Of a stretch of DNA of 54,321 nt, positions 1 to 54,321 are shown piece by piece. Source of the DNA: Accumulibacter sp. (lineage in GTDB: Bacteria > Pseudomonadota > Gammaproteobacteria > Burkholderiales > Rhodocyclaceae); assembly GCF_023806625.1 (NCBI RefSeq), contig NZ_JAMTDX010000113.1:1-54321 (forward strand), in the 5' to 3' direction. The notes beneath the pieces are model-generated. The model was given only the letters and a program-made list of their open reading frames with translations, was not told the DNA's origin and made no database searches. Positions within the stretch are counted from its first letter, which is position 1; each line of letters begins with the position of its first letter. The translations under genes and the position numbers were made by a program.

Positions 1-219
1 CATCATCATCAAACCGACCGACAGAATTTACAGCAAATTTTGGACTTGACTCGGCTGGGGGCGCTTCCACAGGGAACGGCATGGATCCATGTCGAGGGGA
101 TGCTCGCCGTCGACGCCGGAGCCTCCAGCAACGCGATCGCCGGCTTGTTCCGCCGAACATCGCCCAGGTCGATTCCTTCCTGCTCCTTCGCAGCCCCGAC
201 TGTCACACCACCATCATAG
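1..219 (+). CDS. possible 3' end of an unidentified gene, cut by the window edge
   Basis: Frame 1 is open from the first base to a TAG at 217-219, giving about 72 residues. The middle part (LQQILDLTRLGALPQGTAW) reads like protein, but I recognise no family. The final 30 residues are Ser/Pro/Thr rich and look less protein-like. There is no internal start with a good ribosome site, so if real it is the tail of a gene that begins outside the window. A weak reverse-strand frame covers the same bases. It could equally be non-coding. Confidence 0.25.
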   Translation, partial: HHHQTDRQNLQQILDLTRLGALPQGTAWIHVEGMLAVDAGASSNAIAGLFRRTSPRSIPSCSFAAPTVTPPS

Positions 220-271
220 AAAAATCATAATTTTACCACTCTATCCTCGAGCTTTGTATAAGGAAATGGTC

Positions 272-301
272 TTGACCGCTTCTCTTGGGGGCCGAGATAA
301 T
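272..301 (+). promoter_or_regulatory. candidate sigma70 promoter for the GT39 gene
   Basis: TTGACC (272-277) and GATAAT (296-301) are separated by 18 bp and lie in the only AT-richer stretch upstream of the glycosyltransferase. This would give an untranslated leader of about 125 nt. It rests on consensus matching alone. Confidence 0.35.
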
Positions 302-435
302 GCTCGGCCGGTCGTTGCGCCGGAAGCGCCGTCTGTGTCCTACAGTTGTATCTTGAGGTGCCGTTGCAGGGAGCAGGACGTTTGGATTTCCTATGCTTCT
401 TTTTCCTTCAGCTGAACGATCTCTGGAGTTGCTCG

Positions 436-1797
436 ATGACAATCGATGGCCAAGCATACGAGACGAATCGGTGGTCTTCAGGGATGGCCAGGCGGCTCGA
501 CCGTATCGTGCACCACAGGTGGTTTGTACCAATCTGCTTCCTGATTTTTTTGACTTTGCGTGCCGGATTGATTGCATTCGTCCCGGTCGAACAGGCGTCC
601 GACAATAGCTGGTACATCGCTCGGGCGGAGGACATCGTGCGCGGCCATGGCTTCAGCGAGGATGGTGTGCCGACCGCCTACTGGCCGGTGGGCTGGCCCG
701 CGGTGATCGCGCTCCTCTACCGCATCTTCGGGATCGACGTCAACGTAGTGCTGATCGCAAACCTGCTTTTTGCAGCGGGCACCTTCTTCGTCATGCTTGG
801 GCTCGGTCGCCAGCTGTTCGGGTTTGAGGCGGCTGCGCGAATCAGCGTGTTCCTGCTTGCGGTGTACCCCAACAACATTGCCTATACGAGCCTCACTTCC
901 ACGGAGGTTTTCTACACGTTTCTCCTCCTCCTTGGCACGTGGCTGTTTATAGCGCGCCGCACCATGCCTGCCGCGATTCTGTGCGGCCTGATCTTCGGTT
1001 ACGCCACGCTAACCAAGCCGCAGACGCTGTTGATGCCAGCGGCCCTTGTTGGAATCAGTTTTTTGTTCGAGAACGGTCACCGGCTCAAGATGAGGACTCT
1101 TGCGCACGGCGCAATGGTGTATCTTTGTCTGGCCATGGTCCTTGGCCCATGGATCTATCGCAACTACCTGGTGTTCGGAGAGCCCGTTTTCGTGTCCACC
1201 AACAGTGGTTGGGCTCTCTACGTTGGAAACAATCCGAGTTCGCTCGCCAGGCGAGGCTTTCCGACGGACTCGGGCGCCGAGGTGACGGAGCTTCGACGAA
1301 AGACTTTCACACTCGCCACACAGGTGGAATCGAATCGGCAGGCACGGGCGGCTGCGCTGGCGTGGATTAGTGAAAATCCCGGAACGTTCCTGCTCTTGAT
1401 GCCGATCAAGGCATTCAGCCTCTGGGCAGTGGATGGCGAGGCGGAATGGCTGTACCAGTTGGGTTCGCCATCGTACGACAAGTCGGTCACGGCATTCCGC
1501 ACGATCCGCATCCTCAATCAGGGCTACTACCTGCTGCTGATCAGCGGATTTGCCGTGGCCGGCTGGATGATCCTGCGCCGCTATCTCGCACGCGATCGCC
1601 AAGCGGCGATCCCGGTTTGGTCGCTAACCGGCTACGTCTTCGCCGCCTACACGACCTTTCAATGCATGGTCATGGCCGCTTCGTATCGCTACAAATTCCC
1701 ACTGATGCCGTTCGTGGTTCTGTCGAGCGCCTGGGTCATCTCGTGCTGGCTGGCGTCGCACCGTCAGAACCGGCGCGGCGACGAGCACGAGGGGTGA
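436..1797 (+). CDS. ArnT/PMT-like membrane glycosyltransferase (GT39/GT83 type)
   Basis: A 453-residue polytopic membrane protein with about ten hydrophobic segments. The first periplasmic loop carries an acidic stretch (SDNSWYIARAEDI), the usual place for the catalytic Asp of GT39/PMT_2 enzymes that move a sugar from a polyprenyl-phosphate donor to a lipid or protein acceptor. The frame is open from 346, but I chose ATG 436 because GGAG (425-428) sits 7 bp before it and the upstream residues look non-native; ATG 484 is another option. The neighbouring GT2 could make the donor lipid. Acceptor and sugar are unknown. Confidence 0.75.
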   Translation: MTIDGQAYETNRWSSGMARRLDRIVHHRWFVPICFLIFLTLRAGLIAFVPVEQASDNSWYIARAEDIVRGHGFSEDGVPTAYWPVGWPAVIALLYRIFGIDVNVVLIANLLFAAGTFFVMLGLGRQLFGFEAAARISVFLLAVYPNNIAYTSLTSTEVFYTFLLLLGTWLFIARRTMPAAILCGLIFGYATLTKPQTLLMPAALVGISFLFENGHRLKMRTLAHGAMVYLCLAMVLGPWIYRNYLVFGEPVFVSTNSGWALYVGNNPSSLARRGFPTDSGAEVTELRRKTFTLATQVESNRQARAAALAWISENPGTFLLLMPIKAFSLWAVDGEAEWLYQLGSPSYDKSVTAFRTIRILNQGYYLLLISGFAVAGWMILRRYLARDRQAAIPVWSLTGYVFAAYTTFQCMVMAASYRYKFPLMPFVVLSSAWVISCWLASHRQNRRGDEHEG

Positions 1798-1833
1798 CAC
1801 GTGCCGTGCTCGTGGGTTGTGCCTTCCGGCGGA

Positions 1834-2643
1834 TCAGCTTCCGGCCGCGGCGCAACCGATCGGCGAGCGCTTGCGCCAGATTGAGAGCGTCGCGAAGGAG
1901 AGCTTGCGCGCAAGGGAGGATCGAAAGAACGGACGCTCCAGCCGAAACAGCGTTCTGACCAAGCCCGGGCCGCCAATGTTGAGCATGGGGAATGCGTCAG
2001 GATTGTAGTACAGCACGTAGGTCAGCAATCCGGGATAGACCTGGTCCACCAACTCGTAGCCGGCGTCGGTGAACAGGCGATCCAGGTCCGACAGCCAGAA
2101 TCCCTGCTCGGTCTGGTCGTCGAACAGGGCGTTACGTCGGTAGATCCAGCCGCGCACCCAGCTCAGGGGTGTGAAGTTATGGGTAGGCTCGAGATTTACG
2201 AAGTAGCCACCCTCGCGCAATGCTCGCCGCAGCCGCTCAACGACGACGCCTGCGTGCTGATAGACGTGGTGCAGTCCGCCGAGCAGCATGATGAGATCGT
2301 AGGGCGGCTCGCCAGCGGCAAGCTCGAACTGCGTGACGTCCGCGTGTTCGACGCGAAGCGCGGGGTCATCGGCGCGGACCCGGTCTACCAGCGGCTTGCT
2401 GTAATCGAAACCGAAGTACTCGATCTGCGGCGTCAGGTACTTCAGTACGATTTGGCGCCCTTCGCAATAACCGCACATCGGCTCGAGCACGCGCAGTGGA
2501 CGACCCTGCAGATCCGCCTTGTCACGGAAGAAACAGGACCACATCAGTTCCTTCAGAACCAGATGATTGGGCGTATGGCGGCTCTCGTAGTACTTGTCCG
2601 AGATGCCTTCAAAATGCGCCCGCTGCCGCTCTATGTCATCCAT
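1834..2643 (-). CDS. class I SAM-dependent methyltransferase
   Basis: A 269-residue soluble protein with a Rossmann methyltransferase core. Motif I is RVLEPMCGYCEG (residues 51-62), with an acidic strand end at GFDYS (78-82), an ADVTQ segment near 101 and the post-core GGLHHVY motif (122-128) typical of Methyltransf_11/25 proteins. The ATG lies 4 bp after the stop of the upstream small membrane protein gene, so the two are probably translationally coupled. The substrate cannot be read from sequence; placement among envelope glycosylation genes suggests a glycan or lipid precursor. Confidence 0.75.
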   Translation of the reverse strand: MDDIERQRAHFEGISDKYYESRHTPNHLVLKELMWSCFFRDKADLQGRPLRVLEPMCGYCEGRQIVLKYLTPQIEYFGFDYSKPLVDRVRADDPALRVEHADVTQFELAAGEPPYDLIMLLGGLHHVYQHAGVVVERLRRALREGGYFVNLEPTHNFTPLSWVRGWIYRRNALFDDQTEQGFWLSDLDRLFTDAGYELVDQVYPGLLTYVLYYNPDAFPMLNIGGPGLVRTLFRLERPFFRSSLARKLSFATLSIWRKRSPIGCAAAGS

Positions 2644-2647
2644 GGCA

Positions 2648-2977
2648 CTACCGCCCCTCCCCCAGAGAAACCATCACGATTCCCACGACGATCAGGGCGA
2701 CCCCACCGAGCTTGAGGACGTGTGCCTTCTCGGCCAAAAGGAGGATGCCGACGAGCGTAGTGCAAAGTATCAGCGTCCCGGCAGCCACCGGAAACGCCAA
2801 CGACAGCGGCGTCGTGCGCAGTATGTAGAACCAGACGAGAAAGCCGGCGCCGTAGGCGGTGAAACCGATGACGAAAGCCGGGTGGAGGATCTCCGGCGCC
2901 GCTTTGATCTTGTAAAGCCCGTAGGTGCTCAACAGGGCGTACAGCACGAATACAGCGATGCTCGCGACGAGTTTCAT
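2648..2977 (-). CDS. small EamA/SMR-like four-helix membrane protein (ArnE-like)
   Basis: 109 residues forming four hydrophobic helices with short loops, the size and shape of half-size drug/metabolite superfamily proteins such as EmrE and the ArnE/ArnF undecaprenyl-phosphate-aminoarabinose flippase subunits. The last helix (GGVALIVVGIVMVSLGE) is typical of EamA repeats. The gene lies between a polyprenyl-type GT2 and an ArnT-like transferase, which makes a flippase-like role for a lipid-linked sugar reasonable. That role is inferred from context; a generic small exporter is possible. Confidence 0.65.
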   Translation of the reverse strand: MKLVASIAVFVLYALLSTYGLYKIKAAPEILHPAFVIGFTAYGAGFLVWFYILRTTPLSLAFPVAAGTLILCTTLVGILLLAEKAHVLKLGGVALIVVGIVMVSLGEGR

Positions 2978-3268
2978 CTCCGCTTGGCGCTCCCGACGTC
3001 ATTGGTTGTAAGAAATCTACGGCGTCGCCCACCAGCTTCCTCCACGGCTGGCTTTGCACAGCCGGCCGGCTACGGCGGCGGGCAGCATGCTCCGCGAAAC
3101 CCCACCTTCGCCCATCTATCCGATACCTCTCGTCGTTCGCTCGCGGAGGAGGAGGACGAGCCCCTCCCCTTCCTTGGCGCCTGGCATATCGGCCTGCTCC
3201 CGACAATTTCTTCACAACCTCCCGGTGGTCCTGTCGCGGGCGGTCGGGGTGCGGCGCATGGCCGGGCC

Positions 3269-4291
3269 TCAACGGCCATCCCTCGGCAACGCGTCGGCCG
3301 GCGACTCCTCCGCCACGATGAACCGCGGCCGCTGCTGCAGCATCCGGTGGATCGACGCGATGTAGAGGCCGATGACACCGAGCAGCAGGAACACGACCGC
3401 AAAGAGCAGCGAGGTCACGCCGATCGTTGATGCCCAGCCGGCAACCGCGTGCCCCGTGGCGGCCTGCCATATCACGTAGCCCAGTTCCAAGACCGCGAGA
3501 AATGCCGTGAAGACTCCGATGCTGATGCCGATCGTCAACGGTTTCGACGAGTGCCCGACAATCCCCGTCCGCGCAAGGTGCCACATCTTCCGGAGCGTGA
3601 ACTTCGAAGCCCCGGCATGCCGCGCGGCAGCCTCAAAGGGGACCACCACGGCCTGAAAACCCAGAAACTGAACTGCACCGCGGATGAAGATTTCGCTGTC
3701 CCTCAGGCGCAGCAGGGCGTCCAAGACCTTACGGTCGAGCAGCCTGAAGTCCGAGCTACCCTCCGACAGCTCCACGTCCGAGAGATAGGAGAAAATGCGG
3801 TAGTACGCGCGCGACGTGCTGCGTTTCAGAAACCCCGCAACCGCCCTGTCCTGGCGCCTCGTATTGACTATCTGGAACCCCTCCCGCCACCTGGCTACCA
3901 GCGTAGGGATCACCTCGGGAGGATGCTGCAGGTCCCCGTCCATGCTGATGACCGCCGCGCCGCGCGAGGCCGAGAGCCCGGCGAGCAAGGCTGCCTGATG
4001 CCCGAAATTGCGCGACAGGCGGATTCCGCGAATGCACGGGTTCGCCTGGCCAAGCGCGGATACGCGCTGCCAAGTGTCGTCACAGCTGCCGTCGTCGACG
4101 AGCACTATCTCGTATGGCTCCTGGAGCAGATCGAGGACCGCTGCCGTACGCTCGATGAGGCGCGCAACGTTTGCCTCTTCGTTGAAGATCGGCGCAACGA
4201 CGGAAAGGACGGGGGGCGCTTCGCGGCGTGGCATCGGCAGGGAGGCAGGCCCTCTAGTCATCAATTTACCCGGGCGATTCAGCTCGCCCAT
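3269..4291 (-). CDS. GT2 family glycosyltransferase, polyprenyl-phosphate type (DPMS/ArnC-like)
   Basis: 340 residues. The N-terminal GT-A fold begins at SVVAPIFNEE (30-39), followed by VDDGSCDDT (65-73) and the metal-binding DGD at 118-120 in MDGDLQHPPE. Two C-terminal membrane helices (about 248-270 and 282-310) match the GtrB/ArnC/DpmA-like subgroup that loads a sugar onto undecaprenyl phosphate. The start is uncertain: ATG 4291 lacks a clear Shine-Dalgarno, and ATG 4261 or 4234 would keep the whole domain. A 291-bp stretch (2978-3268) separates it from the next gene and contains nothing I recognise. Confidence 0.75.
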   Translation of the reverse strand: MGELNRPGKLMTRGPASLPMPRREAPPVLSVVAPIFNEEANVARLIERTAAVLDLLQEPYEIVLVDDGSCDDTWQRVSALGQANPCIRGIRLSRNFGHQAALLAGLSASRGAAVISMDGDLQHPPEVIPTLVARWREGFQIVNTRRQDRAVAGFLKRSTSRAYYRIFSYLSDVELSEGSSDFRLLDRKVLDALLRLRDSEIFIRGAVQFLGFQAVVVPFEAAARHAGASKFTLRKMWHLARTGIVGHSSKPLTIGISIGVFTAFLAVLELGYVIWQAATGHAVAGWASTIGVTSLLFAVVFLLLGVIGLYIASIHRMLQQRPRFIVAEESPADALPRDGR

Positions 4292-4683
4292 TATTGATCA
4301 TTCACCAAATCCCTGACAATCAGTTCGTATCCCCGTCTGACGCGTCGCAAGCTGTCAGGCCGGTTGTCACGGGACTTCTTGCTGCTCATGGCCTACCCTT
4401 CGGCGCCTGGGAATGACTTGTCAAGCCTTGAGCCTGACCGCCAGCCGGCCAACCGAGATCACCATGTGCTTCCCCGGGCATTGCGCGAAACCATAGCTGG
4501 GGCCTGATAACCTCGGACTCTTGCGGTGAGAGGCCATTGGTTTCCGGCGTGGGCAGTTCGATTCCCGGCTTCCTGCCCGAGGATGGCGGCCGCCGCCGCC
4601 TTGGCGCCCGGAATGCGCGACACGACGTGGCGCGACGAAATGCCGCAGCACGCCAAGCGACCATCTGAGCGATAATCTTTGAC
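4292..4683. other. intergenic region, no gene recognised
   Basis: 392 bp between the divergent GT2 gene and the FixH-like gene. Short open frames exist on the minus strand but none shows a family motif. Near its right end are GATAAT (4671-4676) and the start of an FNR-type box (4679-4692). Confidence 0.5.
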
Positions 4684-4692
4684 GTGCATCAA
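4679..4692 (+). promoter_or_regulatory. FNR/FixK-type box TTGA-N6-TCAA
   Basis: TTGACGTGCATCAA matches the FNR consensus TTGAT-N4-ATCAA at 9 of 10 positions. It overlaps the GTG (4684) that opens the next reading frame. No clear -10 hexamer sits at the class II distance on either strand, so the direction of action is uncertain. Confidence 0.4.
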
Positions 4693-5316
4693 ATCTCTTC
4701 AGGGCACCCGCCCCCCGTAACCCCGGCAGTCGGTATCGACGGCCAGACCGTTCACGGCTCGGTCGGGTCGGGCTCTGCCTGCCCACCGATCGACGACGGT
4801 GGAGACCTCGCCGGGGCCGCTGGACGCGACTCGCCGGCTGGTCGCCCAACGCCCCGCAACTTTCTGGTCGACGCGGCGATCCTGCTCGCGCTCTGCGTGA
4901 TCGGCTATACTGGCTACCGGGTCGCCCCGCTGCTGCACCCGAAAACCGATCTCACACTGCCGATCTCGGCGTGCAACGTCGGCGAAGGTCCGTGCACCGC
5001 CCGGCTGCCCGATGGCCGCGAGATCGAGTTGAGCATCCAACCGCGGCCGATCCCGGTGCTCAAGCCGCTACGCATCGAGGCGACCGTGCGCGGCGCCGGT
5101 GTGCGCGGCGTCGACGTGGACTTCGCCGGCACCGAGATGCAGATGGGCTACAACCGGCCGCGCCTCGAACGGCAAAGCGACGACGCATCCCGCTTCGCCG
5201 GCCAGACGAGCCTTCCCGTATGCATCACCGGAACGATGGAATGGGAAGCGACGCTGCTCGTCGACACGGGCCGGACACTCATCGCCATCCCTTTCCGCTT
5301 CGTCAGCAGTCATTAG
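4684..5316 (+). CDS. single-helix membrane protein with periplasmic FixH/YtkA-like domain, function unknown
   Basis: 210 residues if read from GTG 4684. Residues 1-58 are low complexity. One membrane helix at about 60-80 (FLVDAAILLALCVIGYTGY) is followed by a roughly 125-residue domain ending in strands like TMEWEATLLVDTG. The order (helix, beta-rich domain, MxMGYN segment at 152-156, Gly/Trp-containing final strands) resembles FixH/YtkA-like proteins, but this is a weak resemblance. Cys 97, 104 and 180 and Met 152/154 could bind metal. The start is doubtful: no ribosome site precedes it and an FNR-type box overlaps it. It converges on the flavocytochrome gene. Confidence 0.55.
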   Translation: MHQISSGHPPPVTPAVGIDGQTVHGSVGSGSACPPIDDGGDLAGAAGRDSPAGRPTPRNFLVDAAILLALCVIGYTGYRVAPLLHPKTDLTLPISACNVGEGPCTARLPDGREIELSIQPRPIPVLKPLRIEATVRGAGVRGVDVDFAGTEMQMGYNRPRLERQSDDASRFAGQTSLPVCITGTMEWEATLLVDTGRTLIAIPFRFVSSH

Positions 5317-5381
5317 CCCCGATCAGGCCGGACGCCGCGCACCAGGCAAGACCTGACCCCGGCCCGGCCCCGCTCGCGCGC

Positions 5382-6716
5382 TCAGCGCATCTCGAACAGT
5401 TCCTGGTGGAAGCACGCGGCCGGCAGGCCGCGGGCAATGAAGTCGGCACGCAGCGCCCGCCCGAAGGCCGCCGGGCCGCAGAACCAGAGGCTCGCCGACC
5501 GCCACTCGGGCACCACCGCGCGGATGCGCTCGCCGTCGAGCGGTCCGTCCTGCCCATCGACCATCAGATGCAGGCGCACCCGCGCGCCAGCGACGTCGCC
5601 GGCAAGCTTCGCGCTGACCTCCGGACTGATTTCTCTGGTCGGGTGAAACAGGTCGACCGGCCTTTCCTCGGGAGTGGCAGCGAGCTGCTTCATCCGCGCG
5701 ACGAACGGCGTGATGCCGATCCCCGCGCCGATCCAGATCTGGCGCGGCTGTGCATCGTTGAAGTCGAAGCAGCCGTAGGGGCCTTCGACGCTCACCCGCA
5801 TGCCGGCCTTCAGGCGCCGGTGCAGGCGACTCGTGTGGTCGCCGAGTGCCTTGGCGATGAAGCGGATCCGCCGCGTCGCCGGGTCCCATGCCGAGGCGAT
5901 CGTATACGGATGCGCACCTTCGCGGCGGTCCGAGGTGGCGAAGGCGAACTGCCCGGCGGCGTGACCCGGCCAGCCCTCGTCGAGGACGATCAGCACTTCG
6001 AGCACGCGCATCTGCTCATGGTAGTCGAGTTCGACGATCGTTCCGCCGACCCGGCGCCGCGCGCCGATCCGGCCAGCCAGTGACCAGATCGCGGCGACGC
6101 TGCCGCCGGCGAGCAGCACGGCGAGCAGCCAGCCGACCGGCTGGCTCCAGTACGTCGCCCTGGCGAGCACCAGCGAGTGCCAGGCGAGCGCCAGATAGAC
6201 GACCGCAAGCAGCTTGTGCGTCCGCGCGAACAGGTGGTACGGGAAGCGCCTGACCAGCGCGAGGACGATCAGGACCACCGCCGCGTAGAACGCCCACTCG
6301 CCGATCGTCTCGGCGAGGCCACGCTGACTGCGCAGCCAGGCCTCGACGGCGCCGAGTTCGCCGGCCCCCGGCGGCCGGCGCGGCGGCCGGGTCAGCCAGC
6401 CCCAGCCGACCATCCACTTCGTCCCCTGCGCCCACCACCAGTGGACGACCGAAAAGACCAGCCCGGTGACCCCGAGCCACTTGTGCAGCCGATACATCTT
6501 GTCGAGGCCGTCGAGCCACGGCTCGAGCCACTTCGGGCGCAGCGCGAGCAGCATCGCCATACTCATCGCGCCGATCCCGACGATCCCCGTGTACTGCAGG
6601 AACGCGCTGCGGAAGGTGAAGGTGTTCAGCGGCTCGGGGAAGAAGCCGTCGGCGAGCAGCCAGAGCGCCGTCGGCACGAGCAGCGCGGCGAGAAACGCGT
6701 AGCGGATCGGGTTCAT
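5382..6716 (-). CDS. ferric-reductase-like membrane flavocytochrome (FRE/NOX superfamily)
   Basis: 444 residues. About six N-terminal helices contain His 78, 92, 167 and 180, candidates for ligands of two b hemes. A ferredoxin-reductase module follows, with the FAD-binding HPYT at 269-272, an NAD(P) pocket around IGAGIGITPF and a C-terminal CGP (WFCGPAAF). Such proteins carry electrons from cytosolic NAD(P)H across the membrane. The start lies 3 bp after the stop of the radical SAM gene, so it is the last gene of the cyclophane operon. It may export electrons, or supply or remove them for the modified peptide; that link is inferred from the operon only. Confidence 0.8.
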   Translation of the reverse strand: MNPIRYAFLAALLVPTALWLLADGFFPEPLNTFTFRSAFLQYTGIVGIGAMSMAMLLALRPKWLEPWLDGLDKMYRLHKWLGVTGLVFSVVHWWWAQGTKWMVGWGWLTRPPRRPPGAGELGAVEAWLRSQRGLAETIGEWAFYAAVVLIVLALVRRFPYHLFARTHKLLAVVYLALAWHSLVLARATYWSQPVGWLLAVLLAGGSVAAIWSLAGRIGARRRVGGTIVELDYHEQMRVLEVLIVLDEGWPGHAAGQFAFATSDRREGAHPYTIASAWDPATRRIRFIAKALGDHTSRLHRRLKAGMRVSVEGPYGCFDFNDAQPRQIWIGAGIGITPFVARMKQLAATPEERPVDLFHPTREISPEVSAKLAGDVAGARVRLHLMVDGQDGPLDGERIRAVVPEWRSASLWFCGPAAFGRALRADFIARGLPAACFHQELFEMR

Positions 6717-6719
6717 CGC

Positions 6720-7898
6720 TTACGCCAGTGCGGAGATCGGGCTCTGCTGGGCGGCAAGGCGGCCGGCCACCGCCTGCCGCGCGAGCCCGACCGCCGCGTC
6801 CTCCATCTGCCGGAAGAGCGCCTTGTACAGCGCGCAGTACGGATCAGTCTCGGTCAGCCGGCCGTGGAACGCGAACGTGCGGATCGGGCAGCCTCCGTGA
6901 CACAGCGCGAGATACTCGCAGTCGATGCACGCACGCCGGGCGAGATGGATCGGCCGTTCGCCGAACTGCCGGCGCGCCGCGCTGCCGTCGAGCAGCTCGG
7001 CGAGCGTCGCCGAGGCGAACAGATTGCCGAACCGGTAGTCCGGGTGACTGGTCACCCAGCAGTCGCACTGCGCGACATGGCCGCGAGCGTCGATGGCGAT
7101 CAGCCGATCGACGCAGTTGTCGCCCCAGAAGCACGGCAGCGCCGCCGGCCGGTCGCTGAAATGGTCGAGCAGCGCGTCGAACGGAGCGATGCGCACGCCC
7201 TGCTCGCGCCCGCGCTCGAGCCAGATCGCCGCCAGGTCTTGGTGGAAGCGCAGCAGTTCGGCGTGATGCCGCTCGTCGATCGTCCGCCCCGGGTCGTCGG
7301 CCGCACCACCAGGGAACGGCGTGTTGATCTGGATCTGGTCGAGGCCGAGTTCATCGACCAGGTGTTCGTAGAAGCGCCCGGCGCCGATCGCCAGCGTCGC
7401 CTCGTTGGGCAGCGAGATCACCTCGACGCGGATCCCCGCCGCGCGCGCCTCGTCGAGCTTGCGCCGCCAGAGCACGTCGTAGTGCGCCGGACTCCTCCCG
7501 CGCAGCTGGCGGTGGAGGTTAGGGTAGTCGAGCGAACTGCCGATGCAGTTGCCGAACATCCGCTCGATCACCGGGTTCCACTCGCGACCGTAGGCGAGCA
7601 GGTTGGACTGCAACAGGTGGCGCACCTCGATAGCGCGCGCCGCCGCTGCTTCGCCGATCAGCTCGCCGGCCGCGTCGTACCACTCCGGCGGCAGCAGCAT
7701 CGCCTCGCCGCCCTGCCAGTAGATGGCCAGCGAGGCAAGCCGCCGGCCGGCCATGTACTCGAGCACCCGCTCGATCAGCACGCGCAGCCCTTCGAGGCTC
7801 AGCCGATCGCGAGTCCGCCGCTCGAAGCAGTAGCTGCACGCCGCGTTGCACTGCAGCGTTGGCAGCAGGATCAGCGCCAGCTGCCCGCCGCCGTTCAC
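6720..7898 (-). CDS. radical SAM/SPASM peptide maturase (GrrM-like, putative cyclophane synthase)
   Basis: 392 residues from GTG 7898. This start is chosen because it overlaps the upstream stop as GTGA and sits just before the core; the frame stays open upstream to 7997 but encodes only Arg-rich filler. The radical SAM cluster is C17-x3-C21-x2-C24 in LQCNAACSYCFE. The C-terminal part has a SPASM pattern: QCDCW, then C-x2-C-x5-C-x3-C in CIDCEYLALCHGGC, then a final PYC. SPASM maturases modify ribosomal peptides. With a W-x-N repeat precursor in the same operon, the likely reaction is a C-C crosslink between Trp and Asn side chains (three-residue cyclophane), as known for Xye/Grr/Fxs systems. 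The modification itself is inferred. Confidence 0.8.
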   Translation of the reverse strand: MNGGGQLALILLPTLQCNAACSYCFERRTRDRLSLEGLRVLIERVLEYMAGRRLASLAIYWQGGEAMLLPPEWYDAAGELIGEAAAARAIEVRHLLQSNLLAYGREWNPVIERMFGNCIGSSLDYPNLHRQLRGRSPAHYDVLWRRKLDEARAAGIRVEVISLPNEATLAIGAGRFYEHLVDELGLDQIQINTPFPGGAADDPGRTIDERHHAELLRFHQDLAAIWLERGREQGVRIAPFDALLDHFSDRPAALPCFWGDNCVDRLIAIDARGHVAQCDCWVTSHPDYRFGNLFASATLAELLDGSAARRQFGERPIHLARRACIDCEYLALCHGGCPIRTFAFHGRLTETDPYCALYKALFRQMEDAAVGLARQAVAGRLAAQQSPISALA

Positions 7899-8716
7899 CG
7901 GTCCCCCGCGGCGAGTTCGTCGAACGCGGCGAGGTCGGCGCGCAGCTCGTCGGCCGCGGCGCTCAGGCGGTCGAGGACCTCGCGAATCCCGGCGCACGAA
8001 TAGCCCGGATCAGGCCACTTGAAATAGCCGAGGCAACCCTTGGCGAACGGGCACGCGCGGCACTCGCCATCACCGGCGAAGCGCGCGGCCACCGCGCCGG
8101 CCTGATCCTCGCCGCTCGCCGCCAGACGAGCGCCGCCGAGGCGTACCGGCAGGCGCTCCTCGCCGAGCGCATCGACTTCGCGGAACAGCGCCGGGTCATC
8201 CTCGGCGATCGCCCAGAGCGAGAACGGCTCGCCACGCAGCAGCGCGTTCAGCACCCCCTGGAAAGGCTCGACCGGAACGGCGACCGTCGACCCGTGCAGG
8301 AAGCGACTGAGCACCTCGGCGAGCTCGTCGATCGGCTCCGGACCCGGCTGCCCGATCTGCAGACGGACCGGCAGCTGCAGGCTGACGGCGAGGCGGACGG
8401 CCCGACCGAAGCCCTCGACGACCGGGATCGTGATGCGCACCGGCGCGTAGTCGACGAGCGGCGAACACGCGTAGAGCAGCGGATAGTCGTTCGCCGGATC
8501 AGCGAGCCGAAAATCGATCGGCGCACCACCGCGCCAGCCGGCGAGTTCGCCGGCGGTCTGCGGTGAGAGCGGCATCTCCAGATGGACCAGGCCCGCGGGC
8601 GGATCCACGCAGACCGTGGCCAGGCCGGCCACGTCGTCGACGCGCACGATGACCGGCTCACCCGACCAGCCGGCAAGCCGCGTCGCCGGCACGCGGTAGA
8701 CGATCCCGGCGGTCAA
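7895..8716 (-). CDS. Cys-rich companion protein of the cyclophane operon, function unknown
   Basis: 273 residues from TTG 8716; the only other early start is GTG eight codons in. I recognise no named family. The body is beta-rich with many Pro/Val/Leu and no radical SAM motif. The C-terminal part has C219-x2-C222-x5-C228-x12-C241, the spacing of the first three Cys in the SPASM motif C-x2-C-x5-C, so it may hold an auxiliary Fe-S cluster. A charged helix (about 245-270) ends the protein. The gene lies between precursor and maturase, overlaps the maturase start by 4 bp (GTGA), and shares the reading frame of the precursor across a TAG. It is plausibly a precursor-recognition or partner subunit. 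Confidence 0.65.
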   Translation of the reverse strand: MTAGIVYRVPATRLAGWSGEPVIVRVDDVAGLATVCVDPPAGLVHLEMPLSPQTAGELAGWRGGAPIDFRLADPANDYPLLYACSPLVDYAPVRITIPVVEGFGRAVRLAVSLQLPVRLQIGQPGPEPIDELAEVLSRFLHGSTVAVPVEPFQGVLNALLRGEPFSLWAIAEDDPALFREVDALGEERLPVRLGGARLAASGEDQAGAVAARFAGDGECRACPFAKGCLGYFKWPDPGYSCAGIREVLDRLSAAADELRADLAAFDELAAGDR

Positions 8717-8737
8717 CGGCTCGCGCCGGCGGCCCGC

Positions 8738-9148
8738 CTAGCGGTTGACCCAGGCACCGCCGCGATTGGCCCAGGCCCGGCCGCCGTTGACCCAGGCGCC
8801 GCCGCGGTTGGCCCAGGCCCGGCCACCGTTGGCCCAGGCGCCGCCACGGTTGACCCAGGTGCCGCCGCTGGTCGCCGCGCCGCCGCGGTTGACCCACGCC
8901 GCACCACGGTTGGCCCACGCCCGCCCGCCGTTCGCCCAGGCGACGCCGGCGATCGCCGCGCCTTCGCGATCGAGCAGACTGCCGCCGAAGAGCGCCACCG
9001 CGACCACCGCCTTCGACCACTTGCCGAGGCTCAGCAGGAACTCCCGCCGATCCGGCAACGATTCTGCGTCCTCTACCCCGTCGCCGCCCGCGGAAAGCTG
9101 TCCAGCCTCAGGCTGCCCTGTTCTCGTCTTGTCCTGTTCGCTGCTCAT
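8738..9148 (-). CDS. RiPP precursor with Tat-type leader and nine W-x-N repeats
   Basis: 136 residues. Residues 1-30 are polar. RREFLL (34-39) followed by a hydrophobic stretch AVVAVALFGGSLL (48-59, approximately) matches a twin-arginine signal. From residue 71 to the end the protein is a near-perfect heptad repeat: W-A/V-N then GGRA or RGGA. Trp sits at 71, 78, 85, 98, 105, 112, 119, 126 and 133; one unit (92-97) is degenerate and lacks Trp. Aromatic-x-Asn is the substrate motif of three-residue-cyclophane maturases, and Gly/Arg/Asn-rich repeats recall GrrA. ATG 9148 is preceded by an AGAGGT site. The next two genes encode a companion and the SPASM enzyme. If correct, a multiply crosslinked, already rigid peptide would be exported by Tat. 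Confidence 0.8.
   Translation of the reverse strand: MSSEQDKTRTGQPEAGQLSAGGDGVEDAESLPDRREFLLSLGKWSKAVVAVALFGGSLLDREGAAIAGVAWANGGRAWANRGAAWVNRGGAATSGGTWVNRGGAWANGGRAWANRGGAWVNGGRAWANRGGAWVNR
8741..8938 (-). repeat. 21-bp tandem coding repeat of the W-x-N precursor
   Basis: About nine copies of a 21-bp GC-rich unit encode the heptads WANRGGA, WVNRGGA and WANGGRA. The units alternate irregularly, and one 18-bp degenerate unit (residues 92-97) breaks the period. Such arrays expand and contract by slippage, so copy number may differ between strains. Confidence 0.85.
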
Positions 9149-9226
9149 GCCGCACCTCTCTCGATCACCCGATGGCTCGTTGCCCGCTGCCGGCCCCGAC
9201 CCGCGCCCGACGCAGCGCGAAGTGAC

Positions 9227-9271
9227 ACTCTAGGCCAGTCCTCGCCGGCCACCGTTGACCCAAGTCAACGG
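9227..9271 (-). promoter_or_regulatory. FNR/FixK-type class II promoter of the cyclophane operon
   Basis: A perfect 8-bp inverted repeat CCGTTGAC/GTCAACGG (9252-9271, 4-bp spacer) contains TTGA-N6-TCAA at 9255-9268. On the minus strand TAGAGT (9232 to 9227) is a fair -10. With the start at 9220, the box centre falls at -41.5, the class II position for CRP/FNR activators. The precursor ATG is 72 nt downstream. Confidence 0.55.
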
Positions 9272-9307
9272 CAAGCCATCACCCTCCAACTGGGAAACAA
9301 GCGGACT

Positions 9308-9384
9308 GGAAAAAAGGGGACGGAAAAAAGGGGACAGACCCCGTTTTCTGCCCTGCAGAAAACGGGGTCTGTCCCCTTTTTTCC
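9308..9384. repeat. REP-like palindrome, copy 1
   Basis: Arms of 30 nt at 9322-9351 and 9355-9384 pair perfectly around a 3-nt loop; the core is GGGGACAGACCCC/GGGGTCTGTCCCC. A 14-bp direct duplication of the arm start lies at 9308-9321. It sits between the divergent cyclophane promoter and the hemerythrin stop codon and could also end transcription, since T-runs flank both arms. Confidence 0.8.
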
Positions 9385-9413
9385 TCGACTTGTCAGCCCT
9401 CGTCGAGCAGCGC

Positions 9414-9815
9414 CTACATCACTAGCGAAAGGTGAGCACCCAAGCGCAAGTCGGTGGTCAGTATGTGCTCGGTCAGCCAGTGCTCGAGGAACTCGAGATG
9501 GTCGCCGATCACCGCATCGCCCCCCTGAAGGATTCGCCGCTGCAGTTCCCTGGCGCTTTCGATCAGGTCCCGATGCTCGGCCTTGTGCTCCTCGATGGCC
9601 GGATAACCATGCTTGAGCATCAACCGCTCCTCGTGGCTGAAGTGCCAGACCGTACAGTTGATCAGTTCTTCCAGCGTCGCCGCGAGATACTCCGGGGACT
9701 CCCCTGCGCTGACCGAGTGATTGAGAAGGTTGAAGATGTTCACCAGCCTGCGGTGATCGTCGTCGATTTCGTCGACGCCGACGCTCAGTATCTCGTCCCA
9801 GACGATGTCCTTCAT
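9414..9815 (-). CDS. bacteriohemerythrin
   Basis: 133 residues, the normal single-domain length. It contains the set of di-iron ligands: H21 in DDDHRRL, HFSHEERLM, the HKAEH pair, and HWLTEHILTTD near the C terminus. Such proteins bind O2 reversibly and store, sense or deliver it in the cytosol. The frame continues upstream to 10715, but ATG 9815 is preceded by AGGAG (GACAGGAGTGGAACC) and begins the domain (MKDIVWDE). It lies between two REP-like palindromes next to a putatively oxygen-regulated operon. Confidence 0.9.
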   Translation of the reverse strand: MKDIVWDEILSVGVDEIDDDHRRLVNIFNLLNHSVSAGESPEYLAATLEELINCTVWHFSHEERLMLKHGYPAIEEHKAEHRDLIESARELQRRILQGGDAVIGDHLEFLEHWLTEHILTTDLRLGAHLSLVM

Positions 9816-10130
9816 GGTTCCACTCCTGTCAGCAATGACCGACCCCGGGCGTGGGGCAGGACGACCCCGACCATGCGGCGCTCGACAGACACGGTCGAGG
9901 GCGCTGCGCTCACCGCCCACGAGCGAATCGCCCATTCCTCCACTGGCTCCTGCGCGGCCAAGGCTCCTGCGAGGCTCGTCGCGGCGACCTCCGCAAAGCG
10001 GTGCAAAGAAAGAGTGGCGACTGCCCCGCAGTAGGCGTGCGTCGCCTAGCGCCGCAAAGGCGCATCCGACCACGGGCATTGTAAGGCAGCCGCCTGCCCG
10101 GTCAACGGCTTTTGCAAAATGGCAAGAACG
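9816..10130. other. intergenic region upstream of bacteriohemerythrin
   Basis: About 315 bp without a recognisable gene; it must contain the hemerythrin promoter. I see no clear promoter hexamers and no FNR-type box. Confidence 0.4.
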
Positions 10131-10142
10131 GGGCAAAAATGC

Positions 10143-10209
10143 AAAAATGGGGACAGACCACGTTTTCTGCCCGTTTTCTCCCGGGGAAATGGGGTCTGTC
10201 CCCATTTTT
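10143..10209. repeat. REP-like palindrome, copy 2
   Basis: Outer arms AAAAATGGGGACAGACC and GGTCTGTCCCCATTTTT pair over about 17 bp, with an imperfect inner part holding TTTTCT and GGGGAAA segments. It shares the GGGACAGACC core with the element at 9308-9384, so the two belong to one repeat family. Confidence 0.75.
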
Positions 10210-10214
10210 CCCCC

Positions 10215-10541
10215 TTTCTTCCACCAACCCCGAGCGAAAAGCTCGGGCAGCGAAGCATCGAGGGACGCCGACTTGTCGGGCTTGTCGCCTTCCTTGCGCC
10301 GACGCGCGAGACGCGACGACATCGCCTCCTTCAGCGTCTCCAGTGCATCACCCTGGCCAAACACCTTCGCCACCGCGTAGCCGTCGAGAGCGAAGTTCAT
10401 GATGTCGCTGCCCAGCGCCATTTCGGTATCCTCGGCCTTGGCCGCCAGCCAGCGCAACCGCGGACGCAGCAGATCGAGACTGCGATCGCTCTCCTGACCG
10501 CCCGAGAACGTGCAGAGGATGGTCGAGGCGAGCGCGACCGG
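10215..10541 (-). pseudogene. remnant of an unidentified coding sequence
   Basis: About 108 codons in one minus-strand frame look like real protein (AEDTEMALGSDIMNFALDGY, then DALETLKEAMSSRL) with a Lys/Arg-rich tail. No start codon with a ribosome site is present, and upstream codons turn Pro/Arg rich in all frames. Downstream the frame runs into the second REP-like element and on into the hemerythrin gene without a stop. I read it as the 3' part of a gene whose 5' end was lost. The family is unknown. Confidence 0.35.
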
Positions 10542-10626
10542 CGCGCCTGCGGAGCGCCGCGACGGTGGTCGCCACGGTCGTGCGCCAGGGGTTTTCCCGG
10601 AACAGCTTGCGCGGCGCCCGCGGTGG

Positions 10627-11079
10627 TCAGGTGCTCGATCCTGAGCCGGCCGGCCGGGCCTCCGCTTCGCTGGCCGGAAGACCGCTGCGCGCGGCCGCGA
10701 ACTGCGGCAGGCCATCGGCGATGATCTCCCACGGCGCCTTCGAGTCGACGTGGATGTGATACGCGTTGCGGCATGCGAAGGGCGTTTCGACGGTGCCGAG
10801 CCGCAGCCGCCTGATCCCCGGCAGGTCCTCGCGCGCGCTGTAGATCGGGCTGCCGCAGTTCGTGCAGAATACGCGGGCCTTGTCGGGAACCGCCCGGTAC
10901 TCCCTGAGCAGATCCTGGCCGCAGATGATCCGGAAGCGTGAGGCGTCGACCGGACTGACGGCGACCTACGCCGAGCCCTGCGCCTTCCTGCACATCGAGC
11001 AGTGGCAGATGGAGATTTCCTCGATCTCGCCGTCGTACTCGTAGCGCACGCCGTTGCACAGACAGCCGCCGACGATCAT
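10627..11079 (-). pseudogene. GFA-family (glutathione-dependent formaldehyde-activating-like) gene with amber codon
   Basis: Read through as one frame of 150 codons plus stop, it gives a complete GFA/CENP-V-like protein: GGCLCNGVRYEYDGE with the first zinc Cys pair, CHCSMCRKAQGSA, then FCTNCGSPIY and VDSKAPW. Codon 38 is TAG (10966-10968), exactly where the family usually has an aromatic residue after GSA, so one C-to-G change in TAC explains it. No frameshift is seen. The start ATG 11079 has no obvious Shine-Dalgarno. Either a recent pseudogene or a sequencing error. Confidence 0.75.
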
Positions 11080-11185
11080 CGCCGACTCCCTCGAGGATGC
11101 GGCGCCCGGGTACGTTGGCCGGCTGGCCGCGTCGTGTCGGCGCCGAGCCGTCGCGCGCCGGTCATCGATCGTCGGTCCCGGGCGC

Positions 11186-13162
<1,977 letters not shown>

Positions 13163-13205
13163 CCCTTCCCTCCCCCAGGTCAGGTTGGTCGATTCGCCGC
13201 CGCCG

Positions 13206-13613
13206 TCAGGCGGGCAGCTCGGCGCGCAGCGTCTCGGGGATCGGCACCGACTTGCCGGTCGACACGTCCATCCAGACGATCTTCGAGTCGCCGGTGGCGT
13301 AGATCGTCTCTTCGCCCTGGAGGCGGATCTCGTAGTGCGTCGGGATGCTGCTGCGCCCGGGATGGCCGCAGTACATGCGCACTTCGACGACGCCCGGGTA
13401 GTTGAGCGGGACGAGGAAGGTGCAGCTGGCGTTGATGATCACTGGCGCAGAGCCGCGCGGCATGACCTGGAAGCCGAGCTGCTCGAGGTATTCCACTCGC
13501 GCCTGCTCCATATAGCGGAAGTAGATCGTGTTGTTGACGTGTCCGTAGGCGTCCATGTCGCCCCAGCGAATCGGGATCAGGGTCGTCTGGACGAGCTTGC
13601 GTGGGCTGTGCAT
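13206..13613 (-). CDS. acyl-CoA thioesterase, 4HBT hot-dog fold
   Basis: 135 residues with the 4-hydroxybenzoyl-CoA thioesterase signature: [20 protein letters not shown], with the catalytic Asp in [12 protein letters not shown], then [12 protein letters not shown] and strands ending in [14 protein letters not shown]. It hydrolyses an acyl-CoA to acid and CoA; chain length is not readable. GGAAA precedes the ATG. It lies between acyl-CoA dehydrogenase and acetoacetyl-CoA synthetase, so it may relieve CoA trapping in that pathway. Confidence 0.85.
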
Positions 13614-13691
13614 ATGGATTTCCTTTCCCGGCCGGACAGCGGGGACACGCTGCCGGCCGCAGCAGCGGCCGCGGCCCGACTGCCTGCGGCC

Positions 13692-13723
13692 GCGGAAAGC
13701 GGGCCGCGCGGCCCGCTTTCCGC
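13692..13723 (-). terminator. hairpin after the acyl-CoA dehydrogenase gene
   Basis: A perfect 14-bp stem (13692-13705 with 13710-13723, loop GCGC) lies 9 bp past the stop of the minus-strand dehydrogenase gene. No T-run follows on that strand, so it may be a weak terminator or an mRNA-stabilising hairpin. Confidence 0.5.
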
Positions 13724-13731
13724 CTGGTCGA

Positions 13732-15525
13732 TCAGAACATGCCTTCGGGCAGGTCGAGGACGCCGGCGGCGCCGCTGACCACGCTGCTCGCCAGGCCTGG
13801 CGCCTGGGCGAGGACGTGGTCGGCGTAGAAGCGGCTGGTGACGATTTTCGCCGGGTAGAACGGGTCGCTGTCGCCGGCGTCGATCTTCCGCTGGGAGACC
13901 AGCGCGGCGCGGGCCATCTGCCAGCCGCCGGCGACAGTGCCGAGGAGCATCAGGAAGGGGACGGCACCGGCCGCCGCGGCACGGACGTCGCGGCCGTAGT
14001 TGGCGACGATCCACTCGCCGGCCTCGGCGAGCGCGTCGACGCCGGCGGCCAGCCGGCTGCCGATCGCTGCGAAGTGCTCGCCCGGGCAGGCGGCGAGCTG
14101 GCCGTCGAGGTCGCGCATCATCGCGATCACCGCTTTCAGCGTCGACCCGCCTTCGCGGGCGATCTTGCGCCCGATCAGGTCGTTGGCCTGGATTCCGGTG
14201 GTGCCTTCGTAAATCGTCGAGATCTGCGCGTCGCGCAGGTGCTGCGCCGCGCCGGTCTCCTCGACGTAGCCCATCCCGCCGTGTACCTGGATGCCGATCG
14301 AGGCGATGTCGACGCCCGACTCGGTGCTCCAGCCCTTGACCACCGGGATCATCAGGTCGACGAAGGCCTGGTTGCGCTTGCGCGTTTCGCCGTCGGGATG
14401 ATTCGCGGCGGCGTCGTGTGCAGCGGCGACGACGTAGGCCAGCGCGCGGGTCGCTTCGGCGCGCGACTTCATGGTCATCAGCATCCGGCGTACGTCGGGG
14501 TGGCGGATGATCGGCACCTTCGGCCGACCGCGGACGCCGATGTCCGGGCTCTGGATGCGCTCGCGCGCATAGTCACGGGCGCGTTGGTACGCCCGCTCGC
14601 AAGCGGCGACGCCTTCGAGACCGACGCCGAAGCGCGCGGCGTTCATCATGATGAACATGTATTCGAGACCGCGGTTCTCTTCGCCGACGAGGTGCCCGAT
14701 GGCGCCGCTGTGGTCGCCGAAGGCCATCACCGCGGTCGGGCTGGCGTGGATGCCCAGCTTGTGCTCGATCGACACGCAGTACGCGTCGTTGCGCGCGCCG
14801 AGGCTGCCGTCGGCGTTGACCAGGAACTTCGGAACAACGAACAGCGAGATGCCCTTGACGCCTTCGGGTGCGGTCGGGGTGCGCGCGAGGACGAGATGGA
14901 TGATGTTCTCGGCCATGTCGTGGTCCCCATAGGTGATGAAGATTTTCTGGCCGTAGATCCGGTAGCTGCCGTCGGGCTGGGGCTCGGCACGCGCGCGCAC
15001 GGCGGCGAGGTCGGAACCGGCGCTCGGTTCGGTGAGGTTCATCGTCCCGGTCCACACACCGCTGACCATCTTCTCGAGGTAGGTCTTCTTGAGCTCGTCC
15101 GAGCCGCTGAGGACGAGCGCCTCGATCGCCCCGGTGGTCAGCAGCGGACAGAGCGAGAACGAGTGATTGGCCGACTTCCACATCTCGGCGACCGCCGCGG
15201 CGACGACCTTGGGCAGCCCCTGGCCGCCCCACTCGGGTTCGCTGCCGAGCGCCGTCCAGCCGCTTTCGGCGAACAGCCGGTAGGCGTCGGCAAACCCGGG
15301 CGGCATGGTCACTGCCTTGTCGTGCCACTTCGCGCCTTCCTGATCACCCGGCCAGTTGAGCGGCGAGAGAACCTCCTCGGCGAAGCGCGCGGCTTCCTCG
15401 AGGATCGCATCGACGAGGTCGGGCGTCGCCTCCTCGTAGCCGGGCAGCTGCGCAACCTCTTCGAGCCCGGCGAGTTCATTGAGCACGAACTGCATGTCGC
15501 GGACCGGGGCAACGTATTCACTCAT
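13732..15525 (-). CDS. acyl-CoA dehydrogenase (DmdC/long form, with C-terminal extension)
   Basis: 597 residues, matching the long acyl-CoA dehydrogenase subgroup (about 590-600) that carries an extra C-terminal domain, as in DmdC. FAD-binding and substrate segments include MNLTEPSAGSDLAAV and GQKIFITYGDHD; the catalytic Glu is in STIYEGTTGIQANDLIGRK. It oxidises an acyl-CoA to the 2-enoyl-CoA and passes electrons to ETF, encoded a few kb upstream on the same strand. AAGGAG precedes the ATG. Confidence 0.9.
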   Translation of the reverse strand: MSEYVAPVRDMQFVLNELAGLEEVAQLPGYEEATPDLVDAILEEAARFAEEVLSPLNWPGDQEGAKWHDKAVTMPPGFADAYRLFAESGWTALGSEPEWGGQGLPKVVAAAVAEMWKSANHSFSLCPLLTTGAIEALVLSGSDELKKTYLEKMVSGVWTGTMNLTEPSAGSDLAAVRARAEPQPDGSYRIYGQKIFITYGDHDMAENIIHLVLARTPTAPEGVKGISLFVVPKFLVNADGSLGARNDAYCVSIEHKLGIHASPTAVMAFGDHSGAIGHLVGEENRGLEYMFIMMNAARFGVGLEGVAACERAYQRARDYARERIQSPDIGVRGRPKVPIIRHPDVRRMLMTMKSRAEATRALAYVVAAAHDAAANHPDGETRKRNQAFVDLMIPVVKGWSTESGVDIASIGIQVHGGMGYVEETGAAQHLRDAQISTIYEGTTGIQANDLIGRKIAREGGSTLKAVIAMMRDLDGQLAACPGEHFAAIGSRLAAGVDALAEAGEWIVANYGRDVRAAAAGAVPFLMLLGTVAGGWQMARAALVSQRKIDAGDSDPFYPAKIVTSRFYADHVLAQAPGLASSVVSGAAGVLDLPEGMF

Positions 15526-15558
15526 CTGTTTCTCCTTGCAGGGGGTTGGACTCTGTGG

Positions 15559-17256
15559 TCAGTGGCGTGACTGGTGAGTGGCCGCCGCGCTGGCGGCGAT
15601 CTCGCTCAGCAAGAGGATCTCCTCGACGATCGGCAGGCTGAAGCCGCGGCGGCCGCCGTCACGGTTGTCGCGGAGCAGCTTTTCGAGGTACTCGGAACAG
15701 GCCGCGGTTCCCCAGAGCGTGACGATCTGATCGCGGATGCGCGGAATCTCCTCGATCGTCGTCGGCTCGACGAGCGACATCTCGGCCGGCTCGGCTGCCG
15801 CCTGGCGAGACTCCCGATCGCGGTCCCAGCGCAGGATTTCGACGTTGAAGTTGCGGTTCAGCCGCTGCGTCAGCGCTTCGAACTCCTCGCGCATGCCGTT
15901 CTCCTGGTAGATCTCGAGCAGGCGAATCCACGGGCGCAGCGACTCCTGCGGCTGCTCGGCGAGGAACTCCTCGAGCGTCCTCGCCGCACCGCCGACCCGG
16001 CCGAAGGAGAGCATGATCTCGGCGAGTTCGAGTGCCGGCGCCGCGCCGCTCGGCTGCGCTTCCGGCAGATTCAGAACCGGCGGTGACGCGGGCTCGGCGA
16101 GCGGAGCCGCGCTGGTCGGGGGAGCCTCTGCGGGTCCCGGGACGGCCACGCGCGAGGGTTCCGGGGCGGCCACTGGCGACGCCGGCCGGCGCTGGCTGTC
16201 GGGTGCCGACGGTGCTGCGCGCAGTGGGGTCTCGCCAGCCGCGGCAGCGCCTGCCGCTCGCTCGGCTGCCGCCCCCGCACTGAATGGCACCGCCTCGCGC
16301 CGGACCCTTCCGGCGATCGTCGTCGGGGAATCGGGCACGCTGAACGGCGCCTGGGGTGCGGCGGCCGGCGCCTCGCCAACGCGCCGGCGATGAAAGAGAA
16401 CCAGCAGGACGAGCGGCAGGACCACTGCTAGGCCGCCATAGAGCAGCCACGACAGCTCGTCGTCGGCCGGCGGCGGAACAGGTCGCGATGCGGGCGCCGG
16501 TGCACGCGGCGCGGCGCTGACCGCGGGCGCGCCGGAGCTCTCGGCCGGGGACTGGCCGCCTGAACCAGCCGCTGCCGAGTCGGGCAGCGAGCCAGCGGCG
16601 GCCGCGAGCCGTTGCTCGGCCCTCTTGAGCTCGGCGACGTTGGCTTCCAGCCACGCCAGGCGCTCGTTGAGCGCCTCTTCGCTGAGCAGCGGATCGCTGC
16701 GCAGTTGCAGCGCGCGGTGCTCGAGGCGCAGCAGATCCCGGCTCAGGCGGCTGTCCGTGCCGCCGGCCGCGGCAGAGAGTTCGTCGGTCAGACGCAACGC
16801 ATTCGCTTCCTCGCCCGGGGAAGCCGGCGGAGCGGCGGCATCCCGGCCTCTCGCCGGCGGCGTAGCGGCGGCCACCGGTGCGGCAAGCGTCAGCGTGTAC
16901 TGACGGAGGACTTCGGCGCCGCATTCGGAGCGCAGGCCGATATGGATCACCGGGTCGCCGACCGGCGCCTGCGAGACAATCGACAGCGTGCCGCGATCGG
17001 CATCGCGCCGGTAGCTGAGCCTCGCCGCGGTCAGCCAGGGCAGGTCGTCGGACGTCTTCTCCGGGCGATAGAGCTTCAGGCAGGCCGGGTCGAAGCGCTC
17101 GGCCGGGTGCGCCCTGACCTCGAGTTCGGCGCGGAGGACTTCGCCCGTCCGGGAAGTGCTGCGCAGTTCGCCGAGACCGATCGCCCGCGCCGGGAAGGCC
17201 AGCAATGATCCCGACAGCGCGACGAACAGCGTCAGTCCAAGGGTTCGCCATGCCAT
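15559..17256 (-). CDS. FimV/HubP-like pole-organising or pilus-assembly protein
   Basis: 565 residues from ATG 17256, chosen because AAGGAG precedes it and a Sec signal (LGLTLFVALSGSLLAFPARA) starts there; the frame is open to 17325 but would overlap the previous gene. A FimV N-terminal domain follows (IGLGELRSTSRTGEVLRAEL, with ESACLKL-like FDPACLKLYRP). Then come a coiled segment (about 180-215), a Pro/Ala linker, one transmembrane helix (LLYGGLAVVLPLVLLVLF) and a TPR-like C-terminal part (LELAEIMLSFGRVGGAARTL). FimV proteins place type IV pilus or polar machinery. It is shorter than typical FimV and sits among fatty-acid genes. Confidence 0.75.
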   Translation of the reverse strand: MAWRTLGLTLFVALSGSLLAFPARAIGLGELRSTSRTGEVLRAELEVRAHPAERFDPACLKLYRPEKTSDDLPWLTAARLSYRRDADRGTLSIVSQAPVGDPVIHIGLRSECGAEVLRQYTLTLAAPVAAATPPARGRDAAAPPASPGEEANALRLTDELSAAAGGTDSRLSRDLLRLEHRALQLRSDPLLSEEALNERLAWLEANVAELKRAEQRLAAAAGSLPDSAAAGSGGQSPAESSGAPAVSAAPRAPAPASRPVPPPADDELSWLLYGGLAVVLPLVLLVLFHRRRVGEAPAAAPQAPFSVPDSPTTIAGRVRREAVPFSAGAAAERAAGAAAAGETPLRAAPSAPDSQRRPASPVAAPEPSRVAVPGPAEAPPTSAAPLAEPASPPVLNLPEAQPSGAAPALELAEIMLSFGRVGGAARTLEEFLAEQPQESLRPWIRLLEIYQENGMREEFEALTQRLNRNFNVEILRWDRDRESRQAAAEPAEMSLVEPTTIEEIPRIRDQIVTLWGTAACSEYLEKLLRDNRDGGRRGFSLPIVEEILLLSEIAASAAATHQSRH

Positions 17257-17299
17257 CAGCCGCGCACGCTCCTTCCAGGAAAGCAGACTGAGGAGGCCA

Positions 17300-17965
17300 T
17301 CATTTCTTGCCCAGGAGTTGTGCATCCTCGAAGCCCGTCAGCAGGTGCGGTCGATAGACGGCGAGCAGCGTGACGAGCATTCCCGACAGCCAGGCTTCGG
17401 AGAAGCCGAGGAGCAGGAAGTACGGCAGGTACTCGCTGGTGAGATACTCGCCCGGGTACGCGCCGGCCAGCGCGAGAACCAGACACGCCGCGCCGCCGAC
17501 GGCGACCACGGCCAGCGCCGAGGCGAAGAAGCCCTTGCAGAAGATGTAGATGAACAGGTGCCGAGGGAACAGCCGGTCGATCAGCTGATGCACGCTGTGA
17601 CTCGCTGCGACGCCGACCCCGGCCATCAGCAGCGCGTTGAGGGCAAAGGTTTCGCCGCCGGCGGCGCCGTTGAGAGTCACTCCGACGACGACCAGCGAGA
17701 GGCCAATGAACGCGAGCTGCCAGCCGAAACAGAGGGTAAACAGCGTCGCACCGAGCAGGTGCAGCGAGAGGCCCGGCTTGACGCCGGCTCTGAGCTGCCA
17801 GAAGATGGACAGGACGACAATCATCGCCAGAAAGGCGTTGAGCCGGGCGCCGTCGGCGAGCACCGCCCACGGCGCCCGACGCACGGCCGTGAAGGCGAGC
17901 ACCGCGTAGACGAGCCAGCCGAGCAGCGTCCAGCTGCCGTCGACCAGGCCGTCCGGCAGGTTCAT
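17300..17965 (-). CDS. CbiM-like energy-coupling-factor permease (solo S component)
   Basis: 221 residues with six or seven membrane helices. It begins MNLPDG, a variant of the MHIPDG start of CbiM, whose N-terminal residues bind the metal ion. GVAASHSVHQLIDR carries the conserved His region. CbiM proteins take up Co2+ or Ni2+ with CbiQO-type energisers, none of which is encoded here; proteobacteria have many such solo forms. No clear ribosome site lies in the 26 bp after etfA. Confidence 0.7.
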   Translation of the reverse strand: MNLPDGLVDGSWTLLGWLVYAVLAFTAVRRAPWAVLADGARLNAFLAMIVVLSIFWQLRAGVKPGLSLHLLGATLFTLCFGWQLAFIGLSLVVVGVTLNGAAGGETFALNALLMAGVGVAASHSVHQLIDRLFPRHLFIYIFCKGFFASALAVVAVGGAACLVLALAGAYPGEYLTSEYLPYFLLLGFSEAWLSGMLVTLLAVYRPHLLTGFEDAQLLGKK

Positions 17966-17991
17966 GCGGCGCGCGGCTGCCGGCGAGACGC

Positions 17992-18924
17992 TCAGCCCAG
18001 CTCGGCCTGCAGAGCCGGCAGAAGCTCGAACAGGTCGCCGACGAGACCGTAATCGGCGACCTGGAAGATCGGCGCTTCGGGATCCTTGTTGATCGCCACG
18101 ATCACCTTGCTGTCCTTCATTCCGGCCAGGTGCTGGATCGCTCCGGAGATGCCGACGGCGATGTACAGCTGCGGTGCAACGATCTTGCCGGTCTGGCCGA
18201 CCTGGTAGTCGTTCGGGACGTACCCGGCATCGACGGCGGCGCGCGATGCACCGACCGCAGCGCCGAGCCGGTCGGCGAGCGGCTCGATCAGCTTGTGGAA
18301 GTTGTCGCCGCTGCCCAGCCCACGCCCGCCCGAGACGACGATCTTGGCAGCGGTCAGTTCGGGACGCGCCGACTGGGTCAGCTCGCGACCGACGATACGG
18401 CTGACCCCGAGGTCGGGACCGGCGGCGATCGCTTCGATCGTCGCGCTGCCGCCGTCGCCGGCCGCTTCGAAGGCCGTGGCACGGACGGTGATCACCTTGA
18501 CCCGATCCGACGAGCGGACCGTGGCGATGACATTGCCAGCGTAGATCGGACGCAGGAAGGTGTCCGGCGAGTCGACGCCGGTGATTTCGGAAATCTGCGC
18601 CACGTCGAGCATCGCGGCGACGCGGGGCATGAAGTTCTTGCCATCGGTCGTCGCCGCGGCGAGCAGGTAGCCGTAGCCGCCGGCCTGGGCGACGACCAGC
18701 GCGGCCAGGCTCTCGGGCGAGTGATGCGCGTAGTGCGGGGCATCGGCGACGAGCACCTTGCTGACCCCGGAGACGCGTGCCGCAGCCGCGGCAACCGTCG
18801 CGCAGCCGCTGCCGGCGACGAGGACGTGGATCTCCCCGCCGAGCTTGGCGGCGGCGGTGACGGCGTTCAGCGTCGCCGCGCGAAGGACGCTGTTGTCGTG
18901 TTCAGCGATGACGAGAATGGCCAT
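17992..18924 (-). CDS. etfA: electron transfer flavoprotein, alpha subunit
   Basis: 310 residues. The C-terminal FAD domain is typical: [44 protein letters not shown] and [16 protein letters not shown]. With EtfB it accepts electrons from acyl-CoA dehydrogenase and passes them to ETF:quinone oxidoreductase. It begins 2 bp after the etfB stop, with its ribosome site inside etfB (AAAGGTGATC). Confidence 0.95.
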
Positions 18925-18926
18925 GG

Positions 18927-19676
18927 TCAGATCACCTTTGCTTCGTTCTTGAGTTTGTTCACCAGGTCGGCGGCATCCGCGACGCGAACGCCGGCGGTGC
19001 GCTTCGCTGGCTCGCTGACGCGCAGCGTTTTCAGGCGCGCGGCGACGTCCACCCCGAGCGTTTGAGGATTGGTCGTCTCGAGCGGCTTTTTCTTGGCCTT
19101 CATGATGTTCGGCAGTGTCGCGTAGCGCGGCTCGTTGAGCCGCAGGTCGACGGTGATCACCGCCGGTAGCGGGATTTCGACGGTCTCGAGGCCGCCGTCG
19201 ATCTCCCGTGTGACGCTCGCCTGCTGGCCGCTGACGACGACTTTCGAGGCGAAGGTCGCCTGTGGCCAGTTCATCAGCCCGGCGAGCATCTGCCCGGTCT
19301 GATTGGCGTCGTCGTCGATCGCCTGCTTGCCGCAGAGGACGATCTGCGGCTGCTCTTTCGCGCAGACCGCCTTGAGCAGATTGGCCACGGCCAGCGGCTG
19401 CAGTTCACCGTCGCACTGGACGAGGATTCCACGGTCGGCACCGATGGCCATCGCGGTGCGCAGCGTTTCCTGGCACTGGGCGACCCCGGCCGAAAAGACG
19501 ATCACTTCGCTGGCGATCCCGGCTTCCTTGAGACGGACAGCCTCCTCGACGGCGATCTCGTCGAAGGGATTCATCGACATCTTGACGTTGGCCAGGTCGA
19601 CGTCGCTCTGGTCGGGCCTGACCCGCACCTTGACGTTGTAATCCACCACCCGCTTGACTGGAACGAGGATCTTCAA
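18927..19676 (-). CDS. etfB: electron transfer flavoprotein, beta subunit
   Basis: 249 residues from TTG 19676, the exact family length, with GGAGAG a few bases upstream; the frame is open to 19745 but those residues are not part of the family. It starts [18 protein letters not shown], and carries [16 protein letters not shown], part of the AMP-binding site, and INEP-like [19 protein letters not shown], the recognition loop. First gene of a minus-strand run through etfA, CbiM-like and FimV-like genes to acyl-CoA dehydrogenase. Confidence 0.95.
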
Positions 19677-19770
19677 CTCTTGCTCTCCTATATCACCACA
19701 CCGAAATCCCTGCCCGCCACGACTGACGGCGGCGGAGTTTGACATTGCTGAAATTCGACCGGAGAATACG

Positions 19771-19807
19771 CCATACCCTGTCGTATGGCAAGCGTACGCT
19801 ACCGTAT
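19771..19807. promoter_or_regulatory. palindromic operator region between etfB and the TetR gene
   Basis: CCATAC (19771-19776) pairs with GTATGG (19783-19788); AGCGTACGCT (19791-19800) is a perfect palindrome, and another GTATGG follows at 19804-19809. This cluster lies in the 250 bp between the divergent etfB and tetR starts, as expected for a TetR-family operator controlling both directions. Confidence 0.4.
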
Positions 19808-19925
19808 GGCGGCGCGGCTGTCAATACCGCCAGCCGCGTCGGTGATGCCCGTGAAACCGTCCGGGCGCCCCCGGAATCGTATACCCTTAATGATGCCCCA
19901 GCGGCGCGATCGAGGAAAGGACCCG

Positions 19926-20537
19926 ATGACCGTCAAGCCTGCGAGCGGCAGACAGCGCGCCGCACTCGACCGCAACGACTGGATTCAGGCAGCGATCGAG
20001 ATTCTCGCCGAGAACGGCGTCCAGGGCGTGCGCGTCGAGGTCCTGGCCAAGGATTTCGGCGTCACCAAGGGCAGTTTCTACTGGCACTTCAAGGACCGGC
20101 AGGACCTTTTCGACGCCGTTCTCGAGACCTGGCGGGACGGCCGAATCCGCGACATCGACAAGCAGAGCGTCTCCGTTCCGGGCCGCGAGCACGAACAGCT
20201 GCTGCACCTGATCGACGTCTATAGCGCGACGCGCAACCGCCGCGGCATTGCGATCGAACTCGCCGTCCGCGAATGGGCGAGACGCGACCCGCGGGCCGCA
20301 GCGATCGTCGAGGAGGTCGACCACTGGCGGCTCGAGCGCACGCGCCAGCTGTTCGTCGCGCTCGGCGTCGCCGACGATGAGGCGAAGAGCCGCAGCGTCC
20401 TGCTCTATGCTTACGTCTTCGGCCAGAGCCTGATGGCCTGCGAGCACTACGACCCGCGGCTGGCCGACTTCCGGCGGCGAATCGCCGAGTTGATCGTCAC
20501 GCCGACGGCGGGCGTGACGCAGGCCAGTCCCTGTTGA
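19926..20537 (+). CDS. TetR/AcrR family transcriptional regulator
   Basis: 203 residues from ATG 19926, chosen for the AGGAAAGGA site upstream. The N-terminal helix-turn-helix is clear: [20 protein letters not shown], then [20 protein letters not shown]. The C-terminal ligand domain is not assignable. Position divergent to etfBA and 16 bp before glpK suggests control of fatty-acid or glycerol use. Family members of this kind often respond to acyl-CoA; that is inference here. Confidence 0.85.
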
Positions 20538-20553
20538 TCGAGGAGAGCGACCG

Positions 20554-22065
20554 ATGACCAGTGCGCATGGCGAATCCTTCATCCTCGCTGTCGACCAGGG
20601 AACGACCAGCTCGCGGGCGATCGTCGTCGCGCGCGACGGCTCGATCCGCGGCGTCAGCCAGCAGGAGTTCACGCAGCACTATCCGCAACCCGGCTGGGTC
20701 GAGCACGACGCCGAAGAGGTCTGGCGGACACAGCTCGCGGTGACCCGGTCGGTGCTCCGTGACCAAGGAATCCGGCCCGAGCAGATCGCCGCGATCGGCA
20801 TCACCAACCAGCGCGAGACGACCGTCCTCTGGGATCGGGCGAGCGGCGAGCCGATGCACCGGGCGATCGTCTGGCAGGACCGGCGCACCGCCGGGATCTG
20901 CGAAGCGCTGCTCGCCGCCGGCCACGGCGAGTTGTTCCGGCAGCGAACGGGACTGGTCGTCGATGCCTATTTCTCGGGAACGAAGCTCAAGTGGCTGCTC
21001 GACACGCTGCCCGGCGCGCGAGCCCGTGCCGAGCGCGGCGAGCTGGCTTTCGGGACGATCGACAGCTGGCTCGCCTGGAAGCTCACTGGCGGCCGGGTCC
21101 ATGTCACCGACGCGTCGAACGCGTCGCGCACGCTGCTTTTCGACATCCGGCGCCGCTGCTGGGACGACGAACTGCTGCAGCTGCTCGGCATCCCGCGGGC
21201 GGTTCTCCCCGAGGTCGTCGATAGCAGCGGCGTCGTCGCGCGGATCGATGAGGACTGGCTCGGTGCGCCCGTTCCGCTGGCCGGAATCGCCGGCGATCAG
21301 CAGGCAGCGACTTACGGCCAGGCTTGTCTCGAGCACGGGATGGCCAAGAACACCTACGGGACGGGCTGCTTCCTGCTGATGAACACCGGACCACAGGCGA
21401 TGCCCTCGCAACACCGGATGCTGACCACCGTCGGCTGGCAGAAGCAGGGAGCAGCGACTTACCTGCTCGAAGGCAGCGTGTTCATGGGCGGAGCGGCGGT
21501 GCAGTGGCTGCGCGACGGGCTCGGCCTCGTCTCGCGATCGGACGAGATCGAAGCACTCGCCCGGACGGTTCCGGACAGCGACGGCGTCTTCCTCGTTCCG
21601 GCACACACCGGCCTCGGCGCGCCGTACTGGGACCCATACGCACGCGGCGCGCTGCTCGGCATGACCCGCGGCACGACCCGCGCGCACGTCGCGCGTGCGG
21701 CGCTCGAGGCGATCGCCTTCCAGAGCGCCGAGGTGCTGCTGGCGATGGAACTCGACTCGGGCGAACGACTGCGCGAACTGCGCGTCGATGGCGGTGCGGC
21801 GCGCAACGATCTGCTGCTCCGTTTTCAGGCCGACCTGCTCGGTGTTCCGGTCGTTCGCCCGCAGATCACCGAGACGACGGCGCTCGGCGCTGCGTACCTG
21901 GCCGGTCTGGCGGTCGGCTTCTGGAGTGACGAAGCGGAGCTGGCCAGGCTGTGGCGGGCCGAGCGGCGCTTCGCGCCGGCGATGGACGACGACCGGCGAG
22001 CGACGCTGCTCGCGGGCTGGCGGCGCGCCGTCGAGCGAACTCGCGACTGGGCGAAGCCCGACTGA
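20554..22065 (+). CDS. glpK: glycerol kinase
   Basis: 503 residues, full length. FGGY-kinase motifs: [19 protein letters not shown] with the ATP loop at the N terminus, [27 protein letters not shown], and the second signature [20 protein letters not shown]. It phosphorylates glycerol to sn-glycerol 3-phosphate. GAGGAGAG precedes the ATG, 16 bp after the regulator stop, so both probably share a message. No glpF or glpD is adjacent. Confidence 0.95.
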
Positions 22066-22525
22066 GAGAGCGCAGCCAGTAGTCCGGGGAAGCCCTTCAT
22101 GATGACCGGCGCAGCCGACCACGGTGGACCACTGCGGACAACTGTGCACCTATGGTTCTCGATTTCCACCGAGCGGCAATGAGATCGTGACAGTCAAGCG
22201 AGGGATGCGAAGACCGCCTCCGACCGCTTCCCAAGCGGTGACGACACCGGGGGTTCCGCTGGAGACGCGGGCTGCCGCGGCGCTGGCCGCGGGGCGCGAC
22301 CGCGCGAATTTTTGCGGCAAGCCGCTGGCCGACGGCCCCTATGGCGACTGGCTGTTACGCACCGGGAACCATGACGCAGCAGCACTGCGTCGGCTTGCCG
22401 AGAGAAGTGACGGTGCTCCGGCAAGCGGCAGCGAACTCGAAACGCGTCTGGCGGCGGTCGCGCTGACCGCGCCCGAAGCGGCACTGGAGTCCATTCCCGC
22501 CGAATCGCTGCTGCGCCGGCACCGC
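22066..22525 (+). other. stretch with an open frame but no recognisable gene
   Basis: The frame that leads into the Hsp70 remnant is open from 22124, but its first 134 residues match nothing I know and have no Hsp70 motif. I see no insertion-sequence ends. It may be the flank left by the deletion that removed the Hsp70 5' end. Confidence 0.4.
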
Positions 22526-23319
22526 GACGCCGCGCTGGCCTACGAAAGCAGCCGCAGCGGAGCCCGCAAGGCGCTGGCTCACGACCTCGGGGGCGGGACC
22601 TTCGACATTTCGGTGGTCAATCTCGAAAACGATGTCGTCGAAGTGCTTGCCAGTCATGGCAACAACCACATCGGTGGCGACGATTTCGACCAACAGATCG
22701 TCAAGCCCCTCGTCCAGCATCTCGAGCAAACGCACGCGGTCGATGTGCGACAGCAGCCGCTGGTCATGGCGCGGCTGCTGCGCGCTGCCGAAGCGGCCAA
22801 GATCGCCCTCTCCGACCAGCCCTACACCATGCTCAGCGACGAATACCTATTCGAGAAGGACGGCGTTCCGATCCAGCTTTCGCTGGAACTCTCGCGCCTC
22901 CGCTACGAAGAAATGATCGAGCCAGTCATCGCCGAGACGATCGAGGCCGTCCGTGTCGAGTTGAACGGCGCCGGGCTGACGGTGGCCGCAATCAACGGAG
23001 TCCTGCTCGTCGGCGGCGCGACGCGAACGCCGATGGTGCAGCGCCGACTTGAGGAGGACCTCGGGATGCCGCCGCGGGCCGACCGCGACCCGGACCTTTG
23101 CGTCGCGATGGGTGCGGCGAGTATGGGCGACGTCTGCGCGTCGAGGCGCAGGCGTTGATCGAAAAGGCCCAGCGATCGCTGGCCGAAGCCGGCAGCGAGG
23201 ATGCCGAGGATCTGGTCAATGCGATCAAAGCAGTGAAGGATGCGATCGCCGGAGCCGACGACGACCTGAAGACCGCCAAGGACACTCTGGCGGATCTCCT
23301 CTATTACCTCGATGCCTGA
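22526..23319 (+). pseudogene. broken Hsp70 (DnaK-like) gene
   Basis: The middle of an Hsp70 ATPase domain is clear: DLGGGTFDISVVNLENDVVE, GNNHIGGDDFDQ, GVLLVGGATRTPMVQRRLEE and DPDLCVAMGAASMG. The N-terminal part with the phosphate loop is missing, replaced by unrelated sequence. At about 23130 the frame shifts and jumps straight to a C-terminal lid helix (RVEAQALIEKAQRSLAEAG), so the substrate-binding beta domain is absent too. Three lesions (5' loss, internal deletion, frameshift) make a functional chaperone very unlikely. The last frame ends inside the next gene start (ATGCCTGA). Confidence 0.75.
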
Positions 23320-23674
23320 GACGCTCGAGCTTTGCCCGGCGTGCCGCGCACGACGGGCAGACAGCGCCGTCTGTCCGCGCTGCGGCTGCGACTTCTCGCT
23401 CGTTCGGCAGGCCGAACAGCAAGCCAGCCGGCTGCTCGACGAGGCTCTTGTCGCGCTGCTGCGCGGCGACCGGAACGCGGCGCGGGCTCGCGTCAACGCG
23501 GCCCTCGCCAGCAGTCCGATGCGTCTCGCGTCCGCACTCAAGGGCTTTCTCGCAATGCCGACGCCGGCGGGCGATAAACGCCCGGCCGCCGGCGGAGGCC
23601 CGCTTCGGTCTGCCCCTTCAGACGGCCGGCTGCTCGCCGAGCACCGCTTCTGCCGCGAGCCTCTGGTCTGGTGA
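23312..23674 (+). CDS. small zinc-ribbon protein next to the Hsp70 remnant
   Basis: 120 residues. The N terminus holds C8-x2-C11-x9-C21-x2-C24 (CPAC, CPRC), a zinc ribbon, followed by a helical segment (QASRLLDEALVALLRGD) that resembles a single TPR-like repeat. The rest is low complexity. It overlaps the last Hsp70 frame by 8 bp, so it was probably made with the chaperone as a partner. With the Hsp70 gene broken it may be an orphan. Specific function unknown. Confidence 0.6.
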   Translation: MPETLELCPACRARRADSAVCPRCGCDFSLVRQAEQQASRLLDEALVALLRGDRNAARARVNAALASSPMRLASALKGFLAMPTPAGDKRPAAGGGPLRSAPSDGRLLAEHRFCREPLVW

Positions 23675-23809
23675 CGGCGCTTCGCCGGCGAGCGCGTGTG
23701 ACCTCTGGTGGAGATGTCCGGTTACCGGTTTGGCGGTTCGACCGTTGCTTCCGGAAAGCCGACTGCCGCCCGTGCCCGGCCTCAGGCAAACCGGGCCCGT
23801 CGCACGGCT

Positions 23810-25045
23810 TCAGCCGCTGCCGGCGGCCGGCGTTTCAGTCGCCGCCTTCCAGCAGCCCTCGAGGTCCTCGCAGGCGAGTGCGACGAGACTGCCGTCAAGG
23901 ACGCCGCGGCGAACGAACTGGTTGAGGAAGGCGCTGATCTGGTCGGGATTCTGTCGGACGCGGTATGGGCGTTCCTGCGCCAGCGCCTGAAAGACGTCGG
24001 CAACGGCGACGATCCTGGCCTCCGCGCAGAGGTGCTCGCCGTCCCGGCGGAACGGGTAACCGCGGCCGTTGAGCGCCTCATGATGGAACGCCGCCCACTC
24101 GGCGACGCGTTCGAGCCCGGGGATGTGGTGGAGAATCTGGTAGGTCTCGAAGCTGTGCCGCTCCATCACCGAGAACTCGCGCGGCGTCAGGCGTGCCGGC
24201 TTGTCGACGATCTCGTCGGGAACGCAGAGCTTGCCGACGTCGTGCATCAGCCCGGCCACCTCGACTTCGGCGAGCGTCTCGTCGGCAAGCCCCGCGCGCT
24301 TTCCGAGATGGCGGGCGAGTTGGGCGACACCGAGCGAGTGAGCGGCGGTGAACGGGCTTTTCGCATCGACGATGCTCGAGACGAGTCGCGCGACATGACC
24401 GAACTGCGGGAAGTCGATGGTCATCCGCCACTCGCCGAGCGGCAGGTCGGCGAGATAGCGATGGACGTGACGCGGCACGAGGGCGATCCAGAACGCCTCG
24501 CAGCGGGCCGCGGAGCGGAATGCCTGGACGGCTTCGGCCGACAGTTCGCTGCCGGCGAGCGCACTGATCGCTTCGATGATCCCGCCACGGATGAACAGCG
24601 GGTTGTCGAGCCCACGCAGCAGCAGCAGCGCGTCGACGCGGTCGGCGAGCTGGATCAGGTTGCTCTCGAGCGCGTCGTCGTCAGCGAGGTCGTCGGGCAG
24701 TTCGCGCCACGGAGTGTGATGGTAGCGAACCGCGCGGGCGAACCGCGAGAGATGTGCGAAGGGCAGCAGCAGCCGGTAGCCTCGTTCGCAGTGTTCCTGC
24801 CGGTCTTCCCATTGGAGGTCGCGGACGAGCCGCGAATGGACGCTCGTCGACGAAACACCGAGGTCGTGGAGCAGGCTTGCACAGACCAGTCGGTCGAGCT
24901 GGCGCTCACCAAGGCCGAGCAGCAGGCCGGTCTCGCGGGCGATCATCGCCACCCGCTTGCCGTGCTGGAAGTCGTTGACGCCGACCAGGTCGAGCGCGTC
25001 GGAGAGCGCCAGGATGGCGCTTCGCAGGTCGATGCGCAGGGTCAT
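23810..25045 (-). CDS. double-HD protein with C-terminal HD-GYP domain
   Basis: 411 residues from ATG 25045; the frame stays open upstream to 25402 but that part is Arg/Ser filler. The N-terminal half is an HD domain (H28, H60-D61 in LLHDLGVSS, HH 109-110). The C-terminal half is HD-GYP: AAHSLGVAQLA, LMHDVGKLCVPDEI and HHEALNGRGYP. HD-GYP enzymes hydrolyse cyclic di-GMP. There is no receiver or membrane domain, so the first HD domain may sense a ligand. It follows phaC after a strong hairpin, so it is probably transcribed separately. Confidence 0.8.
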   Translation of the reverse strand: MTLRIDLRSAILALSDALDLVGVNDFQHGKRVAMIARETGLLLGLGERQLDRLVCASLLHDLGVSSTSVHSRLVRDLQWEDRQEHCERGYRLLLPFAHLSRFARAVRYHHTPWRELPDDLADDDALESNLIQLADRVDALLLLRGLDNPLFIRGGIIEAISALAGSELSAEAVQAFRSAARCEAFWIALVPRHVHRYLADLPLGEWRMTIDFPQFGHVARLVSSIVDAKSPFTAAHSLGVAQLARHLGKRAGLADETLAEVEVAGLMHDVGKLCVPDEIVDKPARLTPREFSVMERHSFETYQILHHIPGLERVAEWAAFHHEALNGRGYPFRRDGEHLCAEARIVAVADVFQALAQERPYRVRQNPDQISAFLNQFVRRGVLDGSLVALACEDLEGCWKAATETPAAGSG

Positions 25046-25070
25046 CCGCTGGCCGGAAGAACGCCGAAGC

Positions 25071-25102
25071 GTCGGCCGGCGGCTGGCGGGCCGCCGGCCG
25101 AC
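25071..25102 (-). terminator. hairpin after the class III phaC gene
   Basis: A perfect 13-bp stem (25071-25083 with 25090-25102, 6-nt loop) lies about 50 bp after the phaC stop and before the HD-GYP start on the minus strand. It lacks a T-run. Confidence 0.5.
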
Positions 25103-25154
25103 CGCGCTGCCCCGTAGCGCGGAGAAGACCGCGCCGGGGCGGACGGCAGCCCTC

Positions 25155-26261
25155 TCAGGCGCCGTGCTCGCGCATCCAGCTGCCGACTTTCGGGGCGAGC
25201 ACCTTTTGCGAGAGTCCGCCGGTGTAGATGCCGATATGCCCGGTGGCGATGGCGAACTCGGTGTAGTCCTTGCTGCCCACGACCTTGCCAAGGGCGACCG
25301 TGCACGGCGGCGGAACGATGTGATCCTTCTCGGCGTAGATGTTGAGGATCGGGATCTTGAGTTCCTTGATGTCGACCTTGCGGCCGCCGATCTCGAGGCC
25401 ACCCTTGACCAGCTTGTTGCCCTTGAGGAAGTCGCGGATGAACTCCCTGAAGGTCTGTCCGACGGCGTCGGGACCGCCGAACAGCCATTTCTCCATGCGC
25501 AGGAAGTTGAGCAGCGCCGAGCGGTCGTCGAGGATGTCGATCACGTCGGCGTACTTGCCGAAGTTGAGGATGAACGGTGAGGCCATCAGAAACGAGACGT
25601 TGAGCACGTCGGCCGGGACATTGCCATGCACGGCGACCATCTTGTCGACGTCGGCGTCGGCGCCCATGGTGAACATCAGCCCTTCGTGCGGCTTGTGGTT
25701 GGCGCGATAGGCGTCGAAGTCGATCGGCGAGACGGTCAGCGTGAGCAGGCAGATCTTGTCCTGGTTGAGCGTCGAGTAGGTCGTCGAGATCGTCCCGCCC
25801 TGGCAGATGCCGAACAGCGCGATCTTGTCCACGCCGGCGCGCTGGCGAATGAAGTCGACGGTGTCGTCGAGGTAGCCGTTGATGTAGTCGTCGACCGAGC
25901 GGTGCTTGTCGACCTGACGTGGATAGCCCCAGTCGTTGAGATAGACGTCGATGCCTTCGCGGAGCAGGTTGCGGACGAGCGAGCGATCGGGCTGGAGGTC
26001 GGCGACCTCGTAGCCGTTGATCAGCGGCGGCACGATCAGCAGCGGCGTCTTCATGATCTTCGACGGCTCGGCGATCGGATGGTAGTGATACACGCGGATC
26101 CCATCCTGCTCGAAGACGACATCCTTGGGCGTGCTGCCGATGTCGACATCGTCGTCGGTCAGGTTGTTGAGCAGTTCGACGCCTTTGGTGAGTTTGGCGT
26201 TCAGGGCAGCGGCTTCGGCCGCGACATCAGCGGGCAGGATCTGGATTGGAAAGCTGAACAT
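25155..26261 (-). CDS. phaC: class III PHA synthase, catalytic subunit PhaC
   Basis: 368 residues from ATG 26261, chosen for AAGGAGG upstream; the frame opens at 26312. It has the short class III length and the polymerase lipase-like box GICQGG with the nucleophile Cys, the Asp region YAEKDHIVPP and the catalytic His in ATGHIGIYTGG. With PhaE, encoded just upstream, it polymerises 3-hydroxyacyl-CoA into PHA at granules. One of three polymerase-type genes in this island. Confidence 0.92.
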   Translation of the reverse strand: MFSFPIQILPADVAAEAAALNAKLTKGVELLNNLTDDDVDIGSTPKDVVFEQDGIRVYHYHPIAEPSKIMKTPLLIVPPLINGYEVADLQPDRSLVRNLLREGIDVYLNDWGYPRQVDKHRSVDDYINGYLDDTVDFIRQRAGVDKIALFGICQGGTISTTYSTLNQDKICLLTLTVSPIDFDAYRANHKPHEGLMFTMGADADVDKMVAVHGNVPADVLNVSFLMASPFILNFGKYADVIDILDDRSALLNFLRMEKWLFGGPDAVGQTFREFIRDFLKGNKLVKGGLEIGGRKVDIKELKIPILNIYAEKDHIVPPPCTVALGKVVGSKDYTEFAIATGHIGIYTGGLSQKVLAPKVGSWMREHGA

Positions 26262-26323
26262 GTGACTAGCACCCTCCTTGAGTTCGGTTGTCTTGTGGGC
26301 TCGGGCAGACAAGCTTCAGTGCC

Positions 26324-27394
26324 CTACTCGGTCTTCGCTCGCGCCGGAGTCTTGCGCACCGCGGCCGGCTTCGCCGCCGCAACCGCGGCAGGAGCGGGCA
26401 ACTGCTTGCGCAGGGCGCGGACCTCCTTCTTCAGATCGTGGATCACCTTGTAGGCCTCGTCGATCTCGCTGCGCGTCGGGATGTCGAGTCCGCGCAGGAC
26501 GTCTTCGATGACCACCCGCTGCGTCAGCTTGTACGCCTGCTGCGCCTTGGTGAACTCGTTCTGCGCGTCGAGGAACTCCTGCGAGTTGAAGGTCACCTGC
26601 AGCGAGGCGTCGGCAGTACGATACCAGAGACGCATCAGGTCACGTACGGCGGTGATCTTCTCGCCCTTGGCGGCCAGCTTGGCGAGTTCCTCGACGGTCG
26701 CCTCGACGGCCTTGGCCAGCGCTTCGCCGAAAGCGGTGTGGAACTTCAGGCTGTTCTTGCGCATGTCGACGGCGGCATCGAGCATCCGCATCAGCTTGGC
26801 GTTCTTCTCGCGGAGGATTCCGAAGTGCGGGATCTCGCCGACACCCGAGAACGCGCTGGCATCGCTCTCCATGGCCAGCAGCCGGCTCAGCCCGCTCGTC
26901 CCGTTGAGCATCGTCTCGCCGAAGTGGCCCGCCGAGACGGCCTGGGTCAGGAACGACAGCCACGGACCGAGCGCGTCGGGCCATTCCTTGAGCGAGGAGC
27001 CGAGTTCGTTGAGGTGCGTCGGCAGTCCGAGGCTGCGCTGGAGCATCGCCGTCGATTCCTTGGCCCAGTTGTCGGCAAAGGCCTTGAGGTCTGGACGCCA
27101 GTCCTTGTTCGCTTCGAGATTCGGGGCGACGACCTTCATCGAGCGGAAGAAGAAGTCCATCACCCGATTCATCGCGCCCTGGCTGCCGTTGATCCGGTCC
27201 ATGAGCATCCGCGCCGCTTCGTTGGTGCCCCTGGTCACCGCTTCCATACCCTTGCGCGCTGCTTCCGCGGGATTCTCGGCGCCGCCCTGGAGATTCTGCA
27301 GCATCGTGGCCCAGTCGTTCCACATGCGCTTCTGCGTCTCCGCCCAGGCGTTGACGACTCCGCCCATCTGCTCGTTCGGATTGTTGTTTTCCAC
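26324..27394 (-). CDS. phaE: class III PHA synthase, subunit PhaE
   Basis: 356 residues from GTG 27394 with AAAGGAG 9 bp upstream. It has the PhaE layout: a Trp-rich N terminus (VVNAWAETQKRMWNDWATML), a helical middle, the segment WYRTADASLQVTFNSQEFLD, and DVLRGLDIPTRSEIDEAYKV before a coiled KKEVRALRKQL helix. The tail is an Ala/Pro/Lys-rich extension. PhaE activates and stabilises class III PhaC. It lies 62 bp upstream of phaC on the same strand. Confidence 0.92.
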   Translation of the reverse strand: MENNNPNEQMGGVVNAWAETQKRMWNDWATMLQNLQGGAENPAEAARKGMEAVTRGTNEAARMLMDRINGSQGAMNRVMDFFFRSMKVVAPNLEANKDWRPDLKAFADNWAKESTAMLQRSLGLPTHLNELGSSLKEWPDALGPWLSFLTQAVSAGHFGETMLNGTSGLSRLLAMESDASAFSGVGEIPHFGILREKNAKLMRMLDAAVDMRKNSLKFHTAFGEALAKAVEATVEELAKLAAKGEKITAVRDLMRLWYRTADASLQVTFNSQEFLDAQNEFTKAQQAYKLTQRVVIEDVLRGLDIPTRSEIDEAYKVIHDLKKEVRALRKQLPAPAAVAAAKPAAVRKTPARAKTE

Positions 27395-27483
27395 TCCTTC
27401 GATCTCCTTTCAGTGTGTCGGACACGCCTGCCGCGGAGGCAAACCGAGCCCACGGGTAGATTGAGTGCACTTCCAGTTGAATT

Positions 27484-27505
27484 GCGGCCGTCGGACGACG
27501 GCCGC
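27484..27505 (-). terminator. hairpin between the maoC gene and phaE
   Basis: GCGGCCGTC (27484-27492) pairs perfectly with GACGGCCGC (27497-27505). It sits 31 bp after the maoC stop on the minus strand and has no T-run, so it may only partly separate the hydratase genes from phaEC. Confidence 0.4.
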
Positions 27506-27535
27506 GACTGCGCAGCTGCAGCAGAGAAAGCCCCG

Positions 27536-27955
27536 TCAGGCCAGGGCCACCACTGCATCCGCCTTGTGTTTCGCCTCGCCCTGCTCGTTGGCGCAGGTCA
27601 GTTCGAGACGCACACGTTTTTCGCCATCCTGCTCGAGTTTCTCGACCACCTTGCCGGTGCACACCAGCCGCTCACCGATCCAGGTGATGGCCGTGAAGCG
27701 GACGCCGAAGCTGCGGATCGCTTCCTGTGGCACCCACTGGGTCAGCAGACGACCCAGATAGGCCATGCCGAGCATGCCGTGGGCGAAGACGTCCTTGATC
27801 CCTTTCGAGCGGACGTAATCCTGATCGAGGTGCAGCGGGTGGTGGTCACCGGAACCCGTGGCGTAGAGCGCGAGGGTCAGGCGCGAGACCGGCTCGGTGG
27901 TGAACGAGGGGATCTCGTCGCCCACGTTGAGCGAATCAAAAGTCGGCATTGCCAT
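27536..27955 (-). CDS. MaoC family (R)-enoyl-CoA hydratase-like protein
   Basis: 139 residues from ATG 27955 (AGGGGG upstream; GTG 27958 and ATG 27949 are alternatives). The hydratase-2 motif is present: YATGSGDHHPLHLDQDYV with the catalytic Asp/His, followed by FAHGMLGMAYLGRLL. The partner gene just upstream encodes another hot-dog protein, so they may act as the two halves of one heteromeric hydratase. Hydration of enoyl-CoA to (R)-3-hydroxyacyl-CoA would supply the adjacent PHA synthase. Confidence 0.85.
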   Translation of the reverse strand: MAMPTFDSLNVGDEIPSFTTEPVSRLTLALYATGSGDHHPLHLDQDYVRSKGIKDVFAHGMLGMAYLGRLLTQWVPQEAIRSFGVRFTAITWIGERLVCTGKVVEKLEQDGEKRVRLELTCANEQGEAKHKADAVVALA

Positions 27956-27964
27956 CACTTCCCC

Positions 27965-28405
27965 CTAATCCCGAATGACCATCACGCTGCGCACGTCGCA
28001 GACCAGTTCGCCCTTGCGGCGAACCTTGACATCCTTGACGACGAACTGCAAGGCGCCGTTCTTCTTGTCGTAGATGTCGGTGATCTGGCCGTCGAAGTCG
28101 AGCGTGTCACCCGAATAGACCGGCTTGTGGTAAACGAAGGACTGCTCGCCGTGGAGCATCTTGCCGAGGTCGCAGCCCATCGTTTCGAGATAATCGAAGG
28201 GATGCTCCTTGTCCATGTCCATGCAGAAGAAGAAGGTCGGTGGCGCCAGGACCCCGGGCAGTCCGGCCTTGCGCGCGGCTTCCTCGTCGAAGTAGATCGG
28301 ATTGGTCTCGCCGGTCGCCTTGGCGAACCACTTGAGCTGCCACGCCGTCAGATGCACCGAGTGTGGCGGCACCTTCATGCCTATGTGCTTCTTGTCAATC
28401 AACAT
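27965..28405 (-). CDS. MaoC N-terminal-type (FAS1_DH-like) dehydratase subunit
   Basis: 146 residues with a hot-dog fold of the MaoC_dehydrat_N group: AWQLKWFAKATGETNPIYFD, then PGVLAPPTFFFCMD, and late strands VYSGDTLDFDGQITDIY. In the TGETNPIYFD motif the usual catalytic Asp-His pair is replaced by Glu-Thr-Asn-Pro, as is normal for the non-catalytic half. It lies 9 bp before the MaoC gene, so the pair probably forms a heteromeric enoyl-CoA hydratase. CAGGAG precedes the ATG. Confidence 0.8.
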   Translation of the reverse strand: MLIDKKHIGMKVPPHSVHLTAWQLKWFAKATGETNPIYFDEEAARKAGLPGVLAPPTFFFCMDMDKEHPFDYLETMGCDLGKMLHGEQSFVYHKPVYSGDTLDFDGQITDIYDKKNGALQFVVKDVKVRRKGELVCDVRSVMVIRD

Positions 28406-28420
28406 CTGGAATCACTCCTG

Positions 28421-28444
28421 CCCCACCCCGCGGCGCGGGGCGGG
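28421..28444 (-). terminator. GC-rich hairpin after the thiolase gene
   Basis: CCCCGC/GCGGGG arms around a 3-nt loop, extended with one mismatch by flanking C and G runs, 20 bp past the thiolase stop on the minus strand. It has no T-run and may act as an mRNA end or attenuator before the hydratase pair. Confidence 0.35.
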
Positions 28445-28464
28445 AAAGCGGGTTGACGACTCGA

Positions 28465-29646
28465 TCAGAGAACTTCAATGGCGATCGCCGTGGCTTCACC
28501 GCCGCCGGCGCAGAGGCCGGCGATGCCGCGCTTGAGACCGCGAGCCTTCAGCGCGTAGAGCAGCGTCACCAGGATCCGCGAGCCGGTCGCCCCGATCGGG
28601 TGGCCGAGCGCGCAGGCGCCGCCATTGACGTTGACCTTGTCGGGCGAGAGTGCGAGGTCGCGGACCGAGGCCATCGTCACTGCGGCGAAGGCTTCGTTGA
28701 TCTCCCAGAGGTCGACGTCGCCGGTCTGCCAGCCGACCTTCTTGAGCAGTTTCTGGAAGGCGAACACGGGAGCGGTGGTGAACCACGCGGGGTCGTGGGC
28801 GAAGGTCGAATGACCCACGATCCGCGCCAGCGGAGCGATTCCCTTGGCTTTGGCGTCGGACTCGCGCATCAGCACGAAGGCCGCGGCGCCGTCGGAGATC
28901 GACGACGAGTTGGCCGGGGTCACCGCGCCATCCCGCTTGAAAGCCGGCTTGAGCTTGGTGATCTTCGAGACGTCGCACTTCATTGGCGTTTCGTCGAGCG
29001 CGAACTGTTCGTCACCCTTGCGCGTGGTGATCGTCACCGGAGCGATCTCGGCGGCGAAGACCCCGGACGAGACCGCGTTCTGCGCGCGGGTCACCGACTG
29101 GGTGGCGAAGGCGTCCATCTCTTCGCGCGTGAAGCCGTACTTCTCGACGCAGAGCTCGGCGAACGCGCCCATCAGCTTGCCCGGCTCGTACGCGTCCTCG
29201 AGGCCGTCGAGGAACATGTGGTCGAAGAGCTGGCCATGGCCCAGACGATAGCCCGAACGCGCGCTGGTCAGCACGTGCGGGGCGTTGGTCATCGACTCCA
29301 TGCCGCCGGCAACGGCGACGTTGATCGAACCGGCGAGCAGTTCGTCGTGGGCGATCATGATCGTCTTCTGCGCCGAACTGCACATCTTGGTCAGCGTGAC
29401 GCAGGGCACCGACTTCGGCAGACCGGCGCCGAGCACCGCCTGGCGAGCCGGCGCCTGACGCAGGCCGGCCATCAGGCAGCATCCGATCAACGCTTCGTCG
29501 ATGTCCTCGCCCTTGACACCGGACTGCTCGACGGCCGCGCGGATCGCCACAGCAGCGAGCTGCGGCGCCGACAACGCGGCGAACTGACCCTGGAAGGCAC
29601 CAACCGGCGTGCGCTTGGCACCGACAATGACTACTGACTCACTCAT
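28465..29646 (-). CDS. acetyl-CoA C-acetyltransferase (thiolase)
   Basis: 393 residues, the standard thiolase length. The acyl-carrying Cys is C89 in TKMCSSAQKTI. Other motifs: NEAFAAVTMAS, GGACALGHPIGATGSR with the catalytic His, and LCAGGGEATAIAIE with the second Cys. It condenses two acetyl-CoA or cleaves 3-ketoacyl-CoA. AAGGAG precedes the ATG. In this cluster it provides acetoacetyl-CoA for PHA or completes beta-oxidation; AtoB and PhaA cannot be separated by sequence alone. Confidence 0.92.
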   Translation of the reverse strand: MSESVVIVGAKRTPVGAFQGQFAALSAPQLAAVAIRAAVEQSGVKGEDIDEALIGCCLMAGLRQAPARQAVLGAGLPKSVPCVTLTKMCSSAQKTIMIAHDELLAGSINVAVAGGMESMTNAPHVLTSARSGYRLGHGQLFDHMFLDGLEDAYEPGKLMGAFAELCVEKYGFTREEMDAFATQSVTRAQNAVSSGVFAAEIAPVTITTRKGDEQFALDETPMKCDVSKITKLKPAFKRDGAVTPANSSSISDGAAAFVLMRESDAKAKGIAPLARIVGHSTFAHDPAWFTTAPVFAFQKLLKKVGWQTGDVDLWEINEAFAAVTMASVRDLALSPDKVNVNGGACALGHPIGATGSRILVTLLYALKARGLKRGIAGLCAGGGEATAIAIEVL

Positions 29647-29704
29647 GAAACACTCCTTGAAGGGAAGCTATCGTGCCTGATCGACTCTTGTCGGTCGCGC
29701 CGGA

Positions 29705-30472
29705 TCACTTCGGCGCCATCCGGATCGCCCCGTCGAGACGGATCACCTCGCCGTTGAGGTAGCCGTTCTCGCAGATGTGGCGGACCAGCGCGGCGTACTC
29801 GGCGGGCTTGCCGAGGCGCGACGGGAAGGGCACCATCTTGCCGAGCGATTCCTGCGCCGCCGGCGGCAGACCCTTGAGCATCGGCGTCTCGAAGATGCCG
29901 GGAGCGATCGTCACGACGCGGATTCCCTGCGCGGCGAGTTCGCGGGCCACCGGTAGCGTCAGGCCGACGACGCCAGCCTTCGACGAGGCATACGCGGCCT
30001 GACCGATCTGGCCGTCGTAGGCGGCGACCGACGCGGTATTGACGATCACCCCGCGCTCGCCGCCCGCGTTCGGCTCGTTGCGGGCCATCGCTTCGGCGGC
30101 CAGACGGATCATGTTGAAGGTGCCGACGAGGTTGATATTGACGACGCGCGCGAAGGTCGCCAGGTCATGCGGGCCGTCACGGCCGAGCACCTTCTTCGGT
30201 GGGGCGACGCCGGCACAGTTGACCAGTCCGTGCAGCGCGCCGAATTCGCTGACCGCCAGCTCGATCGCTGCGCGAGCGCTGGCCTCGTCGGTGACGTCGG
30301 TTTTCGCGAAGCGTGCGTTCGCGCCCAGTTGGGCGGCGTGCGCCTCGCCGGCAGCGGCGTCGACATCGACGATGACCACCTTTCCGCCAGCGCTGACCAG
30401 CCCGTTTGCCGTTTCCGCTCCCAGACCGGATCCTGCTCCCGTTACCACAAACACACTGCCATTGATTTGCAT
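29705..30472 (-). CDS. SDR-family 3-hydroxyacyl-CoA dehydrogenase (HSD17B10-like)
   Basis: 255 residues from ATG 30472 (GGGGG upstream; the frame opens 4 codons earlier). NAD-binding [15 protein letters not shown], the D-V-D end of strand 2 favouring NAD(H), NCAG near residue 90, and the catalytic set [20 protein letters not shown] with Y-x3-K. The type II 3-hydroxyacyl-CoA dehydrogenases share this look and length. It could provide 3-ketoacyl-CoA to the thiolase, or reduce it in the PHA direction. First gene of the minus-strand PHA run. Confidence 0.85.
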
Positions 30473-30974
30473 GATTACCCCCAAAAAAATGTCGCGACAC
30501 CACGCGATGCCGCGCTACGGGCCAGCGCCGACGGCGATCGATGCAAGGCCGTGACGGCGCATGAAAACGCGCGCATCCTGCCAGTCCGAGCGTCCCGCAG
30601 AACGATGCTGCCCTGCAAAATCGGCGCAGCGGGCGACGCTCCGGCAAGCTCCGCCGGGCCGACCGCATCTGGGCCTGCCGGGTTCCGGCGGCAAGTAATC
30701 CCGGCATTGTCGGACTCAGAGCGGCACAGAGTCAAGCACCGGATGCGTTGCAGCACCGGCGGCGCCGGCAAGCGCCCGAAGGCCACCCGGCAGACCGCCA
30801 GGGACCACCCGCGAGACCCCGGCAAGCCCCCGCGAAGCGCCGGCGTGACAGATCCGCACCGTCTGTTGACCTGGATCAGCCTCGCCCACCTGCGCCAGGC
30901 GTAGGATTGCCCGGCGAATCGGCGCGGCCGCGCGCCCAGCTGGCCAGTGGGCCAGCGCACACTGGAGAACAACC
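30473..30974. other. divergent regulatory region between the SDR gene and phaC
   Basis: About 500 bp with no gene. The right third holds a likely FNR-type promoter for the class I-like phaC. I could not define a promoter for the minus-strand SDR-thiolase run; TCGCGACACCACGCGA near 30492 is an imperfect inverted repeat. Confidence 0.5.
30866..30907 (+). promoter_or_regulatory. FNR-like class II promoter of phaC
   Basis: TTGACCTGGATCAG (30866-30879) matches TTGAT-N4-ATCAA at 8 of 10 positions. TAGGAT (30902-30907) is a plausible -10; with the start at 30914 the box centre lies at -41.5. The leader to ATG 30975 would be 61 nt. Confidence 0.5.
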
Positions 30975-32999
30975 ATGGTCGACACCGTCAAGGAAAAGCC
31001 TGAAGCCGCAGCGACTGCGCCCGCCGAAGGGGCCGCCGGGCGAACCCGCAAAACCACCGGCACCACTGCCCCACGCCGCCGAAAGGCAGCCGCAGACGTA
31101 CCGGCCGTCGAAGCTCCGGCCGTCGGAACCGCGCCGGCACCGGCCGATCCGCCGCCGGCCGCCGCGAAGGTCGAGCCAGCCGCTCCGCCTCCGGCCGCAC
31201 CGGCGGCACCCGTGGCTGCCGGAACCAATCCCGCCGAGTTCTCGCGGCGCCTCGGCGACCGTCACCTGCTCGACTCCGACGCGCTCGAGAACATCGACCG
31301 GATGACCAATATCGCGCTCGGCCAGCTCAACGGCGGCGTTTCGCCGGCCTCGCTGGCCATGGCCTACCTCGACTGGACCGTGCACCTCTGGGCCTCGCCG
31401 GGCAAGCAGTTCCAGCTCGGGGCCAAGGCCGCGCGCAAGGCGCTGCGGCTGACGAGCTATGCGCTGAATTCGCTGGCCACCGGCACCGCCGAGCCGTGCA
31501 TCAAGCCGCTACCCGGCGACCACCGCTTCGACCATCCCGGATGGCAGCGCTTCCCGTACAACGTGATCTACCAGGGCTTCCTGCTCAACCAGCAGTGGTG
31601 GCACAACGCAACCACGGGAATCCGCGGCGTCGGCAAGCACAGTGAGGCCGCGGTCTGGTTCACCGCTCGCCAGATCCTCGACATGATGGCCCCGGTCAAT
31701 GTGCCGTTGATGAACCCGGAAATCGTCGAGGCGACGGTCAGCGAGCGTGGCGCCAATCTTCTGCGCGGCGCCGAGTTCTATCAGGAAGACGTCCGGCGGC
31801 AGCTGCGCGACGACAAGCCGGCCGGCGTCGAAGCGTTCAAGGTTGGCGAGAATCTGGCGATTACCCCCGGCAAGGTCGTCTTCCGCAACCAGCTGATCGA
31901 GCTCATCCAGTACTCGCCGACGACCGCGACCGTCCATCGCGAGCCGGTGCTGATGCAGTCGGCGTGGATGATGAAGTACTACATCCTCGACCTCTCGCCG
32001 CACAACTCGCTGGTCCGCTACCTCGTCGAACGCGGGCACACGGTGTTCATGATCTCGTGGCTCAATCCCGGGCCCGAGCACCGCAACCTGGGCATGGAGG
32101 ACTACCGCAAGCTCGGTACGCTGGCCGCGGTCAACGCGGTTTCCGAGATCCTGCCGGGGCGCAAGATCCATACCGTCGGCTACTGCCTTGGCGGCATCCT
32201 GCTGACCATCGCCGCGGCGGCGATGGCCCGCGACGGCGACGACCGGCTGGCGAGCGTCACGCTGTTCACGACGATGACCGACTTCACCGAGGTCGGCGAG
32301 ATCAACGTCTTCATGGACGCCAGCGAAGTCACGCTGCTCGAAGACATGATGTGGGAGAAGGGCTACCTGGGACACAAGCAGGTCTCGGGCGGCTTCCAGC
32401 TGCTCAAGTCGGCCGACCTGATCTGGTCGAAGATGGTCCGCGAGTACTATCTCGGCCACCGCGAGCCGATGTTCGACCTGATGGCCTGGAACGCCGACGG
32501 CACGCGGATGCCCTACCGGCAGCACTCCGAGGTGCTGCGCCGGCTCTACGTGGACAACGAGCTGTTCGAAGGCAAGTACATCGTCGAGGGCCGGGCAATC
32601 TCGATCAGCAGCATCCACGCGCCGATCTTCGCCGTCGCCGCGAGTGCCGACCACGTCGCTCCGTGGCGTTCGGTGTACAAGCTGCACCTGCAGAGCGACG
32701 CCACCGAGCTGACCTTCGTGCTGACCAGCGGCGGACACAACGTCGGGATCATCAACGAACCCGGCCATCCGCGGCGTACGTATCAGCTCAGCGTCTGCCG
32801 CGAAGGCGAGCGCTTCCTCGACGCCGACAGCTGGAAGCAGAAGACGCCGGTCTCGCCGGGATCGTGGTGGCCGGTCTGGCAGGAGTGGCTGGCCCGGCAT
32901 TCCTCGGGGATGGAAGCGGCGCCGGCGGCACCCGGCGCGCCCGAAAAAGGCTACGAGCCGATCTGCGACGCGCCGGGGACCTACATCTTCCAGCAGTGA
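30975..32999 (+). CDS. phaC: class I-like PHA synthase with long Ala/Pro-rich N terminus
   Basis: 674 residues. Residues 1-83 are Ala/Pro/Lys low complexity. A PhaC N-terminal domain follows (PGWQRFPYNVIYQGFLLNQQ) and the alpha/beta-hydrolase core has box GYCLGG, SADHVAPW with the catalytic Asp, and TSGGHNVGIIN with the catalytic His. It polymerises 3-hydroxyacyl-CoA without a PhaE partner. Class I enzymes usually lack the long tail and are nearer 590 residues. GGAG precedes the ATG. It is divergent from the phaEC run and has its own FNR-like promoter. Confidence 0.92.
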   Translation: MVDTVKEKPEAAATAPAEGAAGRTRKTTGTTAPRRRKAAADVPAVEAPAVGTAPAPADPPPAAAKVEPAAPPPAAPAAPVAAGTNPAEFSRRLGDRHLLDSDALENIDRMTNIALGQLNGGVSPASLAMAYLDWTVHLWASPGKQFQLGAKAARKALRLTSYALNSLATGTAEPCIKPLPGDHRFDHPGWQRFPYNVIYQGFLLNQQWWHNATTGIRGVGKHSEAAVWFTARQILDMMAPVNVPLMNPEIVEATVSERGANLLRGAEFYQEDVRRQLRDDKPAGVEAFKVGENLAITPGKVVFRNQLIELIQYSPTTATVHREPVLMQSAWMMKYYILDLSPHNSLVRYLVERGHTVFMISWLNPGPEHRNLGMEDYRKLGTLAAVNAVSEILPGRKIHTVGYCLGGILLTIAAAAMARDGDDRLASVTLFTTMTDFTEVGEINVFMDASEVTLLEDMMWEKGYLGHKQVSGGFQLLKSADLIWSKMVREYYLGHREPMFDLMAWNADGTRMPYRQHSEVLRRLYVDNELFEGKYIVEGRAISISSIHAPIFAVAASADHVAPWRSVYKLHLQSDATELTFVLTSGGHNVGIINEPGHPRRTYQLSVCREGERFLDADSWKQKTPVSPGSWWPVWQEWLARHSSGMEAAPAAPGAPEKGYEPICDAPGTYIFQQ

Positions 33000-33068
33000 C
33001 GCACCGCGCGCGACGATCAATCAGCCGGGCGAGCGGTCGGTCGCCCGGAGCGCGCGCCGGCCGGCGGG

Positions 33069-34607
33069 TCAGCCGCCGGCGCCGTGCTGCAGCTGATACG
33101 CGTCGCGCATCTCGCGCTTGAGCGTCTTGCCGGCCGCGTTGCGCGGGAAATCGTCCATCACCTCCACGGCGTGCAAGCGCTGGTAACGCGCCGCGACGCG
33201 CTCGTTGATCCATTCGAGCAGTTCCTCCGCCGAAGCCGATGCACCGGGGCGCAGCGTCACTGCGGCGACCGGCGTCTCTCCCCACTTCTCGTGTGCGACC
33301 CCGAAGACGGCGACTTCCCTGACCGCCGGGTGGCGCGCGGCGACTTCCTCGATGTCCCGCGGGTAGATCTTGACGCCGCCGCTGTCGATCATGTCCTTCT
33401 TGCGATCGACGAGATAGAGGTAGCCCTCGTCGTCGGTGTAGCCGAGGTCGCCGGTGAACAGCCAGCCGTCGCGCACCGCCTGCGCGGTCAGGTCCGGTCG
33501 GCCGTAGTAGCCGAGCATCAGCGACGGCCCGCGGCCGACGATCTCGCCGACTTCGCCGGGTGGCGCGTCGCTGCCGTCCTCGCGGACGACGCGCATCTCG
33601 AAGTAGTACGGCGGCGAACCGACCGAGCCGGCCTTGCGCAGCGACTGGGTCCGGTCGAGGATCGTCCAGAAGCCCTCGGTGAGCCCGTAGAGCTCGTAGA
33701 AGCGGTCGGGGAGCAGGCGGTTGAGCCGGTCCTTCTGCTCCTGGTGCAGCGGCGCGCCGAGCGAGAGGATCATCTCGAGCGAGGAGAGCTTCTCGGGTGC
33801 GAAATTCGGCGAGTCGAGCACGGCGATGATCTGCGCCGGGACCATCATCGTATGCGTGACGCGTTCGCGGGCGATGATCTCGATCGCCTCGGCGGCGTCG
33901 AACTGGCGCTGCAGAACGTAGCGTCCGCCGAGATAGAAGGAGGGCATCAGCGTGACGAAGGCGCCGTTGAAGACGATCGCGCCGGTATGCAGGACGACCG
34001 ACTCGGGGCACATCCGCCACGCCGAAGCGAACAGCGTGCAGTACATCGAGCGCACGAAATGGCTGTGCATGATCCCCTTGGGCAGCCCCGTCGTCCCGCT
34101 CGTATACATGATGTTGAACAGTTCGTCGGGGCCAACGGCGACCACCGGCGCCGGGCCTTCGGGCCGTTCGGCGAGCAGCGGCTCGTAATGCCGGTAGCCC
34201 CCCTCCGCGCCGTCGACGAGCAGCACGTCGTCGGCCGACCAGCCCGGCAGTCCGGCGAGCACCTGGTCGACGACCGGGACCATCGAGCGTTGGGTGATCA
34301 GACAGCGCGCGCCCGAATCGCGCAGCAGGCTGGCCAGCCCCGAAGCCATCAGCAACGGGCTCAGCGGAACGAGCACCGCGCCGATCGTCGGGATCGCCCA
34401 ATACACTTCGAGGAGTTCCCGGCAGTTGGCCAGCACGGTCGCCACGCGGTCGCCGCGGCCGACACCAAGCGACTGCAGCAGCCGCGCGCAGCGCCCGACG
34501 CGCGCATCGAACTCGTTCCAGGTGAGCCTCTCGTCCTCGAAGACGACGGCCGTCCGGTCGGGGCGGAAACGGGCGTGATGGCTGATCAGCCTGGCGAGTT
34601 GCAGCAT
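33069..34607 (-). CDS. AMP-binding acyl-CoA ligase
   Basis: 512 residues of the ANL superfamily: MYTSGTTGLPKGIMHSH (ATP loop), YELYGLTEGFWT, TGDLGYTDDEGYLYLVDRKK and a C-terminal Lys in AAGKTLKREM. It joins CoA to a carboxylic acid by an acyl-adenylate; medium/long-chain fatty acid or a short acid is possible. GGAGGAG precedes the ATG. It sits between two polymerase-type genes on the other strand, so it may prime PHA precursors from free acids. Confidence 0.88.
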   Translation of the reverse strand: MLQLARLISHHARFRPDRTAVVFEDERLTWNEFDARVGRCARLLQSLGVGRGDRVATVLANCRELLEVYWAIPTIGAVLVPLSPLLMASGLASLLRDSGARCLITQRSMVPVVDQVLAGLPGWSADDVLLVDGAEGGYRHYEPLLAERPEGPAPVVAVGPDELFNIMYTSGTTGLPKGIMHSHFVRSMYCTLFASAWRMCPESVVLHTGAIVFNGAFVTLMPSFYLGGRYVLQRQFDAAEAIEIIARERVTHTMMVPAQIIAVLDSPNFAPEKLSSLEMILSLGAPLHQEQKDRLNRLLPDRFYELYGLTEGFWTILDRTQSLRKAGSVGSPPYYFEMRVVREDGSDAPPGEVGEIVGRGPSLMLGYYGRPDLTAQAVRDGWLFTGDLGYTDDEGYLYLVDRKKDMIDSGGVKIYPRDIEEVAARHPAVREVAVFGVAHEKWGETPVAAVTLRPGASASAEELLEWINERVAARYQRLHAVEVMDDFPRNAAGKTLKREMRDAYQLQHGAGG

Positions 34608-35092
34608 GGGAAACTCCTCCGGTCAAGTCGTCGCAGCGCAGCAAGGCGCTACTATACCGCGGGTACGCCGGGCGGTGCGCGGCGCCCCCCGGGGGCTCCG
34701 GCCGGAAGCCCTCGCAAACCCCGTGGAACCCGCCTGATCGTCGCTCGGACAAGCAGTTGCCGATCGTTTGCGCGGATCGCGAAAATAAAGGCGCGGAGCG
34801 GTCCACGAGGCGTCAACAAATCGCGTGCAGAAGAGTAAAATGAATTGTGCGGTGCGCAAATCTGTCTGTCCGGACGTCCGCGCGAAGGCAATTCCGGACC
34901 CGCGGGCAAAGCCGGCCAAGCCATCACAGCCGGCTGCTTTGCTGCCTGCCCGGGTTCCGGAACCGGCAGTCCGCCGGGGGGACCGGACGAGGTCAGCGGT
35001 GTCTGCCGCAGGGGCAGATCCAGGGCAATCAGGGGCCGCCCTGTGCAGGCGGGCCCGTTTTGGCTCACGTTTATTGTCGGAGGTTGAGAACT
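34608..35092. other. divergent intergenic region, ligase to PHA-synthase-like gene
   Basis: 485 bp. It holds TATAGT on the minus strand (34656 to 34651) without a good -35 for the ligase, the plus-strand promoter described separately, and GC-rich inverted repeats. The plus frame is open from 34847 but has no coding look before 35093. Confidence 0.5.
34813..34841 (+). promoter_or_regulatory. candidate sigma70 promoter for the PHA-synthase-like gene
   Basis: TCAACA (34813-34818) and TAAAAT (34836-34841) are 17 bp apart in an AT-richer patch. The leader would be long, about 245 nt. Confidence 0.35.
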
Positions 35093-36559
35093 ATGTATGC
35101 ACTGATGAGGGAATTGCCTGATTTCACCACCAGCTGGTGGCGCTACACGCTGGCCATGATGCGCGCGTCGAACCGCGAGGTCAGCGAATTCAACGACAAC
35201 CTCCTGATCGCCGCGCACATCGCGATGACCGCGGCCAAGGACAACCCGCTGAGCATGCTCGAGACGGTCGAGATCCTGGAGCACAACGTCGGCATGGCCC
35301 GCAAGGGACTCGCCGGCATGCAGGACAAGATGGCCGACTTCGCCTTCGACCAGGTCGAGGAAGCCTCGCGCGCCTTCCTCAACACGGTGCTCAATTCCGA
35401 AGGCGAGAAACTCGGCGGCTACATGCGCCGCGAGGCCGAGATCATGGAGGCGGTCTCGAACTTCAACGAGCAGATCGAAGCGATCGCCGACGAGTTCGGC
35501 TTCCATTTCAACACCGTCAATTACAAGCTCGTCCACGAAACCGACGCCTTCCAGCTCTACCAGGTCCTGCCGCTGAAGAAGGGCGTCGAGGTGCGCAACG
35601 ACCTCAAGCCGGTGATCCTGGTCCCGCCGTACATGCTCGGCGTGCACATCCTGTCGTTCCTGCCGTACGAGAACAAGAGCTACTCGCACTCGTTCGCCAA
35701 CGAAGGCATCCCGACCTACGTGCGCGTGGTCAAGGACATCCTGACCGACCCGAAGGTCCAGACGATGACCCCCGAGCAGGACTGTCTGCAGACGCTCGAA
35801 CTGTGCGCCAAGGTCAAGGAACTCAACGGCGGCAAGAAGGTGACCCTCAACGGCACCTGCCAGGGCGGCTACATCTGCCTGATGAACGTGCTCTCGGGCA
35901 AGCTGCAGGACGTCTGCGACGCGCTGATCACCAACGTCACCCCGGTCGACGGCACGTACAGCGACGCGATCAGCGGCATGCCGACGATGCACCACGACTT
36001 CATCACGACGACGCTGCAGAGCGGCAACAAGGTCGCCAACGGCTACCTGCTGAGCCTCGGCATGCGCTTCGTGGCCATCGACCGCGAGTCGCCACTGGTC
36101 AAGGTGCTCGACCAGGCTTCGCTGCATCGGGCTACCGACCTCAACCCGGGCAAGACGCCGGCCGCCCTCTTCCGCTGGCTGCTCAAGGAGCGCGTGCACC
36201 TGCCGCTGGCGATCGCCAACATGAGTTCGTGCACCTTCCAGCAGCCGATCGCCGACGACGGCACGCTGCCGGTCAAGTTGTTCGACCAGCCGCTGAACAT
36301 CAAGAACCTGGTCGACCTGAAGGTGCCGTGGTACCAGAACTACGCAGTCAAGGACGACCTCGTCACCCCGGCCTGCGCGACGGCCGGCAACAAGTTCCTC
36401 GAAGGCTGGGACGGCCTCGAGTCGGTGGCCTTCTTCGGTGGCCACGTCGCCATCCTGACCAGCCCGTACGGCAAGAAGGCTCCGGTCAACGGGGCGTTCA
36501 CCGACGCCAACGGCAAGGCGTCGCGCGGGCCCGTCAAGTTCCAGATGGACATCTCCTGA
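35093..36559 (+). CDS. atypical PHA-synthase-like alpha/beta hydrolase
   Basis: 488 residues from ATG 35093 (GGAGG 9 bp upstream). A helical N-terminal 150 residues is followed by a PhaC-type core: VILVPPYMLGVHIL, nucleophile box GTCQGGY with Cys, then KVPWYQNYAVKDDLVTP carrying an Asp, and FFGGHVAILTSPYGK with a His. This keeps the Cys-Asp-His order of PHA synthases but it differs from class I-IV proteins and lacks the PhaC_N motif. It could be a divergent polymerase, a depolymerase-like enzyme or an acyltransferase. A strong hairpin follows the stop. Confidence 0.7.
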   Translation: MYALMRELPDFTTSWWRYTLAMMRASNREVSEFNDNLLIAAHIAMTAAKDNPLSMLETVEILEHNVGMARKGLAGMQDKMADFAFDQVEEASRAFLNTVLNSEGEKLGGYMRREAEIMEAVSNFNEQIEAIADEFGFHFNTVNYKLVHETDAFQLYQVLPLKKGVEVRNDLKPVILVPPYMLGVHILSFLPYENKSYSHSFANEGIPTYVRVVKDILTDPKVQTMTPEQDCLQTLELCAKVKELNGGKKVTLNGTCQGGYICLMNVLSGKLQDVCDALITNVTPVDGTYSDAISGMPTMHHDFITTTLQSGNKVANGYLLSLGMRFVAIDRESPLVKVLDQASLHRATDLNPGKTPAALFRWLLKERVHLPLAIANMSSCTFQQPIADDGTLPVKLFDQPLNIKNLVDLKVPWYQNYAVKDDLVTPACATAGNKFLEGWDGLESVAFFGGHVAILTSPYGKKAPVNGAFTDANGKASRGPVKFQMDIS

Positions 36560-36571
36560 CTCCAGGCCGGC

Positions 36572-36595
36572 GCCCGGGGCGCCGTTGCCCCGGGC
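36572..36595 (+). terminator. hairpin after the PHA-synthase-like gene
   Basis: GCCCGGGGC (36572-36580) pairs perfectly with GCCCCGGGC (36587-36595), 12 bp past the stop. No T-run follows. Confidence 0.5.
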
Positions 36596-36637
36596 GGCAG
36601 AGCAGGTAGTCCGTTCCGCTGCCCCCGAACTTTTCGA

Positions 36638-36672
36638 GTGCCCGATCGCCGCATCGCTGCGGCATCGGGCAC
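36638..36672. repeat. second hairpin before the enoyl-CoA hydratase gene
   Basis: GTGCCCGAT-c-GCCGCA pairs with TGCGGCATCGGGCAC around TCGC, 15 bp with a single bulged base. It may be a terminator partner of the preceding hairpin or a repeat. Confidence 0.4.
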
Positions 36673-36770
36673 GGCAGTATCCGCCAGTCGCCAGCTCGAC
36701 TGGCCCGTAGCCGGGATACCCGCGCGTCGCGGGATCCCCGTTCATCCTTTCTGAGTCCGGAGATTTCCCC

Positions 36771-37547
36771 ATGACCTACGCCAACATCACCGTCGAAGTA
36801 CGCGGCAAAGTCGGCCTGATCACCCTCAACCGCCCGAAGCAACTCAACGCCCTCAACGATGACCTGATGGACGAACTCGGCCAGGCACTCGGCGGCTTCG
36901 AGGCCGACGAGAACATCGGCGCCATCGTCATCACCGGCTCCGAAAAGGCCTTCGCCGCCGGAGCCGACATCACCGTGATGCAGTCGCTGACCTACATGGA
37001 CGCCTACAAGGGCGACTTCATCACCCGCAACTGGGATTGCCTGAAGAACTGCCGCAAGCCGGTGATCGCCGCGGTCGCCGGCTACGCGCTCGGCGGCGGC
37101 TGCGAGCTGGCGATGATGTGCGACATCATCCTCGCCGCCGACAACGCCCAGTTCGGTCAGCCCGAAGTCCGCCTCGGCATCCTGCCCGGCGCCGGCGGCA
37201 CGCAGCGCCTGCCGCGCGCGGTGTCGAAGGCCAAGGCGATGGAGATGTGCCTGACCGCGCGCAACATCGACGCAGTCGAGGCCGAACGCGCCGGCCTGGT
37301 CTCACGGATCGTTCCGCTCGACAAGCTGCTCGACGAAGCGATGTCGATGGCCACGCGGATCGCCAGCTTCTCGCTGCCGGTCGTGCTGATGATCAAGGAG
37401 TGCATCAACCGCGCGTACGAAAGCTCGCTCGCCGAGGGCCTGCTCTTCGAGCGCCGCACCTTCCACTCGGCGTTCGCGCTCGACGATCAGAAGGAAGGCA
37501 TGGCCGCCTTCGTCGAGAAGCGCAAGCCGTCGTTCACCAACCGCTAG
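36771..37547 (+). CDS. enoyl-CoA hydratase (crotonase family)
   Basis: 258 residues. Oxyanion-hole segments [12 protein letters not shown] and [15 protein letters not shown], the first catalytic Glu in [19 protein letters not shown] and the second Glu position filled by the Gly/Ala region after it, as usual for short-chain crotonases. It adds water to 2-enoyl-CoA to form (S)-3-hydroxyacyl-CoA. GGAG precedes the ATG. It completes a beta-oxidation set in this island together with dehydrogenase and thiolase. Confidence 0.92.
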
Positions 37548-37573
37548 TCGCCACCTCTCCTCTGCCTCCGCCA

Positions 37574-37600
37574 GCGGCCTTTCGCGCAGCGAAGGGCCGC
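37574..37600 (+). terminator. hairpin after the enoyl-CoA hydratase gene
   Basis: GCGGCCTTTCGC (37574-37585) pairs with GCGAAGGGCCGC (37589-37600) with one G-T pair and a 3-nt loop, 26 bp past the stop. Confidence 0.5.
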
Positions 37601-37995
37601 GCCCGGCGGGGAGGAAAGAGGCACATCGTGTTCTTCCCGGCGAGTGTGGTGGGCTTCAGCTGGTCGGCTCGACGGCTCAGTCCTTCTTCGCCTTGCGGAC
37701 AATGCACCGACGACTGCCGGTGGCGGAGCAACAGGTGAGGCGAAGCTCGCGGCGTATCTTCGGATCGCGGGGGAACTGTATTCGGGGAATGCTGGCCAGA
37801 AGACTTCGAGCCATGGTCAGCCTGGCTTCCAGCCGAGACAGGACGTCGAGCCTTGTTGCGCGTTGCACGCGACGATCGGGAGCGCCTGGCGACTGCCTGC
37901 CACGTGTCGTCGAAGCCGTCACCGGAATCCCCCAGCGCATGATCCCGAGCTGCAGGTCGCCCGCCTGCAGCTCACGGCGGACTCCTTCGCCTGCA

Positions 37996-38024
37996 TTGAC
38001 CCTCCGGAAGGCCGGCGTTAGAAT
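37996..38024 (+). promoter_or_regulatory. sigma70 promoter of the tRNA operon
   Basis: TTGACC (37996-38001) and TAGAAT (38019-38024) with the ideal 17-bp spacing end 11 bp before the tRNA-Pro 5' end, as expected for a stable-RNA promoter. Confidence 0.75.
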
Positions 38025-38035
38025 GCCGCCTCCTT

Positions 38036-38112
38036 CGGGGCGTAGCGCAGCCTGGTAGCGCATCTGCTTTGGGAGCAGAGGGTCGTGAGTTCGAATCCCA
38101 CCGCCCCGACCA
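38036..38112 (+). tRNA. tRNA-Pro (anticodon TGG)
   Basis: 77 nt with encoded CCA. Acceptor CGGGGCG pairs with CGCCCCG; the anticodon loop CTGC-TTTGGGA-GCAG gives TGG, and the T loop GTTCGAATC is standard. First of three tRNAs. Confidence 0.95.
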
Positions 38113-38190
38113 GTTGGACAGGCAGCAGTCGCCAGGAAAAGCAGGATGCGATACCCAGCGGAAAAGCAGTGCCCTGCAGGTGTCGCGCTC

Positions 38191-38267
38191 GCGCCCGTAG
38201 CTCAACCGGATAGAGCACCGGCCTTCTAAGCCGGGGGTCGTGAGTTCGAGTCTCGCCGGGCGCGCCA
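38191..38267 (+). tRNA. tRNA-Arg (anticodon TCT)
   Basis: 77 nt with encoded CCA. Acceptor GCGCCCG pairs with CGGGCGC, and the loop CTTCTAA gives TCT, which reads the AGA/AGG codons rare in this GC-rich genome. It lies 78 bp after tRNA-Pro. Confidence 0.95.
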
Positions 38268-38274
38268 GATCGAC

Positions 38275-38351
38275 GGCGGTGTTAGCTCAGTTGGTAGAGC
38301 ACTGGATTGTGGTTCCAGGAGTCACGGGTTCGAATCCCGTACATCGCCCCA
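38275..38351 (+). tRNA. tRNA-His (anticodon GTG)
   Basis: 77 nt including the extra 5' G(-1) that pairs with C73, the identity mark of tRNA-His. The acceptor pairs with one G-T wobble, the loop ATTGTGGT gives GTG, and CCA is encoded. It lies 7 bp after tRNA-Arg, so it is surely co-transcribed. Confidence 0.95.
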
Positions 38352-38482
38352 GACATCCCCTGCCAGAGACTCCGCGGAAGCCCCCGAGGGCCTTTTCGGC
38401 CGGGAGCCTGCGACGATCCCCCGCGCGGGTCTCTTGCCCAAACCCGCAGGACGGCCAGCAGACTGACCCGGAAGGTTCTGCG

Positions 38483-38983
38483 ATGCACCCGATGGTGATC
38501 GTTTCAGGAGGCCAGACCGGAGCCGATCGTGCGGCGCTCGACGTGGCCATCGAGCTGGCGATCCCTCACCGCGGCTGGGTGCCGCGCGGCCGCCTCGCCG
38601 AGGACGGCGTGCTCGCCCCGCGCTACCGGCTCGCCGAAACACCTATGGCGAATCCGGCGCAGCGCACCGAATGGAACGTCCGCGACTCCGAGGCGACGCT
38701 GATCGTCTCGCACGGCGCGCTGTCGGGCGGCTCGGCGCTGACCGAGCGGCTCGCGCACCGGTACGGTCGGCCGTGCCTGCACCTCGACTTCTCGGCCGAA
38801 TCGCCCGCAGTCGCCTTCACCAGCCTCACCCGGTGGCTCGTTTCGGGCGGGTTCGCGACGCTCAACGTCGCCGGGCCGAGGGCATCGGAGGATCCGGCGA
38901 TCCATGCCGCGGCGCATGTCCTGCTCCGGCGCGTCCTGTCGTCGTCGTCGCCGCCAGCCGGCGCCGGCGGCGTGCACGACTGA
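38483..38983 (+). CDS. YpsA/SLOG-like putative molybdenum-carrier family protein
   Basis: 166 residues from ATG 38483 (GGAAGG upstream). The N-terminal phosphate-binding loop is VSGGQTGADRAALDVA, followed by WVPRGRLAEDG, YRLAETP and TLIVSHGALSGGSALTE, the order seen in the putative molybdenum-carrier family of the SLOG superfamily, which probably binds nucleotides. The true ligand is not known. Ser/Gly/Ala-rich tail. It follows the tRNA cluster in the same direction. Confidence 0.75.
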   Translation: MHPMVIVSGGQTGADRAALDVAIELAIPHRGWVPRGRLAEDGVLAPRYRLAETPMANPAQRTEWNVRDSEATLIVSHGALSGGSALTERLAHRYGRPCLHLDFSAESPAVAFTSLTRWLVSGGFATLNVAGPRASEDPAIHAAAHVLLRRVLSSSSPPAGAGGVHD

Positions 38984-39163
38984 CGGAGCCTGTGTTATAA
39001 AGCGCACGATCGCTGCAGCCTGAGCGCTGCCCGGTGGGCATTCGCGTCGCCACCCGGCGGATGGCAAGGCCGGCGACCGCTCGCCCTGGACGAGCGCCGG
39101 AGACCACGCGGGGGTGCCGCCCAGTCGGGGCTGGCGGCCTTCCGCTCGAACGAGGACCAGCGC

Positions 39164-39973
39164 ATGGACAAGAACGACGCTGCGAAGTCCGGCCGGCCGG
39201 CCAGCCCGTTCCCGGTCATCCGGACGATCGATTGCCGGGCGATTCCGCGCTGGCTGCTGGCGGGATGGCGGGACTGCCGCCAGGCCGGAGCCGCGAGCCT
39301 GTTCTACGGTGCGTGTTTCGCCAGCGCCGGCTGGCTGATGTACTTCGTCTTCGCGCAGGCGTACGCGCTCTTCGCCGGCCTGACGACCGGCTTCCTGCTC
39401 GTCGGACCCTTCCTGTCGATGGGTCTCTACGACCTCAGCCGACGCATCGAGGCCGGCGAGCCCCCGGAACTGCTGCCGACACTCGGCGCCTGGCGCCCGA
39501 ACCTGGCCAACGTGGGTGTCTTCGCCGCCCTGCTCGCGGTCGTCCTGCTCGTCTGGGCGCGCGCTTCGATGGTCGTCTTCGCGCTCTTCTACACCGGTGG
39601 TCTGCCGACCTTCGCCGACGTCGTACACAGCGTGCTGACCTTCGAGGAGCCCGAATTCGCGATCGTCTATTTCGCCGTCGGCGGTTTCTTCGCGCTGTTC
39701 GTCTTCGCCATCGGCGTCGTTTCGCTGCCGCTGATGTTCGACCGCCAGACCGACGCGGTCACCGCGGCGATCGCCAGCCTGCTCGCCTGCGCGCGCAACC
39801 CCGGACCGATCGTCCTCTGGGGAGCATGCATCGTTCTGCTGATCGCTGCCGGCTTCGCGACGCTGTTCTTCGGTTTGGTCCTGGTCACCCCGCTGGTCGG
39901 GCACGCGACCTGGCACGCCTACCGCGAGATCGTCCAGCGCGAGAGCGACACGGTGCCAGTTCCGCGACACTGA
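39164..39973 (+). CDS. DUF2189 family integral membrane protein
   Basis: 269 residues with about six membrane helices. The beginning (IRTIDCRAIPRWLLAGWRDC) and the first helix region (SLFYGACFASAGWLMYF) match the DUF2189 pattern, with FLLVGPFLSMGLYDLSRR following and TPLVGHATWHAYRE near the end. No function is known for this family. It is separated by about 190 bp from the divergent periplasmic binding protein, with no evident partner. Confidence 0.75.
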   Translation: MDKNDAAKSGRPASPFPVIRTIDCRAIPRWLLAGWRDCRQAGAASLFYGACFASAGWLMYFVFAQAYALFAGLTTGFLLVGPFLSMGLYDLSRRIEAGEPPELLPTLGAWRPNLANVGVFAALLAVVLLVWARASMVVFALFYTGGLPTFADVVHSVLTFEEPEFAIVYFAVGGFFALFVFAIGVVSLPLMFDRQTDAVTAAIASLLACARNPGPIVLWGACIVLLIAAGFATLFFGLVLVTPLVGHATWHAYREIVQRESDTVPVPRH

Positions 39974-39984
39974 GAGTCCGGCGA

Positions 39985-40848
39985 CTACTCGGGCAGCGCG
40001 TTGAGGTCGTAGAGATTCTCGAGCCGCGGTCCAGGCTTGCCGAGCAGGCCGAACCAGCGCTCGTATACCGGGTAAATTTCGCGGCTGCGATAGAGACGAG
40101 CCAGTTCGCGATTGACCGCCAGGCGAAAATCGGCGTCGTTGCGCCGCAGCATCAGCGCGTAGGGCTCGTTCGAGAGGGTCTCGGGGCCGAGCGCCAGATC
40201 CTTGTGCATGCCGGAATCGAGGACCAGCCCGATGAGCAGCGCCCGGTCCGACGCGTAGGCGTCGGCCTTGCCCCGGGTCAGCGCGGCCAGCCCCTGTTTG
40301 TGGTCGGCCACCCTGAGCAATTCGACGGCCATCCCGTGCTGGGCAAGCGCCTCGACGAGCGTACGCTCGCTGGTCGTTCCTCCGGCGACGGCGATCCGCT
40401 TGCCGTTGAGATCCTCGAACTGACGGATGCCCAGGGAGCGCCGCGAAAGGTAACCGAGCCCGTCGACGAAGATCGGCAGGCTGAAATCGACTTCGCGCAT
40501 CCGCGACAACGAGGTCGTCGTTGACCCGCACTCGAGATCGATCTCGCCCGACTTGAGCTTGCCGATCCGCGTTTCCGGGGTCACCGCGACCCATTGCAGC
40601 TGGAGTTCGTCGATCCCGAGCTGTCTGACCAGCGCTGCGGCGACGCGCGTGCACAGGTCGATCGAGTAACCCCAGGGCTGATTGTCGTCGCCGGTGTACG
40701 AGAACGGGATCGACGTCTCGCGGTAGCCCAGCGCGATCGTCCCGGTGGTCCTGATCCTGTCCAGCGTGCCGGCCGCGCGGACCGGCGCGGCCAGGCCGAC
40801 GGCGAGGACCAGCGTGACGATCGGGACCACCCAGCGACGAAACGGCAT
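39985..40848 (-). CDS. periplasmic amino-acid-type ABC transporter binding protein
   Basis: 287 residues from ATG 40848 (GGAGG 5 bp upstream); the frame stays open far upstream only because of GC bias. A Sec signal (MPFRRWVVPIVTLVLAVGLA) is followed by the SBP_bac_3 fold: TGTIALGYRETSIPFSY, GYSIDLCTRVAAAL, IDLECGSTTTSLSRMREVDF and ADAYASDRALLIG, like GltI/AatJ glutamate/aspartate binders. No permease or ATPase is nearby. It converges on the DUF2189 gene and its start is divergent from the type I secretion ATPase. Confidence 0.85.
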   Translation of the reverse strand: MPFRRWVVPIVTLVLAVGLAAPVRAAGTLDRIRTTGTIALGYRETSIPFSYTGDDNQPWGYSIDLCTRVAAALVRQLGIDELQLQWVAVTPETRIGKLKSGEIDLECGSTTTSLSRMREVDFSLPIFVDGLGYLSRRSLGIRQFEDLNGKRIAVAGGTTSERTLVEALAQHGMAVELLRVADHKQGLAALTRGKADAYASDRALLIGLVLDSGMHKDLALGPETLSNEPYALMLRRNDADFRLAVNRELARLYRSREIYPVYERWFGLLGKPGPRLENLYDLNALPE

Positions 40849-41115
40849 GCGAGCCTCCGGATGCTGCTGCGCAACAGGTGACGATTCTGACACGTCGGCT
40901 GCCGTTTGGGAATCGCCGACAGACCGCCCGGCGGCCGACGGCCCGCAAGGTCCCTGCAACGCTGGATCGGCAGCCGCTCTTCTGTCATCATCCCTGTTCA
41001 CCTGGGAGGGGAAAGCGATCTTGTCGGGTTCCGACCGTCTGCGCAAAAGATCACACCTTTCCTGCCTTGATCGGACGACAATCCGCTCATTCATCCTCCG
41101 CGAGAAAGATCCCCG

Positions 41116-42885
41116 ATGAGCCCTCCCGCGCGGCAACGTCCTGAACTCGAGCAGGCGCTGCTGTCGTTTCGCCGGGCCTTTCTGACCGTCGGCGCGTTCA
41201 GCTTCTTCATCAACCTGCTGATGCTCACGCCGTCGATCTACATGCTCCAGGTGTACGACCGCGCACTCGGCAGCCGCAACCCGACGACGCTGTTGATGCT
41301 GACGCTGATGACGCTCGGCCTGTTCGCGCTGATGTCGCTGCTCGAGTGGATCCGCTCGATGGTCCTCGTGCGCATCGGCGCCCGGCTCGATCTCGATGTC
41401 AACTCGCGGGTGTTCGATGCGACCTTCGAGCGCAACCTCCGGCTGGCCGGCCAGAACCCCGCGCAGGCGCTCAACGATCTGACGACGATGCGTCAGACGC
41501 TGACCGGCGCCGGGCTGATCGCGCTCGCCGACGCACCGTGGATGCCGATCTACCTGTTCGTGATTTTCCTGATGCACACGCATCTCGGACTGTTTGCGCT
41601 GTTCGGCGTGATCCTGCTGATCGCCCTGGCGCTGATCAACGAGCGGGCTTCGGCGGCGCCGCTCAAGGAAGCGCAGACCTTGTCGATGGCCGCCAGCGCA
41701 CAGGCCAACAGCAACCTGCGCAACGCCGAAGTGATCGAGGCGATGGGCATGCTGCCGGCGATCCGTGCGCGCTGGTTCCGGTTGCACGAGAAGTTCCTGA
41801 TCCAGCAGGCGCTGGCCAGCGACCGGGCGGGCGTCCTCAACGCGCTGACCCGTTTCACCCGCATCTCGCTGCAGTCTCTGGCGCTGGGTTACGGCGCGCT
41901 GCTGACCATCGAAGGCGAGGTGACGCCGGGAATGATGATCGCCGGATCGATCCTCGTCGGTCGCGCGCTGGCGCCGGTCGAAATGCTCATCGCCAACTGG
42001 AAGCAGCTGGTTTCGGCACGCGCCGCGTATCAGCGGCTCAGCGAGCTGCTGCGCGTCTTTCCGGCGCGCGTCCGCGGCATGCCGCTTCCCCGGCCACTCG
42101 GCGAGGTGCTCGTCGAGAATGCGGCGACCGCCGCTCCGGGCAGCAAGGTGATGATCCTGCGCAATGTGAGTTTCCGGCTCAAGGCCGGCGAGATCGCCGC
42201 GGTTATCGGCCCGAGCGCCTCGGGCAAGTCGACTCTGGCGCGCCTGCTCGTCGGTGTGTGGCCGCCTCTGGCCGGCTCGGTGCGCCTCGACGGCGCCGAG
42301 GTCTACAAGTGGAACAAGGATGAACTCGGACCTTACCTCGGCTACCTGCCGCAGGACATCGAACTGTTCGACGGAACGGTCGCCGAAAACATCGCCCGTT
42401 TCGGCGAGGTCGATCCGGAACTGGTCCTCGCCGCGGCGCAGGCGGCCGGTGTGCACGAGCTGATCCTGATGCTGCCGGCAGGCTACGATACGCCACTCGG
42501 TGACGGCGGCCGGTTCCTCTCGGGTGGCCAGAAGCAGCGTATCGGACTCGCCCGGGCGCTGTACGGCGATCCCGCGCTGATCGTCCTCGACGAGCCGAAC
42601 TCGAACCTCGACGACCAGGGCGAAGCCGCGCTCGCCGAAACGCTCAGGCGACTCAAGGCCCGGAACCGGACGGTGGTCATCGTCACCCACCGGATGACCA
42701 CGCTGGCGGTCGCCGACAGCATCCTCGTCCTGCACGAGGGGACGCTCAGGGCGCACGGCCCGCGCGATCAGGTGCTCGGCGCGCTGCGCGGCGGAAATGC
42801 GCCGGCCGCCCCGGGTGGCGTGGGACGGCCAACGCCGTCGGCCGCCGAGGGTATCCTGCCGGCGGCACCGCTGGCCAGCAGCTGA
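41116..42885 (+). CDS. type I secretion ABC permease/ATPase (PrtD/AprD type)
   Basis: 589 residues. An N-terminal transmembrane domain with five or six helices (SFFINLLMLTPSIYMLQVYD is a typical opening) is followed by the nucleotide-binding domain: Walker A GPSASGKST near residue 365, signature LSGGQKQRIGLARAL near 467, Walker B ALIVLDEPNSNLD, and a His switch VIVTHRM. It lacks the C39 peptidase domain, as in PrtD exporters for RTX-type or protease substrates. First gene of a three-gene set. Confidence 0.92.
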   Translation: MSPPARQRPELEQALLSFRRAFLTVGAFSFFINLLMLTPSIYMLQVYDRALGSRNPTTLLMLTLMTLGLFALMSLLEWIRSMVLVRIGARLDLDVNSRVFDATFERNLRLAGQNPAQALNDLTTMRQTLTGAGLIALADAPWMPIYLFVIFLMHTHLGLFALFGVILLIALALINERASAAPLKEAQTLSMAASAQANSNLRNAEVIEAMGMLPAIRARWFRLHEKFLIQQALASDRAGVLNALTRFTRISLQSLALGYGALLTIEGEVTPGMMIAGSILVGRALAPVEMLIANWKQLVSARAAYQRLSELLRVFPARVRGMPLPRPLGEVLVENAATAAPGSKVMILRNVSFRLKAGEIAAVIGPSASGKSTLARLLVGVWPPLAGSVRLDGAEVYKWNKDELGPYLGYLPQDIELFDGTVAENIARFGEVDPELVLAAAQAAGVHELILMLPAGYDTPLGDGGRFLSGGQKQRIGLARALYGDPALIVLDEPNSNLDDQGEAALAETLRRLKARNRTVVIVTHRMTTLAVADSILVLHEGTLRAHGPRDQVLGALRGGNAPAAPGGVGRPTPSAAEGILPAAPLASS

Positions 42886-42892
42886 GGACCCG

Positions 42893-44287
42893 ATGGGCGC
42901 GATACTGGACAGGATCCTCGGCCGGGACAGGACGGCCGGAAGCGATGCCGGAGAAGGCGCCGGCCAGGCTGGCCAGACCAAACCGGCTCTGGCGCAGGTC
43001 GACATCAATCACCAGAAGCCGTCGCGGTTCGGCTGGCTGGTGCTGGCGATCGGCTTTGGCGGCTTCATGCTCTGGGCCGGGCTGGCGCCGCTCGATCAGG
43101 GCGTTCCGGCAAACGGTCAGGTAGTCGTCACCGGCAACCGCAAGACCGTCCAGAACCTCAGCGCCGGCAAGGTCGAGGCGATCCTGGTCAAGGACGGCGA
43201 CGAGGTGAAGAGCGGCGACGTGCTCGTCAGGCTCGATCCGACGACCGCGCGTTCGCAGTACGAAACGGCGCGCAGCCAGTGGTTCGTGGTCAAGGCGACC
43301 GAGGCCCGACTGCTCGCCGAAGCCAAGGGTAGCAAGGAAATCGCGTTTCCCGAGGAGCTGACGCGCGAGCAGGCGGACCCGAGGGTGGCCAGTGCGATGG
43401 CCGTCCAGCGACAGTTGCTGCGTTCGCGACAGGCCGGGCTGGAGGCCGAAATCGCGGGGATGAACAATACGCTCGCCGGTCTCCAGTCTTCGGCGCGCGC
43501 GCTCGAGGCGACGCGCAAGGCCAAGGAGGACCAGTCGAAGCTGCTCGTCGAGGAACTCAAGGGCCTGCGCGAGCTGGCGGCGGAGGGCTACCTGCCACGC
43601 AACCGCCTGTCGGAGCAGGAGCGCCTGCTCGTCCAGCTCGGTGGGGCGATCTCCGAGGACCTCGGCAATCTCGGGCGGACGCAGCAGAGCATCAGCGAGA
43701 TCCGGATGCGCATCGTCGCTCGCCAGCAGGAGTACGACAAGGACGTCGAGCATGGCCTGTCCGAAGCTCAGAAGGAGGCCACCGCGCTCGAGAGCCGCCT
43801 CGAGGGACTGGCCTTCGACCTTGACAACACGGTGATCCGCGCGCCGAGCGAGGGGATCATCGTTGGACTCACCGTGCACACGATCGGCGGCGTGCTCAAT
43901 CCGGGTACGCCGCTGATGGACGTCGTGCCGCGCAACGAGCCGCTGCGTGTCGACGTCCAGATCCCGACGGCGCTGATCGACAAGGTCAGGCTCGGCTCAC
44001 CGGTGCATATCACCTTCCCGGCGTTCAACCAGAAGACGACGCCGCAAATTCCCGGCGAGTTCGTCCAGGTCGCAGCCGACGCGACGACCGATCCACAGGG
44101 CAGGAACCCACCGTATTACCGCGGCCAGGTGGTGGTCACCGAAGCCGGGATGAGCAAGCTGAAGACGCACGAGATCAAGGCCGGAATGCCCGCCGAGGTG
44201 TTCATCAAGACCGGCGAGCGAACGATGCTCAACTACCTGTTCAAGCCGCTGCTCGACCGCATGCGGTCGGCGCTGACCGAGGAATGA
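42893..44287 (+). CDS. type I secretion membrane-fusion protein (HlyD/PrtE family)
   Basis: 464 residues from ATG 42893, 7 bp past the ABC gene stop. One N-terminal helix (FGWLVLAIGFGGFMLWAGL), then a lipoyl-like segment (VKDGDEVKSGDVLVRLDPT), long coiled coils in the middle and a beta-barrel end with VLNPGTPLMDVVP, all typical of HlyD adaptors. It links the inner-membrane ABC protein with the outer-membrane channel. Confidence 0.92.
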   Translation: MGAILDRILGRDRTAGSDAGEGAGQAGQTKPALAQVDINHQKPSRFGWLVLAIGFGGFMLWAGLAPLDQGVPANGQVVVTGNRKTVQNLSAGKVEAILVKDGDEVKSGDVLVRLDPTTARSQYETARSQWFVVKATEARLLAEAKGSKEIAFPEELTREQADPRVASAMAVQRQLLRSRQAGLEAEIAGMNNTLAGLQSSARALEATRKAKEDQSKLLVEELKGLRELAAEGYLPRNRLSEQERLLVQLGGAISEDLGNLGRTQQSISEIRMRIVARQQEYDKDVEHGLSEAQKEATALESRLEGLAFDLDNTVIRAPSEGIIVGLTVHTIGGVLNPGTPLMDVVPRNEPLRVDVQIPTALIDKVRLGSPVHITFPAFNQKTTPQIPGEFVQVAADATTDPQGRNPPYYRGQVVVTEAGMSKLKTHEIKAGMPAEVFIKTGERTMLNYLFKPLLDRMRSALTEE

Positions 44288-45618
44288 GCGCCCCGCGTCC
44301 GCGTGTCGTGCTCGCCGGCTGCGCGCTCGCGCTGCACTGCGCCGCCGGCCTGGCGGCGGGACTGATCGACGCCTACCTCGCGGCACGACAGAACGACCCG
44401 GTATTCAAGGCGGCGCGCTACGAGCGCGAAGCCGGCCAGTACGCGATCGACATCGGCAGGGCCGGGCTGCTGCCGACGGTCGGCATTACCGGCTCCTTCT
44501 CGAAGAACAAGGGCGAGCGCGAGTCGACGCGCGTGGACGTGAGTCAGTCGCTCGACTACCGCGAGGAGATCGCCGCGATCACGCTGCGCCAACCCTTGTT
44601 CAACTACGACAGTTTCGTCCGCTACCGCCAGGGTGGGGTCCAGGCGGCCTTCAGCGACGCGGTGTTCGACCGCAAGGACGCGGAAATGGCCGTGAAGCTG
44701 TCGACCGCGTATTTCGAGGCTCTGCTCGCCCGCGAGCAGCTCGCGCTGACCGACGCCGAGATCGCCGCCTACGGCGCCCAGCGGGAACTCGCGGAGCGGC
44801 GCCGGAAAGGCGGCGAGGGAACGGTGACCGAGGTCGCCGAGGCCGAGTCGAGGCTGCAGCTCGCCCGCGCCGGTCGAGCCGGGGCGCTCGACCGGCTGGC
44901 GGTGGCGATGCGCAAGATCGAGGGCATGACCGGGAGGCCGATGGCCCCGCTGTGGCTGCTCGACCCCGAGTTCACGCCAGCGGGTGTCCAGCCGGCGCGA
45001 CTCGACGAGTGGACCGCGCTCGCCCGGGAGAAAAACGCCGAGATTCGCGCGCAGCGCAAGGCATACGAGTTCGCCAGCCTCGATGTCGAGCGCAATCGTG
45101 CCGGGCACATGCCGCAGCTCGATCTCGTCGCGCGCTCCTCGCGCTCGCAGAACGAGACGATCTCGACGCTCAACCAGAAGGATACGATCAACGCGGTCGG
45201 CGTGCAGATCAACGTCCCGCTGTTCGCTGGTGGCCGGGTGTCGGCGCAAACCGGTCAGGCGATCGCCAATCGCGAGCGGGCATTCGCCGAGCTCGAAGCG
45301 ACGACGACCGACGTGCTCGTCGAGGTTGAGCGTCAGTTCCTGGCCGTCGAAACCGGCCAGAACAAGGTCGGCGCATACCGCAAGGCGGTCGAGGCGAGTG
45401 CCGTGGCCGTCGAAGGGACGATGCGCGGGATGATCGCGGGAATCCGCACGAACACCGACGTCCTCGACGCCGAACGCGTGCTGTTCGGCTCACGCCGGGA
45501 TCTCGCCCAGGCACGCTACGAGTACCTGGTCAGCGTCCTGCTGCTGAAGAAGGCCGCCGGAGTTCTCTCCGAGCAGGATATCGTCGAGGTTTCCAGCCTG
45601 CTCCGTCCTCCCGAGTAA
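44284..45618 (+). CDS. type I secretion outer-membrane channel (TolC/PrtF family)
   Basis: 444 residues starting at an ATGA overlap with the HlyD gene. A Sec signal (VVLAGCALALHCAAGLAAG) is followed by the two TolC repeats: DAYLAARQNDPVFKAARYE with the first, and an AxxNxPEI-like EIRAQRKAYEFASLDVER region with the second. YFEALLAREQLALTDAEIAA and the late DVLDAERVLFGSRRDLAQA helix are typical. It completes the three-part exporter. Confidence 0.92.
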   Translation: MSAPRPRVVLAGCALALHCAAGLAAGLIDAYLAARQNDPVFKAARYEREAGQYAIDIGRAGLLPTVGITGSFSKNKGERESTRVDVSQSLDYREEIAAITLRQPLFNYDSFVRYRQGGVQAAFSDAVFDRKDAEMAVKLSTAYFEALLAREQLALTDAEIAAYGAQRELAERRRKGGEGTVTEVAEAESRLQLARAGRAGALDRLAVAMRKIEGMTGRPMAPLWLLDPEFTPAGVQPARLDEWTALAREKNAEIRAQRKAYEFASLDVERNRAGHMPQLDLVARSSRSQNETISTLNQKDTINAVGVQINVPLFAGGRVSAQTGQAIANRERAFAELEATTTDVLVEVERQFLAVETGQNKVGAYRKAVEASAVAVEGTMRGMIAGIRTNTDVLDAERVLFGSRRDLAQARYEYLVSVLLLKKAAGVLSEQDIVEVSSLLRPPE

Positions 45619-45642
45619 GCGCCCGAGAATACGCGAGGCCGT

Positions 45643-47787
45643 TCAGCGCCGCCGCCAGGAGTGAAAGCGCTCGACCCAAGCGAGCACTCTCTGCGGCGCG
45701 TGCGCCCTCTTCCAGTTGCCGGCGACGTAGCGGCTCGCTTCGGCGAAGGTCGGATAGACGTGGATCGTCCCGAGGATCCGGTTCAGCCCGAGGCCGTGGC
45801 GCATGGCCAGGACGAACTCGGCGATCAGCTCGCCGGCGTGCTCGCCGACGATCGTCGCTCCGAGGATCCGGTCCTTTCCGGGAACGGTGAGCACCCTGAC
45901 GAAGCCGTGCGCTTCGCCGTCGGCGATCGCCCGGTCGAGGTCGTCGAGGCGGTAGGTGGTCTGCTCGTAGGCGATTCCGCGCTCGCGTGCTTCCCTCTCG
46001 TTGATGCCGACCCGGGCGACCTCGGGGTCGACGAAAGTCGCCCAGGGAATCACCGAATAATCCACGCGGAAGCGCCGGAACGGGCTGAACAGCGCATTGA
46101 CCGCCGCGGTCCACGCCTGATGCGCGGCGACGTGTGTAAACTGGTAGGGGCCGACGACGTCGCCGGCGGCGTAGATGTTCGGATGTCGCGTCTGCAGGAA
46201 CTCGTTGGTCTCGATCCGGCGGTCACCGCCGATGCCCAACTCCTCGAGTCCGTAACCGGCCAGATTGGCGACCCGGCCGACGGCGACGAGCAGCGCGTCG
46301 AAACGGATGCGCTGCTCGCTGCCGTGATGCTCGGCGAGCAGCAGTTTCTCGCCGTTCTCGACGACGAACGCGCTCGCCCGATGCTCGAGCAGGACCGTGA
46401 TTCCCTCGCTGCGGAAACGCCCGACGACCAGATCGGACACCTCGGGGTCTTCGCGCGGCAGCAGTTGCGCGGCGCTTTCGACCTGGGTGACGGTGGCGCC
46501 GAGGCGAGCGAAGGTTTGGGCAAGTTCGCAGCCGATCGGGCCACCGCCGAGCACGAGCAGGCGAGCCGGCAGCTCGCGCAGATCCCAGACGCTCTCGGAG
46601 GTCAGGTAGCCGACTTCGTCGATGCCGGGAATCGCCGGAACGTGCGGGCGCGCGCCGGCGGCGATGACCACGCTGCGCGCGCTGAGCCTGTGCCGGGCGC
46701 CGTCGCGGCCGGTGACCTCGACGACCCACGGCGAAACCACCCTCGCCGTTCCCTCGACGACTTCGACCCCGAGCGACGTGTAACGCTCGACCGAGTCGTG
46801 CGGTTCGATCGCCGCGATCACCCCGCGTACGCGCTCCATGACTTCGCCGAAACTGAATTCTGCTTGCGCCGAGCGGATCCCGAAGTCGCGCGCGCGGCGG
46901 ATCTGGGAGAGCAGGCGGGCCGAACGGATCAGCGCCTTCGAAGGCACGCAGCCGGTGTTCAGGCAGTCGCCGCCGAGCCGGTGCGCTTCGATCAGCGTCA
47001 CGCGCGCCCGGACTGCGGCGGCGATGTAGGCGGCGACGAGACCGGCCGAGCCGCCGCCGATGACGATCAGGTTACGGTCGAAGCGCACCGGCTTCGGCCA
47101 GCCCGCCTGGATCCGTCGCGCGGAAAGCAGGTCGACGGCCTGGCGCGCGAGCCACGGAAAGACGCCGAGCAGCGCGAACGAAGCGAGCAGCGCCGGCGAG
47201 AGAATCCCCGCTGGCGTGTCGATCGTTGCGAGCTGTGTCCCGGCATTCACATAGACCAGCGTGCCGGCGACCATGCCGAGCTGGCTGACCCAGTAGAAGG
47301 TCCACGTGCGGATCGGTGTCAGACCCATCAGCAGATTGATCACGAAGAAAGGGAACACCGGCACCAGACGCAGCGTGAACAGGTACAGGCCACCGTCCCT
47401 CTCGATCCCCGCGTCGAGCGCGCGCAGGCGATCGCCGAAGCGCGCCTGCACCCAGTCGCGGAGTACGAAACGCGCGGACAGGAAGGCGAGCGTCGCGCCG
47501 AGCGTCGAGGCGAAGGAAACCAGCACGAAACCCCACGCGAGACCGAAGACCGCGCCACCGAGCAAGGTCATCACGCCCGCTCCGGGCAGCGACAGCCCGG
47601 TGATCGCCACGTAGGCGACGAAGTAAGCGAGCGCCGCGGTCAGCGGCTGCGCGCGGACCCAGGAATCGATCGGCGCCCAGTGGCTCTTCAGATAGTCGAG
47701 GTTCAGGAAGCGTCCCGGATCGAGCGCCAGGTAGGCGCCGGCCGCGGCGAGCAGCAGGCCGACGACGACGAGCCGTCGCCTGGTCAC
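45643..47787 (-). CDS. VTT-domain / FAD pyridine-nucleotide-disulfide oxidoreductase fusion
   Basis: Two domains. The first ~220 residues form a VTT (DedA/TVP38-like) membrane domain (SLPGAGVMTLLGGAVFGLAWG, FFVINLLMGLTPIRTW). Then comes a complete dihydrolipoamide dehydrogenase/mercuric reductase-like enzyme: FAD loop IGGGSAGLVAAYIAA, redox pair GGDCLNTGCVPSK, the NAD loop VLGGGPIGCELAQTFARLG, and AAGDVVGPYQFTHVA. The start is uncertain: GTG 47787 begins the membrane domain; the frame is open to GTG 47850 with no ribosome site. It lies 9 bp (from 47850) to 72 bp after the dehalogenase gene. Confidence 0.8.
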   Translation of the reverse strand: MTRRRLVVVGLLLAAAGAYLALDPGRFLNLDYLKSHWAPIDSWVRAQPLTAALAYFVAYVAITGLSLPGAGVMTLLGGAVFGLAWGFVLVSFASTLGATLAFLSARFVLRDWVQARFGDRLRALDAGIERDGGLYLFTLRLVPVFPFFVINLLMGLTPIRTWTFYWVSQLGMVAGTLVYVNAGTQLATIDTPAGILSPALLASFALLGVFPWLARQAVDLLSARRIQAGWPKPVRFDRNLIVIGGGSAGLVAAYIAAAVRARVTLIEAHRLGGDCLNTGCVPSKALIRSARLLSQIRRARDFGIRSAQAEFSFGEVMERVRGVIAAIEPHDSVERYTSLGVEVVEGTARVVSPWVVEVTGRDGARHRLSARSVVIAAGARPHVPAIPGIDEVGYLTSESVWDLRELPARLLVLGGGPIGCELAQTFARLGATVTQVESAAQLLPREDPEVSDLVVGRFRSEGITVLLEHRASAFVVENGEKLLLAEHHGSEQRIRFDALLVAVGRVANLAGYGLEELGIGGDRRIETNEFLQTRHPNIYAAGDVVGPYQFTHVAAHQAWTAAVNALFSPFRRFRVDYSVIPWATFVDPEVARVGINEREARERGIAYEQTTYRLDDLDRAIADGEAHGFVRVLTVPGKDRILGATIVGEHAGELIAEFVLAMRHGLGLNRILGTIHVYPTFAEASRYVAGNWKRAHAPQRVLAWVERFHSWRRR

Positions 47788-47859
47788 CGCCGCCACGGCG
47801 CTGCCGATGCCAGCGCGACGGGCACCGCACTGCCGGCGGCCGCGGCACACCGGCGCCGG

Positions 47860-48576
47860 CTAGCGCGCGGCGACACCGAGCAGCGCCGGCAAGCAACGGA
47901 GATCGGCGATCTCCGCGTCGGGTGTCTCGGGAAGCCGTTCAGGCGCCTGCCCGAGACGGTTGCACCACAGGACGCGAAAGCCGAAAGCCTTGGCCGAATA
48001 GGCGTCCCAGGCGTTCGAGGACAGGAAGCAGATCGCTGCCGGAGCGATCGCCAGGCGATCGGCAGCCAGTTGGTACACCGACGGGTGCGGCTTGAAGACC
48101 CCGACTTCCTCGACCGAGAGCAGCGCGTCGAACAGGCCGTCGAGCCCGCTATTGTGCACCGCCGCGGCGAGCATCTCGGGCGTTCCGTTGGAGAGGATCG
48201 CCCGCCTGACGCCGGCGTAGCGCAGCTCGCGGAGGACTCCGGGCACCTCCGGATAGCAGTGCAGGCGGAGGTACAGACCCATCAGCCGCTCGCGCAGCCC
48301 TCCCCGTTCGATGCGCAGCGCGTCGAGAGCGAAGTCGAGCGCATCGCCGGTCACCTGCCAGAAGTCCGCGTGGCGGCCAGCCAGGCCGCGCAGCCAGGTG
48401 TACTGCAGCTGCTTCTGCCGCCACAGTTCGGAGAGGCGCAACCAGTCGTCGCCGAGTTCGTCGGCCGCCTCACGTGCCGCACTGTTGACGTCGAACAGGG
48501 TGCCGTAGGCGTCGAAGACGCAGGCCCTGACCCCGGAGAGCCCGGCAACGGCCGGGCAATCGTCGGTGATGCTCAT
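47860..48576 (-). CDS. haloacid dehalogenase, type II-like
   Basis: 238 residues from ATG 48576 (GGAGG 8 bp upstream). HAD motif 1 is VFDAYGTLFDVNSA, motif 2 is ILSNGTPEML, motif 3 Lys lies in GVFKPHPSVYQL and motif 4 is FLSSNAWDAYSAKAFGF, close to L-2-haloacid dehalogenases. It may hydrolyse a haloacid or another small organic phosphate; natural substrate unknown. In the same minus-strand run as the ArsS-like and VTT-fusion genes. Confidence 0.85.
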   Translation of the reverse strand: MSITDDCPAVAGLSGVRACVFDAYGTLFDVNSAAREAADELGDDWLRLSELWRQKQLQYTWLRGLAGRHADFWQVTGDALDFALDALRIERGGLRERLMGLYLRLHCYPEVPGVLRELRYAGVRRAILSNGTPEMLAAAVHNSGLDGLFDALLSVEEVGVFKPHPSVYQLAADRLAIAPAAICFLSSNAWDAYSAKAFGFRVLWCNRLGQAPERLPETPDAEIADLRCLPALLGVAAR

Positions 48577-48709
48577 CTCGCGTTCCTCCAGGTCGATGGA
48601 GCCGAAAGGACGGCTGACACAGACTGGCCGATCGGCAGGTTGGTCTGTCGAGCGACCATTCCGTACTTCGCGATCGGCGCTCGACAGAGGGGCATGGCGC
48701 GCAGGCGCT

Positions 48710-49723
48710 TCAGCCGGCGACGAGGTCGACCACCGGATGCGCCGAAGCGACCGTGCTGTCGGTACCGAGAGCCCCACCGCAGCTCGACCCCTGCCCCGCG
48801 GTACAGCCAAAGCAGTGGCCGGCGACGACGATCGGCCTGCCGGCGAGCAGCGCAGCGCTCGCCTCGCTGATGTGCAGCCGACGCCCAGCGCGTCGAGTCA
48901 TCGGCAGCCCGAGCTGTTGATTGAAGTCGCAGTCGTAGAGGAAGCCCTGCCAGTCGACCGACAGCAGATCCCGGCACATGACGCGGTCGACGTTCTCGTC
49001 GCGATGCGCCAGCCTCAGGAGTTGCAGGTAGGCGTCGAACTCCCCCCTGGAGACGAGCAGCGATCCGAAACGCTGGATCGGCATGTTCGCCAGCGTGAAC
49101 AACTCGTTGAAGACGATGCCCAGGCTGCCGAGATGGCTGCGGTAGGCCGCGGCGAGCGGGCCCTGCGGCGGCGGCAGGACCGGCCCCTGCGGGTTGTAGA
49201 CGAGGTTCAGGACCAGACCGCTTTCGGGGGCGCCATAGCCGAGCGCATTCAGCCGTCGCAGGCCGCGCAGACTGGCGGCAAAGGTGCCCCGACCGCGCTG
49301 CCGGTCGACGTTCTCCTCGAGATAGCAGGGAAGCGACCCGACGACTTCGACCCGCTGTGCCGCCAGAAAATCGGCCAGGTCGTCGTGCCCCGCTTCTTCG
49401 AGAATCGTCAGGTTACAGCGGTCGATCACCCGCAAGCCCCGCTGCCTGCCGGCGACGACGAGCTCGCGGAAGTGCGGGTTCAGCTCGGGTGCGCCACCGG
49501 TGACGTCGAGAACCTTCACTTCCGGGCTGCATTCGACGAAAGCGAGAATCGCGTCGATCGTCTCGCGCGTCATTTCTTCGCTGCGCTGCGGCCCCGCGTT
49601 GACGTGGCAATGCACGCAGCTCTGATTGCAGCGGTAGCCGAGATTGACCTGCAGCGTTTCGACCGAACGCCGCTGGAGAGCCGGAAAGCTGGTCCTTTCG
49701 AGGAGAGGCAGGGTCGGATGCAT
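48710..49723 (-). CDS. ArsS-like radical SAM protein (arsenosugar biosynthesis type)
   Basis: 337 residues. The cluster motif C-x3-C-x2-C is in GYRCNQSCVHCHVNAGP, and the C-terminal DUF3641-type region has CRDLLSVDWQGFLYDCDFNQ and a Cys-rich end (GHCFGCTAGQGSSCGG). ArsS attaches the 5-deoxyadenosyl group to dimethylarsinous acid. No arsenic genes are in the window, so another small-molecule role is possible. An inverted repeat TTGAC-TG-GTCAA lies at 49746-49757 just upstream. Confidence 0.85.
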   Translation of the reverse strand: MHPTLPLLERTSFPALQRRSVETLQVNLGYRCNQSCVHCHVNAGPQRSEEMTRETIDAILAFVECSPEVKVLDVTGGAPELNPHFRELVVAGRQRGLRVIDRCNLTILEEAGHDDLADFLAAQRVEVVGSLPCYLEENVDRQRGRGTFAASLRGLRRLNALGYGAPESGLVLNLVYNPQGPVLPPPQGPLAAAYRSHLGSLGIVFNELFTLANMPIQRFGSLLVSRGEFDAYLQLLRLAHRDENVDRVMCRDLLSVDWQGFLYDCDFNQQLGLPMTRRAGRRLHISEASAALLAGRPIVVAGHCFGCTAGQGSSCGGALGTDSTVASAHPVVDLVAG

Positions 49724-50229
49724 GGCGAATTCCTTCAGCGAACGATTGACTGGTCAACCTTTCCGTCGCGACTCGCCGGGCGTTCCTTACGCCAGGCTGC
49801 GACCCGGCACACGGCACACGCCTTGCCCGTCTCGCGACGCGTGCCTACGATACGGCATTTCGCGGGCGGGCAGGAGTCCCTTGGAGGGCGTCTCAGCGCC
49901 GGCCGCGCCGCCGGCCGTCGACCCGGTCGACCGAGTATTGCTGTAAAATCGCGTCCTTTTCGTACGCGGAGAAGCGGTATAGTCGTGTCCGCCCGGCGGC
50001 GGGATCGGAGGAGCAAGGTCGCGAAGAGATCGTCCCTGACCGCGATCCCGCCAGGCGAGGGCCTCCCCGCCGCGCGGCTGCGCAAGGCTCCGGCTGCCGT
50101 TCGCCGCCCGGGCACGGGAAAGGCCGTCAGACCGGCGATCGAGCGGGTATCCCGGCCCTCGCGGGAGCGCCGCCCTGTCCGGACACCCGCATTGCGGTCA
50201 ACGTTCAGCCCGTATCACAAGGATTGTCA
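49724..50229. other. divergent intergenic region, ArsS-like gene to trigger factor
   Basis: About 500 bp. It contains the TTGAC-TG-GTCAA palindrome (49746-49757), TAAAAT (49944-49949) and TATAGT (49978-49983) toward tig, the latter without a good -35, and no gene that I can support. Confidence 0.5.
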
Positions 50230-51537
50230 ATGGAAACCAACACCGACGCACCCGTCGCCAACGCCCTCGAACGCCGCCTCGACCTGTCCGTGCCCATCGC
50301 CGAACTCGATCATCTGGTCGACCAGCGACTGCGCCAGATCGGCCGCAACATGAAGATGCCGGGCTTTCGTCCCGGCAAGGTGCCGCCACAGATCATCCGG
50401 CAGCAATACGGTCAGCAGGCGCATCGGGATGCGCTCGGCGAAACCCTCGGACGGCTGTTCAACGAAGCGGTCGTCGCGCATCAGTTGCGGGTCGCGGGTA
50501 CGCCGAGGATCGAGCCCAAGGCGTCGGACGCGACGCACATGGAGTTCTCGGCGATCTTCGAGGTTTATCCGGAGATCGCCCTGAGCGACCTCGGAGAGGT
50601 CGAAATCGAACGCCCGGTGCTCGAAGTCGGCCCGGCCCAAATCGACGAGACGATCGAGATCCTGCGCAAGCAACGAGTCCGTTATCAGCCGGTCGAGCGC
50701 CCGGCGGCGAGTGCGGATCGCGTGAGCATCGATTTCGCGGGCACGAAGGACGGCCAGCCGTTCTCCGGCGGCCAGGGCAAGGACTACCGTTTCGTGCTCG
50801 GTGAAGGCAAGATGCTCTCGGACTTCGAGAACGCGGTGATCGGTACGCGCGCGGGCGAATCGAAGAGCTTCGAGATGACCTTTCCGCCGGAGTACTTCGC
50901 GAAGGAACTCGCCGGACAGTCGGTGAGCTTCGAAATCTCGGTCAATGAGGTTGGCGAACCGGTCCTGCCCGAGCTCGATGCCGATTTCGCGCGGAGTCTC
51001 GGAGTCGCCGACGGCGACCTCGACCAGATGCGCTCCGAGATCGAGGACAATCTTCGCCGGGAGGTCCGGAAACGCCTCCAGGCGAGGATCACCGGACAGG
51101 TCATGGACGCACTGCTGCAGGCGAACAGCTTCGACGTGCCCGCAGCGCTCGTCGAGAAGGAGATCGAGCGGTTGATGGAACTGGCCCGGGCCGACATGGA
51201 GCAGCGCGGAATGAAGGTCAAGGACCTGCCGATGCAACCGGAGTGGTTTTCCGACCAGGCGAAGCGACGGGTGAGTCTCGGGCTGATTCTCGCCGAGATC
51301 GTCAGGCTGAACGAGCTGGCGGCGAAGCCTGCCCAGGTCCGCGCGCTGGTCGATGAGGCCGCGAAGAGCTATGAGCATCCCGAGGAGGTCGTCCGCTGGT
51401 ACTACGCCGACCCGCAGCGCCTCAGCGACATCGAGGGCGCGGCGATCGAGTCGAACGTCGTCGACTGGGTGCTTGGGCGCGTCAAGGTCGTCGACCGGCC
51501 GATCGCCTTTGCCGAACTGATGGGCCACCAGTCGTGA
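50230..51537 (+). CDS. tig: trigger factor
   Basis: 435 residues from ATG 50230. The ribosome-binding signature is [19 protein letters not shown], the PPIase core contains [20 protein letters not shown] and the long helical C-terminal chaperone arms follow. It is the first chaperone to meet nascent chains at the ribosome exit. AAGGA precedes the start. The following clpP frame overlaps its stop. Confidence 0.97.
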
Positions 51538-51575
51538 GCCGGGGCCAGTCTCATTTTCGATCCGGAGGCGGAAAC

Positions 51576-52205
51576 ATGGGCAGCGACCCTTTCGGCGGAT
51601 GGGATCCGCAGGCACTCGGCCTGGTGCCGATGGTCATCGAACAGAGCGGCCGTGGTGAGCGGGCCTACGACATCTACTCGCGTCTGCTCAAGGAACGGGT
51701 GGTCTTCCTGGTCGGGCCGGTCAACGATGCGACGGCGAATCTGGTCGTCGCGCAACTGCTTTTTCTCGAAGCCGAGAACCCCGACAAGGACATCCATTTC
51801 TACATCAACTCGCCCGGCGGTTCGGTCTCCGCGGGACTGTCGATCTACGACACGATGCAGTTCGTCAAGCCCGACGTGTCCACGCTTTGCATGGGACAGG
51901 CGTGTTCGATGGGCGCTTTCCTGCTCGCCGCGGGCGCTCACGGCAAGCGTTTTGCGCTGCCCAATTCGCGGGTGATGATCCACCAGCCGATGGGCGGCTT
52001 TCAGGGTCAGGCATCGGACATCGCGATCCACGCCAAGGAGATCCTCTCGCTGCGCGCCAGACTCAACGAACTGATGGCTCGCCACACCGGCCAGGCGATC
52101 GAGCGCATCGAGCGCGACACCGATCGCGACAATTTCCTTTCCGCTCAGGAAGCGGCAGAATACGGCCTGATCGACAGGGTGCTCGCCAACCGGGAGGCGC
52201 TTTGA
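51576..52205 (+). CDS. clpP: ATP-dependent Clp protease proteolytic subunit
   Basis: 209 residues from ATG 51576, chosen for GGAGG 7 bp upstream and the family length; GTG 51534 overlaps the tig stop (GTGA) and would add 14 residues. Catalytic Ser is in [14 protein letters not shown], His in RVMIHQP and Asp in ERDTDRDNF. It forms the 14-subunit peptidase barrel that works with ClpX, encoded next. Confidence 0.95.
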
Positions 52206-52256
52206 CCGGCAGCCCGGGCCGGTACGCCCTGAGCTTGAGAAAGAGGTAGGTCATCT

Positions 52257-53528
<1,272 letters not shown>

Positions 53529-53609
53529 TGTGCTGGCCGCCTGCGCGGCTTGAATTGCGGGTTCGTGCCACCATCTGCGGCTAGAACTTCCACGTGAAAG
53601 GCACCATCG

Positions 53610-54321
53610 ATGTCTGCATCCCTCAAGCTTTCTGCCGAGCCGGTCGAACTGCCGCTGCTGCCGCTGCGCGACGTGGTCGTCTTCCCGCACATGGTCATCC
53701 CGCTGTTCGTCGGTCGGCCGAAGTCGATCAAGGCCCTGGAAGCCGCGATGGAAGCCGGCAAGAGCATTCTGCTGGTGGCCCAGAAATCGGCTGGCAAGGA
53801 CGAGCCCGAAGCCGACGATCTCTACTCGGTCGGTTGCGTGGCGAACATCCTGCAAATGCTCAAGCTGCCCGACGGAACCGTCAAGGTACTCGTCGAAGGC
53901 TCACAGCGTGCGCGTCTCGAGAGGATCGACGCGCGCCAGGAGATGTTCGTCGCGCTGGCTCGTCCGCTGGTCGCCGAGGAAAGTGCGAATCACGAACTCG
54001 AAGCGCTGCGTCGTGCGGTGATCGCCCAGTTCGACCAGTACGTCAAGCTGAACAAGAAGATCCCGCCTGAAATCCTCACTTCGATTGCCGGAATCGAGGA
54101 AGCCGGGCGGCTCGCCGACACGATCGCCGCGCACCTGCCGCTGAAGCTCGAGCAGAAGCAGGAGATTCTCGAGATGTTCGACATGCGCGGACGAATCGAG
54201 AAGCTGCTCGCCCAGCTCGAGGCCGAGATCGACATCCTCCAGGTCGAGAAGCGAATCCGCGGCCGGGTCAAGCGCCAGATGGAGAAGAGCCAGCGCGAGT
54301 ACTACCTGAACGAGCAGGTCA
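53610..54321 (+). CDS. lon: Lon protease, N-terminal part (cut by the window end)
   Basis: The gene starts at ATG 53610 with GAAAGG upstream and runs off the window after 237 codons. The visible part is the Lon substrate-binding domain: LPLLPLRDVVVFPHMVIPLF at the N terminus, VKVLVEGSQRARLER, then a long helix ending KRQMEKSQREYYLNEQ. The ATPase and protease parts lie outside. Gene order tig-clpP-clpX-lon is standard for betaproteobacteria. Confidence 0.95.
   Translation, partial: MSASLKLSAEPVELPLLPLRDVVVFPHMVIPLFVGRPKSIKALEAAMEAGKSILLVAQKSAGKDEPEADDLYSVGCVANILQMLKLPDGTVKVLVEGSQRARLERIDARQEMFVALARPLVAEESANHELEALRRAVIAQFDQYVKLNKKIPPEILTSIAGIEEAGRLADTIAAHLPLKLEQKQEILEMFDMRGRIEKLLAQLEAEIDILQVEKRIRGRVKRQMEKSQREYYLNEQV

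Follow-up and report, generated by a model that had tools for sequence, protein, structure and literature searches.

A candidate triceptide-type RiPP operon with a probable pseudo-SAM partner and a putative Tat-type leader in Accumulibacter

A gene cluster of Accumulibacter sp. (GCF_023806625.1) is probably an operon for the maturation of a triceptide-type RiPP and represents a new triceptide-like family, in which a pseudo-SAM protein partners the radical SAM (rSAM) enzyme and the leader also serves as a signal of the Tat type; we put the probability of this reading at roughly two in three. The window analyzed here is the whole stretch of 54,321 nucleotides at positions 1-54,321 of contig NZ_JAMTDX010000113.1, with the cluster at 5382..9148 (Table 1). 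An earlier note on this DNA had described four minus-strand genes with junctions of 21 bp, a GTGA overlap and 3 bp, an arrangement confirmed by the coordinates, with the 21-bp gap between the precursor and companion genes, the GTGA overlap between the companion and rSAM genes and the 3-bp gap between the rSAM and ferric-reductase-like genes. The start of the rSAM gene was set at the GTG at 7898, the mechanical open reading frame being longer. The description of the last gene as ferric-reductase-like was correct (PF01794, 67.4 bits vs. a cut-off of 28); calling the companion Cys-rich was a mild overstatement for a protein with six Cys in 273 residues, four of them conserved.

Table 1. Genes of the cluster and segments of the precursor, in window coordinates.
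Feature	Position	Strand	Start and length	Remarks
Precursor peptide gene	8738..9148	-	ATG, 136 aa	Nine W-x-N units; leader profile
Leader, residues 1-67	8948..9148	-		RR-x-F at residues 34-37; W44-S45; weakly hydrophobic stretch; A-I-A ending at A67; putative Tat-type signal
Core, residues 68-136	8741..8947	-		Gly/Ala-rich; nine W-[AV]-N units
Companion gene	7895..8716	-	TTG, 273 aa	Probable degenerate radical SAM/SPASM protein ('pseudo-SAM'); C219, C222, C228, C241 at Aux II-type cluster places
rSAM/SPASM gene	6720..7898	-	GTG, 392 aa	C17-x3-C21-x2-C24, GGE, full SPASM Cys set, D279
Ferric-reductase-like membrane protein gene	5382..6716	-	ATG, 444 aa	FAD/NAD domain

The case for a Trp-Asn crosslink begins with the core of the precursor. 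The nine W-x-N motifs counted in the earlier note are borne out, as the core has nine Trp, all in W-x-N, and every Trp and every Asn of the window core falls within these nine units. Successive units follow in 7-residue steps except for one 13-residue step, and 10,000 shuffles of the window core gave a mean of 1.1 W-x-N with a maximum of 6, vs. the nine observed. Across 35 precursors, 210 of 218 core Trp lie in W-x-N and 3 more in W-x-D, while 210 of 215 core Asn lie in W-x-N; 1,000 shuffles of these 35 related precursors produced on average 23.6 W-x-N and at most 42, vs. 210 observed. The spacing of the units varies, the motif being constant. Aromatic-x-residue units in a precursor that adjoins a SPASM-type rSAM enzyme are the arrangement of the triceptides (3-CyFE). 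A crosslink from Trp to Asn or Asp would be expected to leave just such a pattern, in which nearly every Trp has Asn at +2 and 3 of the 8 exceptions have Asp there instead. The pairing could alternatively be maintained by structure alone. Weak Pfam matches of the precursors to Inhibitor_I36 and a keratin tail appear compositional. In 3 of 15 precursors, and with 13-15 bits, the leader is touched by TIGR04117, the model of a Cys-Xaa-Xaa-Xaa repeat rSAM target; when 55 genomes were searched on this lead, neither a member nor any other match came up.

The leader reads most likely as a Tat-type signal peptide, judging from its sequence motif. The twin-Arg motif of Tat substrates is (S/T)RRxFLK-like, and its twin-Arg element RR-x-F is present in 35 of 35 leaders, followed by L in 34 and by F in 1. 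S stands before RR in 14 of these leaders and T in 1, and K or R follows FL in 7. A67 is invariant in a 15-row alignment, and Trp in the leaders of the 35 precursors is followed by S or P, never by x-N. Curated Tat models stay under cut-off, TIGR01409 touching 1 of 15 members at 12.2 bits vs. 16.7, and PF10518 matches 1 of 15 precursor members with an E of 0.29. In a simple test for A-x-A, 6 of 35 leaders (L016, L022, L087, L098, L100, L101) had none ahead of the first core Trp, and in L013 and L099 A-x-A was found inside the core only.

The precursor, companion and rSAM genes recur in the same order in Accumulibacter, Chromatiaceae, Thermodesulfobacteriota, Myxococcota, and Pyrinomonadales. 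This comparison comprises 40 rows, window included; nine loci whose contig, judged by its length, was already represented (L073, L075, L076, L081, L088, L091, L092, L094, L095) and L033, which repeats L010, were omitted from it and from the motif, Cys and downstream counts. The companion is present in 39 rows, the rSAM enzyme in 38 and the precursor leader in 35; rows without one gene run into a contig end (L014, L089, L101), are a fragment (L079), or have broken genes (L026, L090). In the latter two the maturation genes remain, but the interval from SnoaL to companion showed no precursor. Of the 37 rows that contain both a companion and an rSAM gene, 36 have the two genes overlapping or at most 7 nt apart, the exception being L026, a rough figure taken from profile matches. 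Distance matrices of the two proteins correlate over 30 loci (r = 0.90, with 0 of 2,000 permutations as high), a value to which shared species history contributes. A SnoaL/NTF2-like gene lies upstream in 30 of the 40 rows; it belongs to the clusters of most relatives and is absent from the window locus. A sensor/regulator family also recurs among the neighbours. Spread of the system by phage or plasmid was rejected, since no relative of the companion was found in viral_contigs (44 pattern matches, none confirmed) or in a plasmid collection searched with the window companion. Among the literature matches listed, which do not cover most subscription journals, no paper describing the precursor-companion-rSAM set was found.

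The search for a conserved neighbourhood proposed in the earlier note was therefore successful in several phyla for three of its four genes, the ferric reductase falling outside the conserved set; of the interpretation given there, the conserved neighbourhood and the restriction of the core to W-x-N and W-x-D, which fits OscB, both stand, but the ferric reductase does not hold as a component. Beyond that note go the apparent likeness of the companion to a degenerate radical SAM/SPASM protein, the Tat-like look of the leader and the upstream SnoaL-like gene of most relatives. Its position places the ferric-reductase-like gene in the same transcript; it lies outside the conserved system. That its product is a working part, feeding or draining electrons, is highly improbable. 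The 3-bp junction to the rSAM gene speaks for such a role, as does a remote relative (30-31% identity, about 1.1 kb downstream) in L010, the nearest relative of the window locus. However, the window and L010 are the only two rows with a relative among the 32 (of 38 rSAM rows) that have at least 1.5 kb downstream of rSAM, the other 30 showing none. Relatives occur moreover in all 28 genus genomes, that of the window among them, and the closest others (55 and 53%) are in genomes without a companion.

In all 34 full-length rows the rSAM enzyme carries the CX3CX2C Cys, the full SPASM Cys set and D279, and the two Cys sets are those of triceptide (3-CyFE) enzymes; the Cys counts cover 34 proteins of each kind, with minimum lengths of 250 aa for companions and 340 aa for rSAMs. 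D279 aligns with an Asp that has a catalytic role in anSME. The rSAM profile matches anSME 4k36 with an E of 1.5e-26, and a Foldseek search with the predicted model (pLDDT 87.4) placed anSME on top, then other RiPP maturases including the ChlB-leader complex. All 16 scanned rSAMs match the DynA, GrrM/OscB, and AmcB models with E 1e-10 or better. The window rSAM remains under the Pfam cut-offs (Radical_SAM, 20.8 vs. 29.5; SPASM, 20.4 vs. 21.5), and its best-scoring named model, the anaerobic sulfatase maturase, gives 107.7 bits, short of the cut-off of 349. A defence system was rejected, PADLOC having yielded weak viperin matches to the rSAM alone (best 16.9 bits).

For the companion, the most likely identity is that of a degenerate radical SAM/SPASM protein, a reading that draws on a profile-profile match, a predicted model and the top Foldseek match, all with moderate scores. 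Alignment of the companion and rSAM profiles with hhalign gave an E of 3e-5 and a probability of 73, both profiles being shallow, and paired companion C219/C222/C228/C241 with rSAM C324/C327/C333/C355. The predicted model (pLDDT 86.9) shows six strand-helix units, with a long helix following the last Cys at the C-terminus, consistent with a partial TIM barrel followed by a SPASM-type Cys region; as it has no winged helix, an RRE of that kind was rejected. In Foldseek, anSMEcpe took ranks 1-2 (probability 1.00 and 0.99, TMq 0.56 and 0.52) and PqqE rank 7, amid mixed other matches; none reached E <= 0.001, the best being 4.5e-3 with an rmsd of 6.3. The companion profile found nothing meaningful among PDB sequences (best E 0.37), and an NCBIfam scan of the window companion gave no match. 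CX3CX2C occurs in 0 of 34 companions, and GGE, a SAM-binding motif, in 7 of 34, in 5 just ahead of the Cys motif and in 2 at unrelated places. C219, C222, C228, and C241 are retained in 33, 34, 34, and 33 of 34 rows, respectively.

Among characterized systems, the closest likeness is to the triceptides (3-CyFE), above all OscB/GrrM, which links Trp C7 to the Asn/Asp Cbeta, and XncB; the shared feature is a SPASM-type rSAM beside a Trp-x-Asn/Asp precursor, and for OscB, crosslinks from Trp to either Asn or Asp are reported (PMC11002830). Unlike these, the present set has a pseudo-SAM companion, an RR-x-F leader and mostly an upstream SnoaL-like gene, although known 3-CyFE clusters may also carry such genes. 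Aro-Xaa-Asn clusters have been noted in a SPASM similarity network, and may overlap with the present family (PMC9062424). The models of HxsB/HxsC, the GeoRSP SPASM protein, and TIGR04347 pseudo-SAM/SPASM (NCBIfam) imply by their names paired SPASM-type or pseudo-SAM proteins in a peptide system. The present companion differs from those partners in having no CX3CX2C; 2 of 15 companions match the end of the HxsC model TIGR03977 (best 16.0 bits over about 20 residues, cut-off 267.9), and 0 of 15 match the GeoRSP and TIGR04347 models at E up to 1. Dynobactin and darobactin are short antibiotic peptides, whereas the present precursor is a long repeat protein; their maturase models DynA, DarE, and DarW are matched by all 16 rSAMs, the window enzyme scoring 101.3, 84.3, and 104.4 bits against cut-offs of 450, 650, and 650. 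In sequence and fold anSME is the nearest solved relative of the rSAM, and in fold also of the companion, but the present system has a dedicated repeat precursor.

In the proposed mechanism, precursor residues 1-67 would have two roles, as the leader for recognition and, most likely, as a signal of the Tat type. Acting in the cytoplasm, the rSAM/SPASM enzyme would cleave SAM and abstract a hydrogen from the Asn beta carbon of each W-x-N, and the Asn radical would add to the Trp indole to form a three-residue cyclophane, with 2 Da lost per ring and up to nine rings in the window peptide. The companion would be a second, catalytically dead radical SAM/SPASM subunit in which the SAM-cleaving cluster and the Aux I ligands are gone and four Aux II-type Cys remain. 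It probably forms a complex with the rSAM enzyme, holding the leader or carrying off the electron released per ring. The crosslinked peptide would be exported and then cut after A-x-A. A more far-reaching version, which we advance as tentative and hold to be less likely than not, is a cyclophane synthase of two subunits, one of them a pseudo-radical-SAM protein with a single Aux II-type iron-sulfur cluster that is the obligate electron-returning partner, which would let one enzyme close up to eleven Trp-Asn rings per peptide; the multi-ring rod would leave through Tat with the leader as signal, needing neither a transporter nor a protease of its own, and would in most species meet a SnoaL-like partner outside. 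The electron-return role has a precedent in PapB, in which AC2 is reported to mediate intermolecular electron transfer (PMC10470005).

A serious competitor, somewhat short of an even chance, gives the companion leader binding only: it would take the place of an RRE and play no part in redox chemistry, and its Cys would bind a structural cluster or zinc; crosslinking by the rSAM enzyme would be compatible with this. No PqqD-like domain was reported in the four window proteins (Pfam; NCBIfam rows shown), and leader and companion are present together in most rows, both of which favour it, whereas the match of the four companion Cys to SPASM Aux II positions suggests a cluster. It is unlikely that the set is instead a divergent GrrA/GrrM (OscA/OscB) triceptide system with the companion as an accessory. 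Both W-x-N and W-x-D would be compatible with OscB (PMC11002830), 16 of 16 rSAMs match GrrM, and the core of 11 of 15 precursors matches the GrrA model TIGR04260 weakly (best 27.0 bits). However, these matches involve the repeat half of that model only, and the individually scored precursors all stay under its cut-off of 31 bits (window precursor 16.9; 7 of 10 further precursors, best 27.0) or show no match (3 of 10). With the GrrM model TIGR04261 (cut-off 310 bits) the window rSAM reaches 69.5 bits, less than with the anSME, DarW, and DynA models, and the window companion has no NCBIfam counterpart; membership in GrrA/GrrM was rejected, since neither the maturase nor the precursor cut-off is reached.

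The remaining alternatives concern the product. Other chemistry on W-x-N, be it another linkage, a ring of different size or a modification without a crosslink (hydroxylation or epimerization, for example), would suit the top named model of the window rSAM, which is a sulfatase maturase and no cyclophane enzyme, and the position of D279; we consider it rather improbable, as the Trp/Asn(+2) pairing with its Asp exceptions follows the pattern of a Trp-to-Asn/Asp crosslink. Gly/Ala-rich repeats are common in structural proteins, and those of the precursor, like its compositional-looking Pfam matches, would fit an unmodified Gly-rich exported structural protein, with the rSAM enzyme acting elsewhere. 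This is very unlikely, given that the precursor adjoins the maturase pair in 35 of 40 rows and that W-x-N spacing varies while the motif does not.

If the triceptide-like reading with a pseudo-SAM partner is right, the cluster would belong to a family of multi-ring RiPPs distributed over several phyla. It would also offer a natural test of the role of auxiliary clusters in SPASM enzymes, because one cluster site seemingly lies on a separate, catalytically dead subunit and could be deleted or exchanged while the active enzyme is left intact. If the leader is indeed of the Tat type, the crosslinked peptide would be exported by a general route.

The precursor, its companion, the radical SAM/SPASM enzyme (rSAM), and a ferric-reductase-like protein form a four-gene run whose coordinates bear out the arrangement described in the earlier note, with a 21-bp gap, a GTGA overlap, and a 3-bp gap between successive genes. 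A hemerythrin-domain ORF is the upstream neighbor of the operon in this genome (4.09 Mb in 114 contigs; G000). The palindromic repeat listed below looks like a REP-type element, with no copies expected by chance. As far as seen, the second radical SAM gene bears no relation to the operon.

Positions of the operon and surrounding features in the window
Feature	Position	Strand	Remark
Precursor	9148-8738	minus	four-gene run
Companion	8716-7895	minus	four-gene run
rSAM	7898-6720	minus	four-gene run
Ferric-reductase-like protein	6716-5382	minus	four-gene run
Next likely downstream gene, convergent	4684-5316	plus	no Pfam match
Palindromic repeat, two inverted copies of GGGGACAGACCCCGTTTTCTGC	9330-9376		directly upstream of operon
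Third copy of GGGGACAGACCCCGTTTTCTGC	10149-10170		1 mismatch
Second radical SAM gene	48713-49723	minus	DUF3641 domain

An rSAM-based scan returned 18 loci, and the full set examined comprises 39 loci plus the window (40 rows). The four-gene set of the earlier note is conserved in part: precursor, companion, and rSAM recur across the 40 rows, whereas a ferric reductase relative accompanies them in two. The companion is present in 39 rows, the rSAM in 38, the precursor leader in 35, and a SnoaL-like gene in 30, and wherever present these genes follow the order SnoaL-like, precursor, companion, rSAM. Rows in which the leader was not found are two contig ends (L014, L089), one fragment (L079), and two loci with broken genes (L026, L090). 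The SnoaL-like proteins (SnoaL_3/DUF4440, NTF2-like), encoded upstream of the precursor (e.g., L013:2271-2777 and L022:3179-3646), are apparently exported, judging from their N-termini, and all three that were scanned pass PF13474. The gene was not found near the window's operon or at L010, L015, L027, L082, L083, and L085, all of which extend 1.2 kb or more upstream from the leader match, nor in the L079 fragment or at the L014 and L089 contig ends.

The ferric-reductase-like protein passes PF01794, as does a second protein elsewhere in the same genome. Among the 38 rows with an rSAM, 32 of which cover at least 1.5 kb downstream, relatives were found near the rSAM only in the window and at L010, a second Accumulibacter locus, where the relative is remote and ~1.1 kb downstream. 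Relatives occur in 28 of 28 genus genomes generally. The proposal that this membrane protein belongs to the system is not upheld. The closest others (55% in G601, 53% in G593) come from genomes lacking the companion, and the window protein is most likely a passenger or local addition. In a comparison of 19 neighborhoods (18 loci and the window, ~5 kb per side where available), the sole further family spanning unrelated groups was a loose cluster of nine ORFs that resemble sensor kinases and response regulators (L017, L018, L021, L023, and L026; 24-29% identity between groups). This family was left out of the system because genes of that type are common and lie at differing positions. No common transporter or protease appeared among these neighborhoods, as called by a gene finder that misses genes (SnoaL in 8 loci, vs. 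14 of 18 by tblastn).

The nine W-x-N motifs reported for the precursor are confirmed, since the window core contains nine Trp and nine Asn, every one within W-x-N. Across 35 precursors, 210 of 218 core Trp and 210 of 215 core Asn lie in this motif, counts that are not independent because near-identical rows are included; shuffled cores gave at most 42 motifs over 1,000 rounds. The exceptional Trp occur in W-x-D (three; L074, L077, L080), in W-G-G (three; L011, L012, L086), or at the C-terminus (two; L022, L099). V, A, I, or L occupies the middle position of 199 of the 210 units, and unit-to-unit spacing ranges from 4 to 18 (15 precursors). All 35 leaders carry RR-x-F; next comes W-S or W-P, then a segment of weak hydrophobicity, and in 27 leaders A-x-A lies shortly upstream of the first core Trp. 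From these features we read the leader as a probable Tat-type signal; the leaders stay below the cut-offs of curated Tat models. Three leaders (L023, L024, L025) weakly resemble TIGR04117 (13-15 bits), a presumed rSAM substrate family built on Cys-Xaa-Xaa-Xaa repeats; a single leader type might possibly serve different cores.

Distribution of the system is patchy. Companion profile searches were positive in 4 of 28 genomes of the genus, 3 of 297 of the family, and 1 of 398 of the phylum (the window's own), and further in 18 of 194 Chromatiaceae (the family of L011), 8 of 55 genomes of the class containing L023, and 6 of 119 genomes of the order of L016 (a Pyrinomonadaceae record), counts that may be low because several searches scored only part of the first-look candidates. 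With the single companion sequence as query, the window's own genome was the sole match among 300 order genomes. In a tree of 34 rSAMs, where some taxon labels denote the group searched when the row was found, the window and L010 cluster with five Chromatiaceae rows (100/99), and the Accumulibacter rows L019 and L034 with Thermodesulfobacteriota and Myxococcota rows (100/99). One genus thus holds two separate versions, Chromatiaceae-like and Thermodesulfobacteriota-like, which suggests transfer between bacterial groups. The companion is broken in L019 and likewise in G592, a genome of the same genus. Genome G1055 carries two complete copies and one companion fragment (L077, L078, L079).

All 34 full-length rSAMs retain CX3CX2C, every SPASM Cys, C280, and D279. 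The closest solved structure is anSME (1.5e-26), in agreement with an AlphaFold model (87.4 pLDDT). Among 25 of the 51 NCBIfam models matched, the window rSAM passes one cut-off, that of the SPASM domain, and falls far below those of GrrM/OscB, DynA, DarE, DarW, and AmcB; in Pfam it likewise falls short of the Radical_SAM cut-off and, by a small margin, of the SPASM one. The window's companion has no match in Pfam or NCBIfam, and none of 34 companions contains CX3CX2C. In profile-profile alignment its residues 94-260 fall on rSAM 190-374 (E 3e-5, probability 73), with C219, C222, C228, and C241 in the columns of C324, C327, C333, and C355 and a gap opposite C337. The anSME counterparts of these four rSAM cysteines are the Aux II ligands. 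The companion model (86.9 pLDDT) has six strand-helix units, with a long helix past the last Cys; Foldseek ranks anSMEcpe 1-2 and PqqE 7 at a moderate best E-value (4.5e-3), the other hits being aldolase-type barrels and unrelated proteins that score weakly. Because sequence-profile and fold comparisons agree, the companion is best called a putative pseudo-radical-SAM/SPASM subunit.

The system is filed as triceptide-like in its proposed mode of action, and as a separate variant outside GrrA/GrrM membership. According to the review PMC11002830, OscB joins Trp C7 to Asn or Asp Cβ and XncB joins Trp C6 to Arg or Asn; of these descriptions, OscB is the closest fit to W-x-N with occasional W-x-D. 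The family may already be drawn in the figure or supplement of another publication; compare the two network clusters for which PMC9062424 mentions Aro-Xaa-Asn peptides. PapB, as reported in PMC10470005, requires intermolecular electron transfer between turnovers, likely via its second auxiliary cluster. By analogy, a companion with a PapB-like auxiliary cluster site might supply electron transfer to an enzyme that forms multiple rings.
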